A model generated the notes under the pieces. The model was not told the DNA's origin. It made no database searches and saw nothing but the letters and a program-made list of their open reading frames with translations. Below are positions 1-64,000 of a DNA stretch of 64,000 bases, piece after piece. The position numbers were made by a program, and so were the translations under genes. The first letter of the stretch is position 1. The number at the start of each line of letters is the position of its first letter. Origin of the DNA: Nitrospira sp. (lineage in GTDB: Bacteria; Nitrospirota; Nitrospiria; Nitrospirales; Nitrospiraceae); assembly GCA_030123605.1 (NCBI GenBank), contig CP126123.1, positions 3,328,001 to 3,392,000 on the forward strand, in the 5' to 3' direction.

Positions 1-90
1 GGATGCTGATGATCAATTGATTGGTGCCGGGAACAGACACCTTCAGACGCGATACCACCGACACTGAGGTTCCTTTCGTCTGACCGTTGA

Positions 91-113
91 AGGACCGTCG
101 GTTCGACGGTCCT
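91..113. other. Short perfect hairpin downstream of the export operon
   Basis: A 10-bp perfect inverted repeat (arms AGGACCGTCG and CGACGGTCCT) with a 3-nt loop lies just past the end of the minus-strand ABC gene. Neither strand shows a following T-run, so it is not a canonical intrinsic terminator. It may still mark the 3' end of the operon transcript. Confidence 0.4.
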
Positions 114-182
114 CGCGAATCAGTCTAGCAGATCGGGCGGAAAGAGAGAAGGCGCGAGCCGGTTCGCGCGCAGACCCGGTCG

Positions 183-1859
183 TCAATCGAGCACCACGCG
201 CCGTTCGACCAATTGGGCGATCTCCGGATCATTGGAGACGAAAATCACCGACCAGGCCTCCTCTTTTGAACAGAGCCGGCGCAGCAGGGTCAACCGGAGT
301 GCCGGCTCGATATTGTGGAGACTGCCGTCGAAGATCAGCAATTGCGGTCTGGTCACGATCATGCGGGCCAAGAGGATGCGCAAGACCTGACTGCGCGTGA
401 AGTTGGTGCCGTTGCCCTGTACGGTTGTTTCCAGTCCTTGCGGGAGCGCGTCGACTTCTTCTTCGAGGTCCACGAATCGGAGCGCTCGGCTCAGGTCGTC
501 GAATTGAATCGCAGGGCGATGCAGCGAGATGTTTTCTTCGAGAGTTCCGTCGAACAGCGTGGGGTGTGAATCCAGCATCAGGCCGCGACAGGAATTCACA
601 TAGTTCAAGGAGACGTCCCGGAGATCGATGTCGTTATAGCGGATGACACCGCCGGTGGGATGATACAGCCCGGCCAGAACGAGGGCCAACGATGTCTTGC
701 TCGTGCTGGTTCCCGAGAGGATGCTGATTTTCTCTCCCGGCATGACTTCCAGGTTGAACCGGTCGAAGATGAGCGGCCCGTCCGGTGCGGCGAACGAGAC
801 ATTTTTGCAGGTCAACCGCACTCCATGCAGGGAGGGATCCGGGAGCGATGTGGCAAGGGGGCTGGAGACATCTTCTTTCGGCAACCCGAACAACTTGGAC
901 AGTTCGTCGAGCGACGTGACGACATAAATTGCGGCATACATGCGGCGGGCCACGATGTCGAGGTTGAGAAGCAGGGTACCGACGATCACCTCCGCGGCGA
1001 CGAATTGGCCGAGGGTGATATCGCCGACCGACAGCAGCCAGCCGCCGAGGCCGATCATGCCGCTATGGGCGAAGGCTTGAAAAACGACCGCACTCTTGTA
1101 TTGCGTCCCGGTGAGAATATCGGATCGGGTCTTGCGCGCCGTGACATAGGCCTGCGTGAGGGCATCGGTTTTCTTGAGGAGGAGCGGCAGGCTGTCCGTG
1201 GATTTGAAATGCAGCCGGTTGATGCCGAGGTCCTGCATCCAGTGGAAGGTCTTGTAATGCAGCCGGGACACCCGCTGCGTGATGTTGAGGCCCCCCCGAC
1301 CGAAAAACGACAACACAAAGGCAAAGCCCGTGATCAGCAGGCAGTTATAGCCGAGGAAATAGGGATGGTACATGACCAGGATCGCCATACCGATCATGCC
1401 AGACACCGACACGTTGATCAGGTCGACCAGCATGGCGACCAGCGCGCGTGGAAGCAGTTCCGCTTCGATGAAGGTGTTGGTGTGTTGAGGCAGGAAGACG
1501 TCTTCCCGCAAACGGGGCAGGGTTTCAGTAAAGGCGACGGCCAGGCGCGCATAGAGGCGTTGGACCAGGATTTCGACGGCGCGCGCCTGGAGGACGCGGA
1601 AGGCGCCCATGAAGAGCAGTGCCCCCAGCATGATGACCACCAGAGTGACGATCATGATCGGTTGGATGGCGAAGGCGAAGGTGTTGACCAACTCCTGCAC
1701 GGTCAGCGGGACGATCAAGGCGAAGAGGCCGATGGCCACCGCATAGGAGACGATGATGGCGAGGATGCGGTACTCAAGCCCGATCAGGAGATTCAGGCGC
1801 GCCAGGATGATCCAGGCGGAGGGGGTTGCAAGGGCTGGCTCAGCGGCGTTCTGATTCAC
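183..1859 (-). CDS. ABC half-transporter with degenerate nucleotide-binding domain (paralogue 1)
   Basis: A 558-residue protein with an N-terminal ABC-exporter membrane domain (hydrophobic spans from about residue 28 to 310) and a C-terminal ABC ATPase fold (about 345-558). The fold is clear but the motifs are eroded. The Walker A loop reads SGTSTSKTS, keeping Lys388 but replacing both structural glycines with Ser. Walker B reads LLIFDGSL, with Gly512 in place of the catalytic Glu. The LSGGQ signature is replaced by FTRSQ, and the switch His is Asn in VSNDPE. Family knowledge says such a domain should bind ATP poorly, if at all, and not hydrolyse it. It is last in a co-directional set HlyD, TolC, ABC, ABC and is closely similar to its neighbour, with which it could pair. 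There is no C39 peptidase domain. Export substrate unknown. Confidence 0.88.
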   Translation of the reverse strand: MNQNAAEPALATPSAWIILARLNLLIGLEYRILAIIVSYAVAIGLFALIVPLTVQELVNTFAFAIQPIMIVTLVVIMLGALLFMGAFRVLQARAVEILVQRLYARLAVAFTETLPRLREDVFLPQHTNTFIEAELLPRALVAMLVDLINVSVSGMIGMAILVMYHPYFLGYNCLLITGFAFVLSFFGRGGLNITQRVSRLHYKTFHWMQDLGINRLHFKSTDSLPLLLKKTDALTQAYVTARKTRSDILTGTQYKSAVVFQAFAHSGMIGLGGWLLSVGDITLGQFVAAEVIVGTLLLNLDIVARRMYAAIYVVTSLDELSKLFGLPKEDVSSPLATSLPDPSLHGVRLTCKNVSFAAPDGPLIFDRFNLEVMPGEKISILSGTSTSKTSLALVLAGLYHPTGGVIRYNDIDLRDVSLNYVNSCRGLMLDSHPTLFDGTLEENISLHRPAIQFDDLSRALRFVDLEEEVDALPQGLETTVQGNGTNFTRSQVLRILLARMIVTRPQLLIFDGSLHNIEPALRLTLLRRLCSKEEAWSVIFVSNDPEIAQLVERRVVLD

Positions 1860-1926
1860 CCAAGTACTCGTGTCAGCCTCTCTGCGGGCGCAGTCTGGGC
1901 AATTGCGCGCACGCTGTCAAGGTGGG

Positions 1927-2044
1927 CTAGCCCGCATGATTCACGACCGCTTCTGCTGCAATCATGTCCTCGCTGCTCCGGGCGTCCGTCTCGCGACGCG
2001 ATCACTCGATTTCGCGACGAACCGTCGTGAATCATGCGGGCTAG
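1927..2044. repeat. MITE-like inverted-repeat element, family A copy 1
   Basis: A 118-bp element with perfect 21-bp terminal inverted repeats (1927-1947 and 2024-2044), beginning and ending in CTAG. A second, longer copy in the opposite orientation is at 51442-51658. It lies between the two paralogous ABC genes, and its right arm supplies the TAG stop codon (complement of 2041-2043) of the upstream gene. It encodes no protein. CTAG at both ends may be a 4-bp target duplication, as IS5-group elements make, which is inference. Confidence 0.8.
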
Positions 2045-3708
2045 TTCAGCAGGATTCGGCGATCGACATGGGAGGTCAGGTTGGGATCGTTCGAAACGAA
2101 GATCACCGACCACGGTTCTTCTTTGCTGCAGAGGCGGCGGAGAATCGTCTCGCGCATCGCGGGATGCATGTTATGGAGAATCCCCTCGAAAATGAGGAGT
2201 TGCGGACGGCCCAGAATCGCCCGCGCGACCAGGATGCGGACAATGTGACTTGGTGCGAAGATCTTGCCTGGGGTCCGGACATGGGTTTTCAGGCCTTGCG
2301 GCAAGGCGTCCACCTCTTCTTCGAGTTCGGTAAAGCGGAGCGCCCATCGCACATCACTGTAGGGAATATAGCTTCGGCCGAGCAGGATGTTTTCTTCGAG
2401 GGTTCCCTCGAACAGCGAAAGCTGTGAATCCAAGATGAAGCCCCTGAAGCGGTTGACGGATTCCAGATTAAGGTGTCGCAGATCGACGCCGTTGTAGCGG
2501 ATGAGGCCGGAGGTAGGCGATTCCAAGCCGGCCAACACGCGGGCCAAGGCGGTTTTTGCGAGGGTGGTCTCGGCGTAGATGCCGACTTTTTCGCCCGGCG
2601 TGACTTCCAGGTTGAAGTGATCGAACACGGCCGGGCCGCCGGCCGGTGCAAAGGTCAGGTCCTTGCACGTGACGCGGATGCCGTGGACGGTCGGATCGGG
2701 AAGCGGGATGGCGAGCGTGGCCGTGTCCTGATCTTTCGGTAGGGAGAACAAGAAGTTCAGTTCGGTCAAGGCGGTGAGGAAGTAATAGATGTGCCCCATC
2801 CGTTTCACGACCCCGTCGAAGCTGGATAGAATACCGCTGACCACCACTTCTGCGGCGACGAATTGTCCGAGCGTCAATTGTCCGATGCTGAGCAACCAGC
2901 CGGCCGTCGCGATGAGACCGCTATGGGCGACGGCTTGCCATCCCAAAGACCCCAAATATTGCCGGAGCAAGATGCCGAATCTGGTCCGGCGGATGCTCAT
3001 ATAGTTATCCAGAAGCTGGTCTGTTTTGGTGATCAGGAGCGCCTGGCTGTCCGTCGATTTGAAGTGCAACAGGTTATAGGCAATTTCCTGAAACCAGTGC
3101 AGCGTGTCGTATTTGGCATGGGACAGGGTCATGTCGGCCTTCAGACCGCCGTGACTCATCAGGAAAAACACGACATTGAATCCTGCCAACAGAACGGCGT
3201 TATAGAGCAGGAAATAGGGGTGATAGAACATGAGGATGGTCATGCCGACCGCGCCGCCGACGATCACGTTGATCAAATCGACCAGCAGCACCGAGACCGC
3301 CCGCTGCATCAGGATGGTTTCAATGAAAAAATTCGCGAAGCGGGGTTTGAATCCCTGATAACGCACATGCGGCAGCTGTTGCGCCATGGCGATGGCGACC
3401 CGGGCGAAAATACGGCGTTCCAGCACTTCGACGGCGTAATATTGCAACGCTCGAAACGCGCCGACGAACAGCAGTGCCGCCACCATGACCGCCGCCAGGG
3501 TGACGATGGTGATGGGCTGAAGGGCGAACGCAAAGGTGTTGACGAGTTCTTGAACGGTGAGAGGAACGATCAGAGCGAACAGCCCGATGACGATCGAATA
3601 GGAAAAGATGAGACCGAGAATGCGGCGCTCCAAATGAAACAGGAGGCCGAGGTGGCCGACGACCGTTTGGAACAGATTGCCCTGGTTGTCGGAATGGTCT
3701 TGGACCAT
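2041..3708 (-). CDS. ABC half-transporter with degenerate nucleotide-binding domain (paralogue 2)
   Basis: A 555-residue paralogue of the neighbouring ABC protein with the same layout: exporter-type membrane domain, then ABC ATPase fold. Motifs are again eroded but differently. Walker A is AETTLAKTA (Lys385 kept, glycines lost). Walker B is LLIFEGIL (Asp to Glu, catalytic Glu to Gly509). The signature is FAPSH, and the H-loop is VSNDP. I chose the ATG at 3708 because an AGGGG ribosome site precedes it and the length before the first membrane span then equals that of paralogue 1; an upstream GTG at 3741 is possible. The stop codon lies inside an inverted-repeat element, yet the C-terminus (RRILLN) ends level with the paralogue (RRVVLD), so nothing substantial was cut off. 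Confidence 0.87.
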   Translation of the reverse strand: MVQDHSDNQGNLFQTVVGHLGLLFHLERRILGLIFSYSIVIGLFALIVPLTVQELVNTFAFALQPITIVTLAAVMVAALLFVGAFRALQYYAVEVLERRIFARVAIAMAQQLPHVRYQGFKPRFANFFIETILMQRAVSVLLVDLINVIVGGAVGMTILMFYHPYFLLYNAVLLAGFNVVFFLMSHGGLKADMTLSHAKYDTLHWFQEIAYNLLHFKSTDSQALLITKTDQLLDNYMSIRRTRFGILLRQYLGSLGWQAVAHSGLIATAGWLLSIGQLTLGQFVAAEVVVSGILSSFDGVVKRMGHIYYFLTALTELNFLFSLPKDQDTATLAIPLPDPTVHGIRVTCKDLTFAPAGGPAVFDHFNLEVTPGEKVGIYAETTLAKTALARVLAGLESPTSGLIRYNGVDLRHLNLESVNRFRGFILDSQLSLFEGTLEENILLGRSYIPYSDVRWALRFTELEEEVDALPQGLKTHVRTPGKIFAPSHIVRILVARAILGRPQLLIFEGILHNMHPAMRETILRRLCSKEEPWSVIFVSNDPNLTSHVDRRILLN

Positions 3709-3845
3709 AGGTGCTGCCCCTGCCAAGACCTGATGCGGCACCCTTGCCGTTTCCTGGCGAGAGGAGTCTCAAGTCATCGGTGGGGCCCGTCTACACAGGC
3801 CCTCACCATGCGATAAACCCTATCAGAGCAGGCAATAAAATGCCA

Positions 3846-5342
3846 CTATTTGGAGAGGCTCGCGCCGATCCGGTAGTTGACCGGGACGGCGGACGGCTGG
3901 CTCCGTGCCCAAGTGCCGGTCGACCATTGATAGAGAGCCAGCGCCTTCTGATAATCGGCCTTTGCCCGCACCAACTGCATTTCCGAATCGACGGAGTTAC
4001 GCTCCCGCAAGTTGACGAACAGGACACTGGTGGCACCCAGGCTGAAGCGGAACCGCTCGCCTTCCTCCAGGGTTTTCGCCATACGCAGGGATTCTGTCGC
4101 GGCGGCCACCCGTTCCTTCGCCCGTTCGATTGCCGACAGGGCATTGTCGACGTCGACCACCACCTGCTGTTCTCGGAACCTCTGGACGAGCACCAGTCGA
4201 TCGGCCTGGGCCTGCGCTTCCAACACTTCGCCGCGACTCCTCCGTTGGAGGATCGGCATGCGCAGCTCCAATCCGAACCGGTATCCCAGGCCGAGCACGA
4301 ATTTTTCCGGTGCCCTGGCCGGAGCCGCCTCGGCGTCGAGGCTGGGCAGGAGGTTGTTCTTGGCCAGTTCCAGATCGATATTGTTGATCTTGGCCTCGAT
4401 ATCGACCTCGCGTATCTCCGGGCGGTCGGTTTTCGCCTGTAGCTTGTCGGCTTTGACGATCTCAGGCGCGGGGGCCGCCGTCGGTGGAGGGAAGTCCGGT
4501 GCCCGATCGAGTTGCGGGGCGGTCGGCGTCTGATTCTCCCACAGGAACATCGACATTTTGTACTGCTCCTGTTCCAGGGCCCGTTGGGCCGCAATGGCGA
4601 CTTCGCGGCGCCGCTGGACTTCCTGCCCGGCCTCGACGACATCCAACGGCGCGACCGCGCCAGCCTTGGCCCGTCCCTCCACCTGTCTCAACCGCTCTTC
4701 CGCGACACCAAGGGCTCGGCGTTGTACATCCACGAATTTCGCGGTCGAGACCCAATCCCAGAACTGGGTGGCGGCTGCAAGGAACAGATCCTGCCTGGTT
4801 TGGGAAATCTTCACTTCGGCTCGCGGGTCGGCCAACTGCGAACGCTGCAATTCCGCATTTTCCGGGTTGATCATGAGCCCTTTGAGCAAGGGCATGAACC
4901 CGCCGAGGATCACTTGTTGGTTGCCGTTGCCGAAGGAGAGGTCGGGAATTTTAGCATCACCGATGGCCTGACGAAATCCGGCACTGCCGCGAAATCCCCA
5001 CGGGTGACGAGCCTCCACGAGCGTGTCGTTGAACCCGACGGTCTGGGTTCCCTTCCCTGGATTGGAACTGGAAATGAACCGCTCGATCTCGGTGTCGTTC
5101 ACCACCGTGGGCTCGAACGCGCCCAGGGCCTTGAGCATTTTCCCGCGTGCGGCCACCTTTTCGGTTCCTGCTCCTTTCAGCAGCGGATGAGACCGATCGA
5201 TCCAAGCCAGGACTTCGTTCAATGAGAGCGGAATCGGCAGGAGCGATTTCGATTTGGCCTGATCTTCTCCGGCCATACTGCTCTCGGGTAGCCAGCAGAG
5301 CGCAGAGGCCGTCACAACAAACGCCAAGACAGAGTTTTTCAT
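3846..5342 (-). CDS. TolC-family outer-membrane channel protein
   Basis: About 498 residues with a Sec signal peptide (hydrophobic core then SMAGED, cleavage near residue 25). Long alanine/glutamate-rich helical stretches follow in two similar halves, typical of the TolC barrel-and-alpha-tunnel fold. It probably forms the outer-membrane exit of a tripartite exporter with the HlyD protein upstream and the ABC pair downstream. The ATG at 5342 is preferred over the GTG at 5351 because AAAGGAG lies 8 nt before it. Gaps to both neighbours are short and all four genes run the same way, so one transcript is likely. Length is in the usual range for the family. Confidence 0.9.
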   Translation of the reverse strand: MKNSVLAFVVTASALCWLPESSMAGEDQAKSKSLLPIPLSLNEVLAWIDRSHPLLKGAGTEKVAARGKMLKALGAFEPTVVNDTEIERFISSSNPGKGTQTVGFNDTLVEARHPWGFRGSAGFRQAIGDAKIPDLSFGNGNQQVILGGFMPLLKGLMINPENAELQRSQLADPRAEVKISQTRQDLFLAAATQFWDWVSTAKFVDVQRRALGVAEERLRQVEGRAKAGAVAPLDVVEAGQEVQRRREVAIAAQRALEQEQYKMSMFLWENQTPTAPQLDRAPDFPPPTAAPAPEIVKADKLQAKTDRPEIREVDIEAKINNIDLELAKNNLLPSLDAEAAPARAPEKFVLGLGYRFGLELRMPILQRRSRGEVLEAQAQADRLVLVQRFREQQVVVDVDNALSAIERAKERVAAATESLRMAKTLEEGERFRFSLGATSVLFVNLRERNSVDSEMQLVRAKADYQKALALYQWSTGTWARSQPSAVPVNYRIGASLSK

Positions 5343-5432
5343 CGGGCACACTCCTTTCTGAATCCGAACGAGAACGCAGGGATCAAGGTTCCGGGCGTGT
5401 CGGTATGGATGCCGATGACCAACGGGAAGGTG

Positions 5433-6869
5433 TTACTTCGCCCCTCGCCCGGCTTTCGGCAAGAGCGTATCGATCAAGCTCGGGGGCCGCTCCTGATAGT
5501 CAGGCGGAAACAGGTTGAACCGGCGCCACAATTCGTACCAGAGCGGGACGCGGTTGAGGATGACCCACCCCATGGCTTTGGTGCCCTGGCGGACATGTTC
5601 TTGCGGCGGCCAGGGTCGCTCGTCCTGGTCCGGGACGACCCAAAAGCGGAAATTGCCCTTTCCGTCGTCTACCTGGTCGATGACCTTGATGACGCCGTTG
5701 TAAGTTCCGGCCATCAGCTCCGGCCAGGCCGGCAGGGGAATGGCGGGGATGCCATAGAAGAGAATCTTGACCTTCCGTCCGACATTGAGCAGGGGCGCAT
5801 CGATCCCGTCGGCGACCATCTCAATGGCCTTGTCCGAGCTGGTCGGAGAAATTCTGACCAATTTCTCTCCCGGCCGCACCGTTTCTCCGGCGCCGGCCTG
5901 CGCCATTCTCACCACGGTCCCGTCGATCGGTGAAAAAATGCGACTGGCGACCCGCCGTTGATTGGCGTTCGAGAGGCGCAAGGACACATCCGCCACCTGA
6001 TCGGCGGCCCGCGCGGCTTCTCCGATCGAGGCATCCCGCGCCGCCTCCGCATCGAGTAGCCGTTGGAGCACTTCGGCGCTCACCTGTTCCCGTCCGAAGC
6101 TCAAGGCCTTCATGCCCTGTTCGGCCGCGGCGAGGTTGGCCTGGGCCCCCTGCAGATCGGCCTTGCTGGCGATGGCCGCTTGAATGGTGAGTTCGAGTTC
6201 GCGTTGGGAGACGAGCCCCTGTTCGGCCAACTGTTTGTGACGATCCACGTTGAGTTCGGCGGTGGCCACGGCAATTTTGGAGGCTTCGACCTTCTGGCGC
6301 GCCTCCCGCACCTTGCTCTCCGCCTCAAGCACCCGTGCGCTTGCCGACGGCACCGCCGCCTTCACGAGGTTTTGCATTTCTTTGATCCGCTTATCCAATT
6401 GCTCGGCGCGGCTCAGCGCAGCCTTTCTGGTGTCCTCCAACGCTTTCTTGCGTTGTTCCAGCAGGCTCAGGAGATCCGGAGCCATGAAATTGGGGTCGTA
6501 GTCGTCGAGCTCGAGAATGACGTCGCCCGCCTTGACCCGTACACCTTCGAAAATGTGCCACTTCTTGATACGGCCGGTGATCTGCGCCTCCACGTCTTGC
6601 GGCCGTTCGAACGGCGTGTATGCGGAGAGCTGGCCGGTCACCGTAATGGTCTGAGTCCAGGGGACGAATGCGACGATCAACACGAAGAGCGCGACCAGGA
6701 GCAGGGCCAGGCGGGAGGAGAATCGAAGTCGCTCGGGAATCTGAACCGCTTCCCAGGACTGTAACTTCGTCGATGTCGCGAGATCATCGACGGCCATTTC
6801 ATCCAGTCCGGTGCGCTGGGTGATGAGGGAGCGAAGCCTTGTCTTGAGTCCTTCACGAATGCGCTGCAC
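5433..6869 (-). CDS. HlyD-family membrane-fusion (periplasmic adaptor) protein
   Basis: About 478 residues: a cytoplasmic N-terminal segment (about 45), one membrane span (sequence LALLLVALFVLIVAF), a biotinyl-lipoyl-like half (GRIKKWHIFEGVRVKAGD), a long Ala/Glu/Lys coiled-coil hairpin, the second lipoyl half (IFSPIDGTVVRMAQAGAGE) and a C-terminal beta domain. It should bridge an inner-membrane transporter to TolC. The start is set at GTG 6869, preceded by GGAGGAG. The longer frame begins with a TTG that is actually the -35 hexamer of a good promoter (6915-6944), so it would not be transcribed. First gene of the operon. Confidence 0.9.
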   Translation of the reverse strand: MQRIREGLKTRLRSLITQRTGLDEMAVDDLATSTKLQSWEAVQIPERLRFSSRLALLLVALFVLIVAFVPWTQTITVTGQLSAYTPFERPQDVEAQITGRIKKWHIFEGVRVKAGDVILELDDYDPNFMAPDLLSLLEQRKKALEDTRKAALSRAEQLDKRIKEMQNLVKAAVPSASARVLEAESKVREARQKVEASKIAVATAELNVDRHKQLAEQGLVSQRELELTIQAAIASKADLQGAQANLAAAEQGMKALSFGREQVSAEVLQRLLDAEAARDASIGEAARAADQVADVSLRLSNANQRRVASRIFSPIDGTVVRMAQAGAGETVRPGEKLVRISPTSSDKAIEMVADGIDAPLLNVGRKVKILFYGIPAIPLPAWPELMAGTYNGVIKVIDQVDDGKGNFRFWVVPDQDERPWPPQEHVRQGTKAMGWVILNRVPLWYELWRRFNLFPPDYQERPPSLIDTLLPKAGRGAK

Positions 6870-6914
6870 GTGACTCCTCCAAGGCCCAACCGATTGCAGA
6901 ATAGGGCGATTCAC

Positions 6915-6944
6915 ATCATAGTGGATTGCGAAGGAGTTGGTCAA
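6915..6944 (-). promoter_or_regulatory. Sigma-70-type promoter of the export operon
   Basis: On the minus strand, TTGACC (6944-6939), an 18-bp spacer and TATGAT (6920-6915). The expected transcript start near 6908 gives a leader of about 39 nt to the GTG at 6869, which has its own ribosome site. Confidence 0.6.
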
Positions 6945-6973
6945 TTCAATGGCGGGTTCCGCCGGCGAACCGC

Positions 6974-7003
6974 TTGACCGTTTGACCGGAGAACGGCTAA
7001 GGT
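6974..7003 (+). promoter_or_regulatory. Possible purEK promoter
   Basis: TTGACC (6974-6979), an 18-bp spacer and TAAGGT (6998-7003) on the plus strand, back to back with the export-operon promoter. The -10 is only a fair match. It agrees with the ATG at 7046 as purE start rather than the TTG at 7004. Confidence 0.35.
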
Positions 7004-7045
7004 TTGCTCCGTTTTCTTCCTTTTAAGCCAAAGGCGGCCGTGCTC

Positions 7046-7600
7046 ATGTCAACCAGCAACGCGGTGGTTCGGGTTTCTGTCGGGGTGCTCGGCGGAAGCA
7101 AGTCGGATTTTCCCATCCTCGAAAAGGCAGTGGCCATGTTGAACGAGCTCGGGATCCCCAACGAGCTCCTGGTGGTCTCGGCCCATCGGACACCGGATCG
7201 CCTGTTCGCCTATGCGGAACAGGCGGCGGAGCGGGGCATCCAGGTCATTATCGCAGGAGCCGGAGGAGCGGCACACCTTCCCGGGATGTTGGCGGCAAAG
7301 ACCTCCCTCCCGGTGATCGGGGTTCCGATTCCCACTGAACATCTGCGGGGACTGGACTCACTGTTATCGATCGTGCAAATGCCCAGGGGGATTCCGGTCG
7401 CCACCGTCGCCATCGGCGGCGCAGAAAATGCCGCTCTCCTGGCCGCACAGATCCTTGCCTTGGGTTCCTCCAACATCAGGCAACGGATCGAGCGGTTCCG
7501 TGCCTCCCAAACGCAGTCGGTGCTCGATTCACAGGACGACACCCGTTTGTCTCCTCCCTTTCACATGCCCCGTAGGCAGCGGACGAGCCGACGATCGTGA
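7046..7600 (+). CDS. purE: 5-(carboxyamino)imidazole ribonucleotide mutase
   Basis: Class I PurE, about 184 residues. It converts N5-CAIR to CAIR in de novo purine synthesis, in the cytoplasm. The signature [11 protein letters not shown], the SAHRTPDR loop, the glycine-rich [12 protein letters not shown] and the [20 protein letters not shown] stretch are all present. The C-terminus carries about 25 extra basic residues beyond the usual family length. The ATG at 7046 is taken as start because the longer TTG start overlaps the proposed promoter. It overlaps purK by 4 nt (GTGA), the classic translationally coupled purEK arrangement. Confidence 0.95.
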
Positions 7601-8763
7601 GCATGACCGCCATCGATCCTGGCGCGACTCTGGGTGTGTTGGGCGCAGGGCAACTCGGTGCGATGTTCGCGACGGTCGCCCGCCGCATGGGGTATGGGGT
7701 GGCGGTGTGGGACCCAGACGCAGAAGCGCCCGCCCACCGTCTTGCCGATTATTCACTGAGCAGTCCCTTTTCCGACCTTGCGGCCCGCAAAGACTTTACC
7801 CGACTTGTCCGTGCCGTGACCTACGAATGGGAAAATGTTCCCAGTGACTTGTGCGCGCAGTTGGAACGCGAGGTGCCGGTCAGGCCATCGAGCCTGGTGC
7901 TCCGGGTGATTCAAGACCGGATTGAACAAAAGACCTTTCTGCAGGCCCATGGATTGGCCGTGCCGGCGTTTCACGGGATGTCGTCGCCGGAGGAACTGAG
8001 CCGGCAAACTCTGCTCGGATATCCGTTGATCTGCAAGCAGGCGACAGCCGGCTATGACGGCAAGGGGCAGTGGAAAATCGACCGTACGGAGGACTGTACG
8101 GTCGTGCAGCAGGACCTCGCTCGGACCATGAGGCCCGGTTCACGCTGGATCCTGGAGGAATGTCTTTCCTTCGAACGTGAAGTCTCGATCCTGGTCGTGC
8201 GCGGCAGTGACGGGACGATGCGGACCTATCCGCTCGTCGAGAATGTGCATGAAGGCGGCATGCTTCGCCAGACGAGCGTACCGGCCGACGTACCGACGCC
8301 GGTTGCGGAACAGGCTGCGGCGATGGCACGACACGCGGTGCAGGCCTTGGACGGTGTAGGGGTCTTCTGCGTGGAACTGTTTCTGATGGGGGACGGCCGG
8401 TTGCTGATCAACGAGGTCGCACCCAGGCCGCATAATTCCGGCCACTATTCGTTAGATGCCTGTACGGTGTCGCAATTCGAGCAGCAGGTGCGTGCCCTCT
8501 GCGACCTGCCGCTCGGAGAGGTTCGCCTGCTTTCTCCCGCGGTCATGCTCAATCTCATCGGCGACGAAGTCTTGCTTGCCACAGTCTCACCTGCCGCGCA
8601 AGAGTTACTGCGCGAGCCCGGCGCATCGGTCCACCTTTACGGCAAACGCGAGATTCGACCGAGACGGAAAATGGGACACGTCACGTTTCTTGCCTCAACC
8701 GGTGCGGAAGCCCTCGCAAAGGCGTCGGCCTTCCGATCGCGTCTCGCCCTACCGCGCCCTTGA
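7597..8763 (+). CDS. purK: 5-(carboxyamino)imidazole ribonucleotide synthase
   Basis: ATP-grasp enzyme of 388 residues that carboxylates AIR with ATP and bicarbonate to N5-CAIR, the substrate of PurE encoded just before it. Visible family features are the N-terminal nucleotide-fold [13 protein letters not shown], the central ATP-grasp segment with [30 protein letters not shown], and the metal-binding end [17 protein letters not shown]. Start is GTG at 7597, overlapping the purE stop; an ATG two codons later is also possible. Full length for the family. Confidence 0.95.
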
Positions 8764-8918
8764 AGAGTTGTTGTGAATCGGGTCAGTAGGCCACCTCGAC
8801 TTCCGGTTTCCTGGCCCGGTATGCGTAGCCGCATGTATGGTCTGCCCCCATGCCGACATGTTGCCCATTTGTGTCGGTTGACGTAAATCTGCCGTGAGGA
8901 GTCCGTTCGTTTTTGTGA

Positions 8919-8949
8919 CCGGAGGGAAGGGTTTCGACCCTTCATGTCC
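8919..8949. other. UUCG-capped hairpin in a 300-bp gap upstream of the pseudo-kinase gene
   Basis: The gap 8764-9061 holds no convincing gene. It contains a 7-bp perfect stem closed by TTCG (8926-8943), enclosed by an outer CCGGA/TCCGG pair, and shortly after a GTCACAG/CTGTGAC inverted repeat. UUCG loops are unusually stable in RNA, so this could be a structured leader, an attenuator or the 3' end of purK mRNA. There is no T-run. Confidence 0.4.
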
Positions 8950-9061
8950 GGCCTTTCGCGTCACAGTCCTGGAAATGCTGTGACTTGCCGCATTGCGGGA
9001 CAGGGTACAGGACTTGCTGACCTCCAAGCCGGTTTGACTCTTCCCTCGCGAAGGTGGCAGG

Positions 9062-10933
9062 GTGGTGAGCGCGTCTCTTTCTCCTACTTCCCCCGATCTC
9101 GATCAACCCGGCCGGCATCCGGCCATGCGCGGGGTTGGCCGGCTCCTCAATCATTCACGGTCCCGCACGATTTTTCTGCAGGGTCTTGTCGCAGGGATTC
9201 TCACCTACGAACTGCTGGTCGGGAACGAAACGATATTCGGACATGCGGTGAGCCGAATGGTGGCCGTCGGCCTGATCTTGGTCGGCCTTGGGATCATGGT
9301 GCTGCCGCGAAAAGTGCTTGAGAGCGCCTGGTTTCCCGGCGTCCTCATCAGCCTCAATACGGTGCTGGTCACGGCGACGATTTATCTCTCCGGGAACGCC
9401 AGCTCCGAATTGTATCTCACCTATTTTCTCCTCGTGCTGATTGCCTCTTCGGCTCCTTCGCTGAAACAGCTGCTTGGTCTCTCACTGGTGATCTGCGCCG
9501 GGTACGGCGTATTGGTGTACGAACATGCGATGCAGTCCGGTTCGTTCGCCGTCGGGCATATGTTGGGCATTCCCGTGTTGCTGATCATGGCGGTGTTTTA
9601 TGGATTGACGCTCGAAACCGTGGCGGCTGAACGTCGATGCAATCTCCGCTTACAGGAAAATGTCCAGGGGTTGAAGCAGTCCGAACAGGCGTTGGAGGAA
9701 CGCCGGGCGCAACTGGAGACGCGCGTGCAGGGGCTGAAGCAGGGACTCTCCCGTGCGAATCAGGAAATCCGCCAGGGTAAGGCGGAGCGGACTGGGTTGG
9801 AACGGCAGCTGCGCGAAGCTCAGAAGCTCGAGGCGGTGGGGCGGTTGGCGTCCCGGATGGCGCTCGAGTTCAATCAGCTGTTGGCGGTCATCGGAAAACA
9901 GACCGGTGCCATCGCGTCCAAACTGAAACCGGATGATCCGTTGCAAGGTCCGGTGGAGGAGATGTTCAGGAGCGGGGAACGGGCTGCCGCCTTGACGGCG
10001 CAACTCTTGGCGTTGCGTGTCCATGAAACTACGGTGCGGGATACGCTGTCGCTCGGGCCGGCGATCGAAACGATGCGAGAGATGCTTCGGGGGCTGCTGT
10101 CCGGCCGGATCGGCCTACAGGTGACGAGCGACTCGACCGCGGCATTGGTGGAGATCAGTCATGATCGGCTGGAACAGGTGCTCCTGCATCTGGTCGCCAA
10201 TGCGCGGGATGCGATGCCGGAAGGCGGCCGCGTGGACGTCGCGGTGCAAGTGGTCACCGGTGATGGCCTTCCCGTCGAACAATTGGGGAAAAACCCCAGC
10301 ACACGCATGGCGATGATTGCGGTAAGCGATCGAGGCCGTGGGATGAACTTGGACGTCCAGTCACAAATGTTCGAGCCGTTTTTCTCGACGAAGGAGGCCA
10401 ATGCCGGTCTCGGTTTGACACTCGTGTATGGGATCGTCCGGCAATATGGCGGCACGGTCGAGGTGCAAAGCCAGCCCGGCCAGGGGACGACGGTGCGGGT
10501 CTATTTCCCGCTGGTCGAGCGAACCGGTGCAGTGCGGGACACGACCCTCGTCCACGAGGCCCTGTCGAAGGGGGCTGAGACAGTGCTCTTCGTCGAGGAG
10601 GATGAAATCGCTAGGAAACTCGCCCTCTCGACGCTCCACCGTCATCGTTACCATGTGTTGGAAGCGGGGTCTGCAGTGGAGGCGTTACTGGTGGCCCAAC
10701 AGCACGCCGGGCCCATTCATCTCACGGTGAGCCAGCTGTCGATGGCGGAGATCAGCGGACGGGAATTGGCCAAACGTCTGGTTCTCCGACATCCCGCAAT
10801 GAAGGCGCTGTTCGTGTCGGGGTTTTCGGACGAGACGATCACGAGTCATCGGGTCAATAAAAAGTATTTTCTGCAGCGCCCCTATCGGCAGCAAGAATTG
10901 GCCGGGAAGGTCCGTGAATTACTGGACGTGTGA
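9062..10933 (+). CDS. Membrane-bound hybrid kinase-like protein lacking phospho-acceptor His and Asp
   Basis: A 623-residue protein with six or so N-terminal membrane spans (about 30-190), a coiled coil (195-260), a histidine-kinase core and a C-terminal receiver domain. The ATP-binding lobe looks intact: N-box HLVANARDAMPEGG, G1 VSDRGRGMN, G2 NAGLGLTLVYGIV. The H-box, however, reads ASRMALEFNQLL, with Leu268 where hybrid kinases have His. In the receiver the phospho-Asp position is Gln558 (TVSQLSMAE) and the conserved Lys is Arg (LQRPYR). Family knowledge predicts no autophosphorylation and no phosphoryl acceptance, so it may be an ATP-responsive scaffold or inhibitor. Start is GTG 9062, with another GTG next to it. 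It stands alone with no adjacent regulator. Confidence 0.85.
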   Translation: MVSASLSPTSPDLDQPGRHPAMRGVGRLLNHSRSRTIFLQGLVAGILTYELLVGNETIFGHAVSRMVAVGLILVGLGIMVLPRKVLESAWFPGVLISLNTVLVTATIYLSGNASSELYLTYFLLVLIASSAPSLKQLLGLSLVICAGYGVLVYEHAMQSGSFAVGHMLGIPVLLIMAVFYGLTLETVAAERRCNLRLQENVQGLKQSEQALEERRAQLETRVQGLKQGLSRANQEIRQGKAERTGLERQLREAQKLEAVGRLASRMALEFNQLLAVIGKQTGAIASKLKPDDPLQGPVEEMFRSGERAAALTAQLLALRVHETTVRDTLSLGPAIETMREMLRGLLSGRIGLQVTSDSTAALVEISHDRLEQVLLHLVANARDAMPEGGRVDVAVQVVTGDGLPVEQLGKNPSTRMAMIAVSDRGRGMNLDVQSQMFEPFFSTKEANAGLGLTLVYGIVRQYGGTVEVQSQPGQGTTVRVYFPLVERTGAVRDTTLVHEALSKGAETVLFVEEDEIARKLALSTLHRHRYHVLEAGSAVEALLVAQQHAGPIHLTVSQLSMAEISGRELAKRLVLRHPAMKALFVSGFSDETITSHRVNKKYFLQRPYRQQELAGKVRELLDV

Positions 10934-10949
10934 GCGGTCGGGAGAGAGG

Positions 10950-11657
10950 TTAGTACCGCCATGACCTGGTGCGGGCCGGTGTAAAGAACCGCACCTCCGG
11001 TCGTTTGAAGAAACCGATCAGCCCCATTCCTGCGATGAACCCGCCGATGTGAGCGAAGAAGGCCACCCCTCCCCCTTGCGACCCGAGACTCGCTCCTCCG
11101 CTCAAGAGCTGCATCACGAACCAGAATCCCAACACGATGCCGGCCGGCACCGTGACCATTCCCACCATCGGAGCGAGCAGCAGCACCCGGGCGTGGGGGA
11201 ATAAGAGCAGATAGGCCCCCAACACCCCGGAGATTGCGCCGCTGGCGCCGACCATCGGAACGGTGGAGGTGGGATCGGTCCAAGCGTGGCTGAGCGCAGC
11301 CAAGACGCCGCACAGGACATAAAACACGACGAACTTCGCATGGCCCATGACGTCCTCGATGTTGTTGCCGAAGATCCAGAGATAGAGCATGTTGCCGATG
11401 AGGTGCATCCAACTGCCGTGCAGGAACATGCTCGTCAGTACGGTCGAAACGGCCGGGATCGCCATGACCTCAGGCGGAAGCACTGCGCGGCCGAATACGA
11501 CAGCCGGGATGGCACCGTACTGATAGACAAAGGCTTCTCCCGGTCCTGGAGGGAGCGCGCTTTGGTACAGGAATACGAGGCAGCAGGCGGCGATGAACGT
11601 GATGGTGACGACCGGCGCGCTTTCCGTCGGGTTATCGTCGTTGAGCGGGAGCATCAC
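10950..11657 (-). CDS. Rhomboid-family intramembrane serine protease
   Basis: A 235-residue membrane protein with six or more hydrophobic spans. Rhomboid catalytic features are present: HGSWMHLIGNMLYLWIFG in the L1-TM2 region, the nucleophile in GASGAISG (Ser139), and the general base in AHIGGF (His203). It should cleave membrane-protein substrates within the inner membrane; the natural substrate cannot be told. It is adjacent to, and co-directional with, the DHH phosphoesterase gene upstream (21-bp gap), so they may be co-transcribed. Confidence 0.93.
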   Translation of the reverse strand: MMLPLNDDNPTESAPVVTITFIAACCLVFLYQSALPPGPGEAFVYQYGAIPAVVFGRAVLPPEVMAIPAVSTVLTSMFLHGSWMHLIGNMLYLWIFGNNIEDVMGHAKFVVFYVLCGVLAALSHAWTDPTSTVPMVGASGAISGVLGAYLLLFPHARVLLLAPMVGMVTVPAGIVLGFWFVMQLLSGGASLGSQGGGVAFFAHIGGFIAGMGLIGFFKRPEVRFFTPARTRSWRY

Positions 11658-11678
11658 CGCACCTCTGGTCGAGAACCG

Positions 11679-12533
11679 TCACGGCACCGGTCGAGGAAGC
11701 CGGGGATTCGAAGGGAGTGTGCCGTCGGCTTGCAACGGTACCGAAAACCCGGCTGCGTGGGTGTGGCCTCCGCCGCCGAACGAGGCGGAGATCGCGCCGA
11801 CGTCGGTTCCATCTTCGCGAGACCGGAGACTGTAATAGCGCCGGCCGTTACGATCGTGCCAGATGAGACAGAACGGATGGTCGGCCGACAAGCGCTCGCC
11901 GATCTGACTGGTGAGGACCGCACTGTGAACGGCCGGTACGGTGACGCCTTCGAACCGTACCATCGAGGTGTAGGAAGCAAGTTTAGTGACGAGTTCATTC
12001 TCGTAACGAAGGATGGCCCGGCCTTCCCGTTCTAATTCCCGCTGCTCGAAACGGTCCCAGAGCTGAAAGTCGAATGGGTAGGATGCCAATGCGGCGCTGA
12101 TTTCCCGGCTGTTCGGCAGCGCCCAATGCCAGAGGTCCTTGTCCTGAACATAACGCAACAACCAGGGAACCGGTTCGTCATGGGCCCATTCCCATCCCAG
12201 TACGGCGCCGGATTTCTTCTGGTCAAAGTATGCGTAAGGCAGGTCGGCCAATGTCTGTTCGGCAGTGATGTGGTGATCCAGGACGACCAGGCTGGCGGCC
12301 TCCTTGACGACAGTTTCGAGGATCGGCCTGGGGTAACTGAAGTCCACGATGACGATATGCTGGCCGGCTAGGCCGGACGGCGGCGCTTCGCCATGTTTCA
12401 CGGCATGATAGCGGGCGTCCGGGAAGCGTTTCCAGATGGCCCAGGCGGCGCCGAAACCGTCCGCACATTCCGCATGGTACAGGATCAGCGTGGGAGGAAC
12501 AGGAGAGAGGCTTCGTATGGCGGCTGCGCTCAT
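11679..12533 (-). CDS. DHH-family phosphoesterase
   Basis: A 284-residue protein with the DHH and DHHA1 hallmarks. An early HAECADGFGAAWA metal site is followed by VDFSYP, the family-naming LDHH near residue 88, and a C-terminal GGGGHTHAAGF substrate-binding loop. Members hydrolyse phosphodiesters such as nanoRNA, cyclic dinucleotides or pAp. This short single-domain form resembles the oligoribonuclease/phosphohydrolase group without a membrane or CBS part. Exact substrate is not decidable from sequence. Confidence 0.9.
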   Translation of the reverse strand: MSAAAIRSLSPVPPTLILYHAECADGFGAAWAIWKRFPDARYHAVKHGEAPPSGLAGQHIVIVDFSYPRPILETVVKEAASLVVLDHHITAEQTLADLPYAYFDQKKSGAVLGWEWAHDEPVPWLLRYVQDKDLWHWALPNSREISAALASYPFDFQLWDRFEQRELEREGRAILRYENELVTKLASYTSMVRFEGVTVPAVHSAVLTSQIGERLSADHPFCLIWHDRNGRRYYSLRSREDGTDVGAISASFGGGGHTHAAGFSVPLQADGTLPSNPRLPRPVP

Positions 12534-12632
12534 AGGCGTTCCACCTTACCATGTCCGCTCATGGAGACTAAAGGGGGCGGTCATAAGGGGCGGGGTGATG
12601 CCGGTACGTTCGCCGGCATCGTCGGATTCGGA

Positions 12633-13688
12633 TCAGGCCGCCGCAGGAAGCCCATTGAGGTGGTTAATGAGTTGTCGGAGCCGACCGGCACTGCGGCGGT
12701 TGAACGAAAAGGTCAAGCGCGCGAAGTCTTTCAGTCCAGGCTCATCGATTTCTTCGGGGAGGGACGGCCGCTGCTCAAAGGTTCCTTCTGTCAGCAGATC
12801 CTTGAATTCCTGCTGCACGTTCTCGACTTGCGCCTCGGTCAACGGGGTTTTCAGTCTGATGGCGAGTTGGCGACCCACGAATCGGATCGAGTGATACCGT
12901 CGGTAAAAGGTCCGGATCTCAGTGACGGCATCTTCCACATTGTCGACGATGGTGAAGAGGGCGAGGTCCTCGGCATTGATCAGGTGCCGTTTCAGCAACT
13001 GTTCGGTGATGAACAGGTTCCAGTGATTCCAGTAATCGCACCCCGGAGCCTGCAGGCAGACGATCGGTTTCGGGTCGCTCTTCCCGGTTTGCACGAGGGT
13101 CAAAATCTCAAACCCTTCGTCATGGGTGCCGAATCCGCCGGGGAACAGGGCGATGGCATGGGATTCTTTTTGGAACATGAGCTTGCGGGTGAAAAAATAT
13201 TTGAAGGTCACGAGCTTGGGGTCGTCGGCAATGACGGAGTTGGCCCCCTGCTCGAAGGGCAGCATGATATTGACGCCGAAGCTATGCTCGCGGCCGGCTC
13301 CTTCTTGGGATGCCCGCATGATGCCGTCGGCGCCGCCGGTGATCGTCATGTAGCCCTCTTCAACCATCCGTTTGGCGAACCGGAAGGCCAGTTGGTAGTT
13401 AGGATCATCGGCGGGAGTGCGGGCAGACCCGAACACGCTGACCTTCAGCCGATGCCGATAGCCCTGAAACACTTTGAACGCATGTCGTAATTCTTTTAAC
13501 GCACGATTGACGATCTTCAGGTCCAGGACGTCCATCTGCGACTCCGACAGCCGGAGGACGCCGATGAGAATTTCCTTCATGAGCGCCGCCTGGATGTCAT
13601 CGTCCGGACGGTCGAGCAGACTGTTGAGTTGCGCGAGGATTTCGTCTTTGGTCGGAGCGGGTTTTGAGCGGGCGACAGGGCTTTTCAT
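12633..13688 (-). CDS. LOG-family protein (Rossmann-fold, lysine-decarboxylase-like)
   Basis: A 351-residue protein with a central LOG domain: SVFGSARTPADDPNYQ, TGGADGIMRAS and the hallmark PGGFGTHDE. LOG proteins are nucleotide 5'-monophosphate phosphoribohydrolases, such as cytokinin-activating enzymes or PpnN-like nucleosidases. An extra N-terminal helical domain (about residues 1-95) and a C-terminal extension (about 290-351) make it longer than plain LOG enzymes and closer in size to PpnN-like forms. That suggests housekeeping nucleotide turnover, which is an inference. Runs alone on the minus strand. Confidence 0.88.
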   Translation of the reverse strand: MKSPVARSKPAPTKDEILAQLNSLLDRPDDDIQAALMKEILIGVLRLSESQMDVLDLKIVNRALKELRHAFKVFQGYRHRLKVSVFGSARTPADDPNYQLAFRFAKRMVEEGYMTITGGADGIMRASQEGAGREHSFGVNIMLPFEQGANSVIADDPKLVTFKYFFTRKLMFQKESHAIALFPGGFGTHDEGFEILTLVQTGKSDPKPIVCLQAPGCDYWNHWNLFITEQLLKRHLINAEDLALFTIVDNVEDAVTEIRTFYRRYHSIRFVGRQLAIRLKTPLTEAQVENVQQEFKDLLTEGTFEQRPSLPEEIDEPGLKDFARLTFSFNRRSAGRLRQLINHLNGLPAAA

Positions 13689-13789
13689 CGATCATCCCTT
13701 AATAGAACGATGTACTCCGGACGGCTATCGTCGGAGAAAGAAATCATAACAAGCCGGACCTGATGAAGCAAAGATTCATCGAAGGAGGC

Positions 13790-14569
13790 TTAGGAGAGGT
13801 CCGACGAACGCGGCAAATTTTGCAGCACCCACGCGCGAATTCTGGATTCGTCGGAAGACGGTAACGGCGCGAATTGAATGTCGACGCCCGGATTGGTCCC
13901 GACCGCTCCGCCCTGTTCCGGAAGGTCCGGCTCGTAACTGCTGTTGAGAATCGTGCCGCGTAGAGAAAAACTCATGTCTGCTCCCGGTAGGATGAACGAA
14001 AGCACGACGGTCGTACCGGGGAGGAGCACGGTACGGCTTTCGATGAAGGCTCCCACGTGGCTGAGCTGTCGGATCGTGGCGACGTGCTTCGCCCCTTCGC
14101 CCTCACAGTCCGTCACACGGACGGTTGCGGGGAGGCAGGTCGCACATCGTCGCGGGGCCAGCGCGAGGTCTCGCGCCGTGAGGATACCCACCGGCTGGCT
14201 TTGTTTCGTGACGATCAGGAGCGAGGCACCGGTCGAGGCCATCAAGCTGGTGGCGTCGTCGAGGACCTGATCGTATTCGATGGAATGGACGGGCTTCGAC
14301 ATAATGGCTCGAACCTCTATCTCGTGCGGTTCCAGGCCCTGAGCGACGACTTTTTTCACGATGTCGCCGGAGGTCATGATGCCGAAGGTGGTGTCGCTGT
14401 CTTTCACCAGCAGGCAGGGGATTCGCTCCCGCTCCAGGAGCAACGCGGCTTCGCTTACGGAGACATCCCCGGGAACTTGCACGACGCCGGGTGTCATCAT
14501 GTGCGCCACCATGGAAGTCGAAAAATTGGACGGTCTGTCGCGGAGCATGGAGCCGGTCTTTGTCATCAT
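13790..14569 (-). CDS. Tandem CBS-domain protein with C-terminal PilZ-like domain
   Basis: A 259-residue soluble protein. Two CBS domains (about 20-85 and 85-150; AHMMTPGVVQVPGD, IMSKPVHSIEYD, PVGILTARDLAL) typically bind adenine nucleotides. The C-terminal about 100 residues look like a PilZ beta-barrel (ATIRQLSHVGAFIES, LRGTIL, GVDIQFAPL). The LSxxG part of the PilZ c-di-GMP signature is visible; the upstream RxxxR pair is not obvious, so second-messenger binding is uncertain. A CxxC-like pair (CATC) lies in the linker. It could couple energy charge and c-di-GMP, which is inference. Confidence 0.82.
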   Translation of the reverse strand: MMTKTGSMLRDRPSNFSTSMVAHMMTPGVVQVPGDVSVSEAALLLERERIPCLLVKDSDTTFGIMTSGDIVKKVVAQGLEPHEIEVRAIMSKPVHSIEYDQVLDDATSLMASTGASLLIVTKQSQPVGILTARDLALAPRRCATCLPATVRVTDCEGEGAKHVATIRQLSHVGAFIESRTVLLPGTTVVLSFILPGADMSFSLRGTILNSSYEPDLPEQGGAVGTNPGVDIQFAPLPSSDESRIRAWVLQNLPRSSDLS

Positions 14570-14728
14570 GTTAAGCCTCTTTCTCGCCGTGCGAGGGGCT
14601 GACGTTTCGGCCCGGCGACCCCCACGTCGAAAGAAAGTATACCAGATCGGTCTGTCGGATCAGCTTCCCCATCTTCTCTTGTCAAGCAAGATATTAGGCG
14701 ATTAGACTGCACTGCAACCCTAGTCACT

Positions 14729-16243
14729 ATGGTTGTTTCAAAATATGCCAAACACGACATGATGCAAAGCGAATTCACACAACGTGCGAATCGGATCGCC
14801 GTGCACGGTCTGGGGCTCTCGGTGGATGTGTATTCACCGGACTTGGTTCACCTCGTTCAAACCCTTCGCGATGAGGGCCTGTGCCCCGACTATCTGGAAA
14901 TCTTCAAGGCCACGACCTCAGCGATGCAATGGGTTCGGCGGCAGCTTCCCGGCATCAAGCTGCCCTACCATGGCGAAGGTCTGTGGGTCACCCAGCCGGA
15001 CTTTCAGCGGAGCTGCTCCGGTCGGCAAGGGGTGGCTGAGGCCTGTGCCCAGGTCGCCGCCTTGGGGAGTGCCTGGCTGAATCACGAATGTGCGACCAAA
15101 CACATGGCGGGATACGCGTTCGGAACCTACCTACCGCCGCTGTATACGGACCTGTCCGCCAGGATGACGGCAGAGAATCTGGCCTTTCTGCAGGAACAGC
15201 TGGACCGACGGGCGCGATGCCATGAGGACGGAACCACGCTGGTTTTGTTGGAAATGCCTCCACTGACCTACTTCGCTTGCGGGTCTCTGGGGATTCCTGA
15301 TTTTTTTCGAGCGGTGACCGACCGCGTGGCCTGCGGCTTAGTGCTGGACATCGGTCACTTGTGGACCGTCTATCGCTACACGGGAGCCTGGTGCCGACAC
15401 ACGTTGCAGGCATTTGCCGCTGAGTTTTTGGATATCTTCCCAATGGAGCGCGTGGTCGAAATCCATGTGGCCGGGCTCACAGCATTCGCAAGCCACAACC
15501 GGTCCACCGGTGCGGGGGAAGATACGGCCTTGCCCGCCTGGATCGATGCCCATGGGGCCCCTATTCCGGAAGTCCTGTTCGACCTGTTGGTTCAGGTGTT
15601 GGCCCATCCCCGCTTGACGTCGTTGAAGGGCGTCGCGCTGGAGGTCGATACCAAGCCGGTGGCGGAGATCGGGAGAGAGTTCCGAGGCTTTGTTGACCGT
15701 TTTGCCTCGGAGGTTCGTTGGTCGGAGCAGAGCGCCGGTCTCAGTGTACAACAGGGGGATGGCTTGGGTGTCTTGTTCTGCGCCGATGGGAGGAACTGGC
15801 CGACGAGGGATGAACAGGAGAGGTTACGCCGACAGTATCGTGACTATGTGGCCTTCGTGACCTCCGTGGACGCAATGCCGATGGCAGGAGACCTTGCTCT
15901 GTTCGGCGGATCCCTCGACGACCTCAACCGTTATCGCGAGACCTACCTGTCACACGAGCTGCTGCATTGGGGGGGCGAGTTGAAGGATATGTTTCCCAAA
16001 ACCTGTCGCCTGCTGGGGGAGGCGCAGATCACGGTAGACCGGTTCATTCCGTTCTGGTTCGAGAGGCCGAGACCGCAACAGGAGGACTACGACTTTTTTC
16101 TGCTGAAGGTCGATCGTTTCGTCGAGTTCGTGGCGAGCGTTTGTCCGTCCGCTGCGTCGGCCGCTACGGATGAGGCGGAGGGATTGCGAGACGCCTATCG
16201 TGTCGCGAATGAACCGATCGGATCGGCCGGGGTGAGCGCATGA
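14729..16243 (+). CDS. DUF692/MNIO-like multinuclear iron oxidase with extra C-terminal domain
   Basis: A 504-residue protein. The first about 325 residues look like a DUF692 TIM barrel, the MNIO family of multinuclear non-haem iron enzymes that oxidise cysteine residues in peptide substrates. Likely metal ligands lie in YHGEGLW (near residue 79), NHECATKH, LLEMPPLTYF, LDIGHLW (near 206), EIHVAG (near 244) and ALEVDT (near 304). The last about 170 residues are an unrecognised Trp/Tyr/Phe-rich helical domain. No precursor-peptide gene or partner protein is evident next door. Its stop overlaps the start of the dihydrouridine synthase gene by 4 nt (ATGA). No good ribosome site precedes the ATG, so the start is uncertain by about ten codons. 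Confidence 0.75.
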   Translation: MVVSKYAKHDMMQSEFTQRANRIAVHGLGLSVDVYSPDLVHLVQTLRDEGLCPDYLEIFKATTSAMQWVRRQLPGIKLPYHGEGLWVTQPDFQRSCSGRQGVAEACAQVAALGSAWLNHECATKHMAGYAFGTYLPPLYTDLSARMTAENLAFLQEQLDRRARCHEDGTTLVLLEMPPLTYFACGSLGIPDFFRAVTDRVACGLVLDIGHLWTVYRYTGAWCRHTLQAFAAEFLDIFPMERVVEIHVAGLTAFASHNRSTGAGEDTALPAWIDAHGAPIPEVLFDLLVQVLAHPRLTSLKGVALEVDTKPVAEIGREFRGFVDRFASEVRWSEQSAGLSVQQGDGLGVLFCADGRNWPTRDEQERLRRQYRDYVAFVTSVDAMPMAGDLALFGGSLDDLNRYRETYLSHELLHWGGELKDMFPKTCRLLGEAQITVDRFIPFWFERPRPQQEDYDFFLLKVDRFVEFVASVCPSAASAATDEAEGLRDAYRVANEPIGSAGVSA

Positions 16244-17424
16244 GCTTTTGGTCCAGGCTTCCGCAGCCCATTCTCGGGTTGGCGCCGATGGACGGCGTGA
16301 CCGATGCGGCCTTCCGGCGCGTGGTGGCTGCTCAGGGACGGCCCGACGTCACGTTTACCGAGTTCACCAATGTCGGCGATGTCTGTCGTGGCCCGGAGCA
16401 TCTGCTGTCTTCATTGATTTACAGCGAGGCTGAGCGGCCGATCGTGGCGCAGCTCTACGGCAAGGATCCGGATCAGTTTTATCGCGCGGCGCAGGTGGTG
16501 GGCGAACTGGGGTTCGACGGGCTCGACATCAACATGGGTTGTCCCTCGAAGAGCGTCGCCGCGTCCGGTTCGGGCGCGGCGTTGATCAAGACCCCCGATT
16601 TGGCCCATGCGATCGTGCGCGCCGCCCGGCAGGGGCTGGATGATTGGGCAGCCGGCCAATCGATCGAGACCCTTGGATTCAAGCCTTCCCGTATCGAAGG
16701 TATTCAGGCGATGAACCGCCGACGAACCGGCCTGCCGATTGTCCCTCGCCGATCCGTTCCGCTCTCGATCAAAACGCGGTTGGGGTTCGATTGCATCGTC
16801 GTCGAACGATGGGTGGAACATTTGCTGGAAACAGGGCCCGCGGCGATTACATTGCATGGGCGGACCTTGCAGCAGATGTACCGGGGAGCAGCCGATTGGT
16901 CGGCCATCGCCGTCGCCGCGATGCTCGCGCGCGGCACCCAGACGCTGATACTCGGAAACGGAGATGTTCAGACCTTGGCGGATGCGGTCAAGCGTATCGC
17001 CGAAAGCCGTGTGCGGGGCGTTCTGGTCGGACGAGGGACCTTGGGAGCGCCCTGGTTTTTTCGCGGGAAGGAGCGGGCCCGGCGAGCGATGCATGAACAA
17101 ACCGACCTGTCCGCTCTGGCGGCGACGACGTGGGAACCTCAAGTGTCGGTGGCTCAACGAATGCGGGTCATGTTGGACCATGCGCGACAATATGAAGCCA
17201 TAGCCGGGCTGGAACGGTTCCGATCCATCCGCAAACATCTCGGCTGGTACTGCAAGGGATTCCCCCACGCAGCGGCGATGCGGACCAAAATGTTCCAGGT
17301 TTGCAACGTACCGGATGTCGAACGTGTCGTCGAAGAATTTTGCCGCGATCTCATGGTTGCGGAGCTTGATCTTGCCGACACGAGTCCATTCGAAACTCGC
17401 CCGTCGCAGATCTGTGTCTCCTGA
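16240..17424 (+). CDS. dus: tRNA-dihydrouridine synthase
   Basis: A 394-residue FMN enzyme that reduces uridines in tRNA. Family signatures are LGLAPMDGVTDAAFR, TEFTNVGDVCRG, AQLYGKDPDQF and INMGCPSKSV with the catalytic Cys101. A SIKTRLGFD strand, LHGRT and the FMN-phosphate loop GVLVGRGTLGAPWFF follow. An insertion of about 35 residues (roughly 130-165) after the catalytic region makes it longer than DusA/B/C. It overlaps the preceding MNIO gene and ends 4 nt before maf, so the three may be co-expressed. The Dus subtype cannot be assigned safely. Confidence 0.93.
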   Translation: MSFWSRLPQPILGLAPMDGVTDAAFRRVVAAQGRPDVTFTEFTNVGDVCRGPEHLLSSLIYSEAERPIVAQLYGKDPDQFYRAAQVVGELGFDGLDINMGCPSKSVAASGSGAALIKTPDLAHAIVRAARQGLDDWAAGQSIETLGFKPSRIEGIQAMNRRRTGLPIVPRRSVPLSIKTRLGFDCIVVERWVEHLLETGPAAITLHGRTLQQMYRGAADWSAIAVAAMLARGTQTLILGNGDVQTLADAVKRIAESRVRGVLVGRGTLGAPWFFRGKERARRAMHEQTDLSALAATTWEPQVSVAQRMRVMLDHARQYEAIAGLERFRSIRKHLGWYCKGFPHAAAMRTKMFQVCNVPDVERVVEEFCRDLMVAELDLADTSPFETRPSQICVS

Positions 17425-17428
17425 CCCC

Positions 17429-18061
17429 ATGCGGTTCATCCTGGCCTCCACCTCGCCGAGGCGGAAGGAATTGTTGACTCTCCTGGGCCTGCCCTTCGAG
17501 GTCGTGACCCCGTCGTTTGTCGAGCAAGTGGTGCCGCATCTGGCAGCCGACCTGCAGGCGGCAGAGTTCGCGGCCGGCAAGGCACGATCCTGCGCCGGTC
17601 AATTTCCTGAGGCTGTGGTGCTGGGCAGCGACACCTTGATCAGCCTGGGAACAGAGGTGCTGGGAAAACCCCTCGATCTGGCCGATGCCGAGGTCATGCT
17701 CCGGATGATGGCAGGCCGGACCCACACGATTTTCACGGCGGTCGCGCTGGTGAGTCACAAGCTCGGGTTCTGCGATGTTCGGATCGCAACGATTCAGGTC
17801 ACGATGAAGGCGTTCGACGAGGCAGCCTTGACGGGCTATCTGCGCACAGAAGAAAGTTTGGGCAAGGCCGGAGCCTATTCCATTCAAGGGGCCGGTGGGA
17901 TGCTCATCGATCGGATCGAGGGCGACTACACCGGAGCCGTGGGGCTTCCTCTGCGTACGGTGGCCGACCTGGTGTATCGGCGCGGCATGGCTTGTCCGGT
18001 CGATATAGAGACGCTCTATGCCCTCAAGCCCTATCCGAATTGGGGACGATTCAGTTCCTGA
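17429..18061 (+). CDS. maf: Maf-family nucleotide pyrophosphatase
   Basis: A 210-residue house-cleaning enzyme that hydrolyses non-canonical or modified nucleoside triphosphates (dTTP/UTP or m7GTP types). It starts with the standard Maf N-terminus ILASTSPRRKELL. The catalytic-region Asp lies in VVLGSDTLI, followed by GKPLDLADAEVMLRMMAGRTH, a GAYSIQGAGG loop and a GDYTGAVGLPL motif. The ATG at 17429 is clearly the start; the longer upstream frame is shadow sequence in dus. It follows dus by 4 nt. Confidence 0.94.
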   Translation: MRFILASTSPRRKELLTLLGLPFEVVTPSFVEQVVPHLAADLQAAEFAAGKARSCAGQFPEAVVLGSDTLISLGTEVLGKPLDLADAEVMLRMMAGRTHTIFTAVALVSHKLGFCDVRIATIQVTMKAFDEAALTGYLRTEESLGKAGAYSIQGAGGMLIDRIEGDYTGAVGLPLRTVADLVYRRGMACPVDIETLYALKPYPNWGRFSS

Positions 18062-18146
18062 TGGATGTGCCCCGCGAGATTGAAAAGATCTTCTCCATCG
18101 CTTTACAATGCGCCCCATTGTCCAGTGATACGTCACGGAGGTAGTC

Positions 18147-18818
18147 ATGCGCACTTATGGTCGGATTCCGGATCGGCGGCAGGCGCACGGTGTCGTCTGG
18201 TTGCTGATGGGGGCGATGGTGTGGGGAGTCGGTGGAGCGGCGTGGGCGATCGACGTCAAGTTGTCTCCCGAAGAAGCCAAGAAGGCCCTGGAGGCCGGGC
18301 GGACGCCGATGGAAAAGGCCAATTCTCCGGAAGACGTCAAGAAGGTCTTGCAACAAGCCTCGACGGCCACCAGAGTCGGGGCGGATCCGGAAAAGGATCA
18401 GTGCGGGGCGAGCGCGATCCTCCGCACCAAACGTTATCGGCTCGAAGCGTTCGGCCGGCAGGAAGCGGCGGAATCGAAGAAACAGAAAAAAGAGGTTCGC
18501 ATGCCCGACGAATTTATCCAGAAGGTCGTGGATATGCCGAACATGGAAGTGGAAGTGCAGCTTTGCGGCGATGATGAATACTTTGCGGAAAAAGCGGAGA
18601 TTGTCTTCCAGCAAAAGGGAAAGAATATTCAACCGGTGGATATCAGCCCGGCTGATCGGGGCAGAAAGAACGACGGTCAAGGTCCTGCCTATCGCTCTCG
18701 CTTCACGGCCCGGTTCGGATACGATACGTTCGATCCCAACGCCAAAACGACCGTGATCGTGACGTTGCAGGACGGACAGCAAATGCCGTTCGAGGCCGAT
18801 TTTTCTAAAGTGAAATAA
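18147..18818 (+). CDS. Secreted protein of unknown function
   Basis: A 223-residue protein not recognised as a known family. It has an N-terminal signal sequence (hydrophobic core WLLMGAMVWGVGGAAWA, cleavage after AWA near residue 34), then a charged Lys/Glu-rich helical region with two SPE(D/E) segments. A mostly beta C-terminal half follows (MEVEVQLCGDDEYF to the end). Two cysteines (in DQCGAS and QLCGDD) could form a disulphide in the periplasm. A hairpin follows the stop codon. Monocistronic. Confidence 0.75.
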   Translation: MRTYGRIPDRRQAHGVVWLLMGAMVWGVGGAAWAIDVKLSPEEAKKALEAGRTPMEKANSPEDVKKVLQQASTATRVGADPEKDQCGASAILRTKRYRLEAFGRQEAAESKKQKKEVRMPDEFIQKVVDMPNMEVEVQLCGDDEYFAEKAEIVFQQKGKNIQPVDISPADRGRKNDGQGPAYRSRFTARFGYDTFDPNAKTTVIVTLQDGQQMPFEADFSKVK

Positions 18819-18825
18819 CGTCTGT

Positions 18826-18858
18826 GCTCAGGTGCGGGTCTCGATCTCGTACCTGAGC
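18826..18858 (+). terminator. Hairpin after the secreted-protein gene
   Basis: An 11-bp stem with one mismatch (GCTCAGGTGCG against CGTACCTGAGC) and an 11-nt loop begins 8 nt after the stop. The following sequence is pyrimidine-rich but has no clean T-run, so termination is plausible only. Confidence 0.4.
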
Positions 18859-18946
18859 CGCTTCCTCTCTCATCGCTCCGCCTGTCTCCACCTCGTAGGT
18901 TGCTGTCCGAATATCAGGGTTGAGTGACTCGGTGCGTCCATGCATA

Positions 18947-19924
18947 ATGGCCGGTATGGATAGAAAAGATCTCCTGTCGCTGTATTACCAGATGTTGCTG
19001 ATCCGCCGGTTTGAGGAAAAGTCGGCGGAGATGTACGCCCTCGCCAAGATCGCCGGATTCCTCCATCTCTACATCGGTGAAGAAGCCATTGCCGTCGGGG
19101 CCATCGCCGCCCTTCAGCCCGACGACTACGCGATCAGCGCCTATCGCGACCATGGGCATTGTCTGGCCAAAGGGTCTGATCCGAACAAGGTGATGGCCGA
19201 ACTGTTCGGCAAGGCGACCGGCCTCTGTAAAGGTAAGGGCGGCTCGATGCACTTGGTGGATCTCGCCAACCGCTTCATGGGTGGGTACGCGATCGTCGGC
19301 GGCCACATCCCTCTGGCCGCAGGGCTGGCCTTTGCGACCAAGTATCAACAACTCAACCTGGTGACCGTTTGTTTCTTCGGGGAAGGCGCCGTGCCGAGCG
19401 GCCAAGCACATGAAGCGTTCAACCTGGCGGCCCTGTGGAAATTGCCCGTCATCTTTATTTGCGAGAATAACCGCTACGGCATGGGCACGCCGGTGCACCG
19501 GGCGGTGGCGCTCTATGAGAACGTGGCGGAGGCAGCCCGTTCCTACGGCATCAGGGCGGAGCGCGTGGACGGCATGGACGTGCTGGCGGTCCGATCTTTG
19601 ATGCAGAAGGTGGTCGAGCAGGTTCGCGCCGGTCAAGGGCCGTTCTTCATCGAAGCCATGACCTACCGGTTCATGGGCCACTCGATGGCCGATCCGTCCC
19701 ATGGCCATTACCGGACCAAAGATGAAGTCGAAGAGCATCGCAATCGAGATCCGCTCCTGCTGTTGAAAGAGACGATCCTGACCAACAACCTCTGCGCCGA
19801 ATCGGATTTCAAACAGCTTGAGCAGGAGGTGAGTGACGTCGTCGCGGCCGCCGTCAAATTTGCCGACGAAAGTCCCTTCCCGGATACCTCAACGTTGCAT
19901 GATGACGTGATGGCGGAGGAGTAA
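18947..19924 (+). CDS. pdhA: Pyruvate dehydrogenase E1 component, alpha subunit
   Basis: About 325 residues; TPP-dependent decarboxylation of pyruvate as the alpha half of a heterotetrameric E1. Signatures are HLYIGEEAIAVG, AYRDHGHCLAKG, KGKGGSMHL, the TPP/Mg motif GEGAVPSGQAHEAFNLAA ending in ENN, and the phosphorylation-loop-like YRFMGHSMADPSH with YRTKDEVEE. The start is unclear: TTG 18920, ATG 18947 and ATG 18956 are all in frame, with no strong ribosome site. First gene of pdhA-pdhB-pdhC-lipA; the pdhB gap is 8 nt. Confidence 0.95.
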   Translation: MAGMDRKDLLSLYYQMLLIRRFEEKSAEMYALAKIAGFLHLYIGEEAIAVGAIAALQPDDYAISAYRDHGHCLAKGSDPNKVMAELFGKATGLCKGKGGSMHLVDLANRFMGGYAIVGGHIPLAAGLAFATKYQQLNLVTVCFFGEGAVPSGQAHEAFNLAALWKLPVIFICENNRYGMGTPVHRAVALYENVAEAARSYGIRAERVDGMDVLAVRSLMQKVVEQVRAGQGPFFIEAMTYRFMGHSMADPSHGHYRTKDEVEEHRNRDPLLLLKETILTNNLCAESDFKQLEQEVSDVVAAAVKFADESPFPDTSTLHDDVMAEE

Positions 19925-19932
19925 CAGGAACC

Positions 19933-20910
19933 ATGCTGCTGTCCTATCGAGAAGCTCTCAACCAGGCCATGCGGGAAGAAATGCGCCGGGACCAGCGCAT
20001 CTTTCTGATCGGCGAGGAAGTCGGCTACTACCAGGGGGCCTTCAAGGTCAGCAAGGGATTCGTCGAGGAATTCGGTCCGCAACGGGTGGTCGATACGCCG
20101 ATCACGGAAGCGGGTTTCACCGGCCTGGCCATCGGAGCCGCCATGGCAGGATTGCAGCCCATCGTCGAACTCATGACCATGAACTTCGCCATCGTGGCGC
20201 TCGATCAGATCGTCAACAATGCCTCAAAAATTCGATACATGTCGGGAGGGCAACTGTCGGTCCCACTCGTGATTCGCGGACCCGGCAGCGCGGCGCACCA
20301 GTTGGGCGCGCAACATTCGCAGAGTTTGGAAGCCTGGTTTTGCCACGTGCCTGGCTTGAAGGTCGTGGCGCCGGCCTTGCCGCAGGATGCGAAGGGACTG
20401 CTCAAGAGCGCGATCCGCGATCAGAACCCCGTCGTCTTCATCGAGGCGCAACTGCTCTATGGCACGAAGGGCGAGGTGGCGGAGGGTGACTACACGATTC
20501 CTCTCGGGGTTGCCGATATCAAACGGCCCGGGGACGACGTCACGGTCGTCGCCTATTCCAAGATGCTGCTGGTGGCGCTGGAGGCTGCGGAGCAGTTGAG
20601 TCGAGCGGGGCTCAATGTCGAGGTCATCGATCCGCGCACGCTCAAACCTCTGGACCTCCCGACGATCGTCGCTTCCGTCAAGAAGACCGGGCGGCTCGTG
20701 ATCGTTGAAGAGGGCTGGCGATTTTGCGGATTGGGCGCCCAGATTGCCGACAGTATGTATACCGCCGCATTCGACTATTTGGATGCTCCGGTCGTTCGCG
20801 TGACCGGTGAGGATGTGCCGATGCCCTACAGTCGCCCTCTCGAAGATGCCGCTATCCCGGATGTGCCGCGCGTGGTCGCAGCAGTCAAATCCGTTTGTGG
20901 TGTACAGTGA
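19933..20910 (+). CDS. pdhB: Pyruvate dehydrogenase E1 component, beta subunit
   Basis: A 325-residue beta subunit of E1, pairing with PdhA to form the TPP site. Recognisable parts are LNQAMREEMRRDQRIFLIGEE at the N-terminus (read from residue 9), GYYQGAFKVSKG, DTPITEAGFTGLAIGAAMAG, the PGSAAHQLGAQHSQSLE loop and the C-terminal transketolase domain with GDDVTVVAYSKM, VIDPRTLKPLD and EEGWRFCGLGAQIAD. Full length, with a spacing to pdhC of 63 nt that holds a possible short leader frame. Confidence 0.95.
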   Translation: MLLSYREALNQAMREEMRRDQRIFLIGEEVGYYQGAFKVSKGFVEEFGPQRVVDTPITEAGFTGLAIGAAMAGLQPIVELMTMNFAIVALDQIVNNASKIRYMSGGQLSVPLVIRGPGSAAHQLGAQHSQSLEAWFCHVPGLKVVAPALPQDAKGLLKSAIRDQNPVVFIEAQLLYGTKGEVAEGDYTIPLGVADIKRPGDDVTVVAYSKMLLVALEAAEQLSRAGLNVEVIDPRTLKPLDLPTIVASVKKTGRLVIVEEGWRFCGLGAQIADSMYTAAFDYLDAPVVRVTGEDVPMPYSRPLEDAAIPDVPRVVAAVKSVCGVQ

Positions 20911-20924
20911 TGAGAGGAGGCAAC

Positions 20925-20981
20925 ATGTGGTGCGTAGGCGGTGAGGGATCATCGGTATCTCTGAGGAGGCTCCATGGCTAG
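20925..20981 (+). CDS. Possible 18-codon leader ORF overlapping pdhC start
   Basis: An ATG at 20925 preceded by GAGAGGAGG opens an 18-codon frame. It runs through the pdhC ribosome site and ends with TAG at 20979-20981, overlapping the pdhC start by 8 nt in another frame. It may serve translational coupling. The peptide (starting MWCVGGEG) resembles nothing known. The pairing of a strong ribosome site with the overlap is the only evidence. Confidence 0.3.
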   Translation: MWCVGGEGSSVSLRRLHG

Positions 20982-22167
20982 TCGCGTCGTCATGCCCAAA
21001 TTGACGGATACGATGGAAGAGGGGGTCCTGCTGGCCTGGAAGAAACATGAGGGTGATCCGGTGCAGGCAGGCGAGGCCATCGCCGAGATCGAAACCGATA
21101 AGGCCGTCATGGATCTGGAAGCCTTCGCGCCCGGCATCCTGCGCAAGATTCTGGCGCGGAACGGCGATACCGTGAAATCCGGTACGTTGATCGCCGTGAT
21201 CGCCGGAGCGGACGAAGACATCACACCGGCCTTGATAGACGGCGTCACGGCCGCGCCGTCGATCGGAGCGGCAACGAAACCTGTTGCGAAGCAGACGACG
21301 GAGACAGCCTCTGTGCCATCTTCCCGCGTCGCAGGAGCAAGGCCCCCGGCGTCCCCGAGGGCCAAGGCCTTGGCGGCCGAACGGGGGATCGATCTTGCGA
21401 CGTTGACCGGCAGTGGTCCCGGTGGGCGGATCGTCGAGGACGATGTCATGAATGCGTCGGCTCCCGCCACGCAGGATCTTCCTGCCGGAACCGATCAGCC
21501 CTTGAGCCAGATGCGGAAGGCCATCGCCAGGGCGACGGTCCAAAGCAAAGCGCCGGTTCCGCACTTCTACCTGACCATCGAGATCGACATGGAGCAGACG
21601 GAACGATTCCGCGATCAATTCAAGGAACAGCGACAGACCCATCCCTCCATCACCGACCTGCTCATCAAGGCTTCGGCGCTGACGCTCCTGCGGCATCCGG
21701 AGATCAATGTCTCTTTTGCGGGCGACGCGATCAGACGGTATGATAGCATCGATATCGGCGTGGCCGTTGGGATGGAGGACGGTTTGATCACCCCCGTCAT
21801 TCGTGATTGCGGCGTGAAGACACTGGCCGAGATTTCATCCGAATCCAGGACGCTCATCGAACGGGCCCGACAGAAGCGGTTGCAGCCGCATGAATACACC
21901 GGTGCCACGTTCTCCATTTCCAACCTGGGCATGTTCGACGTGGACAACTTCATCGCCGTGTTGATGCCGCCGCAGGCCGCCTCGATCGCAGTCGGAGCCG
22001 TTCGAGACGTGCCGGTCGTGACGAAGGGAAACGTGACGGTAGGGCGGAGGATGAAGGTGACGTTGTCTTGCGACCATCGGGCCGTCGATGGGTTGCAGGG
22101 TGCGCAGTTTCTGAAGGAATTCAAGCGGGTCCTGGAACATCCGCAGGAGCTTGCCGCCCCCCGGTGA
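20974..22167 (+). CDS. pdhC: Dihydrolipoamide acetyltransferase (pyruvate dehydrogenase E2)
   Basis: A 397-residue E2. It has one lipoyl domain (1-77) with Lys43 in [11 protein letters not shown], an Ala/Thr/Pro linker, and a peripheral-subunit-binding domain (about 123-158; [20 protein letters not shown]). The catalytic domain includes [11 protein letters not shown] and ends with the acetyltransferase motif DHRAVDG. It transfers acetyl groups from E1 to CoA and forms the complex core. AGGAGG precedes the ATG. No E3 (dihydrolipoamide dehydrogenase) gene is present in the window. Confidence 0.95.
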
Positions 22168-22171
22168 AACC

Positions 22172-23095
22172 ATGAGCTTCATCCCGATCGATCGATTGCG
22201 ATCATCCGGGGATGATTCGCCATCAGCGATGAGCGATCAGCCATTGACTCCTCAATCCCGCCGTCTGCCGCCCTGGTTCAAGGTCCGGTTGCAGACCGGT
22301 CCGGACTATCAGGACATCCGCAGGACTATGGACCGGCTCAAACTCCATACGATCTGCGAAGAAGCCCGTTGCCCGAACGTGTGGGAATGTTGGAACGCGC
22401 GCACGGCCACGTTCCTGATTCTCGGCGACATTTGCACGAGGCGTTGCCACTACTGTTCTGTCGCGACCGGCCGGCCGCATGGGGTGGATCGAGAGGAGCC
22501 GTTGCGGGTGGCGGAGGCGATTCAGGCGCTCAGCCTGCGACATGCCGTCATCACGTCGGTCAATCGGGATGAACTGGATGACGGCGGCGCATCGATCTTT
22601 GCGGAGACGATCCGCCAGATCCGGCGGCTCATCCCATCCTGCACGATCGAGGTGCTGATTCCTGATTTTGAAGGGGACGAAGCGGCGCTCGCGCTGGTCG
22701 CAGATGAGGAGCCGGACATCTTGAACCATAACATTGAAACGGTGAGGCGGCTGTTCCCCTCGATCCGGCCGCAGGGGAAGTATCAGCGGTCAATCGAGTT
22801 GCTGGGCCGGGCCAAGCAGATGGGTATGACGACCAAGTCAGGGTTGATCGTCGGCATGGGTGAAACGACGGATGAAGCCCAAGAGGTCATGCGCGATCTG
22901 CGATCGGTCGAATGCGACATCATGACCATCGGTCAATATTTGCAGCCGACGAAAGAACATCTCCCCGTCGCCCGCTTCTACCACCCGGAGGAATTCGCTG
23001 CTCTGAAAGAAGAAGGCCTCGCCCTCGGCTTCCGTCACGTCGAATCGGGTCCGCTCGTCCGCAGCTCCTACCACGCGGAACAGCAAGCTCGTTGA
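22172..23095 (+). CDS. lipA: Lipoyl synthase
   Basis: A radical-SAM enzyme of about 307 residues that inserts two sulphurs into octanoyl groups on lipoyl domains, here most likely E2 of the preceding genes. Both iron-sulphur motifs are visible: the auxiliary-cluster set [12 protein letters not shown] and the radical-SAM set CTRRCHYC. The C-terminal serine ligand lies in [12 protein letters not shown]. The ATG at 22172 lies 5 nt after the pdhC stop; an extra about 35 N-terminal residues relative to short LipA proteins suggest that an ATG near 22229 is also possible. Last gene of the pdh-lipA group. Confidence 0.95.
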
Positions 23096-23104
23096 GCATC
23101 GGCG

Positions 23105-23127
23105 CTGTTCTCATCTTATAAGAACAG
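23105..23127 (+). terminator. Hairpin after lipA
   Basis: CTGTTCT (23105-23111) pairs with AGAACAG (23121-23127). A second AGAACAG copy follows an A-rich spacer, so two mutually exclusive stems are possible. No T-run on the plus strand follows, so this is only a weak terminator candidate. Confidence 0.3.
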
Positions 23128-23298
23128 GCAAAAAAGAGAACAGGCGCATCCTGCGTGGCTGTTCACAGTCGTCTTACACCTCGATCTCTGCGACAGCTAC
23201 AGAGGTCAACACGAGTTTTTCCGCAGCCTGCTAGTGGCCGCTCACGCATCACGTCACGCATCTCGCCATGGGGAGCACCAGCTCTGACGGGAGCCTCC

Positions 23299-23315
23299 TT
23301 GGCCTTGACTTTGCA
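23299..23315 (+). promoter_or_regulatory. Candidate sigma-54 (-24/-12) promoter
   Basis: TTGGC then TTTGCA with the -24 GG and -12 GC 12 nt apart, as sigma-54 requires; 10 or so of the informative consensus positions match. It lies in the 467-bp gap 23096-23562 and would give a leader of about 240 nt to the NtrC-type regulator. A small hairpin (CGCCTGC/GCAGGCG, 23523-23539) precedes the ribosome site. No gene is supported in the gap. Confidence 0.5.
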
Positions 23316-23562
23316 CTATCGAAAGAAGAAGCAGGACGATTGGTGTCGGGTTATTATGGGTCGATGGATCGATAACGTTGAGCATGTGCCGGTTCCCTCT
23401 GGCGTGCGGAGGCAAGCCGAGTAGAGGGTGGGGCATTTGGCGACAGTGAATAGAAAGGCAGTGCGGCATGCTGCCCCTTGACCACCAAGGAATAACGCGA
23501 TTAGGCTGAGCGCCAATTCGAGCGCCTGCGGCGCAGGCGATGGATTCGATGAAGAGGAGTGT

Positions 23563-24942
23563 ATGACCGAGGATTGGGGCGCGGTATTGGTGGTCGATGA
23601 CGATGTAGACATGCGCAGTTTGGTGTGCGACGTGCTGCAAGGTCGTGGGCATCAATGTGCGGGGGTCGGCAGCGGGCAGGAGGCGCTTCAGCGCCTGGGA
23701 GAGGGAGACTATGCCGTGGTACTCACCGATCTGCGGATGAAAGGTATGTTGGGGACCGAACTGTTGGCTGAAATCAAACACAAGCATCCTGATGTCGGAG
23801 TGATCTTGATGACGGCCTTCGGATCGGTCGAAACCGCCGTCGAGGCGATGCGCCATGGCGCCAGCGATTACATGACCAAGCCGGTGAAAACCGAGGAATT
23901 GGTCCGAGTGGTCGAACGGGCGATTCGTGAAGCCGCGCTCCGGCGCGAAGTCAGCCGTCTCAGGAAAGAGGTGCACAAGGAATATAGCTTCCATCAGATT
24001 CTCGGGAAAAGTAAGCCGATGCAGGCCCTGTTCGACCTGATCCGCCGAGTGGCCGACAGTCCGACCAACGTGTTGATCACCGGCGAGAGCGGGACGGGAA
24101 AAGAGTTGGTCGCCAAGGCCATCCATTACAACAGCGATCGGCGTGACGCTCCGTTCGTGCCGGTGAATTGCGCCGCCATTCCCGAACAATTGTTGGAGAG
24201 CGAACTGTTCGGCCATATGCGCGGGGCCTTCACCGATGCCAAAATGGACAAACGCGGCCTCTTTGAGGAGGCTCAAAAGGGTACCTTGTTCTTGGATGAA
24301 ATCAGCGAGCTCCCGTTGATGCTCCAAGCGAAGCTGCTGCGGGCCATCCAGGAAAAAGAAATCCGTCGTGTGGGCGCGACCAAGTCGATTCCCGTGGATG
24401 TACGGATCATCGCCGCCACGAACCTGAACCTCGGCGACGAAGTCAAGAACAAGCGGTTCCGCGAGGATTTTTACTACCGGCTCAATGTCATCGAGTTGCG
24501 GCTTCCGCCGTTGCGTGAACGTCGGGAGGACATTCCCATCCTTGTGGACGCATTCTTGAAAAAATGTGCCCAGAGTCGCGGCAAACAAGTGAAGGGGGTC
24601 AGCGAGGCGGCCCTCGCCATGCTCGTCGAGTATGCCTGGCCCGGCAATGTGCGGGAATTGGAAAACGTGATCGAGCGGGCCGTGACCCTCAGCCATGGCG
24701 AAAAGATCATCGCCGACGATTTGCCTCATGCGGTACAGGGGGCGCGGGGGGACCGGCGCATTTTGGATGAAGCGGCCGAGCGGACGTTGCCGTTGCATGA
24801 AGTGGAACAGGAATATATCGTCAAGATCCTGGAGAAGACAGGCGGCAACAAATATCAAGCCGCCCATGTGTTAGGGATCGACCGCAAGACCCTGTATCGG
24901 AAGCTGGCTGAAATCGAAGGCAAACCGCACTCGGACGAATGA
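23563..24942 (+). CDS. Sigma-54-dependent NtrC-family response regulator
   Basis: A 459-residue regulator. It has a receiver domain (1-120) with phospho-Asp56 in VVLTDLRM and Lys in YMTKPVK. The AAA+ domain (about 145-380) contains Walker A GESGTGKE, Walker B LFLDEISEL and the R-finger region [19 protein letters not shown]-terminal Fis-type helix-turn-helix (GGNKYQAAHVLGIDRKTLYRKL) completes it. The sigma-54-contacting loop reads GAFTDA instead of GAFTGA. A ribosome site (GAAGAGGAG) precedes the ATG. The kinase gene begins 36 nt downstream, so the two should be a cognate pair. Confidence 0.95.
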   Translation: MTEDWGAVLVVDDDVDMRSLVCDVLQGRGHQCAGVGSGQEALQRLGEGDYAVVLTDLRMKGMLGTELLAEIKHKHPDVGVILMTAFGSVETAVEAMRHGASDYMTKPVKTEELVRVVERAIREAALRREVSRLRKEVHKEYSFHQILGKSKPMQALFDLIRRVADSPTNVLITGESGTGKELVAKAIHYNSDRRDAPFVPVNCAAIPEQLLESELFGHMRGAFTDAKMDKRGLFEEAQKGTLFLDEISELPLMLQAKLLRAIQEKEIRRVGATKSIPVDVRIIAATNLNLGDEVKNKRFREDFYYRLNVIELRLPPLRERREDIPILVDAFLKKCAQSRGKQVKGVSEAALAMLVEYAWPGNVRELENVIERAVTLSHGEKIIADDLPHAVQGARGDRRILDEAAERTLPLHEVEQEYIVKILEKTGGNKYQAAHVLGIDRKTLYRKLAEIEGKPHSDE

Positions 24943-24978
24943 CGCGATCGCCTCACCACAGCGCTGGGAGCCATCGGC

Positions 24979-27678
24979 GTGCAGCCCCCCCACAAGAAAT
25001 CCCTTCTCCTCGAATACGGCGTCGCAGGACTGCTCACCATCGGAATCTTCGTCCTGGACCTCCTGACTCCGTCCGGGGTCGTTGAGTGGCTGCTTTATGC
25101 CGTTCCCCTGGCCCTCACCCTCTCTTCCTCTCGGGCCTCTGCGACGCTCTACTACACCGGTGTCGTCACGCTGTTGCTGGTTATCGGGTATGTCGCGTCA
25201 CCTCCCGGCGTTCCGACTCTCTATGCGGTGGTCAACCGCCTGTTGGGGATCGTGATCATGTGGGTGTTTGCCCTCGCCCTGACCGGCCGTCAGTCGGTTC
25301 GAACGGAGGCGGAAGAGACCCGCGAGCGGATGGCGCAGGCCCTCACGGTTGCTCGGGCTGAGCTGACGGAGGCCGAATCGGCGAGGGTTGCCGCCGTGAA
25401 GGCACGGGGCCATGCCGAGGCGGCGGTGTTGGGCGCGGTGGCCGGTCAACGCCGCGCCGAAGAGGAAATGCTTGGGGACAAGGTGCGGTTCGAAGGGATT
25501 GTTCAGTCCGCCATGGATGCCATCATCACCATCGATGAACGGCATAGGATCCTCCTTTTCAATCAAGCGGCGGAACGGATGTTCGGCTGGACGGCTGCCG
25601 ACCTGTTGGGCCAGCCCTTGGATCGACTCATTCCGGAGCGGTTCCGCGGTATCCACGCCGAGCACATCAACCGATTCGGCCGGTCCGGCGTCACGACTCG
25701 TCAAATGGATGCGTTGGGCACGATTACCGGAGTTCGCGCTGGCGGGGAGGAATTTCCGATCGAGGCGGCCATCTCGCAAATCGAAGCGGAAGGCACGAGC
25801 TACTACACCGTCATTCTCCGCGACATCACAGAACGGAGACGGCTCGAGAATGAATTGGCCGAGCGTGAGGCCTTGCTGCGGGCGATCATCGAGACGGAAC
25901 CGGAATGCGTGAAGGTACTGGCCCTCGACGGAACCGTCCGGACCATCAATGCGGCGGGGCTGGCCATGGTCGAAGCGGGGAGTAGTCAGGAGGTTGTCGG
26001 AACCGATCTCTGCGGTTTGGTCGCATCTGAATCTCAACCGGCCTTCCGTGAACTGGTCCGCAAGGCGGGACAGGGGGAGGCAGGCTGGTTGGAGTTTGAA
26101 CTGAAGGGCCTTCTAGGGACCCAGCGATCGTTGGAGACCCATATGGTCCCGCTCCGTGGAGCCGAAGGGACCATCACCTCGGTGCTGGGGGTGACTCGTG
26201 ATGTGACCGAGCGGAAGAAGGCCGAATTGCTCTTGCGTCAGAGCGAAGAACGGTACCGGCGGCTCCTGTCGTTGTTGCCGGACGCCGTAATGGTCAATCG
26301 TGAGAACCGGATCATTTTCATCAACGAACAGGGGCTGAGACTGTTCGGGGCTGCGAAGGTGGAAGATATTCTGGGGAAATCTCCCTATGACTTGGTTCAC
26401 CCCGATTACCACTCCTTGGTCGGCGAACGCATCCGGCACCTCCTGGGAACCGGCAGCACGGTTCCCGAGGTCGAGCAGAAGATCGTGCGGTTGGACGGAA
26501 CGATCGTGGATGTGGAAGTCGGTGCCGCCCGCTTCAGGGACGAGGAAGGAGTCGGCATTCTGATGGTGTTGAGGGACATGACGCAGCGTAAGGTAGCGGA
26601 ACAGCGGTTGCGGGAAAGCGAAGAGCGTCTTCAGAGCCTGTTGGGCGCGATGGAAGACGTGATTTGGTCGTCTTCACTGGATTTGTCTACGATCTATTAT
26701 GTCAGCCCGTCTGTGTCGGCCATCTATGCGCGACCGGTCGAGGACTTTGTGACGCGGCCCGCCTTATGGTTGGAGGTGGTCCATCCGGACGATCGGCCGC
26801 TAGCCGAACAGGCGTTGCGGGATCTCCGGGCCACCGGAGAGTTCGACGTGGAGTATCGCATCATTCGGCTCGATGGCGATATGCGCTGGTTGCACGACCG
26901 CAGACGGGTCATCGAAGACGATCAGGGGCGATCATTGCGGATCGACGGGATCGTCAGCGATATCACGGAGCGAAAGCGCTTGCAAGCGCAGCTCCGTCGA
27001 ACCGAGCGGGTTGCGGAACTCGGGACAGTGGCTTCCGGCATGGCGCACGAGATCGGCACACCGATGAATGTGATCCTGGGTCGAGCCGAATATTTGATGG
27101 AGCGCACCAAAGAGGAGTCGGTCAGGAAGGGGCTCCAAACCATCGTCAGTCAGGTCGAGCGGATTACGCGGGTGATGAACCAGTTGCTGGCCTTCGCACG
27201 CCGCGGCCCGGTCGAACATCGAGCCCTGGATCTGCGCCAGACGATCGAAGATAACCTGGAGATCTTTCAGGAACGGTTGGCCCACAACGGCATCGTCGTC
27301 GAAACCTCCTTTGCCGATGCCTGCCCGTTGGTTCACGCGGATGCCGATCAGATGAGCCAGGTCATGATCAATCTGATCATGAACGCGATCCATGCGATGC
27401 CTGACGGAGGGCCCTTGAAGGTGACCTTGGCTCCCGACCGAGGTATGGTCACACTCACGGTTGCGGATACCGGTTTAGGGATGCCGCGGGAAGTGATCAC
27501 TAAGATCTTCGACCCGTTTTTTACGACCAAGGAGTTCGGCAAGGGAACCGGATTAGGGCTGACGGTCGTGAAGGGGATCATTGAAGAGCACAACGGCACC
27601 ATTCATGTGGAGAGCGAACCGGGGAAAGGGACCGTCTTCACCCTCTGTCTGCCGATCCACCACGACGTCCAGACATGA
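24979..27678 (+). CDS. PAS-rich membrane sensor histidine kinase
   Basis: An 899-residue kinase with N-terminal membrane spans (about 10-100; three or four), a coiled coil (100-165) and four PAS segments. These lie at about 168-290, 295-415, 418-540 and 545-665, each closing with a D(I/M/V)TERK-like end. HisKA follows with His690 in [17 protein letters not shown], then HATPase ([37 protein letters not shown]). All catalytic motifs are intact. Start is GTG 24979. It probably phosphorylates the NtrC-type regulator encoded just upstream, and possibly the lone receiver downstream. Confidence 0.95.
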
Positions 27679-27867
27679 CAAGAATCTGATGATTCGACCA
27701 ACACCTCCACAACTCTCCACCATCGCTGTAGCGGTTCGGGACAGGGCGTTTCCCGAGGATGGGGTCTTTCTCGCCAGCGCGAATTGTCCGCAACAAGGGT
27801 TCACAGAGCGTCACTCAGGTTTTTCCAACGAACGCAAGGATTTGATAGACGGTCTTCATGGGTACGA

Positions 27868-27884
27868 GTGGCACATGCTTTGCG
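27868..27884 (+). promoter_or_regulatory. Sigma-54 (-24/-12) promoter of the lone receiver gene
   Basis: TGGCAC (27869-27874), a 5-nt spacer and TTTGC ending at 27883. Every core consensus base is present at the correct spacing. The expected transcript start near 27895 lies about 55 nt before the GTG at 27950. Confidence 0.65.
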
Positions 27885-27949
27885 TCGTAGCTGTTTCGAT
27901 GAGAGACCTGTTCTGTGAGGGAGTCGGGGTGGGAGGGGGAAAGCCAGCC

Positions 27950-28333
27950 GTGTTACTGGTCGTGGAAGACGATACAGACATGCGGAGTTTACTCTGCGAC
28001 GAGTTGTGGGGTGAAGGGTACCAATTGCGGGAAGCTGCCAATGGTGAGGAAGGGTTGGCCGCGGTCATGCGCGCGGCACCGGACTTGATCGTGACCGATC
28101 TGAAGATGTTGGCCGGAGGGTTTGAGTATGTGCATCGGCTGAGAACCTGCGCGCCACGTTGTCCGATCATCGTGATGTCGGCCTTCGGCGACATCCAGAC
28201 CAAGCAGGCGGCGATGAAGAGCGGGGCGACGGCCTACTTCGACAAGCCGGTTCGCCTGTCGGAGTTGAAGGCGGCGGTCAAACAATTGTTGCGGGATTCG
28301 GACAGGTTGCCGGACGGGCGGCTCCTACACTGA
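27950..28333 (+). CDS. Single-domain response regulator (receiver only)
   Basis: A 127-residue receiver domain with no output domain: acidic pair in VVEDDTDM, phospho-Asp50 in LIVTDLKM, Ser in IIVMSAFGD and Lys in AYFDKPVR. The receiver is closely similar to that of the NtrC-type regulator upstream (both contain VxxDxDMRSLxCD). The GTG at 27950 follows GGGAGGGGGA. Longer frames would start at or before the transcript start of the sigma-54 promoter, so they are rejected. It may act as a phosphate sink or CheY-like adaptor for the neighbouring kinase. Confidence 0.82.
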   Translation: MLLVVEDDTDMRSLLCDELWGEGYQLREAANGEEGLAAVMRAAPDLIVTDLKMLAGGFEYVHRLRTCAPRCPIIVMSAFGDIQTKQAAMKSGATAYFDKPVRLSELKAAVKQLLRDSDRLPDGRLLH

Positions 28334-28417
28334 ATGTCCGCGTCGGACGGGCGACCAGGTGACGGTTTCCCCCCGCGAGGGAGGGTTGTATTGAACCGAT
28401 CAGCATAGTACAAGTAG

Positions 28418-28440
28418 GGCCTTTCGCATACAGAAAGGCC
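28418..28440 (+). terminator. Hairpin between the receiver and activator genes
   Basis: A perfect 8-bp stem (GGCCTTTC / GAAAGGCC) with a 7-nt loop, about 85 nt after the receiver stop and 40 nt before the next start. Only two T residues follow, so termination is likely weak. Confidence 0.4.
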
Positions 28441-28480
28441 TTCGGTGTCCGCCACAAATAGTATTATGAGGAGTGATGAG

Positions 28481-29884
28481 ATGGCCGGATCTCCCTCACA
28501 GACACCCTTCCTGTCTCCCTTTGCCGATCCTGTTCTCGCTGCTCGCGTAGAGGCCTTGAAACAACTGGCCGACGGGTTGACCGACCGGGTCGCCGTCATG
28601 GATCGGGACCTGAATGTGGTCTATGCCAATGACAAGGCATGGGGCAGGGAAGGGAATCAGACTGCGGTATCCAGACCTGCCAAGTGTTACGAAGCCTTCG
28701 TCCGCTTGACGGACCCCTGCGGGACATGCCCCGCCACCAAGGTGTTCGAGACTCGAGAGGTACGGACGATCGCCTGCGCCAGTCCCGGTGAAGGCACCGC
28801 CTGCGGCATGCACCAAGCCTTCCCGCTGATGTCTGCGTCGGGTGAAGTCGGATCGGTGCTGGTATTGTTTCACAAACGGGCGGAAACGCCTGCCCTCACG
28901 GAGGTTCTCCCGGCGCGAAAAGGAGGTCGGCTGCGGCCGGAACGGACCGACTCGCGATTGGGGGACCTGGTCGGCGCGAGTCCGGCGATGCACCAGCTGT
29001 TCGACATGATTCGGTTGGTGGCCGACAGCGTGGCGACGGTGCTGATTCAAGGCGAAAGCGGGACGGGCAAGGAGCTGGTGGCCAGGACGATCCATCAGAG
29101 TAGTTACCGCCGTGACAAACCGTTTGTCGTGGTGGATTGCGGAGCCCTCCCCGAGACCCTGTTGGAAAGTGAACTGTTCGGCCATGTCAAGGGAGCCTTT
29201 ACGGGGGCTTCTACGGCCAAGCCTGGTCTGTTCGAAGAAGCGGACGGAGGAACCGTGTTCTTGGACGAAATCGCCGACACCTCTCCGACCTTCCAGGCTA
29301 AGCTGTTGCGGGTGTTGCAAGAGGGGGAGATCAAGCGGGTCGGGGGCACGCAACCGGTCAAGATCGATGTCCGTGTCATTTCGGCCACCAATAGGGATTT
29401 GACCGATCTGGTGAAGGCGAAGGCGTTTCGACAGGATCTCTATTATCGATTGGCCGTGCTGCCGATGTATTTACCACCCTTGCGCGAGCGAAGGGGGGAC
29501 ATTCCTCTCCTGGTCTCGCAGTTTATCGAGGATTCCTGCCGACGACACCGCCAATCGTTTCGCCACGTGAGCGACGAGGCCATGCGGACATTGACTGCCG
29601 CCCCATGGCTCGGTAACGTTCGTGAATTGCAACACTACATCGAACGGGCGGTCGTCACGACCACGGATACGGAGTTGACCTGCCACGACTTGGCGGCGGT
29701 GAAGACGCAGCCAACGGGGGCCGACCTCCGGACGGTCGTACGGGGGGCCGCCCGACAGGCGGAGAGGGCCCGCATCCTCCAGGCATTACAAGAAGCGTCC
29801 GGGAATCGGGTGAAGGCCGCCCGTTTGCTCAAGATCAGCCGCGCCAACCTCTATAACAAACTGCATGAGTTCGGCATTCAGTAA
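28481..29884 (+). CDS. Sigma-54-dependent activator with cysteine-bearing PAS sensor domain
   Basis: A 467-residue activator. The N-terminal PAS domain (about 20-140) carries KCYEAF, PCGTCPA and TACGMH cysteines, a pattern compatible with metal or redox sensing. There is no receiver. The AAA+ domain has GESGTGKE, an intact GAFTGA loop, FLDEIAD and [10 protein letters not shown]; the Fis-type helix-turn-helix ends the protein ([21 protein letters not shown]). The ATG at 28481 is preceded by GAGGAG; an upstream GTG at 28445 is less likely. It sits immediately upstream of the sigma-54 promoter of the multicopper-oxidase cluster and is its obvious candidate activator. Confidence 0.93.
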
Positions 29885-30133
29885 CCTGCGCGAGTGACCT
29901 TTCGGTTGATTTCTCCTTCTCAGTCTCATGCCGACCAGGCCGCTGCCCGATCGCCGGAAACTGGCTTACGCTCCGGGGGGCGGAAAGACTGCTCCGCTCG
30001 AGCCATTGGGCTTGCAGGAGTTCGCTCATGATGAATGCGCAGGTCATGCCGACGACGGATATCAGGGAGAAGAATGATGACAGAGAGTCATGGGTATCTG
30101 TGTCCTTTCTTGCCCCAATCATTCAAAAAAATC

Positions 30134-30149
30134 GTCCAATAAATTGGAC
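30134..30149. promoter_or_regulatory. Palindrome, candidate upstream activator site
   Basis: A perfect 7-2-7 palindrome (GTCCAAT-AA-ATTGGAC) about 165 bp upstream of the -24 element, a normal place for an NtrC-type enhancer site. It lies in the 687-bp gap 29885-30571, which otherwise holds the sigma-54 promoter and no supported gene. Confidence 0.5.
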
Positions 30150-30313
30150 AGTCTAACGTGTTGGAATATCGTGAATTGCATTTTCGACATGGTTGCGTTG
30201 TCTAATCGCCTGGAAATTGCCCTCCTCCGATAACCGCTCGATCATTTCTCGACGGCTCATCTAAGCATTTGTTTTCATGAAAGAAGATTATTGAATCTTC
30301 CTGTGTGCTAACG

Positions 30314-30330
30314 GCGGCACGGTGATTGCG
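30314..30330 (+). promoter_or_regulatory. Sigma-54 (-24/-12) promoter of the multicopper oxidase cluster
   Basis: GGCACGG (30316-30322), three bases, then TTGC (30326-30329). All -24/-12 core bases are present at 12-nt spacing; only the flanking T and final W deviate from consensus. A leader of about 230 nt precedes the ATG at 30572. Confidence 0.65.
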
Positions 30331-30571
30331 CTACGGGCTAGCGCTGGTGAAGGTGCGGGTGATTAGGACCGGCCTCCGAATGACCTGCTCCCTCAACTCA
30401 GAGGATGTCCTTCACCAGCCCTTATTCCCTTTAGGAGAGTTTTCGTGGAGGGAAGAAGGAGAGGCCGGAGCAGCCGGGGTCCTATCTTCTGATGGAGGCC
30501 GGTCACACGACCACGTTCTTTAACCACTCCCGCGGAAGGGCGCGGGAATTTACAAGGAGGAGGCCGACAAT

Positions 30572-33500
30572 ATGAGGTCTTCATTGCATGTGCCAAACCG
30601 CAGGCGCAAACGTCGCGAGGCGATGGTGCGTTTGCAGGCGGCGCTGCTGTCGGGCAGTTTGCTCGCGGCGCCGTGGGTGTTTGCGGCAGGACCGGGCGAT
30701 CAGTCGCATAGCGGACATGCGACGCAGGTTGCGATGCCCGGTTGGACTCAGACCCTGAAGGGTCAGACGGTGGTGGAAAACGCCATCGAGGGTCGCGCGG
30801 GGAGTGTGGAGCAGTCGGAGTTGCAGCACCATCGACTGATGCAGCGGTTGGAAGAACAGGCCCAAAAAGACGGACAGGCCCAAGCCACGTCGGGCGCGTT
30901 CAACACCATGTCCACAATGCACCAGTACATGGGGCAGGACGGGAGCAGTTTCCTGTTGGCCTCCGACATGAGCAAGGGCGAGCCGGTATTGACCAGCGGT
31001 GGAAAGTGTCCGACCGGTGTTCCGGTGAAGAACTATGACGTGACCATGATGAACATCGAGATCACGTTGAATCGCTGGCTGGACTACTATCCAGGTTACA
31101 TGTACGTGTTGACGCAGGATGTGGAGAAGGCTCGCGCGGAGGAAGCCAAGAACAAGGCCGCCCGCGAGAAGGATGGGTATGATCCGGGAGCGGTGAGCAC
31201 GGGTCTGCAGGGCGACGTCATTCAGCCATTGGTTCTCCGTGCGAACCAAGGCGATTGCATCAAGATGACGCTGCGCAACCAGATGGAAGCGGAGGACGGT
31301 AGCCTGTTCATCCAGGCCTCCAGCATGGTCGTCAGTGCGACCGGGAAGCCCGCGACCACGACCAACCCCGAGTCCATCGTGGCGCCGGGGAAGACGCAGG
31401 AATTCGAGTGGTACATCCATCCGCACATGCAGGAAGGTGTGCGGCAATTCCATTCCTACAGTCATGACCGTGAGTTGACCGTGTTGGGTCTGTTCGGCGC
31501 GTTTGTCGTGGAGCCGAAGGGATCGAAATACGTCGAGGCGCTCGGAACCGGCCCTGCCAAGGAAACGGCGAGCGGCTGGCAGGTGAACATCGACAACGGG
31601 TCGGGACCGGACTTCCGCGAGTTCGTGTTGTTCTATCATGAAATCGGCGACGAAGCCTTTCGTCCGTTGAACAAGAAGGGTGACTTCCTGCCGCAACGCG
31701 ATCCGCTGACGGATGCCTACCGTCCCGGCGGCCGCGCCTTGAACTATCGCAGCGAGCCGTTCGGCATCGATCAGATGCATTTGCAACACGAATACTTCGG
31801 GTTCGAGGACGAGTCCATGGGCTACAGCTCCTACACCTTCGGAGATGTGCCCACGACGATTCCTCGCGGCTACATCGGCGACCCGGTCAAGTGGCGGATC
31901 GTCCACGGTGGATCCGAAGTGTTCCACTCGCACCATCCGCACAGCGGCACCATCCGATGGCAGCGGAGCCCGGGCACGGAGTCCAATAATCTTTGGGCTG
32001 CGGGTCAGGATGGACCGGTGAAGTATCCCGTCGTCCGGACGAAGTCCGATCGCGTCGATGTGGAAGTCATCGGCCCTTCCGAGGCGTTGGACCTTGAGCC
32101 GGAATGCGGCGGCGGCGGCTGTCAGCATCTGGCCGGTGAGTTCTTGTTCCACTGCCACGTCGCGCACCACTATGTGGCGGGCATGTGGGGCTACGGCCGC
32201 TTCTACAATACGTTGCAGGTCGGCGGGGCCCATACGGACACCATGCCGGATCTGCAGGAGTTGCCCGACCGTCAGGGTCGGATGAAGCTGGGTGTGGCCT
32301 CGGACAAGTTGATCGGCACCACGGTCGATTGGTTCGGCAAGACGTTCAAGATCGTCGACAAAGGCGGGAAGACCAACTGGAAATCCGATCCTGTGGTCGT
32401 GAACATCAAGGATTGGGTGGAAATGTTCGTGCCGGCTCAGGGGCAACCGGGCCACACGAACGATGAAAAGGGCCAGATCCTGGCCTACGATTCCACGGTG
32501 TGGGACTGGAAGTGGGACGGCAACATCGCACGCGGCGAGCGTGAGAGCACCGCCCAGAATCCGAAGTATCCCGCCGCGGTGAAGTGGGATGACAACACCA
32601 GACCCGCCATTCTGTTTGATCCGACCACGGGCAAAATGGCCTGGCCGTTGTTCAAGCCGCACTTCGGCAAGCGGGTGCCGTTCTCAGCCAACCATAGCGG
32701 CGCGCCATGGTTGGAGCCGATTCACCAGGATGAAAACGGTGATCGGACCTCCGAGCCGGCAAAGCCAGGCGAACAGGGCCGCTGGAGCCTGTGCCCTGAC
32801 AACGCCAATCGGAAGCATTACAACCTGCACTTCATCCGGTTGCCCATCACCCTGGCCAAGAAGCAGGGAAAAGAGCCACCGATCGTCGATAAGGACGGCT
32901 TGATCTACGTGCTCCATGAAGAAGAGCAGTTGACCAGGGCCAACGACGACTTGAAGTTGCCGGCGGTCATTCGTGCCAACGTGTATGACTGCGTGGACAT
33001 TCTGTTGACAAGCGAGTGGGACGACGACGATTACACCAACTTCCAATCGTCCAAAATCAACATCCATCCGCATTTCTTCCAGTTCGACACTGGAAACTCG
33101 GATGGCGTGATTTCAGGGTTCGAGTACGAGATGTCCGTCCGACCGTTCACCATGTGGGGCAAGAAGACCAAGCATGGGTTGCCTGCTCCGATGGTGGGCA
33201 AGCTGAAGGAAGGCATCAAGGCGGGGGCGTCGTCCATCAAGATTCAGATGGCACCGGGCGCCACGGCCTTCCATGTCAACACCGAGTTGATGGTCGGCAT
33301 GGATTGTTTGGAGAAGGGCAACGATCAGACGGCCTCCTTGCCTCGCGACAAGAGCTGTCAGGAAGTGGCCCGCATCAAGGACATCAAGGGTGATGTGGTC
33401 ACATTCTTCAAGCCGCTGAAGCACAACCACCCGGCGGGCGAATTGGTGTCGCCGGAGTTCGTGCGTTATCGGTGGTGGGTGGACGTGGATATGGGGACCG

Positions 33501-35512
33501 TGTTCTGGCACGATCACGCGTTCGGCGCGACGACTTGGCCGCACGGCGGGTTCGGCGTGACGATCGTGGAGCCGTACGGGTCCACCTATCACGATCCGAA
33601 GAACGGCAAATTGGTGTGGAGCGGTCCGATCGCGGACATTCACAGCAACGAGCCGATCGGTGCCGGTGTGAGCGGCAGCTTCCGTGAGTTGATGGTGTCC
33701 ATCCACGACACGGTGCCCCATACCGTCAACGTCATCGAAGCCGGCAATCCTCCTGGACAGCCGATCGAAGTGGCGTTGGAAGCGGGCAAGACGGTGTCGT
33801 TCCAGATGCCGGAAAAAATCTTGAACGCGCCGAACAAGTACATCAACGGCGGCACGCACACGACCGGCAGCGGGTTCAACTTCCGCGCGGAACCGTTTGC
33901 ACAACGCCTGTCGAACAATCCGGATACGTCCAAGTTGTTCAGCAGCGCCATCCACGGAGATCCCGATACGCCTCTGTTGAGGGCGTATGTGGGCGACACG
34001 ATGGTATTCCGTCTGTTGCACCAGCTGATGAACGAATCCCATGTGTGGACGATTTCCGGCCACACGTTCCTGACTGAACGCTACGCGGCCGATGCCAACC
34101 GGAAGAACTCCATTCACGTGGGGATCGCCGAGCGGTATGACCTCGTCAGCAAGGCGGGCGGGTTCCAGGGGATGCCGGGCGACTACATCCACTTCAACGG
34201 TCGGAGCTCACACTTCGCCGAAGGGGGATGGGGTATCGTCCGCGTGCTCGACAAGCAGGTGGAAGACCTGAAGCCGTTGCCGAGGGGAACCAATCCGCTC
34301 GGAATTCCACCCGTGCCCAGTTCAGTTTGTCCGTCCGATGCGCCGGTGAAGAACTTCAACGTGGCGGCGTTGGATCGTCCGATGAAGCTCAACCCGAAGG
34401 CGCCGGATGCCATCGAAGTCGACTTTGAGCGGAAGATCGAAATGACCGTGCCGGAAGGCAAGATCTTCGCGCTTGAAGAGGAAGCCGCGACGGTCGCAGG
34501 CAACGTGATGCCGAATCCGCTCACGCTGCGCGCGAACCTGGGCGACTGCCTCAAGGTGCATCTCAAGAACAAGATGAAGGCCAGCCGGGCGTCGTTCTTT
34601 GCGCCGGGCCTTGCCTTTGATCCGAAGGACAGCCAGGGTTTGAACGTCGGCAACAACGGCGGCGACCAGACCGTGGGACCGGGCGAGAGTCGGACCTATA
34701 CCTTCTACGCGCATCCTGCCAACAAGGAGACGACGTCGTTGGTGTGGGACGGCGGCAACATCGTCGTCAATCCGCGCAACGGATTGTACGGCGCGATCGT
34801 CATCGGGCCGAAGGGATCGCAGTATCGTGACCCCGTGACCGGTGCCGATGTATCACAGAAGAACAGCTGGCGGGCGGATGTCATCGTCGACACCAGCCTG
34901 CCGGAAAACGCCGGCAAGCGGAATTACCGTGACGTGGCCCTCTTCTTCCAAGACGAGGACAACATCATCGGTACCGCGTTCATGCCGTATGTGCAGAATG
35001 TGGCAGGTCTGACGTCGGTCAACTATCGCGCGGAACCGTACAAGTTCCGCGAGGAAGAGGGCTGCTCGCTGGGCAAGATCTTCCAGCCTTGCAAGGTGGA
35101 CAAGCCCGAGGATCCCGTGACGCCCTTGATCGAGGCGCATGCGGGTGATGCGGTGCGCATCCACGTGATCGGCGCCAACAGCGAACAGAACGGCATGTTC
35201 GGAGTCGAGGGGCACGAGTGGCCGATCGAACCCTATATGCCAGGTGCCGACATGATCAGCGTGGTGGAATACGCCGGTTCGGAAGTGCTCGATGTCTTCA
35301 TCCGTGGCGGAGCGGGTGGTCCGTATCGCCAGGTGGGAGACTTCGTCTGGTCCAACCAGCGGTTGCCCTACACGCAATCGGGACAGTGGGGTTATCTGCG
35401 GGTATTGCCGGCGGGCGATACGCGGATTCAACCCCTCGGGGCGGCCGGCTCAGGCGCACGTCAAGCTGAGGTGCAACCTGGCGCGCAGGCAATCCCGACT
35501 GCCATGAAGTAA
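30572..35512 (+). CDS. Giant MofA-like periplasmic multicopper oxidase
   Basis: A 1646-residue secreted protein: basic N-terminus (RRRKRR), hydrophobic core and AAG cleavage near residue 39. Several cupredoxin-type domains follow. Copper-ligand motifs include HPHMQ, FHSHHPHSG (near 450), FHCHVAHHYVAGMWGYGRFY (near 526), HPHFFQFD (near 831), FWHDHAFGATTWPHGG (near 979), GHTF (near 1163) and VEGHEW (near 1547). The double-to-triple size matches the MofA type of Leptothrix, proposed as a manganese oxidase; substrate here (Mn, Fe, Cu or other) is not proven. AAGGAGGAGG precedes the ATG. A strong terminator follows, and a sigma-54 promoter and activator gene precede. Confidence 0.85.
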   Translation: MRSSLHVPNRRRKRREAMVRLQAALLSGSLLAAPWVFAAGPGDQSHSGHATQVAMPGWTQTLKGQTVVENAIEGRAGSVEQSELQHHRLMQRLEEQAQKDGQAQATSGAFNTMSTMHQYMGQDGSSFLLASDMSKGEPVLTSGGKCPTGVPVKNYDVTMMNIEITLNRWLDYYPGYMYVLTQDVEKARAEEAKNKAAREKDGYDPGAVSTGLQGDVIQPLVLRANQGDCIKMTLRNQMEAEDGSLFIQASSMVVSATGKPATTTNPESIVAPGKTQEFEWYIHPHMQEGVRQFHSYSHDRELTVLGLFGAFVVEPKGSKYVEALGTGPAKETASGWQVNIDNGSGPDFREFVLFYHEIGDEAFRPLNKKGDFLPQRDPLTDAYRPGGRALNYRSEPFGIDQMHLQHEYFGFEDESMGYSSYTFGDVPTTIPRGYIGDPVKWRIVHGGSEVFHSHHPHSGTIRWQRSPGTESNNLWAAGQDGPVKYPVVRTKSDRVDVEVIGPSEALDLEPECGGGGCQHLAGEFLFHCHVAHHYVAGMWGYGRFYNTLQVGGAHTDTMPDLQELPDRQGRMKLGVASDKLIGTTVDWFGKTFKIVDKGGKTNWKSDPVVVNIKDWVEMFVPAQGQPGHTNDEKGQILAYDSTVWDWKWDGNIARGERESTAQNPKYPAAVKWDDNTRPAILFDPTTGKMAWPLFKPHFGKRVPFSANHSGAPWLEPIHQDENGDRTSEPAKPGEQGRWSLCPDNANRKHYNLHFIRLPITLAKKQGKEPPIVDKDGLIYVLHEEEQLTRANDDLKLPAVIRANVYDCVDILLTSEWDDDDYTNFQSSKINIHPHFFQFDTGNSDGVISGFEYEMSVRPFTMWGKKTKHGLPAPMVGKLKEGIKAGASSIKIQMAPGATAFHVNTELMVGMDCLEKGNDQTASLPRDKSCQEVARIKDIKGDVVTFFKPLKHNHPAGELVSPEFVRYRWWVDVDMGTVFWHDHAFGATTWPHGGFGVTIVEPYGSTYHDPKNGKLVWSGPIADIHSNEPIGAGVSGSFRELMVSIHDTVPHTVNVIEAGNPPGQPIEVALEAGKTVSFQMPEKILNAPNKYINGGTHTTGSGFNFRAEPFAQRLSNNPDTSKLFSSAIHGDPDTPLLRAYVGDTMVFRLLHQLMNESHVWTISGHTFLTERYAADANRKNSIHVGIAERYDLVSKAGGFQGMPGDYIHFNGRSSHFAEGGWGIVRVLDKQVEDLKPLPRGTNPLGIPPVPSSVCPSDAPVKNFNVAALDRPMKLNPKAPDAIEVDFERKIEMTVPEGKIFALEEEAATVAGNVMPNPLTLRANLGDCLKVHLKNKMKASRASFFAPGLAFDPKDSQGLNVGNNGGDQTVGPGESRTYTFYAHPANKETTSLVWDGGNIVVNPRNGLYGAIVIGPKGSQYRDPVTGADVSQKNSWRADVIVDTSLPENAGKRNYRDVALFFQDEDNIIGTAFMPYVQNVAGLTSVNYRAEPYKFREEEGCSLGKIFQPCKVDKPEDPVTPLIEAHAGDAVRIHVIGANSEQNGMFGVEGHEWPIEPYMPGADMISVVEYAGSEVLDVFIRGGAGGPYRQVGDFVWSNQRLPYTQSGQWGYLRVLPAGDTRIQPLGAAGSGARQAEVQPGAQAIPTAMK

Positions 35513-35540
35513 GCGGGCGAATCATGGCGTAACCACGGAT

Positions 35541-35579
35541 GGGGGAGCTGCCCGTAACACGCAGCTCCCCCGTTTTTTT
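35541..35579 (+). terminator. Strong intrinsic terminator after the multicopper oxidase gene
   Basis: A perfect 11-bp GC-rich stem (35541-35551 with 35561-35571), 9-nt loop and a seven-T run (35573-35579). It separates the oxidase transcript from the following cluster unless there is read-through. Confidence 0.92.
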
Positions 35580-35672
35580 AGAAAATTCTGAATTTTGAAT
35601 TCTGAGTTCTGAGTTGGGAGTGTAAAGGGAATTCAGGCCTGTCAGCTCAGCACTGCATCGGAGGAGGCCGGA

Positions 35673-36608
35673 GTGAGGAACATAACGAGCACGCTTGCGG
35701 CAGGAGTAATCATTGCCTGCCTCGGAAGTTCTGCATGGGCGTATGAAGAAACGACGGTGACGGACGGGGGGACGCTGACAGGGATCGTAAAACTGGAGGG
35801 GGCAGTCCCGAAACCAAAGGGGTACAACCTCACCACGCTCCCGGACCCCTTCTACTGCGGGCGCATTTCCGACGGCGAAGGCTGGCGCATTCTGCAACCC
35901 TTCAACATCGGAGCGGGAGGCGAGTTCCGTGAAGTCGTCGTGTATTTGGAAGGGATTGAGAAAGGAAAACCGTTCACTGAAAAAGAAGTGCCGCAAATTG
36001 AGGCACGGGATTGTCTGTTCCTGCCTTTTACGACCGTGGTGCGAGACGATCAGTCGGTCACGGTCGTCAACATGGACCCGGTCATGCACGACATTCAGGC
36101 CTATGAAACCTCGCAGCTGGGCCCTCGGGTGTTGTTCAACGTGCCGCTGCCGATGAACCCGCAGCATCCACGCAATTTCAAGGATCGCACCGAGGCCGGG
36201 ATGTATCACAAACACATGGCCGGTCCGCCGATGAAAGAGTTGGTCAAACTCAGCAAAGGGCGCCGAGTCTTCGTCATGCAATGCGGTTTCCATGCGTACA
36301 TGGAGAGCTGGGGCGTGGCCGTGACCAATCCCTATTTCGCCAAGACGGATGGGCAGGGGCGGTTCACCATGACCGACGTGCCGCCGGGCACTTACAAGTT
36401 GGTCGTCTGGCATCCCTATGTTCGAACGACGACCGAACAAACCGTCACCATCGGTCCGAAGGGCACGGTCGAGGTATCGATAAGCGTTCCTGCGCCGACA
36501 GGGCGCCTCTATGCCAACGAGGTGTTGGACCATGCCTATACCCGGTACAACGTGACCGAGGAAGCGAAGAAAGAAATCGATCCGTTGGTTCAAAAACAGG
36601 AGCGGTGA
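35673..36608 (+). CDS. Secreted cupredoxin-like protein with C-terminal beta-sandwich domain
   Basis: A 311-residue protein with a signal peptide (cleavage after AWA near residue 24). The central region resembles a type 1 copper site: a His in NMDPVMHDIQAYE, then CGFHAYM giving the amicyanin-like C-x2-H-x2-M loop. The C-terminal about 80 residues (TDGQGRFTMTDVPPGTYKLVVWHPY) look like a carboxypeptidase-regulatory-type beta sandwich. It may carry electrons to or from the giant oxidase. Start is GTG 35673 after GGAGG. The next gene starts 8 nt downstream. Confidence 0.75.
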   Translation: MRNITSTLAAGVIIACLGSSAWAYEETTVTDGGTLTGIVKLEGAVPKPKGYNLTTLPDPFYCGRISDGEGWRILQPFNIGAGGEFREVVVYLEGIEKGKPFTEKEVPQIEARDCLFLPFTTVVRDDQSVTVVNMDPVMHDIQAYETSQLGPRVLFNVPLPMNPQHPRNFKDRTEAGMYHKHMAGPPMKELVKLSKGRRVFVMQCGFHAYMESWGVAVTNPYFAKTDGQGRFTMTDVPPGTYKLVVWHPYVRTTTEQTVTIGPKGTVEVSISVPAPTGRLYANEVLDHAYTRYNVTEEAKKEIDPLVQKQER

Positions 36609-36615
36609 GCGCGGA

Positions 36616-37554
36616 GTGAAGCAGTCAGCCATGACCAGATCAGTCGGTATCAACATCGTAGTGGCAGCGTTGCTGTTGATGGGGGTCCCGTCTCAGGGGC
36701 TTGTTTACGCCGACCATGAATTGCCCAAGCCGCCGCCGCTCTGGTCTCCCTTGGACGAGGCCGAGCGGTTGGCGTTGATCGAAGTTCCTGGCGGCATGGT
36801 TCCCGTTCCGGCCGGTTCGTTTTTGATGGGCAGCGATCCGAGGATCGATCGTGCAGCAGGGCCGCAGGAGCAGCCGCAGCATCAGGTGTACGTCGACGCC
36901 TTCCAGGTCGATCGGTTCGAAGTCAGCAATGTGAATTATCTGCGGTATGTGCTGGCCACGAGGGCGCCTTGGCCGCATTACTGGCGTGAACAGCCGTTTC
37001 CGGAAAAGATCGCGAAACATCCAGTGATCGGTGTCTCGTGGCGAGAGGCCGATGCCTATTGCCGGTGGCGCGGGGCCCGTCTGCCGACGGAAGCCGAATG
37101 GGAAAAGGCCGCGCGCGGCGTGGATGGGCGGATGTTTCCGTGGGGCAACGAGCCGGCCGGATGGATCAAAAGCAACATCGCGCATCCGGGATCCAAGCGA
37201 GGAGCGAAGTACCCCCCGTTGGCGAATGTGGATCGGTATGAGAACGGTGTGAGTCCCTATGGTGTGCACCAATTGGCCGGCAATGTCAGCGAGTGGGTGT
37301 CCGATTGGTTCGATCCGGAATATTATCGCCGCGACGAGAACCGGAATCCGATCGGACCCACCTCAGGACAGGACAAGGTGTTTCGCGGAGGGTCGTGGAA
37401 CGAAGATCCCGAAGTCGCCCGGTCCGCCGGGCGGAACTCCGGTGGCCTGGACCATTGGAGTTATCTGATCGGGTTTCGATGTGCGCAATCAATTGCAGCA
37501 AGCAGTCAGCTATCAGCCGTCAGTCAGGAGCTGTTTCTGACAACTGATCGTTGA
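36616..37554 (+). CDS. Secreted SUMF1/formylglycine-generating-enzyme-fold protein (first copy)
   Basis: A 312-residue exported protein (signal sequence to about residue 33). The FGE-sulphatase fold is shown by AGSFLMGSDPR, VSWREADAYCRWRGARLPTEAEWEKAARG, HQLAGNVSEWVSDWF, FRGGSWNE and a terminal GFRCAQS. The two redox cysteines that bacterial and human formylglycine enzymes use after the GGSW motif are absent here (NEDPEVARSAGR), so it is probably a binding or structural member. The C-terminal about 20 residues are translated from a short repeat. Start is GTG 36616. Confidence 0.85.
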   Translation: MKQSAMTRSVGINIVVAALLLMGVPSQGLVYADHELPKPPPLWSPLDEAERLALIEVPGGMVPVPAGSFLMGSDPRIDRAAGPQEQPQHQVYVDAFQVDRFEVSNVNYLRYVLATRAPWPHYWREQPFPEKIAKHPVIGVSWREADAYCRWRGARLPTEAEWEKAARGVDGRMFPWGNEPAGWIKSNIAHPGSKRGAKYPPLANVDRYENGVSPYGVHQLAGNVSEWVSDWFDPEYYRRDENRNPIGPTSGQDKVFRGGSWNEDPEVARSAGRNSGGLDHWSYLIGFRCAQSIAASSQLSAVSQELFLTTDR

Positions 37555-37586
37555 ATGCTGATAGTCGGGAAACAAGGAGGCCGAAG

Positions 37587-38555
37587 ATGAGGAAAATACG
37601 AGTGAGCAGGTTTCGGAAGGGTATACGGGTCACGCAAGCCCTGGTGATCGGAGCGGCGCTGTGCGCGCTGATTCCGGTCGTAGGAGCGCTGGATACGCAG
37701 GACATCATCGTGGAGTGGACGCCGGAGGGGAAGGCCCTCGCGGAGCAGCGTGTGGCCACGATGAAGCCCAAAGAAGAAATGGTACTGATTCCGGCGGGGG
37801 AATTCATCATGGGCAGCGACAAGAAGGCCGATCGCTTGGCCTATCGATCGGAACTGCCTCAGCGTCGCGTGTACCTGGACGCCTATGAGATCGACAAGTA
37901 CGAAGTGACGAATCTGCACTATCTCAAGTACATCCTCGCCACCGGCAAGTTGCCGCAGTTGGATTGGCGGTACGACGGCGGGAATTTTCAGGAGTCCATG
38001 GCGAATCATCCGATCATGCATGTGTCATGGTATGACGCCGATGCCTACTGCCGTTGGGCCGGCAAACGGTTGCCGACCGAAGCGGAGTGGGAAAAGGCTG
38101 CGCGAGGAGAGGATGGGCGCCTGAATCCCTGGGGGAACCAGTCGGCGGGGCTGAGCCGCGCCAACTTCGGCCGTACCGGTCTCTCCGGCCCGGTCCGCGA
38201 CCGTCCGGAGCGGTTGCTGATGTATCCGCCGCTCATTTCGGTGGACAAATACGACAACGCGGTGAGTCCCTACGGGCTCTATCAAACCATCGGGAATGTG
38301 GCCGAATGGGTCGCGGATTGGTATGACTTGGACTATTACAAGTCCTCGCCGGATCGGAATCCGAAGGGACCGGAGACCGGAACCCAGAAGGCGTTTCGAG
38401 GCGGCGGGTGGATGGACAGCACCACGACCATGCGTGTGGCCATGCGGAACGGGACCGACCCCAACACCAAGATCAATTGGATGGGATTCCGATGTGCGCA
38501 ATCAACCGATAGTCGTCATCTCTCAGCTGTCAGTCAGAAGGAGGACAGGTCCTAG
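37587..38555 (+). CDS. Secreted SUMF1/formylglycine-generating-enzyme-fold protein (second copy)
   Basis: A 322-residue paralogue of the preceding protein: signal sequence (ALVIGAALCALIPVVGA), AGEFIMGSDKK, VSWYDADAYCRWAGKRLPTEAEWEKAARG, YQTIGNVAEWVADWY, FRGGGWMDS and GFRCAQS. It also lacks the catalytic cysteine pair. The ATG at 37587 follows AAGGAGG and replaces the longer frame starting at 37551, which overlaps the previous gene. Like its partner it ends in an LSAVSQ-containing tail from repeat DNA. Both probably act outside the cytoplasm with the copper proteins, which is inference from position. Confidence 0.85.
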   Translation: MRKIRVSRFRKGIRVTQALVIGAALCALIPVVGALDTQDIIVEWTPEGKALAEQRVATMKPKEEMVLIPAGEFIMGSDKKADRLAYRSELPQRRVYLDAYEIDKYEVTNLHYLKYILATGKLPQLDWRYDGGNFQESMANHPIMHVSWYDADAYCRWAGKRLPTEAEWEKAARGEDGRLNPWGNQSAGLSRANFGRTGLSGPVRDRPERLLMYPPLISVDKYDNAVSPYGLYQTIGNVAEWVADWYDLDYYKSSPDRNPKGPETGTQKAFRGGGWMDSTTTMRVAMRNGTDPNTKINWMGFRCAQSTDSRHLSAVSQKEDRS

Positions 38556-38647
38556 GATCTGAAACCTGATAGCTGAAAGCCATTCTTATGAAAGCGTTCT
38601 TCAAGATGCTGATGCCTCGGGCCGGCGAGCGCCACGCAGCAAGCCGA

Positions 38648-38672
38648 CGGGAGAGCCCGGAGGGCTCTCCCG
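38648..38672 (+). other. GC-rich hairpin between SUMF1 and outer-membrane protein genes
   Basis: A perfect 11-bp stem (CGGGAGAGCCC / GGGCTCTCCCG) with a 3-nt loop, 28 nt before the next start and without a T-run. It could stabilise or attenuate the mRNA ahead of the outer-membrane protein gene. Confidence 0.55.
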
Positions 38673-38699
38673 CAACAACAGCCCAGGGAGGGGAGCATC

Positions 38700-39410
38700 A
38701 TGCAGAATCGGATGAACGGTGGGAGCGGTGGAGTCGTGCGTGCGACGGTTGCGATCGTCGCGGTGCTCGTTGCTTTTGGTGTGCGGCCGGTTTCGGCTGA
38801 AGAGATCGGCAACATGGTCGCGTTCAAGGGTGGGTTCATGCGGTTGGACAGTGATCGCGCAGACAATTTGTTCACGGATGCCAGGAATCCGCTCGGCGCC
38901 GGTTTGAACAACAGTCAAAACGGATGGTATGTCGGCGCCTGGTTGGACCTGGCCCTTTCAAAGAACGCCTGGGGCATGATGAACGGGACCTGGGCCGTGG
39001 GGGAGATCGGTCTGCAGTTCAATCGCATCGCCTCGAAAGTCGTGACCAGTACGGGCAATATCGGCGTCGGCACAACTCCGCCGGCCGGCTTGCAGGTCAT
39101 ATCGACCACGCCGTCTACGCAGCAATTGACGATGGTGACGATCGACATTGCGCCAAAACTGAAGTTCATGGAAGGCAGCGCGTTCCGACCCTGGATCATT
39201 CCGGTCGGACTTGATATCCATGTCATCAGCCCGCCATCCAACCAGACTCAGTATTTGGATGTGGGGGTGCAATTCGGAGCCGGGTTCGAGTATCAAGTAT
39301 GGAAGGCATTCAAATTGGGAATGGATGCTCGGTATCACCTGACGGCCAACATGACCAATACGTCCAACAGCTATTTGCAAGCCGGGCCCTATGTCGGGAT
39401 TTCCTTTTAG
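38700..39410 (+). CDS. Small outer-membrane beta-barrel protein
   Basis: A 236-residue protein with a signal peptide ending at VSA-EE (near residue 33), then alternating amphipathic strands and a terminal phenylalanine (YVGISF), the usual signal for outer-membrane barrel assembly. The Gly/Asn-rich loops and the QFGAGFEYQVWKAFKLGMDA stretch resemble OmpW/OmpA-like eight-strand barrels. Ribosome site GGGAGGGGAG precedes the ATG. It is the last gene of the copper-protein cluster. Specific ligand unknown. Confidence 0.8.
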   Translation: MQNRMNGGSGGVVRATVAIVAVLVAFGVRPVSAEEIGNMVAFKGGFMRLDSDRADNLFTDARNPLGAGLNNSQNGWYVGAWLDLALSKNAWGMMNGTWAVGEIGLQFNRIASKVVTSTGNIGVGTTPPAGLQVISTTPSTQQLTMVTIDIAPKLKFMEGSAFRPWIIPVGLDIHVISPPSNQTQYLDVGVQFGAGFEYQVWKAFKLGMDARYHLTANMTNTSNSYLQAGPYVGISF

Positions 39411-39609
39411 CATGGTAAGTGGATAGTGCCGGAATGCGGCGACGGGTACCGGGCGTGGAACAGTACGCTCGGTATCGTCGCTGTCGGACCGATGTGTCGA
39501 CCGCCGAGATGCAGGGGGCGCTCCACTCCTCCTGCCGACAGCCGTTACTTGCCTCTCCCCTTCAAATCGGTCATGGTATTCCGTTTCACCAATCGGAAAG
39601 GATGCGCTT

Positions 39610-40083
39610 GTGTTCGCGTTGATCTGGATTCATCTGTTGTCTGCCGTCACCTGGATCGGAGGGATGGTGTTTTTGTCCGTCGTACTCGTGCCGCTGTTGA
39701 GGCGCGACGCCCGGTTCGCTCAGCATGCGGCGCTGTTCCGTGAGGTGGCCTACCGGTTTCGTAGCTTGGTCTGGGGCGCAATGGGGATGCTTGTCGCCAC
39801 CGGTCTCGTGCTGGCTGCCGGTCGAGCCATCCCCCTGGGCGAGCCTTGGCGGTGGCCGACGATCTTTGCGGTCAAGATGGGACTCGCCGCCTTCCTGTTC
39901 AGCCTGACCTTGTTGCATGATCTCGTCGTGGGACCGCGGGTGCGGCGGATCATGGGAGCGGCAGAAGGGGAGAGAACGGCCGGTGACCTGATCCTCCTGC
40001 GCTATTCGGCGCTCTTGCCGAGACTTTCACTGCTGTTGGCGCTGTTCGTGTTGCTGACGGCGGTGGTCCTCGCCCGCACCTAG
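39610..40083 (+). CDS. CopD-like integral membrane protein
   Basis: A 157-residue membrane protein with four hydrophobic spans. The first has HLLSAVTWIGGMVFLSVVLVP, typical of CopD-type or related haem/copper-linked membrane domains, including the conserved early His and Trp. A second His lies in LLHDLVVGPRVR. Start is GTG 39610 with no clear ribosome site. Its stop codon (TAG, 40081-40083) is formed by the left arm of an inverted-repeat element. A role in copper or haem handling is possible, given the preceding cluster. Confidence 0.7.
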   Translation: MFALIWIHLLSAVTWIGGMVFLSVVLVPLLRRDARFAQHAALFREVAYRFRSLVWGAMGMLVATGLVLAAGRAIPLGEPWRWPTIFAVKMGLAAFLFSLTLLHDLVVGPRVRRIMGAAEGERTAGDLILLRYSALLPRLSLLLALFVLLTAVVLART

Positions 40084-40269
40084 GAGCCTGTCCGACATTG
40101 ACCGTTCTACTGCGGCGAATGATCTGCGGCCATCTGCGTCGTTCTCAGCCCAAGAAAAACCCTCAACGTATTTCAGCGAATACGCTCCGGTTTTTCCGGG
40201 CCTGCGGCCTCGCATCCGACCACGCTTCCTTCACCTCGTCACGAACGGCAATGTCGGACAGGCTCCTAG
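40080..40269. repeat. MITE-like inverted-repeat element, family B
   Basis: A 190-bp element with perfect 21-bp terminal inverted repeats (40080-40100 and 40249-40269) that begin and end in CTAG. The arm sequence differs from family A. It encodes no plausible protein. The left end supplies the stop codon of the CopD-like gene, and the right end lies 82 bp from the end of a truncated CHASE3 gene. Confidence 0.8.
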
Positions 40270-40351
40270 CCCTGGTCAAAGGAGCCGTCCTCCTCGCTCG
40301 TGAAGCGACGTTCGTCAAGCGGAGGCCTTTTGAGCTTCGCGTCGCCTTCGA

Positions 40352-41062
40352 CTACAATGATTTTGTCGCGGCGGTCGGCGAAGGATGCGGGAGGGCTCGA
40401 AGGATACGTTCGGCTTGTGCCTGGCTTGTCAGGGCAAGCTTCATGACGATCCCGCACAATGTAAACAAGGCGGCGGTGAGCAGGAAAAAGACCGCCACGA
40501 AGGAACCGCTCGTGAGGGCCCAAACATTGGAGTCTTCCCGGTGGTGGTTCAACGCTCGTGTCTCTTCTTCACGGATCTGTCCGGCGATCTCGTGAATCCT
40601 GTCCATCGTCCCGTTCTGTCGATTGACGACCACGACCGACTTGGCGAAGGGAAGCCCTTCCGTGCGCCTTGCCACGATGACATGGTCCATTTCATCCGCC
40701 CGCCTGGTGATCTGTGTGTCGAGAGAAGCCACCAGGTTCTGTTGGGTATCGTCGTGTCTGGTCAAAGTGCCGATACGGCGAATGTGAGCCTCGAAGGTGT
40801 CGAGCGCGCCACGATAGGGGACGAGATCGTCGTCGGTCCCGGTGATAATGTATCCGCGCTGACTGGTCTCGGCTCTCGTCACGGTCCCCATCATGCGCTC
40901 CAACTCGATCAGGACCTGTTGGCTCTTCAAGGCCGAATCGTTGGAAGCCTTGAAGTGCAGCAGGCTGAGAAAGCCGGCCGCCACGATGGACTCGACCGCG
41001 ACGAATCCGATGATGAGACCGATGAAGAGACTCGTGCAGGACCAGATTCGGCGGAGCGACAT
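40352..41062 (-). CDS. CHASE3-domain membrane protein without output domain
   Basis: About 236 residues: a membrane span (SLFIGLIIGFVAVESIVAAGFL), a periplasmic CHASE3 sensor domain (about 40-185; VTRAETSQRGYIITGTDD is typical), and a second span (SGSFVAVFFLLTAALFTLCG). About 25 further residues follow and then a stop. Such domains are normally followed by a kinase, cyclase or methyl-accepting part, so this is either truncated or a sensor-only subunit. The ATG at 41062 follows AGGAGGG. The region after its stop holds an inverted-repeat element. Confidence 0.8.
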   Translation of the reverse strand: MSLRRIWSCTSLFIGLIIGFVAVESIVAAGFLSLLHFKASNDSALKSQQVLIELERMMGTVTRAETSQRGYIITGTDDDLVPYRGALDTFEAHIRRIGTLTRHDDTQQNLVASLDTQITRRADEMDHVIVARRTEGLPFAKSVVVVNRQNGTMDRIHEIAGQIREEETRALNHHREDSNVWALTSGSFVAVFFLLTAALFTLCGIVMKLALTSQAQAERILRALPHPSPTAATKSL

Positions 41063-41115
41063 GGGACCCTCCTGATAGGACCGTTCTATGACTAACGAGC
41101 ATAGGAGCACAGTGT

Positions 41116-41226
41116 CATTGGATAATTTTCACGTTTCTGCGGATCGGTTGTCTAAGTGATTCATCGTTGTCCGGTGAAACCGGACCTATGATCGACGAAA
41201 GAGCCGCCAAAAGAATCTATCCAATG
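41116..41226. promoter_or_regulatory. Nested inverted repeats in a divergent promoter region
   Basis: A perfect 7-3-7 palindrome (GTCCGGT-GAA-ACCGGAC, 41169-41185) is enclosed by CATTGGATA (41116-41124) and its complement TATCCAATG (41218-41226). They lie between the minus-strand CHASE3 gene and the plus-strand TSUP gene, so they may be operators. Confidence 0.45.
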
Positions 41227-41261
41227 AGGCTTTCCATCACGACCGTCGAGAAAAGTCACAT

Positions 41262-42059
41262 ATGATCGAACAGGCGGTACGTTCCATTTCCGCAGGGATA
41301 CCGATCGGCTTGCAACTCGGAGCGACCGGGACCGGCGGCGCGATTCTGGGGGTACCGATGATGGTCTATATCGCCGGTATCCCCGTACAGCAGGCGGCGG
41401 CGATGTCCCTGATGATCGTGGCGGCCTCCTCGTTGTTGGGTGCCTGGGAATATGGCCGGCAGGGATTGGTCAAGTCCAAGGCTGCCGCGGCGTTCAGCTG
41501 GACCGGCATGATCGGGTCTTGGGGCGGCGCCTTCGGTCACCGTCTGGTGCGGGACGAAGTTCTGTTGGTATTGTTCGGCGTCCTCTTGTTGCTCACCAGG
41601 ACCCTGGTCATGCGACAGCGGATGTGGTCGGCCGACAACGAGCGGGAAGAACGTTGTGCGACCCGTTTCCCGCGAACCTGCTGGCTGAAGGTCGGGGGCA
41701 TGGGGTTGGTGGTGGGGGCCATGAACGGGTTGTTCGGCGTCGGCGGGGGGTTCATGGTGGTCCCGGCGCTTATCGTGATCCTGGGATTCCCGGTGCGTTC
41801 GGCGGTCGGGACCTCCCTCACCATCATCGCCCTGATTTCCATCGGCGGGGTGGTTGGGCATCTGCAATTCGGGCAGGTCGATTGGCCGCTGACGGGCTTC
41901 GTGCTCTTGGGCAGCGTGGCAGGCATGTTCCTGGGCGTGCGGCTCGGCGCGTGGCTGCCGCCGGCTGCCATGAGCCGGATCACGGCATCCATCACGATGA
42001 CGATCGGCGTCAGTTTGATCGCCATCAACCTGGCCAGACTACTCCGGCTGCAAGGCTGA
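41262..42059 (+). CDS. TauE/SafE-family (TSUP) membrane transporter
   Basis: A 265-residue permease with about eight hydrophobic spans in two similar halves. The family repeats are visible as GATGTGGAILGVPMM in the first half and GAMNGLFGVGGGFMVVPALI in the second. Members export sulphite, sulpho-acetate or other organosulphur anions across the inner membrane. The substrate here cannot be determined. It is followed after 6 nt by an outer-membrane barrel gene, suggesting co-expression. Confidence 0.9.
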   Translation: MIEQAVRSISAGIPIGLQLGATGTGGAILGVPMMVYIAGIPVQQAAAMSLMIVAASSLLGAWEYGRQGLVKSKAAAAFSWTGMIGSWGGAFGHRLVRDEVLLVLFGVLLLLTRTLVMRQRMWSADNEREERCATRFPRTCWLKVGGMGLVVGAMNGLFGVGGGFMVVPALIVILGFPVRSAVGTSLTIIALISIGGVVGHLQFGQVDWPLTGFVLLGSVAGMFLGVRLGAWLPPAAMSRITASITMTIGVSLIAINLARLLRLQG

Positions 42060-42065
42060 GTCCTG

Positions 42066-43091
42066 TTGATGCAGTACAAGCGATCTTTTCCGTCTCTCGC
42101 CCGTCGCGCGGTCACCTTGCTTGCTGCGAGCGGCTTTCTCTGGGGGACAGTCCAGCCGGTCCATGCCGAATGGTCGGCGATCGCCGAACAGAAGACGAGT
42201 TACACCACCGATGCCCTCCAGTTTTCTTCCGCCCGTCGGCTCCGTTTGACCGAAGACCCTTCGCAGCCGACGGTGGTCTCGACCGAGAAACCACAGGACG
42301 TGATCTGGGAACCGGCGCTCGAAGTCATCCACTCCACGAGCACTTCCCGTGGGAACAATGAACTGTCGGTCAAGGCGCGGGGAGCGATTTTTACGAACAA
42401 TCCCATTTTTGACCATGGCGATTATCGTATCCAGGATCGATGGTCGTTCAATTCCGATACGTCGGTTCTCCTGCGGTATCGTTATGTCCCCAATCTGTTC
42501 TTGGGACCGAATTTCGAACGTCGCACCGGGACCGGTTCGATTCAAGAGGAGCGGGTCAGTTCCCATACCTGGAGGGCCGAGGTCGAACGGCGCGTAAACG
42601 AAACTGTCACGGCTGCCATCATCGGCCGATATGGCCTCCGCCTCTACAATGAATCGTTTGCCGAACGGGATACGACATTCTGGACGATCGGCCCGCGCGT
42701 CGAGTATCGTGCTACGGAATGGATGACGGTGTCGCTGTCCTATCTCTATGAGCGCGGCTTGGCGGACGGCCGGCAGGAACCGCAGTTCGCGGACGACGTG
42801 TCCTATTACCTCCACCTGGTCTCGGCCGGCACGGAGTTCCGTCTGAGTCAACGGATCGACCTCGGCCTCACCTACATCCATCGGCGGAAAACCTTCACCA
42901 GCGGGATCCCCGGCGATACCCATGTGGATCGGTTCGACAGCACCCATCAGGGGATTGCGGAGCTGCGCTATCACATTTCGTCGGCAGCGACGGTGACGTT
43001 GGCGTTCCAATACGACAAGCGCACCTCGACCAATGTCCTGAGGGATTTTCAGGACACCATCGTATCCCTGGGGGGGCAATATCGATTCTGA
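42066..43091 (+). CDS. Outer-membrane beta-barrel protein
   Basis: A 341-residue protein with a signal peptide (cleavage near VHA-EW, residue 34). Many alternating Tyr/Arg-rich strands follow (VLLRYRYVPNLFLGPNFERRTG, VSLSYLYERGLADG), with a C-terminal QYRF. This pattern is typical of 12- to 16-stranded barrels such as surface lipoprotein- or efflux-associated channels. It is translated just after the TSUP gene, so it might be the outer-membrane counterpart. Not recognised more specifically. Confidence 0.75.
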   Translation: MMQYKRSFPSLARRAVTLLAASGFLWGTVQPVHAEWSAIAEQKTSYTTDALQFSSARRLRLTEDPSQPTVVSTEKPQDVIWEPALEVIHSTSTSRGNNELSVKARGAIFTNNPIFDHGDYRIQDRWSFNSDTSVLLRYRYVPNLFLGPNFERRTGTGSIQEERVSSHTWRAEVERRVNETVTAAIIGRYGLRLYNESFAERDTTFWTIGPRVEYRATEWMTVSLSYLYERGLADGRQEPQFADDVSYYLHLVSAGTEFRLSQRIDLGLTYIHRRKTFTSGIPGDTHVDRFDSTHQGIAELRYHISSAATVTLAFQYDKRTSTNVLRDFQDTIVSLGGQYRF

Positions 43092-43246
43092 CCCTCGGTC
43101 GGTCTGGTGAATCCTGTTTCACAGTGACTGCTCATATGGGGTGAGTGAAGTAGGGAAGACACATGTGATCCAGTCCGTCTTCATGGGCTGGTTCCCGATG
43201 ACGGCGTTATTGCGGAGGTTCGGTGTTCCGGCAACATGCGCGTGCC

Positions 43247-43984
43247 ATGAAGAGCGGATGGATCGGGCTGAGCCTGCTCCTGTTGACGGCCTTCGGTCAG
43301 AAATAGGAACCCTCCAGTCCCGGAGAAGTCCTCCCGGCGACTGTGGTTCAGCCGGCCATCCAGGCCGTGGTGGTCGAGGTGAAGGTCGGGCCAGTACCCG
43401 TCAGGGGGAGGTGACGGGACAGGTCACGGCACTGTACCAAGCGACTCCGGCGAGCCGCATTCAAGGCACCATCGACGAACTGTTGGTCCGGGAAGGCAGT
43501 CCTGTGCGCAAGGGGCAGACGCTGATGGTGTTGGACAACGGGGATCTGCAGACCGAGCTGGCGCGCATGACTGCGGAACTCGACACTGCCGATGCGCAAC
43601 GGAAACGCATGGAGGACCTGTACAAAAAAGATGCCGTTTCCAAACAGGAACTGGAGAATGCCGCGCACGGCTTTCGCGTGGAGGAGGCAGGCCGCAAGGC
43701 GGTGCTGGCTCAATTGAGTTATACCGTCGTGAAAGCGCCCTTCGATGGCGTGATCACGGCCAAGAAAGTCGAAGTGGGTGAGTTGGTGTCGTCTGGGCAA
43801 CCGTTGCTGCGGATGGAAGACCCCACGCGGTTTCGGTTGGAAGTCACGGTTGCAGAGAGCGATAGAGGGTTGGTCATGGCCGCGCGCCCATTCCGGTCGT
43901 CATCGATGCGTTGGGGGCTGAGCCGCTCCAAGGCACGGTGTCGCAGATCCTGCCGGCCAGAGGCCCGCAAACCCATAGCCGATC
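43247..43984 (+). pseudogene. Decayed RND periplasmic adaptor (HlyD/AcrA type)
   Basis: The coding remnants spell an adaptor lipoprotein. A signal-like start (MKSGWIGLSLLLLTAFGQK) has Phe where a lipobox Cys would be and a TAG at 43304-43306. After a frame change, TGQVTALYQATPASRIQGTIDEL and the coiled-coil/lipoyl region (APFDGVITAKKVEVGELV) read cleanly to about 43890. Then another frame change breaks the C-terminal domain. It is nonfunctional as annotated and leads straight into the remnants of its pump. Confidence 0.75.
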
Positions 43985-45169
43985 GAACGCAAACCCTCCG
44001 AGATCAAGACCGTCGAATAGGTCTATTCCATCTCAGGCCCCGGCGGTGCCTTGATCATCGTGCGGTTCCACGTGGGGCGAGCCGATGGAGCAAAGCCTGG
44101 TGGATCTCTACGACGAGTTGATGTCGAACCAGGACCTGTTGCTGCCGGGCACCCTGCCGTTTCAGGTGAAGCCGCGCGACGTGAACGATGAGCCGACTCG
44201 CCACCCTGATCGTGATTGCGGGGTTGCTGCCGATGGCCTTCGTCTCCGGCTTGATGAGCCTCTGCATGTGGCCCATTCCCGTGATCGCCTCCATCGCCAT
44301 GTTCGTGTCCCTGCTCGTCATGTTCGTCGTCATCCCCTGGTTTTGTCAGCCCTGCTACCGCCCCGGCGTGACGATGCACGGTATCGACGAAGAGGGTTGA
44401 AGGCGGCCGGACCTACCGCTTGTACCAGCGGCTGCTGGCGCCGGTGCTGTCTCATCCGCTGCTGCCTACCTGGTGCTGGGCGTGATCGCTCTGTTCCTGG
44501 TGGGGTCGGTGTTCCTGTTCTACCGACGCGACGTAGTGGTCAAGATGTTGCCGTTCGACAACAAGAGCGAATTGCAGCTTATGGTCGGCCTCCCCGAAGA
44601 GACGACGTTGGAGGAGACGGCCTGCGTGACGAAACGCGTGGCGGAGTATGTGCGGACGATTCCCGAGTTACGCGACTAACCGTATGAAGGCGATATCCAG
44701 ATCAACCTCGTGGCCAAAGAGGCGCGGCAAGCGTAAAGCCACGACATTGCCCAGTGCATCCGTCCCGCCGTGCAGCGGATCGGTCGGCAATACGGTGCGT
44801 ATGTGAAGGTCGTCGAAGTGCCGCTCGAGCCGCCGGTGCGGTCGGTCCTGAGGTGTGCGGCTCCTGGAGGCGGTCATCCGCGCCGGCACTACCCGGACCA
44901 GACCGATTCTGCTCATGGCGGCGGCCTTGATGGTGGGCGCCTTCGTCATCATCCTTGATCCGATCTTCCAGGGCCTTACGGTATCTCTGCTGTTCGGAGT
45001 CGGCGCCTCGACGGTTCTCACGCTGGTGGTGATCCCGGTTCTCTACTACCTCTGGATCGGCACCGGTGCGGCAGGTGCGGCGATCGAGGCTGGCCCTCCT
45101 GGACAGCCTAGTGTTGATGCGGAGTCGACACGGCAGGAGTCTGGCGTCGGTACCGCCCGCGATTCCTGA
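43985..45169 (+). pseudogene. Decayed RND efflux pump (AcrB/CzcA superfamily)
   Basis: Collinear fragments of an RND pump in shifting frames. A porter-domain piece (EIKTVE, TAG, VYSISGPGGALIIVRF and LVDLYDELMSNQD) is followed by membrane helices 4-6 (GLLPMAFVSGLMSLCMWPIP). Helix 7 with the second porter start (MLPFDNKSELQLMVGLPEE) and the last two helices (TTRTRPILLMAAALMVGAF, LTLVVIPVLYYL) come next. In total about 1.2 kb remains of an expected 3 kb gene, so there are large internal deletions plus stops. The end overlaps the 3' end of the opposite stress-protein gene. Confidence 0.8.
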
Positions 45170-46019
45170 CTGTTAGCACCGGACAGTGCGCGCCACGAAT
45201 CACCGCCTCTGCCACGCTTCCGAGTAGCAGCCGTTTCATGCCGCGACGACCTTGAGTCCCCATCACGATGAGCCTCGTCTTCGTGCGTGTCGCGTGAGCC
45301 AGGATAGACTCGGCCGGATCTCCCTGCAGCACGAGCTGTTCGCCGACCACGCTGCCTGCTCTTGAGGAGGAGAGGGGCTGTCGGAACTTCTCCTCGATTC
45401 GTGTCTCCGTAGACTCGGCCGCGACGATATGGAGGAGCAGGACCTCTGCGGGCAACAGCCTCGCCAACTCGGCGGCGTGCCGAAGCGCCGCTTCGGATGA
45501 GGGCGAAAAATCCGTCGCCACCAGCATTCGACCCAAGTTGAGCCTGAGTGGATGGACCGCGGGATGGCCGCCGGCTGTGGCGCGGATGGTGAACACCGGA
45601 CAATGGGCCCTGCGCAGGACGGCGTCTGCGACGCTCCCCAGCTTGAGGCGATCCAGCCCGGATCGACCATGCGTCCCCATTACGATGAGGCCGGCTCGAA
45701 TCTCGTCGGCAGTCTGCAGGATGACATCTTCCGGCACCCCGGCGAGCAGTGTGTATGTGGCCGGCACCTGATTGTCGTTCGCGAGACGAACCACGCGACC
45801 CAATTCGAGCAAGGCTTTGGTCTTGAGGGGATCGAGCGAACGGCGGGTGACGGGCGTCCAGGACGTGAAGCTGGGCGGCGCTTGGAGCACATGGACGACG
45901 GTGAGGCTCAGGTTCAAGACCGACGCCAGCTTGATGGCGTAGGGGACAGCGCGGGAGGCGGGTCTCGAAAAGTCGACGGCCAAGAGCAGGGTACGTGGCG
46001 TGCGTGCGGGTGTGTTCAC
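45108..46019 (-). CDS. Tandem universal stress protein
   Basis: A 303-residue cytoplasmic protein with two UspA domains (about 8-150 and 155-300). Each ends with the ATP-binding pattern G-x2-G-x9-G(S/N): MGTHGRSGLDRLKLGSVADAV and MGTQGRRGMKRLLLGSVAEAV. Domain starts are LLAVDFSRPASRA and MLVATDFSPSSEAA. Start is GTG 46019, overlapping the stop of the preceding stress-protein gene by 4 nt (GTGA), so the pair is translationally coupled. The longer frame upstream is shadow sequence. Confidence 0.9.
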   Translation of the reverse strand: MNTPARTPRTLLLAVDFSRPASRAVPYAIKLASVLNLSLTVVHVLQAPPSFTSWTPVTRRSLDPLKTKALLELGRVVRLANDNQVPATYTLLAGVPEDVILQTADEIRAGLIVMGTHGRSGLDRLKLGSVADAVLRRAHCPVFTIRATAGGHPAVHPLRLNLGRMLVATDFSPSSEAALRHAAELARLLPAEVLLLHIVAAESTETRIEEKFRQPLSSSRAGSVVGEQLVLQGDPAESILAHATRTKTRLIVMGTQGRRGMKRLLLGSVAEAVIRGAHCPVLTVRNRGRYRRQTPAVSTPHQH

Positions 46020-46894
46020 GGCGACACCACCAGGACATCGCAGGTCGATCCGGCCAGGACATGGCGGGTGACGCTGCCTAGAAAAAGTTCCTCGGCCCGC
46101 GACTGGCCCTGTTTGCCGATGACGATGAGATCCGCCGCCTGGGCTTGCGCCTGTGCAAGGATCACGGGAGAGGGATCGCCTCGTTCGACGAGGCAGGCGG
46201 CGCGCTGCGTCCGAGGCAGGCATTCGGTGATCAGTCGGTCGATATGCTCGACGGCGTCCTGGCGCTGCTCGTCGCAGTAGCGTCGGATGGCGTCGTCGGT
46301 CGCTCCGGCGATGCGCAACCTGGCTTCGAAGGGCACGCGAAACGCATGCAGGATGCTGATGTGCGCATGGGGGGCTACCAGGCCGGCCATCGCGAGCGCG
46401 GGCGCTGAATAGGACGAAAAGTCGACGGGCACGATGACCCGCCCATAGGCCCCCTCCGGGGCACGTTTGACGACTAGGGCCGGGCGTCGGCAGGTCCGCA
46501 AGAGGCGCTCGGTCGTCGTCCCAAGCAGGAGATCGCGTAACGGGTTCGTACCCCGCGCCCCGAGGACTAACAAGTCGCCCTCTTCGGCGGCAGCGCGGAT
46601 GGCTGCGATGACCTGACCGGTCGAGGCCTCTTCCTGTGCAATCACCCCGGTCTTTCGGCTGAGAGCGGTTGCTGCTTCCCGAAGTGTGGCACGCGCTTCC
46701 TCGAGCACCGATTCCTCGGCGGCGGTAGATCCTCCCACCAGGTTCCGGAGATCGTCCAGAGAGGATTTGCCGATGACGTACAGCAGCCGGAGCGTGGCCG
46801 TCTGCTCCTTTGCGATGAAGGCGGCGCGTTCGGCGGCGCAACGGGCCTGCTCCGAAAAGTCGAATGCCGCGACGATCGAGGCCAGGGTCTTCAT
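46016..46894 (-). CDS. Tandem universal stress protein (second of pair)
   Basis: A 292-residue protein with two UspA domains. The first (IVAAFDFSEQARCAAERA) ends in LGARGTNPLRDLLLGTTTERLL. The second (VIVPVDFSSYSAPALAMA) ends in IGKQGQSRAEELFLGSVTRHVL. Both keep the glycine-rich nucleotide-binding loop. The ATG at 46894 lies 4 nt after the stop of the CPA2 antiporter gene, so antiporter and two stress proteins form one operon. Stress proteins often adjoin and regulate cation transporters, so a role in ion or pH stress fits. Confidence 0.9.
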   Translation of the reverse strand: MKTLASIVAAFDFSEQARCAAERAAFIAKEQTATLRLLYVIGKSSLDDLRNLVGGSTAAEESVLEEARATLREAATALSRKTGVIAQEEASTGQVIAAIRAAAEEGDLLVLGARGTNPLRDLLLGTTTERLLRTCRRPALVVKRAPEGAYGRVIVPVDFSSYSAPALAMAGLVAPHAHISILHAFRVPFEARLRIAGATDDAIRRYCDEQRQDAVEHIDRLITECLPRTQRAACLVERGDPSPVILAQAQAQAADLIVIGKQGQSRAEELFLGSVTRHVLAGSTCDVLVVSP

Positions 46895-46898
46895 TCGT

Positions 46899-48665
46899 TC
46901 AGTTGGTGACGGTTCCAATGTCGTCCTTACGATCGGCATTCGGTTCGGCAGATGGCTCTGCGGACTTGCCAGATGGGCGCTTGGGATCGACCGAGTTGCG
47001 ATAGCGTTCGGCATACTCGCGAATCCGATCTTTCGGCACAGCGAACCAGTCCAACGCATGGCGGATCAGTGTCACCGACGCTTCGACTTCCGGTTGGATG
47101 ATCTCGGTCGCTCCCACGGCCGCCAGTTTTTCGGCTTCCGTCTGGCCGTGCGCGCGCGCCAGGATGCGTACATGGGGATTGAGGGTGCGGATGCGGCGCA
47201 CAGCCAGCGCGGCAGATTCGATTTCAGGTAAGGCCACCACGATGAGCGACGCGTCCGCCGCGCGGGCTTGCGTCAGCAATTCGTGATGAGAGGCATCTCC
47301 GTACAGGCAGGGAGTGCCCCGAATCTGCAGCCGCCGAATGGTATCCGGATCCCGCTCGATGACGACGTAGGGCAAGCCGAATTCCTCCAGCGCCCTTCCC
47401 AGCGCGTTGCCGATCCCGCCGAAGCCGCACAATACCACGTGCTGGGGAGGAAGGTCGTGCTCACCCGACCACGGCTCCGGGAGGCGGCGCTCCCACGCAA
47501 GGCGGCGTTTGCCCAGCCAGTCCGGGACATACCGCACCAAGGCGGCGTTCAGCAGAATGGTCAGCAATGAGGCGGCGAGCGTGGCATTGTAGACGTCGGC
47601 GCCGACATGTCCTGCCGATTTCGCCACCTGCACCAGGACGAACGAAAATTCCCCGATCTGGGTGAGGCCGATGCCCACCAGGATCGCAACCGATAACGTG
47701 TATCCGAAGAGCCGCACCACGGTCGTCCAGATCACCAACTTTCCTGCGATGATCAAGCCGATCATCGTGCCGAGCAGCGGCAGGTTGTCGAGGATGACGT
47801 GCGGATCGATCAGGATGCCGATGGTTACGAAGAAGAGCGCGACGAACGCATCGCGCAGGGAGATCAAGCGGGCCAATGTCTCATGCCCATATTCGGAACC
47901 GCTGATGAGCAAACCGGCCAGGAACGCGCCCAGCGCGAGCGACAGACCGACCATCTGCGTGACGGCGGCGGCCCCCAGACCGATGGCCAGGGCCACGAGC
48001 AGGAACAGCTCTCGGTTCTGGGTCCTCGCCACTCGCATCAACAGAGGTGGAATGACCCTGGCCGCCAAATAGCTGAAGGGGGCGAGGATCAGCAGAGCCT
48101 TCAGCAAGGCCTGGCCGATCAAGATCAGCCGTCCCGATTCGAATTCACCCAGCGCTGGGACGAGTACGGTCATCGCCACGACGGCCAAATCTTCGACCAG
48201 TGTAATGCCGATCATGACGCGTCCATGGCGGGAGTGCAGCTCCCCACGGTCCAAGAGCAATCGGGCGAGCACCATGGTGCTCGCCATGGAGATGGCCGCT
48301 CCGATCACGATACTTTGTGTCACGGGCCAGCCGAGCAGGTTGCCGACGCCGACCGCGAGGACGATGGAGAGGAGAATGCCGAGGGGACCGCCGACCAGAG
48401 CGACCCATTTGACCCGCATCAGGTCCTTGACCGAAAACTCCAGCCCGATCGAAAACATCAGGAGGATGACGCCGATCTCGGCAAAGAGATCGAACGTATG
48501 CAGGTCCGACACGGAAAGGCCCGGCGTGAAGGGGCTGATGACGATGCCGCCGAGCACATAGCCCAAAATCAAAGGCTGGCGGGCGATCCATGCGAGGGCG
48601 CCGCCTGCAACGGCGGCTAGAAAGACGGTGGCGAGGTCTCGAAAGAATATGGGGTCTGGTTGCAC
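46899..48665 (-). CDS. CPA2 monovalent cation:proton antiporter with RCK domain
   Basis: A 588-residue inner-membrane transporter. About 12-13 spans (1-385) form the Na+/H+ exchanger fold (GYVLGGIVISPFTPG, FSIGLEFSVKDL, LGAFLAGLLISGSEYGHE). A cytosolic RCK/TrkA-N domain follows (about 410-530) with the dinucleotide-binding VVLCGFGGIGNALGRAL. This is the KefB/YbaL architecture, regulated by nucleotides or thiols. The tail after about 550 is charged. Start is GTG 48665. It leads an operon with two universal stress proteins. Confidence 0.93.
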   Translation of the reverse strand: MQPDPIFFRDLATVFLAAVAGGALAWIARQPLILGYVLGGIVISPFTPGLSVSDLHTFDLFAEIGVILLMFSIGLEFSVKDLMRVKWVALVGGPLGILLSIVLAVGVGNLLGWPVTQSIVIGAAISMASTMVLARLLLDRGELHSRHGRVMIGITLVEDLAVVAMTVLVPALGEFESGRLILIGQALLKALLILAPFSYLAARVIPPLLMRVARTQNRELFLLVALAIGLGAAAVTQMVGLSLALGAFLAGLLISGSEYGHETLARLISLRDAFVALFFVTIGILIDPHVILDNLPLLGTMIGLIIAGKLVIWTTVVRLFGYTLSVAILVGIGLTQIGEFSFVLVQVAKSAGHVGADVYNATLAASLLTILLNAALVRYVPDWLGKRRLAWERRLPEPWSGEHDLPPQHVVLCGFGGIGNALGRALEEFGLPYVVIERDPDTIRRLQIRGTPCLYGDASHHELLTQARAADASLIVVALPEIESAALAVRRIRTLNPHVRILARAHGQTEAEKLAAVGATEIIQPEVEASVTLIRHALDWFAVPKDRIREYAERYRNSVDPKRPSGKSAEPSAEPNADRKDDIGTVTN

Positions 48666-49035
48666 AGGGGGCCTATTCTGTAAAAGTGCCTCATGACCGC
48701 AGGAACATCAAACAGGATCGATACCATGGACCAGATGAGGAATAATGTGCCCGACGATCAAAGTCAAATGTCGGCTGCTTCGAGGCGCGGTCGCCTCGCC
48801 GGTCGTCGTGACGGTGCAGGCGACATTCGTAGCCTTCCGTTACAGGCTTTTCGCCCGACTATAACAAGACACCCCCAACCCACGCATCCTCTCCATATCG
48901 CCATCACCGTATGAATAATGCGGGTTGGGCCGCGGCCACATCATACAATCGGACATTTCTACATGGAGAAAAAGAGGACATCTCTATGTTGGGTTGACAA
49001 ACGTCCCTCGCCGGCCTTGATTCGTGTCCGCCGAC
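48666..49035. other. Intergenic stretch with a long imperfect hairpin
   Basis: No gene is supported here; a 73-codon plus-strand frame at 48693 has no recognisable content. The main structure is an inverted repeat pairing CCCAACCCACGCAT (48874-48887) with ATGCGGGTTGGG (48918-48929), with a 2-nt bulge. It lies upstream of a decayed cupin gene. Confidence 0.35.
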
Positions 49036-49329
49036 ATGCGAGATACAAGGCTAGAGGGCCGAGACCGGACGATGGTCCTGGCGAAGTCGGACAAGATGCG
49101 AATCGTGTTGCGGACCCTGCATGCGGGAAGCGAGTGGCCGATGCACAAGGCGGACGGCCAGGTTTCTCTCCAGGTCCTTGAGGGGTAGATCGAATTTTCC
49201 GCCGACGGCCGGACGATCGCGGTGAAGCGGGGGCAACTGCCCGCCCTGGCGGGAGGTGCACCGCACTCGCTGCGGGCCATTGAAGAATCGGCCATTCCGA
49301 TCACGTTGGCCGTCGATCCGGCACGGTAG
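49036..49329 (+). pseudogene. Cupin-domain protein gene interrupted by an in-frame TAG
   Basis: The frame reads RIVLRTLHAGSEWPMHKADG, then a TAG at 49186-49188, and resumes in the same frame with IEFSADGRTIAVKRGQLPAL through APHSLRAIEESAIPITLAV to a second stop at 49327. This is a small cupin beta-barrel of the AraC-like/cupin_2 type split by one nonsense codon. The N-terminus also looks shorter than usual. It ends 8 nt before the glycosyltransferase gene. Confidence 0.65.
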
Positions 49330-49337
49330 GTTCACGG

Positions 49338-51098
49338 ATGGCAGACATGAACGTCCTTCCGACACGATCGGAAACAGACCGGATGCCGAGCATCTGGAGA
49401 TCGGCCTGTGCCGAGCTGTGGGAGAATCCCACCCGCCGCCGGTACCTTGAGATGCTGCTGCTGGCTCTTGCCTGCAGCTGGGCCTATTTTGCCAACCTGC
49501 ACCTGTCGTTATTGGAAGGCAGCGAAGGCCTGTACGCCGGGATCGCGGGTGAGATGGGGCGCAGGAAAGAGTTCTTTGACCTCACCTACCAGGGCGAACC
49601 CTATTTCAACAAGCCGCCCCTGTTTTTCTGGCTGCTCACGTGTTCGACCTCGCTTTGGGGCGACAACGAGATCGCCCTGCGCTTGCCCGGCTCACTCGCT
49701 GCGGTCGGCACCGTTCTGTTGACCTACGTACTGGCCTCCAGGCTGATGTCCTCGACGGCAGGATTCTGGGCGGCCCTCGTCGTCGCCACCAGCCATGTGT
49801 TCCTTTGGTACGGGCGTCGTGTACTCTTCGATTCGACGCTGACCTTTCTCGTGACGCTGGCTTTGTTTGCCTGGGTTCAGGTGCAGTTGTTGGGCCGCAG
49901 CTCACGATGGTATCTGCTCGCGTTCGCCGGTATGGCGCTCGGTGCGATGCTGAAGGAGATGCATGGGTTCTTCCTGCCGTTGCTCGTCATGAGTACCTAT
50001 GCCGTCGTTCAGCGTGATACGCGGATGCTGAAGGATCGATGGTTCTGGGCCGGGCTGGGGCTGGCCGTCGCCATGATGGCGGGATACGCGCAACTGCTCG
50101 GTCCCGGCTACCAGCATCATTTCAACATCGGCAGCGCGATTCGTTCCGTGTGGAACAGCGGCGTTGCCGGTTCGATCGGTGTGGCCAAGGACGGGCACCC
50201 GCTCTATTGGTACCTGGGGATGATGTGGGCCGATTTTTTTCCGTGGTGCGCGCTGTTGCCGTCGGCCCTCCTGTTGCTCTGGACGAAACGGCCGCTCCGG
50301 TCTCATCCGTTCGAGTCGCTGCTTCTCGTGTGGGTGCTCAGTCTGTTCACGGCGTTCAGCCTGGCCACACTCAAACGGGAGCCCTATCTCATGACGATTG
50401 TCCCCGGAATCGGTTTGATGATCGGCTATTTCTATCATCGAACGTTCTCCTCAGCCGCGCCCCCCCGATCGATACCCACGTTGCTGAAGGTGCTGCTGCT
50501 CATCTTGGCGATCGTGTTCGCGGCCGGGATGTTCTTCGGCGCGGCTCCGCTCCGGCGCCGGTGGCTGGTGTCCTCTCCGGTGGTTTCTCCCACATTCATC
50601 GTGATGATCGTCTCTCTGTCGGGGTTGCTCCTGTATGCGGTCGTCACATCCCGCCTGCGCTTCGCGCTCCGCATGGTCGGGGTTCTGGCCGTGGCCTATG
50701 TCGCTCTGCTGGTGAACTACGTATTCCCTGCGATCGATGAAGCCGCGTCGCCGCGGAAGGCCACGGAAGAGATCAAGGCTCTGGCAGGGGAGACTCAACC
50801 GACGCTCTATCAATACATTCCCGGCTGGCCGAAAAACGAGGACGCTGTCTATTACCTCAAGCGGGACAATGTGGTGCCGGATCTGCCGAGTCCGGAGGCG
50901 GTCGCTGAAGTTGTGCATAGGAACGGGACTATCAGGATCATTACCGAAGAAAAACATGCGGTCGCTCTGGAAAGTCGATCGGATCTCGCGACGGAGCGAA
51001 TTCGTGAATTCCGGCAACCGAGCCGCAAGCACCTACTCCTACTGTCCGTGCGGGATCGATCGCGAGTAGAGCCTGCGGCTGTCATGCAACAACCCTGA
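49338..51098 (+). CDS. ArnT/PMT-like (GT39/GT83) glycosyltransferase
   Basis: A 586-residue polytopic membrane enzyme with about 12 spans that uses polyprenyl-phosphate sugars as donors on the periplasmic side. The first periplasmic loop carries EGLYAGIAGEMGRRKEF and LTYQGEPYFNKPPLFFWL, the family's acidic-residue and Lys-Pro-Pro signature. The C-terminal about 130 residues form a soluble domain, as in ArnT. Acceptor could be lipid A, protein or a glycolipid; sequence alone does not decide. Stands alone between a decayed cupin gene and an inverted-repeat element. Confidence 0.88.
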   Translation: MADMNVLPTRSETDRMPSIWRSACAELWENPTRRRYLEMLLLALACSWAYFANLHLSLLEGSEGLYAGIAGEMGRRKEFFDLTYQGEPYFNKPPLFFWLLTCSTSLWGDNEIALRLPGSLAAVGTVLLTYVLASRLMSSTAGFWAALVVATSHVFLWYGRRVLFDSTLTFLVTLALFAWVQVQLLGRSSRWYLLAFAGMALGAMLKEMHGFFLPLLVMSTYAVVQRDTRMLKDRWFWAGLGLAVAMMAGYAQLLGPGYQHHFNIGSAIRSVWNSGVAGSIGVAKDGHPLYWYLGMMWADFFPWCALLPSALLLLWTKRPLRSHPFESLLLVWVLSLFTAFSLATLKREPYLMTIVPGIGLMIGYFYHRTFSSAAPPRSIPTLLKVLLLILAIVFAAGMFFGAAPLRRRWLVSSPVVSPTFIVMIVSLSGLLLYAVVTSRLRFALRMVGVLAVAYVALLVNYVFPAIDEAASPRKATEEIKALAGETQPTLYQYIPGWPKNEDAVYYLKRDNVVPDLPSPEAVAEVVHRNGTIRIITEEKHAVALESRSDLATERIREFRQPSRKHLLLLSVRDRSRVEPAAVMQQP

Positions 51099-51441
51099 GA
51101 AAAGAGAAGCCGGAGCGGCTTAAACGAACCTGTTGCATTCTGCCACAGATCAACCAAGCTCCTCTGGCGCAGTCCTCCCCTGTGGCCTGTCTCGTTTTTT
51201 TCTTCCCGTCCAACTTCTCTCTCCGTCGGAATGTGAAATATCGCCTCTCCTGCAGTGACGGTGGGTCAGGGCTCCATCCTTGCATTTGATCTGTTGTCTG
51301 CCATGCGACGTGAAGGGATAGCCGTTCGGTTTTCTCGACAACGTCTTATATTCGGACTGCTGATCGTGCGCTCGTCGGTGCCGATTTCGACACGAGGACC
51401 GACATGGGGTGGGAAAAGAAATCGAGATAGTCTACGATTTC
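51099..51441. other. Intergenic stretch without a recognisable gene
   Basis: No open frame with plausible codon use, hairpin with T-run or promoter was seen in these about 340 bases between the glycosyltransferase and the inverted-repeat element. Confidence 0.4.
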
Positions 51442-51658
51442 CTAGCCCGCATCATTCACGACCGGTTCGTCGCGAAATCGCGCGATCGCGTCGCGAGACG
51501 GGCGCCCGGAACTGCGAGGACCCGAGGCGTACTTGAACAGGACGTCGAGGGTCTGAACGGCGAGGCCACTCGCGTGGCCGCCGGTAAAGCGCGACCAGAC
51601 TTGTCGCAGCAGCGAGGGCGTGATTCGAGCAGAAGCGGTCGTGAATCATGCGGGCTGG
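51442..51658. repeat. MITE-like inverted-repeat element, family A copy 2
   Basis: A 217-bp element whose left arm (51442-51462) and right arm (51638-51658) match the 21-bp arms at 1927-2044 with a few changes; the right-end CTAG is CTGG here. Read in reverse complement, copy 1 aligns along both ends of this copy, but about 99 bp are extra in the middle (between about 51515 and 51615). It ends 38 nt before the GTG of the next gene and contributes a false upstream ATG. Confidence 0.8.
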
Positions 51659-51695
51659 GTCAACCGAAGATCGGCAGAGAAGGGAGGCAAGGATT

Positions 51696-52853
51696 GTGGC
51701 TCCGTTCATACTCTTCATGTCCATGGGGTGGTGCGCCTTCTCAAGCGTCGCGTTTGCCGATGAGCCTGCTCAACGAACGCCGCTGCGTGAGCGAGCCGTC
51801 TTGCGGGCCGGACAGGTCGTGCAGGGCGATTACTTCGCCTTCGGCCGCCATGTGGAAATCTCCGGGACCGTGAACGGCGACGTCTATGCTGTCGGCGGCA
51901 CCGTCTTGGTGGACGGCACCGTCAACGGGGATTTGATTACGAGTGGGGGAACAATCACCCTGTCCGGCACGGTTTCTCAGGATGCGCGCCTCATGGGCGG
52001 GCAGGTCACGATCAGCGGGATTGTCGGCAGGAACGCGACGGTCGGCGGCGGCGAGGTCCAACTGACGGACTCCGCGCAGGTGCACGAGAACCTGCTGGCG
52101 GGTGGCGGCCACGTGCGACTGGCGGGGCATGTCGGGCGGGATGCGAGGCTCGGCGCCTGGACCGTGACGGTGGCGAATGAGATCGGACGGGACGCGGCCG
52201 TGGCCGCTGAGTCGGTACGGCTCACCTCCAAGGCGATGATCGGAGGAAAGCTCCGGTACTGGAGCGAGGAACCCCCTTCGATCGATGAAGGGGCGATGGT
52301 CCGCGGAGGGGTGACGCATCGTCCGCTGCCGGAGGGATGGGATCTTGAACGGGCCCGCCTGGGTGTCATCGGGGTCCGCGTGATGGCCGCGATCGTCAAT
52401 TTTTTCTCCACCTTGATCTTGGGGTTGGTGCTGCTGCGGATCTATCCGATCTTCACTGCTCGCGTCACGGCGATGATGCGTAAACGGCCCGGCCTGTCGC
52501 TCGGTTGGGGGACGGTTGCGTTGGTGGTCGTTCCCATTGTCGCAGTCGGTTTCCTCGTGACGCTGTTCGCGTTGCCGATCGGAGTCGTCTTGCTTGCGTT
52601 GTACGTGGCGACCTTGTATCTGGCGAGGATCTATGCCGTCACCTGCATCGGACAGCTCCTGTTCCGCCGACCGCCCGACTCGTCGTCGCTCGCAGGTCCC
52701 TTCACGGTAGGGTTGGTGCTCTGTACGCTGCTTTCGCTCATCCCGATCGTCGGGGGCTTGCTGACGTTGCTGACGATCCTGTTCGGGCTGGGCGCGTTGC
52801 TGATGACCAAGCGGGAACTCATTGGGGCCTTGCGGGAACAGAACCAGGTGTAA
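51696..52853 (+). CDS. Bactofilin-like polymer-forming membrane protein
   Basis: About 385 residues: a signal sequence (to VAFADEP, about residue 24) and a right-handed beta-helix-like repeat region (about 40-180). Its repeats (ISGTVNGDVYAVGGTVLVDGTVNGDLI and similar 18-residue-scale units) are typical of bactofilin/polymer-forming proteins. Four hydrophobic spans close the protein (230-370). Being exported or membrane-tethered distinguishes it from cytosolic bactofilins. The GTG at 51696 follows GGGAGG; the longer ATG start at 51648 lies inside the inverted-repeat element. Confidence 0.82.
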   Translation: MAPFILFMSMGWCAFSSVAFADEPAQRTPLRERAVLRAGQVVQGDYFAFGRHVEISGTVNGDVYAVGGTVLVDGTVNGDLITSGGTITLSGTVSQDARLMGGQVTISGIVGRNATVGGGEVQLTDSAQVHENLLAGGGHVRLAGHVGRDARLGAWTVTVANEIGRDAAVAAESVRLTSKAMIGGKLRYWSEEPPSIDEGAMVRGGVTHRPLPEGWDLERARLGVIGVRVMAAIVNFFSTLILGLVLLRIYPIFTARVTAMMRKRPGLSLGWGTVALVVVPIVAVGFLVTLFALPIGVVLLALYVATLYLARIYAVTCIGQLLFRRPPDSSSLAGPFTVGLVLCTLLSLIPIVGGLLTLLTILFGLGALLMTKRELIGALREQNQV

Positions 52854-52948
52854 AGTGCTGTGGGGCGGTGACGACATCGGCTTCAGGGCTCGGCTCGATT
52901 CGACCTGAGAAGCGGAAGCGAGGCGGACGATGAGTCGCAGGGTGGATC

Positions 52949-54070
52949 ATGGATGACGGAACCAGGCAGGCTGCCGTGAGCTTGGTGGAGGGCAGGACGC
53001 TACGTTGCCTGGGGGCCTGGACCCTGTTGGGTGTGGCGCAGGCGGAACGAGTCCTCAAGGCCATGGCCTGGCCCCATAACGGTTCGTTGCGGTTCGATAC
53101 GAGCGGGATCGAATCGTTCGATACGGGCGGGGCGGTCGTTTTGTATCGCGCGTTGACGGAGGCCAAGCGGCAGGGGTGCGAGGTCACGATCGAAGGCCTG
53201 CGGTCGGAGTATGAACAGCTCATGCGTCTGGTGACGGCCAATTGGAGCGCCATCGTGGCGGATGGGGCGCCGCAGCCGAACGGCATCGAACGGCTCGATA
53301 CGTCGATCCGCAACCTGCGCGTCCAGGTCGTCCGCGGCTTGGCGTTTATGGGCGAGAGTGCCGTCGCCCTGGTTCGCCTGTTCGCGGCGCCCGCCAGGAT
53401 GCGCTGGCGCACCTGTCTGTACAGCCTCCGGCTCGACGGCGTCAACGCCTTGCCGATCACCGGCCTCCTGACGTTTCTGATCGGGGTGGTGATTGCCTAT
53501 CAGGGCGCCGAGCAGCTGCGCAAATTCGGCACCAACATTTTCATCGTGGATCTGGTGGGCATTTCTCTGCTGCGCGAAATCGCTCCGCTGATTGCGGCGA
53601 TTTTGATCGCCGGTCGGTCGGGGTCGGCCTATGCCGCGCAGATCGGCACGATGAAGGTGACCGAAGAGCTGGATGCGTTGAAAACGCTCGGCCTGTCGCC
53701 GATCGAGTTGTTGGTGTTGCCGAGGGTGCTGGCCCTGGTCGTGACGCTGCCGCTCCTGACCGTCTATGCCGATGTCCTGGGTGTGTTCGGGGGCATGTTG
53801 ATCGCGTCGAACCAACTGAACGTGAGCTTCGCGGCCTTTCTGGCGCGGTTCGAGGAGGCCGTCGCGCTGCGGCATTTTCTCATCGGGATCGGCAAGGCGC
53901 CCTTCTTCGCCGTCATCATCGCGCTGGTCGGTTGTTACCAGGGGTTTCAGATTCGAGGCGGCGTGGACGACGTGGGACGGCATACGACGATCAGCGTCGT
54001 GCAGAGCATCTTTCTCGTGATCATTTTTGACGCGATCTGCAGCATCCTCTTGAACTGGTGGAGCCTATGA
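52949..54070 (+). CDS. mlaE: MlaE-family ABC permease with fused N-terminal STAS (MlaB-like) domain
   Basis: A 373-residue protein. Residues 1-110 resemble a STAS domain (GSLRFDTSGIESFDTGGAVVLYR), the role played by separate MlaB in Escherichia coli. The rest is a MlaE/TGD1 permease with about five spans and the family segments GVVIAYQGAEQLRKFG, GRSGSAYAAQIGTMKVTEELDAL and LPRVLALVVTLPLL. It moves phospholipids between membranes with MlaF, MlaD and the lipoprotein encoded downstream. It lies first in a four-gene group; the gap to mlaF is 117 nt. Confidence 0.92.
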   Translation: MDDGTRQAAVSLVEGRTLRCLGAWTLLGVAQAERVLKAMAWPHNGSLRFDTSGIESFDTGGAVVLYRALTEAKRQGCEVTIEGLRSEYEQLMRLVTANWSAIVADGAPQPNGIERLDTSIRNLRVQVVRGLAFMGESAVALVRLFAAPARMRWRTCLYSLRLDGVNALPITGLLTFLIGVVIAYQGAEQLRKFGTNIFIVDLVGISLLREIAPLIAAILIAGRSGSAYAAQIGTMKVTEELDALKTLGLSPIELLVLPRVLALVVTLPLLTVYADVLGVFGGMLIASNQLNVSFAAFLARFEEAVALRHFLIGIGKAPFFAVIIALVGCYQGFQIRGGVDDVGRHTTISVVQSIFLVIIFDAICSILLNWWSL

Positions 54071-54187
54071 ACAGGATGTTGAATGGGGTGGGCGGGTAAG
54101 AATGATGATGCGTCGGCTCTTTGCTTGCTGCGGCCTCGCCGGAAACCATGTTGAACATCCCTGGTCACCGAAGACGCGGGCCCTCTC

Positions 54188-55015
54188 ATGAGCGATTCAT
54201 CACCGACTCTTCTCGAGACGGGGCAGGCCGGCTTGCCGGTGATCGAAGTCAGCCATGTCTCGACGCGATTCGGCCGGGCGATCGTACACGAGGATGTGAG
54301 TCTCATAGTCATGCGCGGGGAAGTGTTCGCCATTGCCGGCGGCAACGGCTGCGGAAAGACCACGTTGCTGCGCGAGATCATCGGGTTGCTCACGCCGACA
54401 GACGGCGTCATCCGTTTATTCGGGACGGACAGTCGCGAGCTTCAGGAGTTCGACGGACGCCCCCTGCATCGCCGGTTCGGGGTGATGTTTCAACAAGGCG
54501 CGCTGTTCAGCTCCATGACGTTGGCGGAAAACGTGGCGGCTCCTCTCCGCGAGCATACGCAACTGAGCGCCGAGGTCATTCGAGACATCGTGGCGTTGAA
54601 GATCGCGCTGGTGGGGCTGCCGCAGGACAGCGCGGGCAAATACCCGAACGAACTCAGCGGCGGCATGAGGCGACGTGCGGCGCTGGCCCGCGCCATCGTC
54701 ATGGACCCGGAGCTGTTGTTTCTCGACGAACCGACGGCCGGATTGGATCCGATCATCGCGGACGGATTCGACGAACTGTTGCTCAACCTGAAACGGCTGC
54801 TCGGTTTTACGGTGGTGATGGTGACGCACGATTTGGACACGTTGTGGCGACTGACCGATCGGGTGGCGGTATTGGGGAACGGTCGCGTCCTCGGATTGGG
54901 AACGATGGAAGAACTGGCTCATTCCGACGATCCCGTCGTCCGCGACTATTTCCATGGCCCGCGCGGGCGCGCGGCGCGGTCGCAATATGCCGGGTCGGTC
55001 ATGCGCCGGGACTGA
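54188..55015 (+). CDS. mlaF: MlaF-type ABC transporter ATP-binding protein
   Basis: A 275-residue ATPase driving phospholipid transport. All motifs are intact: Walker A GGNGCGKTTLL, Q-loop MFQQGALF, signature NELSGGMRRR, Walker B LLFLDEPTAGLDP and H-loop VMVTHDLD. This contrasts with the degenerate ATPases in the export operon of this window. A 25-residue N-terminal extension precedes the usual family start, so the start near 54188 could be a little long. The next gene starts 10 nt downstream. Confidence 0.95.
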   Translation: MSDSSPTLLETGQAGLPVIEVSHVSTRFGRAIVHEDVSLIVMRGEVFAIAGGNGCGKTTLLREIIGLLTPTDGVIRLFGTDSRELQEFDGRPLHRRFGVMFQQGALFSSMTLAENVAAPLREHTQLSAEVIRDIVALKIALVGLPQDSAGKYPNELSGGMRRRAALARAIVMDPELLFLDEPTAGLDPIIADGFDELLLNLKRLLGFTVVMVTHDLDTLWRLTDRVAVLGNGRVLGLGTMEELAHSDDPVVRDYFHGPRGRAARSQYAGSVMRRD

Positions 55016-55025
55016 GAGGTGACTG

Positions 55026-55988
55026 ATGGAACCGAAGGTCAACTATGTCGTGGTCGGCGCGTTCGTCCTGCTGCTGGGCGCGACGGTGCTGGGCGTCATC
55101 CTGTGGTTGGGCAAGACGGATTATCGCGGGGTCTACGATCGGTATTATGTCTATACCAGGGAGTCCGTCTCCGGGCTCAGCGTCGATTCGACCGTCAAGT
55201 ATCGGGGCGTGGATGTCGGGCGAGTCAAGGAGGTCGTCCTGAACCCTGAGAACTCAGAAGAAGTGCGGGTGACGCTGGACATCGCCGAAGGGACACCGGT
55301 CAAGGTCGATACGCAGGCCCTGCTGGTGACGCAGGGGCTTACGGGGCTGGTGACGCTCAACTTGATGGGCGGGAGCCGGGATGCGCCTCTCTTGACGGCG
55401 GGCGGCGGGCAAGCCTATCCGGTCATCAAGAGCGCCCCCTCACTGTTCGGTCGGCTGGACGGGGCCCTCTCGCAATTGCTGTCGGAGCAAGGCCTGGCGA
55501 ACCTGGTGACAAATCTGAACGGTCTGGCCCAGAATGCGTCCTCGGCGTTGGACGAAGAGAATCGTAAGTTTCTCAGGCAGATGCTCAAGGATCTGTCGGA
55601 GATCACAAGGACCCTCGCGGCCCGCAGCGGCCAGGTCGATCGCGGGGTGCAGAGCGCGGCACAGGCGGCAGAGCAGGCAGCGCGCCTGACGGAACAGCTC
55701 GGTAAACAGGTGCCGCTGTTGCTGGAGCGTGTCAACAAGAGTGCGGCAGGGCTGCAGCAGATGACCGAAGAGCTGACGAAGACGAGCCGGTCCGTCGGGG
55801 ACGTGATCGAAGCAGGCAAGCCCTCTATCGAACGCTTCTCACGCCAGACCCTGGCCGACACCGGCCTGCTCATCACCGAGCTGCGCCAGCTCACCGCCAC
55901 GTTGAATCGCGTGGCGCAACAAATCGAACGGCAGCCCAATGTCCTGGTCCTCGGCCGTTCCGCCCAGCCGAAGGGACCGGGTGAATGA
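55026..55988 (+). CDS. mlaD: MlaD-type MCE-domain lipid-binding protein
   Basis: A 320-residue protein with one N-terminal span (YVVVGAFVLLLGATVLGVILW), an MCE domain (about 35-115; GLSVDSTVKYRGVDVGRVKEV) and a long helical C-terminal tail (160-300). The tail is rich in Ala/Gln/Leu and would form a coiled tunnel or bridge in the periplasm. It should form a hexameric ring on MlaE. The next gene, a lipoprotein, starts 15 nt downstream. Confidence 0.93.
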   Translation: MEPKVNYVVVGAFVLLLGATVLGVILWLGKTDYRGVYDRYYVYTRESVSGLSVDSTVKYRGVDVGRVKEVVLNPENSEEVRVTLDIAEGTPVKVDTQALLVTQGLTGLVTLNLMGGSRDAPLLTAGGGQAYPVIKSAPSLFGRLDGALSQLLSEQGLANLVTNLNGLAQNASSALDEENRKFLRQMLKDLSEITRTLAARSGQVDRGVQSAAQAAEQAARLTEQLGKQVPLLLERVNKSAAGLQQMTEELTKTSRSVGDVIEAGKPSIERFSRQTLADTGLLITELRQLTATLNRVAQQIERQPNVLVLGRSAQPKGPGE

Positions 55989-56003
55989 CATGAAGGGAGC
56001 GCC

Positions 56004-56651
56004 GTGACGAACCGTCATGCGATGAGATGGGTGGGATCTCTGCTGCTGTCCTGCATGGTCACGGCCTGTGTCCTGCCCCGTTCGACCGAAAGCCAGGTCC
56101 ATACCTATGTGCTGACGCTCGACGAATCGGCTTGGGATACGGTCGCCCGCGTCGCGCAGCCGGCGGTCCATGGAGTCTTGCTCGTCGGCCTGCCGCAGGC
56201 GGAAGCGGGGTTCGATCAACCGCGCATGGCCTATCTGCAGCGGCCGTACGAAGTGAACTATTATGCGAGCAACCAATGGGCCGATGCTCCGGCCCGCATG
56301 TTGATGCCCCTGCTGGTCCGGTCGCTGGAAAGTACGGGGCTTTGGCACGCGGTGGTGCCGATGCCGACGGCGGTCACCGGCGATTACCGGCTGGATACCT
56401 CCGGCCTGATGCTGCAGCAAGAGTTTTTGCAGAGACCCAGTCGCACCCGCGTCCTGCTGCGCGCGCAGTTGGTGGAGATGAAGGAACAGCGTGTGATGGG
56501 CGCCCGGAGTTTCGAAGCGCTCGAGCCGGCTCCGAGCGACGATGCCTACGGGGGCGTACTGGCGGCGAATCGCGCGACGGCCAAGGTGTTGCAGGCGATG
56601 GAGGGCTGGGTCACCTCCTGTCTGCGCGGAACGGGAAAAGAGGATTGCTGA
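56004..56651 (+). CDS. ABC-type transport auxiliary lipoprotein (PqiC/YmbA-like)
   Basis: A 215-residue lipoprotein with a lipobox in SCMVTACVLP (Cys near residue 22), followed by a beta-rich DUF330/PqiC-type domain. Recognisable stretches are VHGVLLVGLPQAEAGFDQPRMAYL and YEVNYYASNQWADAPARMLMPLL. Such proteins dock at the outer membrane beside MCE complexes. Start is GTG 56004. It completes the mlaE-mlaF-mlaD group; the next gene begins 15 nt later and may be in the same transcript. Confidence 0.88.
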   Translation: MTNRHAMRWVGSLLLSCMVTACVLPRSTESQVHTYVLTLDESAWDTVARVAQPAVHGVLLVGLPQAEAGFDQPRMAYLQRPYEVNYYASNQWADAPARMLMPLLVRSLESTGLWHAVVPMPTAVTGDYRLDTSGLMLQQEFLQRPSRTRVLLRAQLVEMKEQRVMGARSFEALEPAPSDDAYGGVLAANRATAKVLQAMEGWVTSCLRGTGKEDC

Positions 56652-56666
56652 TCGCCCGGATCGACG

Positions 56667-57143
56667 ATGCGCACGTCCTTGAAGATCGGTCTCAGCTTCG
56701 GCCTCACCTCCGGCGTGATTACCACGCTGGGGTTGATGGTAGGACTGCATGCCGGGACCCATTCGCGTCCCGCGGTCCTGGGCGGGATTCTCACCATCGC
56801 CGTCGCCGATGCCATGTCCGATGCGTTGGGCATCCACGTCGCGGAAGAGTCCAAAAACCAAGGGAACGCCGTTGAAATTTGGGAGTCGACCGTGGCGACG
56901 TTCCTGGCCAAGTTCGTGATCGCCGGAACCTTCGCGATCCCTGTGCTGTTCATGCCGCTGGATCTGGCGATGGTCGCCAGCCTGGGCTGGGGTCTGTTGT
57001 TGTTGTCGGGGTTGAGTTATGTCTTGGCGCGGGCGCAGCGGGTCCCTCCCTGGAAGGTCATCGGTGAACATGTCGTGATCGGTCTCTGCGTCGTGGCGAG
57101 CACGCATTATCTGGGCGAGTGGGTGCGGGGCCGCTTTCTGTGA
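56667..57143 (+). CDS. VIT1/CCC1-like small membrane protein
   Basis: A 158-residue membrane protein with about four to five hydrophobic spans. The middle sequence (ILTIAVADAMSDALGIHVAEESKN) resembles the VIT/CCC1 iron-manganese transporter family, where Asp, Ser and Glu residues of the first helices line the metal path. It is shorter than typical VIT proteins (about 230 residues). Metal transport is a suggestion only. Follows the mla group closely. Confidence 0.65.
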   Translation: MRTSLKIGLSFGLTSGVITTLGLMVGLHAGTHSRPAVLGGILTIAVADAMSDALGIHVAEESKNQGNAVEIWESTVATFLAKFVIAGTFAIPVLFMPLDLAMVASLGWGLLLLSGLSYVLARAQRVPPWKVIGEHVVIGLCVVASTHYLGEWVRGRFL

Positions 57144-57286
57144 AGAGGTCGTCACGGATGGGCGGTTCGCCGAGCAGGCGGCGTATGGTTCGATGGCGGC
57201 GCATTCCCTCCGCAACACCTATCGGCTGAATGGACCGGTCGGTCATGGAGCCTGGCTGGATGGAGCAGGAGCGGGGCCGTGATAAC

Positions 57287-57781
57287 ATGCAGTCCGACTA
57301 CGATCACCTGCTGACGCTCTGGACCTCCGGCGTCCGGGACTACCACACGATGTTGTCGGATTACCTGACGGCCAATTCGATCTTCGTCGCGGTCATCGGA
57401 TTGCTGGTCTCGCGGGAATCACAGGCCCTTCCCTTTACCGTCGTCATCGTGCTGCTGAGCGTGTTCGGGATCCTTATGAGTGTGCAGATGGCGATCGTGC
57501 TGGGTCGGTTCTCCGGGCAAAATGCCCTGTGGGAATGGCAACTGCGCGGGATCGAAGCCCTGCCCGGTTGGCAGGAACGAAAGCCGGTGAGCAGTCTCTA
57601 TCGACTGCGCGAACATCGGGAAGCGATCGTGGATGAGGCCAATGAGCCGTCGGTCTTCGAGCCCCCCTGGGCGTTCCGACAACACCGGCAATGGTGGGCG
57701 CACCGGGCGATCAGTTTCCCCTGGTTCTTCGGCACGGTCTACGGTCTCTTTCTGCTCTGGGGACTGACTCAGATGGTGTGA
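57287..57781 (+). CDS. Membrane protein of unknown function
   Basis: About 164 residues with three hydrophobic spans (SIFVAVIGLLVS, FTVVIVLLSVFGILMSVQMAIVL, FFGTVYGLFLLWGL), and a hydrophilic central segment rich in Trp, Arg and Glu. Not recognised as a named family, but the short-TM, RipA-like arrangement recurs in many bacteria. The ATG at 57287 is favoured; a longer start at 57230 has no better ribosome site. Confidence 0.7.
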   Translation: MQSDYDHLLTLWTSGVRDYHTMLSDYLTANSIFVAVIGLLVSRESQALPFTVVIVLLSVFGILMSVQMAIVLGRFSGQNALWEWQLRGIEALPGWQERKPVSSLYRLREHREAIVDEANEPSVFEPPWAFRQHRQWWAHRAISFPWFFGTVYGLFLLWGLTQMV

Positions 57782-57886
57782 TCGAGTTCGGGGTCGTTCT
57801 CGTGCCAATCCCTGCCGAGCGGAGGATCTGTGCAGGGTTTGCGAGGGACAATCACGGCCTCCGTCCCCTCGCACCGGCATCAGCCA

Positions 57887-57994
57887 TCAACCGAGGAAGT
57901 CTTCCGCGGTCAGTTTCAGGACCGCGAAGCCTGTGACCAGCAGCATGACCGTGAGCACCAGCAGTGCGGGATGGAGAAACGGCATCAGCAACAT
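57887..57994 (-). CDS. 35-residue single-span membrane protein (two-component-controlled)
   Basis: Too short for routine gene calling, but well supported: AAGGAGGTGA lies 6 nt before the ATG at 57994. The peptide has one hydrophobic span (PALLVLTVMLLVTGFAVL) and an acidic tail (TAEDFLG). A TATGAA -10 (58042-58037) and three TTCAT motifs at 11-bp spacing precede it. It is transcribed divergently from the OmpR-type regulator. Small single-span proteins of this size often modulate transporters or kinases. The amino-acid sequence resembles the 36-residue protein at 60495 in layout only. Confidence 0.75.
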   Translation of the reverse strand: MLLMPFLHPALLVLTVMLLVTGFAVLKLTAEDFLG

Positions 57995-58036
57995 GGATGT
58001 CACCTCCTTGGCTGGATTGCTTCCGGGGGCACCTGC

Positions 58037-58080
58037 TTCATAACAAACGAAGATGAAGCCATGATGAAGCCTCCATGAAA
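58037..58080 (-). promoter_or_regulatory. Operator and promoter with 11-bp TTCAT repeats (minus strand)
   Basis: ATGAA on the plus strand begins at 58053, 58064 and 58075, i.e. three TTCAT(C/G) motifs on the minus strand at exactly 11-bp steps. Ten nucleotides after the last one comes TATGAA (58042-58037). This is the geometry of OmpR/PhoB-family direct-repeat activator sites. The divergent regulator gene at 58225 could be controlled from the same site. Confidence 0.7.
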
Positions 58081-58224
58081 AATCCTTCATGCAGAGAGAA
58101 AAGACCCATGAGCCTTGTTATGATCGCTCCATCCGATTGAACGTCGATTGAACGACAGCGAGTCGCGCCCATACTACGACGGGCATTGCCGGAGCGCTCC
58201 GTTGTCCTCGAAGCGAGGAGCACC

Positions 58225-58899
58225 ATGCGTATTCTGATCATCGAAGACGACGCCGACCTGGCGCAGTTTCTCCGCAAGGGGTTGGAAGAGGAACAACATA
58301 CGGTTGAGACGGCGGCCGACGGCGAGACGGGGCTGATCCTCGCCACGGACGACAATTTCGACCTGTTGGTCGTGGATGTGATGTTGCCAAAACTGGACGG
58401 CCTGACGCTGTGCCGCCGCCTCCGGGCGAAGGACAAGCGCACGCCGATCCTCCTCTTGACCGCCCGCGACGCGGTGGAGGACAAGGTGGCCGGTTTGGAT
58501 GCGGGCGCGGACGACTATTTGACGAAACCCTTTGCGTTTACGGAATTGGTGGCGCGGGTCCGGGCCTTGCTCCGGCGAGGCGGGCCGCATGCCGGCAGTC
58601 GCCTGAAGGCGAAAGACTTGGAGATGGACCCCGCCTCGCGCCGCGTGTGGCGCGGCGGAAAGGAGATCGTCCTGACCAGCAAGGAATTTGCCCTGTTGGA
58701 ATATCTGTTGCGGAACCGCGACATCGTCCTGACCAGGACGGCGATTCTGGAACGGGTGTGGGGCCTCAATTACGACCCGATGACGAATGTCGTGGACGTG
58801 TACATCCGCTCGTTGCGGGTCAAGATCGACCGGGACTTCACCTCGCCGCTGATCGCCACCGTGCGCGGCGTGGGCTACAAGCTGGAGACGGGCGAGTGA
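58225..58899 (+). CDS. OmpR/PhoB-family response regulator
   Basis: A 224-residue regulator. The receiver domain (1-115) has phospho-Asp51 in DLLVVDVMLP, Thr in LLLTARD and Lys in DYLTKPFAF. The winged-helix output domain (about 130-222) carries LTSKEFALLEYLLRNRD and YDPMTNVVDVYIRSLRVKID. It is of the CopR/CusR/QseB-like size. The ATG at 58225 follows GAGGAGC. Its stop overlaps the kinase start by 4 nt (GTGA). It is the natural candidate for binding the TTCAT repeats on either side. Confidence 0.95.
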   Translation: MRILIIEDDADLAQFLRKGLEEEQHTVETAADGETGLILATDDNFDLLVVDVMLPKLDGLTLCRRLRAKDKRTPILLLTARDAVEDKVAGLDAGADDYLTKPFAFTELVARVRALLRRGGPHAGSRLKAKDLEMDPASRRVWRGGKEIVLTSKEFALLEYLLRNRDIVLTRTAILERVWGLNYDPMTNVVDVYIRSLRVKIDRDFTSPLIATVRGVGYKLETGE

Positions 58900-60320
58900 G
58901 CAGCTTCCGCACCCAGTTCCGCCTCTACACGGTGGCGCTCATCGCCGCGTTGCTCGCCGTCTTCAACTTGCTCGTCTACACCGGATTTCACAGTCTGCTG
59001 CAGCAGTACGTGGACGGCCGCTTGTTCGGGTTTGCGGACACCCTGGCCGAGCTGATCGAACAACGACCGGAGTTGTTGAAGCAGCCGGACCGCGAGATCG
59101 TCGTCCCGCGAGGCGCGCAGGTGACCGACGAACGGATGAAGGAATTGCGGGAACTGTCGCATTCGGTCCATATCCTGGCGCTCGATGGGACGGTCGTATG
59201 GGAAGGCAGTGCGGTGCTGCCGAGGCCGTCGGTGGATGCGGCCCTGTTGGAACGGGGAAAAAAGGGAGAGGTGGTCTATGAGACAATCGAGACCGCTTCA
59301 GGCGCGCCGGTTCGTCAGGTCTTCGTTCCGATCCTGCAGCAGGACGAGGTGCGGTATCTGCTGCAAGCCGAAGAGTCGCTGGTATTTTTCCGGAGAACGC
59401 ATCGAAGCCTCATGGGCCTGCTCATGTTGGGGTCCGTGGCGGTTCTGACCGCCTCTTGGTTTGGCAGCGGATGGCTGGCCCGCAAGGTGCTCGATCCGGT
59501 CGAAGTCTTGAGCCGCACGGCCGAGAGCATTTCCGAATCCGCCCTGCGTTCCAGGGTCAATCTGAATGCACCGTTCGAAGAATTCGAGCGGTTGGCCCAG
59601 GCGTTCAACGGGATGCTCGATCGGTTACAGAAGGCTGCCGAGAGCCAGCGGCGATTCACGGATTATGCGGCCCATGAGATGAAGACGCCGTTGACCGTGA
59701 TGCAAGGGAATCTGGAGGTGGCGTTGCAACGTTCGCGATCGGCCGAAGCATACCGGGATGTGCTCGTCTCCAATCTTGAGCAGGTGCAGCGCCTGATCGT
59801 GTTGACGAGGTCGCTCCTGACCCTGGCCCGCTTCGCCGGCGACCGGCCGCCGGTGGAATTGGCGCCGCTCGCCCTGGAGCCGCTGTTGCGAGAACTGATC
59901 GACGACTTGACGCCGGTGGCGGAGGATCGGCGCATCCGGCTCGTGCTGGAGCAGGAGCCGGTCGGTCCGGTGCTCGGCGACGCGGAGCGCTTGAAACAGG
60001 TATTTATCAACCTCCTGGACAATGCCTTACGGTACACCGATCCCGGCGGCACAGTCACGGTGCATCTGGGCGGTCTGCGGGGCGACGTGCGTGTGGCCGT
60101 GCGGGACACCGGGCAGGGGATCGCCAAGGAGCACCTTCCACTGCTGTTCGAGCGTTTCTACCGGACCGATCCCGCCCGCGCCAGGGATTCGGGCGGCCAC
60201 GGGCTCGGCCTTCCCATCGTGAAGGAAATCGCGGAGGCTCATCACGGGACCATTTCCGTGGAGAGTGAGGTCGGCAAAGGCTCGGTCTTCACCCTGACCT
60301 TGCCGGCCGCGCAGGGCTGA
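58896..60320 (+). CDS. Sensor histidine kinase of the OmpR-type system
   Basis: A 474-residue kinase with two spans (about 12-35 and 168-188). Between them lies a periplasmic sensor domain of about 130 residues; a HAMP linker and HisKA follow with His260 in DYAAHEMKTPLTVMQG. HATPase shows INLLDNALRYTDPGG, VRDTGQGIAKE and GGHGLGLPIVKEIAEAHHG. All catalytic motifs are intact. Start is the GTG at 58896, coupled to the regulator; the longer upstream frame is shadow. Its signal is unknown, but the neighbours suggest envelope stress or metals. Confidence 0.95.
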   Translation: MSSFRTQFRLYTVALIAALLAVFNLLVYTGFHSLLQQYVDGRLFGFADTLAELIEQRPELLKQPDREIVVPRGAQVTDERMKELRELSHSVHILALDGTVVWEGSAVLPRPSVDAALLERGKKGEVVYETIETASGAPVRQVFVPILQQDEVRYLLQAEESLVFFRRTHRSLMGLLMLGSVAVLTASWFGSGWLARKVLDPVEVLSRTAESISESALRSRVNLNAPFEEFERLAQAFNGMLDRLQKAAESQRRFTDYAAHEMKTPLTVMQGNLEVALQRSRSAEAYRDVLVSNLEQVQRLIVLTRSLLTLARFAGDRPPVELAPLALEPLLRELIDDLTPVAEDRRIRLVLEQEPVGPVLGDAERLKQVFINLLDNALRYTDPGGTVTVHLGGLRGDVRVAVRDTGQGIAKEHLPLLFERFYRTDPARARDSGGHGLGLPIVKEIAEAHHGTISVESEVGKGSVFTLTLPAAQG

Positions 60321-60374
60321 GGTTCTGCGCCCCGTTCTCTGGCTTCACCCGACGTCCTCGGATCCGCATCCCTC

Positions 60375-60431
60375 TTCATGAAGAATTCTTCATGCCCCGT
60401 TCATCGTCGGTTCATGTTGCACAGGTACATT
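60375..60431 (+). promoter_or_regulatory. Operator and promoter with 11-bp TTCAT repeats (plus strand)
   Basis: TTCAT begins at 60375, 60389, 60400 and 60411; the last three are 11 bp apart. Ten nucleotides after the last motif comes TACATT (60426-60431), a -10-like element. An 18-bp palindrome (CATGAAGAATTCTTCATG) overlaps the first two. The geometry matches the operator at 58037-58080, so both should answer to the same regulator. The transcript leads to the 36-residue protein at 60495. Confidence 0.7.
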
Positions 60432-60494
60432 GTCACCACGGCAGGGCGGGGTGGGAAGGCTCCTGTCTCGGACAAATTTTGAAAGGTGAACAAG

Positions 60495-60605
60495 ATGAAC
60501 AAAATGAAAACCATAGCGCCGGTCACGCTGCTGCTGATGTTGGTCATTGCCGCGATGGGAGTCATGGTCTTCTGGGGCGTGTCCCTGCTGGATCTCTCAG
60601 AGTGA
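60495..60605 (+). CDS. 36-residue single-span membrane protein (two-component-controlled)
   Basis: A short ORF with GAAAGGTG before its ATG, an N-terminal positive patch (MNKMKT), one hydrophobic span (LLLMLVIAAMGVMVFWGV) and an acidic tail (LLDLSE). It lies just downstream of the TTCAT operator and kinase gene. Too short for routine gene calling. Together with the protein at 57887 it forms a matched pair of tiny membrane proteins around one two-component system. Function unknown. Confidence 0.7.
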   Translation: MNKMKTIAPVTLLLMLVIAAMGVMVFWGVSLLDLSE

Positions 60606-60652
60606 GGGACCTCTCTCTCCCTTGTGGAGAGGTCGGCGGAAAGGGGGATGTC

Positions 60653-60799
60653 ATGCTGATGCTGTTGGCACTGGGAGGGGTCACATGTTTGGTATGGGGG
60701 ACGATACTGAGGTTGTCCTTCCTCGATGAAAAGCAGGTCGGATTGATCGGGATGCCGGTGAAGCGTAAGAGCGACATCGTTCAGGAAGCCGGCTGTTGA
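60653..60799 (+). CDS. 48-residue small membrane protein
   Basis: An ORF with AAAGGGGG before the ATG, one hydrophobic span (MLLALGGVTCLVWGTILRL) and a basic/acidic tail ending in VQEAGC. It starts 47 nt after the preceding small gene, so both are probably on one transcript. No known family is recognised. It could be a transporter subunit or a kinase-linked regulator. Confidence 0.55.
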   Translation: MLMLLALGGVTCLVWGTILRLSFLDEKQVGLIGMPVKRKSDIVQEAGC

Positions 60800-60857
60800 A
60801 GAGCCTCATGACCACAGAGATCGGTTTCTTTCGATAGTTCGATAGAAGGAGGTCATT

Positions 60858-61877
60858 ATGCGGGACTCGTTGGACCCGGGCGGACGGCGTTGGTCGATCG
60901 TGCTGGCAGGAGGAGAAGGCGTCCGGATGCAACCGACGATTAGGCGCTGGCTCGGCCGGACGGTCCCCAAGCAATATTGCCGGTTCATCGGGACGAGGTC
61001 GATGTTCCAACATACCCTCGACCGCATGATGCGGATCACGAGTTCTGCACGCACGGTCGTGGTGGTCGGGCGCGGGCACCAGGAGGCCTGGGGACAGATC
61101 GGTGAGCGGCATCCCGGAATGGTGTTGGTGCAGCCACGCAACGTTGACACGGCGCCGGGGATTTTTCTCCCCTTGACCTACATCCGGGCGCGTGATCCGG
61201 AGGGCACGGTCGTGATTTCTCCCTCCGATCATTTTGTGTTTCCCGAGGAGCGTTTCCTCAGAGAAGTGCTTTATGCCGTCCGGGCAGCCGAGGAGTTGAC
61301 CGACAGGGTGGTGCTGCTTGCGGTCCGGCCGGAGGGGCCGGAACCGGAATACGGGTGGATCAAGCCGGATCATGAACTGGCCTGTTTCGGCGCCCGTCCG
61401 GTGCGGGCCGTCAAGACTTTTTTAGAGAAACCGGAGCCGGCCTTGGCACAGTTGGCCTATGCGTCGGGGGCCTTGTGGAATACGTTCCTGATGGCGGGGA
61501 AGGTGGATCGGTTCTGGAACCTGGGCTGGAGGGTGCTGCCGAAGATGATGGCTCTCTTCGAACGCCTCGGCGAGGCGATCGATACGCCGAAGGAAGCCGA
61601 AGTGTTGCGCGCGATCTATGAGCGCATGCCGCACGTGAGTTTTTCACGCGACCTCCTCGCACAGGTGCCGCGTGAGACGGCGGTGATGGAGATGGAGGGG
61701 CTGTGGTGGAGCGACTGGGGGAGTCCCGAGCGAATCATCGAAACGCTCACCAGGTCGGGCAACAGCGACGCTCCGGTCGTCGAACATCTGAAGGTTGCGG
61801 CGGCAGGCTACCGGCCGTCGGGGGCCGCGGACATCGTCCTGGCGAGCGATGAAGAGGATGAAGCACGGGTCGTATAG
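60858..61877 (+). CDS. Mannose-1-phosphate guanylyltransferase-like nucleotidyltransferase
   Basis: A 339-residue sugar nucleotidyltransferase. The N-terminal nucleotide-binding motif reads LAGGEGVRMQPTIRRWLG, followed by VPKQYCRF, the sugar-site SPSDHFVF and the acidic TFLEKPEP. The pattern is closest to GDP-mannose-forming ManC/AlgA enzymes, but the bacterial C-terminal isomerase half is absent. A role in surface polysaccharide or stress glycan synthesis is possible. GAAGGAGG precedes the ATG. Confidence 0.85.
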   Translation: MRDSLDPGGRRWSIVLAGGEGVRMQPTIRRWLGRTVPKQYCRFIGTRSMFQHTLDRMMRITSSARTVVVVGRGHQEAWGQIGERHPGMVLVQPRNVDTAPGIFLPLTYIRARDPEGTVVISPSDHFVFPEERFLREVLYAVRAAEELTDRVVLLAVRPEGPEPEYGWIKPDHELACFGARPVRAVKTFLEKPEPALAQLAYASGALWNTFLMAGKVDRFWNLGWRVLPKMMALFERLGEAIDTPKEAEVLRAIYERMPHVSFSRDLLAQVPRETAVMEMEGLWWSDWGSPERIIETLTRSGNSDAPVVEHLKVAAAGYRPSGAADIVLASDEEDEARVV

Positions 61878-62238
61878 ATCGAAATCGCACAGGCTCATGC
61901 CGTGCGGTCACGCAGGTCGATGTCGTGGCGGAGGGGTGTATTGCCTCACGGCAAGAGAGGCCTTTGCTGCATATGGCAACAGTCGTCCGGTGGAAGTCTT
62001 CCCTTCTTTGGGACGAAGGCGAGAGAATGTTTCAAACTCCTTGTGGTCGTGAGCAGGGGGGAAGCTGGCATTCGTCTTGCTCGTTCCATCCTGTGTCACG
62101 TGATCACGGCCGGTCTTTCGCATTGTCGACACAACAACTGATCGCGGCCCTTGGCTCGACGTAGCGGCTCTCGGTTGATAGAGGGCCCGGTCGCACGCAC
62201 AGGATCAATCGCCCCCACCGTCCATACAGGAGTACGTT
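61878..62238. other. Intergenic stretch without a recognisable gene
   Basis: About 360 bases between the nucleotidyltransferase and the stress-protein gene. No supported ORF or T-run hairpin was seen. It probably holds the promoter for the following stress operon, but no clear -35/-10 pair was found. Confidence 0.35.
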
Positions 62239-63216
62239 ATGACGACCCCATTGACGACCAGGATCCTGTTTGCGACCGACTTTTCGGATGATGCCGTCCG
62301 GGCGCAAGAATATGCGATGTATCTGGCCACCGCCTGGGATGCCAAGGTGGATGTGCTGCACGTCATCGAAGCGCCGGTCTGGCTGAATGCCGATGCCGCT
62401 ACCGTTGCCGTCGTGGAGCAGGCGCGAAAAGACGCGGCGCAGCGGTTGGAGCAGATCCATGACCAGATGGTGCGCAGCGGTATTTCGGCGGCGGTTCGGC
62501 AGGTGGTGGGAAATCCGGCGGAAGAGGTCGCGCTCGCAGCCAGAGACAACGGTGCGGATCTGTTGGTGTTGGGTGTGCAGGGGCGCACCAATTTATTGTA
62601 TGGGTTGATCGGCAGTACGGTGGAACGGGTCGTGAAGGATGGGCCCTGTCCGGTCCTGGCCGTGCCTGGCATGCGCGACGAGGTAGGACGGCCGATTGAT
62701 GCGCACCCCTATGTTCCGATCCGGAATATCCTGGTGGCGGTGGATTTTTCGAGCCCGTCGTTGAATGCGGCCGAATACGCCATTCAATTGGCCAACAGCC
62801 TTGGGTGCAAGCTCACGTTGATGCATGTGTTGGAACCGCTCTGTTACGACTTGGATTGCGGCCTTGGCCTGATCGAACAGGAGACGAGAAAACGAGATCA
62901 TTGGAACAGGCAACTGTCCGAACTCAAGGACCTCATCATCTCTTTCGGGCTGCCGGCAGAAGTTGAAATCTCAGGAGGTTTCCCTTCCGACGCAATTCTG
63001 GCCAGCACGTTGCGGCATCGGTCCGATCTCGTCGTGATGGGAACGCACGGTCGCCGCGGTGTCTCCGGCCGGCGATTCGGAAGTGTTGCGGAAGCGGTGT
63101 TGCGCCGGGCAACCTGTCCGGTCGTGACCGTGAAGCAACCGAAATTCGCACCGGGACACCGTCGGGTGGTGCCGCAGCAGATGGGAGCCATGGAAACCAA
63201 AGGAGCAGAGCAATGA
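62239..63216 (+). CDS. Tandem universal stress protein
   Basis: A 325-residue protein with two UspA domains. The first (FATDFSDDAVRAQEYAMYL) ends in LGVQGRTNLLYGLIGSTVERV, and the second (VAVDFSSPSLNAAEYAIQL) ends in MGTHGRRGVSGRRFGSVAEAV. Both nucleotide loops are kept. The ATG at 62239 follows AGGAGTACG. Its stop overlaps the next gene's start (ATGA). It is the third tandem stress protein in the window. Confidence 0.92.
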   Translation: MTTPLTTRILFATDFSDDAVRAQEYAMYLATAWDAKVDVLHVIEAPVWLNADAATVAVVEQARKDAAQRLEQIHDQMVRSGISAAVRQVVGNPAEEVALAARDNGADLLVLGVQGRTNLLYGLIGSTVERVVKDGPCPVLAVPGMRDEVGRPIDAHPYVPIRNILVAVDFSSPSLNAAEYAIQLANSLGCKLTLMHVLEPLCYDLDCGLGLIEQETRKRDHWNRQLSELKDLIISFGLPAEVEISGGFPSDAILASTLRHRSDLVVMGTHGRRGVSGRRFGSVAEAVLRRATCPVVTVKQPKFAPGHRRVVPQQMGAMETKGAEQ

Positions 63217-63629
63217 CCCCTCGCGATATTTATATGACCGACTTCGATTTGACCCGTCTCAGGGATGTGCTGAAGGCGCGCCTCAATGCCAAAGTCCGGG
63301 ACCGGGACCATTTGGATAGTTTGGAACATGAGCTTGATCGCGCCCATGTCGTGGATCCGTCTGCGATTCCCCACGATGTGGTCACGATGAATTCTCAAGT
63401 CCGGATCGAAGATGTGGATACCGGCATGGAGAACATTTACACGTTGGTGTTCCCTTCCGATGCCAACCTTGCCGAGAAGAAAATTTCTGTTCTCGCGCCG
63501 ATCGGCACCGCCCTGCTGGGCTGTCGGGCCGGCGGGACGGTGGATTGGCCCGTGCCGGCCGGCAACAGGACGGTGCGCATCAAAGAAGTGTTGTACCAAC
63601 CTGAAGCCGCCGGGGATTACCACCTATAG
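63213..63629 (+). CDS. rnk: Rnk-like nucleoside diphosphate kinase regulator (GreA/GreB C-terminal fold)
   Basis: A 138-residue protein. An N-terminal coiled segment (LTRLRDVLKARLNAKV) is followed by the GreA/GreB-type C-terminal domain (VVTMNSQVRIEDVDTGMENIYTLVFP, ISVLAPIGTALLGCRAG). Rnk binds RNA polymerase and affects nucleoside triphosphate pools and growth control. It is translationally coupled to the stress-protein gene through the ATGA overlap, pointing to a stationary-phase or stress role. Confidence 0.88.
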   Translation: MTPRDIYMTDFDLTRLRDVLKARLNAKVRDRDHLDSLEHELDRAHVVDPSAIPHDVVTMNSQVRIEDVDTGMENIYTLVFPSDANLAEKKISVLAPIGTALLGCRAGGTVDWPVPAGNRTVRIKEVLYQPEAAGDYHL

Positions 63630-63689
63630 CAGGACGATGAAACAGGCCACCGGCTTTGTTCCCGTATCGCTCAGAGGCTCACCGTCTCG

Positions 63690-64000
63690 ACGGCGTCCAC
63701 AGACATGGCGCTCTTTCTTCATCGCGCTGTGGGCCGCGTTGCGGCCTGCTGGAAAACGGGACGCGACGCACCTGGAGCTATCGGAAGATGTGGCCGCTCA
63801 GGAGGTCATGGACGCCGGAGCGTTCGACCTGTTGCAGGTTCAACATCCGGTTCTGCTCGAACCGATTCCGATCCAGGTCGCGCGAGCGGTGGAGATGATC
63901 GGCAAGGCGAGGCGACCGGTCATTCTTGCCGGTAAGGGAGTCGTGCGCAGCTCGGCAGCTTCGGCGCCGCGGGATATCGGGTGGAGGGACCGTCGAAGTT
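63690..64000 (+). pseudogene. Remnant of a TPP-dependent acetolactate-synthase-type enzyme
   Basis: One frame carries HLELSEDVAAQEVMDAGAFD and ARAVEMIGKARRPVILAGKG, which match the junction between the first and second domains of acetolactate synthase and related TPP enzymes. It has no start codon and no preceding PYR domain, and after VVRSSAAS the frame loses similarity. A decayed fragment is likely; the gene could also continue beyond the window edge. Confidence 0.55.

Follow-up and report, generated by a model that had tools for sequence, protein, structure and literature searches.

Organization of the locus

The locus described here lies in a 64,000-nucleotide stretch of Nitrospira sp. 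DNA (contig CP126123.1, hereafter the window) and comprises a response regulator gene and a sensor histidine kinase gene flanked by two operator-promoter arrays, each of which precedes a reading frame for a very small protein (Table 1; gene boundaries were taken from ORF reading and tblastn). The placement of the two-component genes between the two sites, claimed in an earlier sequence-only reading, was confirmed.

Table 1. Features of the two-component locus, with positions in the window.
Feature	Position	Strand	Basis or composition
sL, small protein, 35 aa (MLLMPFLHPALLVLTVMLLVTGFAVLKLTAEDFLG), one predicted transmembrane segment	57887..57994	-	Shine-Dalgarno; intact in relatives
Left operator-promoter	58037..58090	-	ATGAA-N6-(TTCAT-N6)x2-TTCAT-N10-TATGAA
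Response regulator, OmpR/PhoB type, near the CusR/CopR heavy-metal subfamily	58225..58899	+	PF00072, PF00486, TIGR01387
Sensor histidine kinase (predicted periplasmic PAS-like sensor domain, HAMP, HisKA, HATPase)	58896..60320	+	
Right operator-promoter	60378..60431	+	ATGAA-N6-(TTCAT-N6)x2-TTCAT-N10-TACATT
sR, small protein, 36 aa (MNKMKTIAPVTLLLMLVIAAMGVMVFWGVSLLDLSE), one predicted transmembrane segment	60495..60605	+	Genus homologues; selection
sR2, second small membrane protein, 48 aa, behind sR	60653..60799	+	Kept in several relatives
ManC-like sugar-1-phosphate nucleotidyltransferase	60858..61877	+	PF00483, 1.5e-16

The regulator carries a receiver domain (PF00072, 2e-30) and an OmpR-type winged helix (PF00486, 2.8e-26), the domain pair of the TIGR01387 group, and TIGR01387 is its best match among 95 models (259.6 bits, curated cut-off 279.2), with the kinase scoring 272.5 against a cut-off of 292.55 for TIGR01386. 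Because these scores fall just below the curated cut-offs, both proteins are referred to as related to, rather than members of, the heavy-metal families. TTCAT-type half-sites at the predicted targets are a further trait of the TIGR01387 group seen here; linked efflux is another, and no metal-efflux genes were found among the ten neighbouring proteins scanned. The periplasmic sensor domain of the kinase is predicted to be PAS-like, its model (pLDDT 77) giving generic extracytoplasmic PAS-type matches that name no signal. The genome encodes no second regulator of this clade; the next most similar one is 51% identical.

Geometry and uniqueness of the operator arrays

Three TTCAT motifs at exact 11-bp steps, as the sequence-only reading had noticed before both small ORFs, are present at 58053-58079 (minus strand) and 60389-60415 (plus strand), and its spacing of exactly 10 nt from the last TTCAT to a -10 element likewise holds for TATGAA (58042-58037, minus) and TACATT (60426-60431, plus). 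An inverted fourth half-site, ATGAA, lies exactly N6 5' of the first TTCAT in both operators, so that both window promoters read ATGAA-N6-TTCAT-N6-TTCAT-N6-TTCAT-N10-TA, with three direct half-sites and one inverted; this half-site, a third operator and the 48-aa ORF are additions to the earlier observation. When up to two mismatches are allowed, the triple-TTCAT array averages 0.06 matches in shuffles of the window, and none of 100 shuffles reached three.

In PhoB-type activation (pho box), direct repeats at 11-bp steps lie close 5' of the -10 element and replace the -35 element. The arrays described here likewise have direct repeats in roughly 11-bp phase in the place of the -35, at a fixed distance from the -10, and a search for a sigma-70 hexamer pair at these promoters found none, which supports the proposed assignment to OmpR/PhoB-type operators; they differ from PhoB sites in their half-site, in the inverted fourth site and in the regulon.

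The genome-wide motif search that had been suggested found three occurrences of the exact triple-TTCAT array in 4,316,411 bp, and the extended motif with its -10 element (at most three mismatches) gave exactly three sites, the reversed control giving none. All three precede ORFs for tiny predicted single-span membrane proteins; the third operator lies at genome positions 621358-621411 (locus L001), 2.8 Mb from the window sites. A looser search adds a fourth, weaker site 5' of a glycosyltransferase-like gene.

The possibility that the inverted ATGAA/TTCAT marks a terminator or attenuator was rejected: of the three terminator-like sites listed in 57700-60900, none lies at the right operator, and the single one that overlaps the left operator has a weak 6-pair stem, in a scan that averages 2.8 sites in shuffles.

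The small membrane proteins

Each of the small proteins has one hydrophobic stretch of membrane-spanning length according to sequence prediction. The sL ORF is preceded by a near-perfect Shine-Dalgarno sequence (AAGGAGGTGA) and that of sR by the Shine-Dalgarno-type AAAGGTG. Behind the third operator stands s3, a protein of 36 aa related to sR (MIWLNERFSISLLYLGLFLVMGLMILWGIWLLDLPG), and after it s3b, another small membrane protein (42 aa) and the counterpart of sR2, with which it aligns weakly, sharing G, T, W, S and D positions. None of sL, sR and sR2 matched a Pfam family at E<=0.1, MgrB included, in a comparison whose power is limited by the short queries.

Absence of conservation, which the sequence-only reading had named as grounds for doubting the small ORFs, is not seen for sR and is seen in part for sL. 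Homologues of sR occur at E<=2e-6 in 20 of 29 genomes of the genus, Nitrospira in the broad sense (in G113 the match has an internal stop), with none convincing outside the genus, and its pN/pS of 0.46, compared with a mean of 0.89 for column shuffles, indicates that the ORF is under purifying selection. sL is intact in L033, L034, L040 and L063, resembles a pseudogene in L043 and L045, and is missing from L036, L037, L041 and L042, where its operator is retained; three copies gave pN 0.10 and pS 0.33 (L040 and L063 were left out, the start pattern having missed them). Since the operator is kept in relatives in which sL has decayed or been lost, the left site may serve autoregulation of the regulator.

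The gene for sR is co-directional with the ManC-like gene, which is probably a target co-transcribed with sR-sR2, judging from the gene arrangement: in L036, L040, L041 and L062 no more than about 20 nt separate it from sR, and in L122, L129 and L174, which belong to other genera, it directly follows an array. The proposal that single-span micro-proteins are the outputs of the system holds in so far as conserved single-span proteins follow the arrays, but is too narrow, as an array also precedes other genes. In genome G104, two further small-protein operons stand in tandem (L105 7240, 8942), one followed by a hemerythrin-like protein and the other by a ManC paralogue.

The proximity of the ManC-like gene, the array that it bears itself in other genera and the paralogue in G104 favour a role in an envelope response tied to sugar-nucleotide metabolism, in which the small proteins would be inner-membrane adaptor or effector subunits; we give this assignment, the least certain step of the interpretation, nearly even chances. 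The main rival, which we regard as unlikely, is that the small proteins act like MgrB, a 47-aa protein that inhibits PhoQ (PMC2789325), and contact the kinase in its transmembrane or sensor region, damping or amplifying signalling. They resemble MgrB in being single-span proteins of 35-48 aa under predicted two-component control, encoded beside a kinase and, at sequence level, behind a promoter with the operator of the system. In contrast to MgrB, to which they have no sequence match, several unrelated small proteins are found here along with a co-directional enzyme gene; moreover, sR is kept where the kinase is only a 47% homologue, sR paralogues lie far from the two-component system, one of them followed by the ManC paralogue, and sL is dispensable.

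Still more doubtful is the view that the ManC-like gene and the regulator are the ancestral main target, the small ORFs being recent, nearly neutral leaders, as might be read from the array directly 5' of the ManC-like gene in L174, the restriction of sR to one genus and the decay of sL. This is difficult to reconcile with sR, which is under purifying selection, has good ribosome-binding sites and shows conserved motifs, and with the third operon, which consists of only the two small proteins and is followed by a convergent gene.

Other neighbours include an 8xMP-family membrane protein beside sL (57230-57781; PF24838, just at the cut-off), a VIT-family membrane protein upstream (56667-57143), and a double universal stress protein and an Rnk-like regulator downstream of the ManC-like gene (62239-63629). 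The order of the VIT-family, universal stress and Rnk-like neighbours is conserved across the genus.

The probable regulator of the arrays

In an alignment of 18 upstream regions of sR, the right operator forms a conserved block inside otherwise diverged DNA, i.e. a phylogenetic footprint. Two variants of the kinase exist in the genus, an adjacent one (85-100% identical) and a distant homologue whose sensor half is 45-47% identical. Of the 23 genomes with one or the other variant, 20 have sR, as against none of the six without (1.8e-4, a value that ignores kinship among the genomes). Together with the position of the regulator as sole member of its clade and its co-location with arrays elsewhere, the footprint and the co-occurrence support the earlier assignment of the arrays to the regulator encoded at 58225, which is their predicted user.

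This co-location is seen in several gene arrangements, and arrays are associated with this regulator clade. Only the distant kinase homologue was found in ten genus genomes, and in eight of these, whose loci were fetched, a 66-67% identical regulator lies beside the kinase and away from the sR locus, behind a glycosyltransferase-like gene with a degenerate array (GT-like-RR-HK). Homologues with 59-64% identity occur in PepSY-DUF2231-regulator-kinase operons, one in the genus and several in other genera, whose promoters carry an intact (L130, L182, L184) or near-intact array (L065 and L067 being the other loci with such promoters). Such arrays at the promoter of the operons that encode homologous regulators fit autoregulation through the same sequence. 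In the PepSY-DUF2231 operon of L067, the reading frame of the regulator is apparently broken.

It is improbable that the arrays are bound by another regulator than that whose gene lies between them. A DNA motif can be common to several related regulators (PMC11195947), and genome G018 has an array before a lipoprotein-TerC pair but no close relative of the kinase, so that another regulator may use such arrays; set against this are the single regulator of this clade in the window genome, the co-occurrence of sR with the two-component system, and the regulator operons of other genera, which bear such an array at their own promoter.

The earlier proposal that the module is self-contained does not hold as stated: an array also lies 5' of lipoprotein-TerC and other genes, the ManC-like gene is co-directional with sR and bears arrays elsewhere, and of the ten genomes in which only the distant kinase homologue was found, at least eight encode it at another locus. 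Three to four TTCAT repeats precede the lipoprotein-TerC pair in L047 (7385), L048 (8092), L050 (5007), L107 (7457) and L108 (9834), in several relatives' genomes at a distance of some 80-90 kb from the locus of sR. G061 has an exact array (L049 7227) before an APC-type permease, and in L031 and L032 an array stands before a secreted protein whose beginning is rich in His and Met (MSGMDMPHSGHG).

Although the motif is short, the possibility that the arrays are chance matches or a mobile repeat element is negligible and was rejected, as they are present in 42 of 147 family genomes with no match to the reversed pattern in any genome, and the N6 spacers vary between sites while the half-sites and the N10-TA offset stay fixed.

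A proposed envelope-responsive regulon

We consider it likely, as the best overall explanation, that an envelope-sensing two-component system related to CusRS/CopRS activates a small regulon through four-half-site operators. Monomers of the phosphorylated regulator would occupy the inverted half-site and the three co-oriented TTCAT motifs in 11-bp phase, and the last TTCAT, 10 nt from the -10 element, would replace the -35 as in PhoB-type activation. The clear outputs would be three operons, namely sL, sR-sR2 (probably with the ManC-like gene) and s3-s3b, and a weaker output site would precede the glycosyltransferase-like gene. Binding by the regulator, activation of the promoters and translation of the small ORFs are what we infer from these patterns.

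Arrays beyond the genus and relation to known systems

An exact scan for the four-half-site array in a collection in which a single genome represents each bacterial or archaeal species found at least 119 stretches, and the matches listed include Nitrospirota, Verrucomicrobiota, Campylobacterota, Chloroflexota, Acidobacteriota, cyanobacteria and others. Among the matches listed, TANNNT stands at exactly offset 10 in 44 of 83 distinct readable sites (23 of 54 outside Nitrospirota) and at any other offset in 0-5, and a homologue of the window regulator lies within the 8-kb locus at 30 of 85 sites, compared with about 1% expected from its density in the window genome. Nine array-locus regulators all match TIGR01387 best, which is consistent but not independent evidence, because resemblance to the window regulator was the criterion by which they were chosen. 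Tentatively, and with somewhat less than even probability, the four-half-site grammar may be a cross-phylum CopR/CusR-like signature, which in Nitrospira would have repeatedly recruited families of single-span micro-proteins as a dedicated, undescribed membrane output layer of a two-component system.

The sequence-only reading had called the module undescribed. This stands for the micro-proteins, which were unmatched in the searches made and appear undescribed, but not for the half-site: the published site of Synechocystis CopR consists of TTCAT-N4-5-TTCAT direct repeats (PMC4182526), and CusR of E. coli and Pseudomonas binds palindromes of related half-sites (ATTCATnnATGTAAT; AAAATGACAAnnTTGTCATTTT; PMC11195947), so that the operator, built from a TTCAT half-site that was already known, represents a variant of an established type of site. 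Both CopR of the Synechocystis CopRS system and the window regulator are of the heavy-metal type of the OmpR family and are linked to TTCAT direct repeats, but the operators described here have four half-sites, the first of them inverted, with N6 spacers (11-bp phase) and a fixed N10, and precede predicted small membrane proteins rather than copBAC/copMRS. E. coli HprR recognizes the same sequence as CusR (PMC8249747). The window regulator falls into the same subfamily as E. coli CusR and HprR and Pseudomonas CusR, CopR and CzcR by its best model, TIGR01387, at a score below the cut-off; their sites are palindromes, in contrast to the one inverted and three direct half-sites found here, and no copper-efflux genes were seen here among the neighbours scanned. 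In the literature searched, no description was found of the four-site, 11-bp-phased, N10-fixed layout with micro-protein targets, nor of small membrane proteins of Nitrospira two-component systems.

An operator code that can be read in this way offers a means of finding what heavy-metal-type two-component systems control in uncultured phyla. In nitrite oxidizers, the grammar shared by the promoters has, in combination with conservation, pointed to several families of membrane proteins of very small size. The function of small proteins is a long-standing gap, for which the promoter names both candidates and a regulator to test. In locus L157, a protein bearing a Tat-like signal comes after an array (6685) that stands behind a regulator-kinase pair that is 68% (regulator) and 54% (kinase) identical to that of the window.
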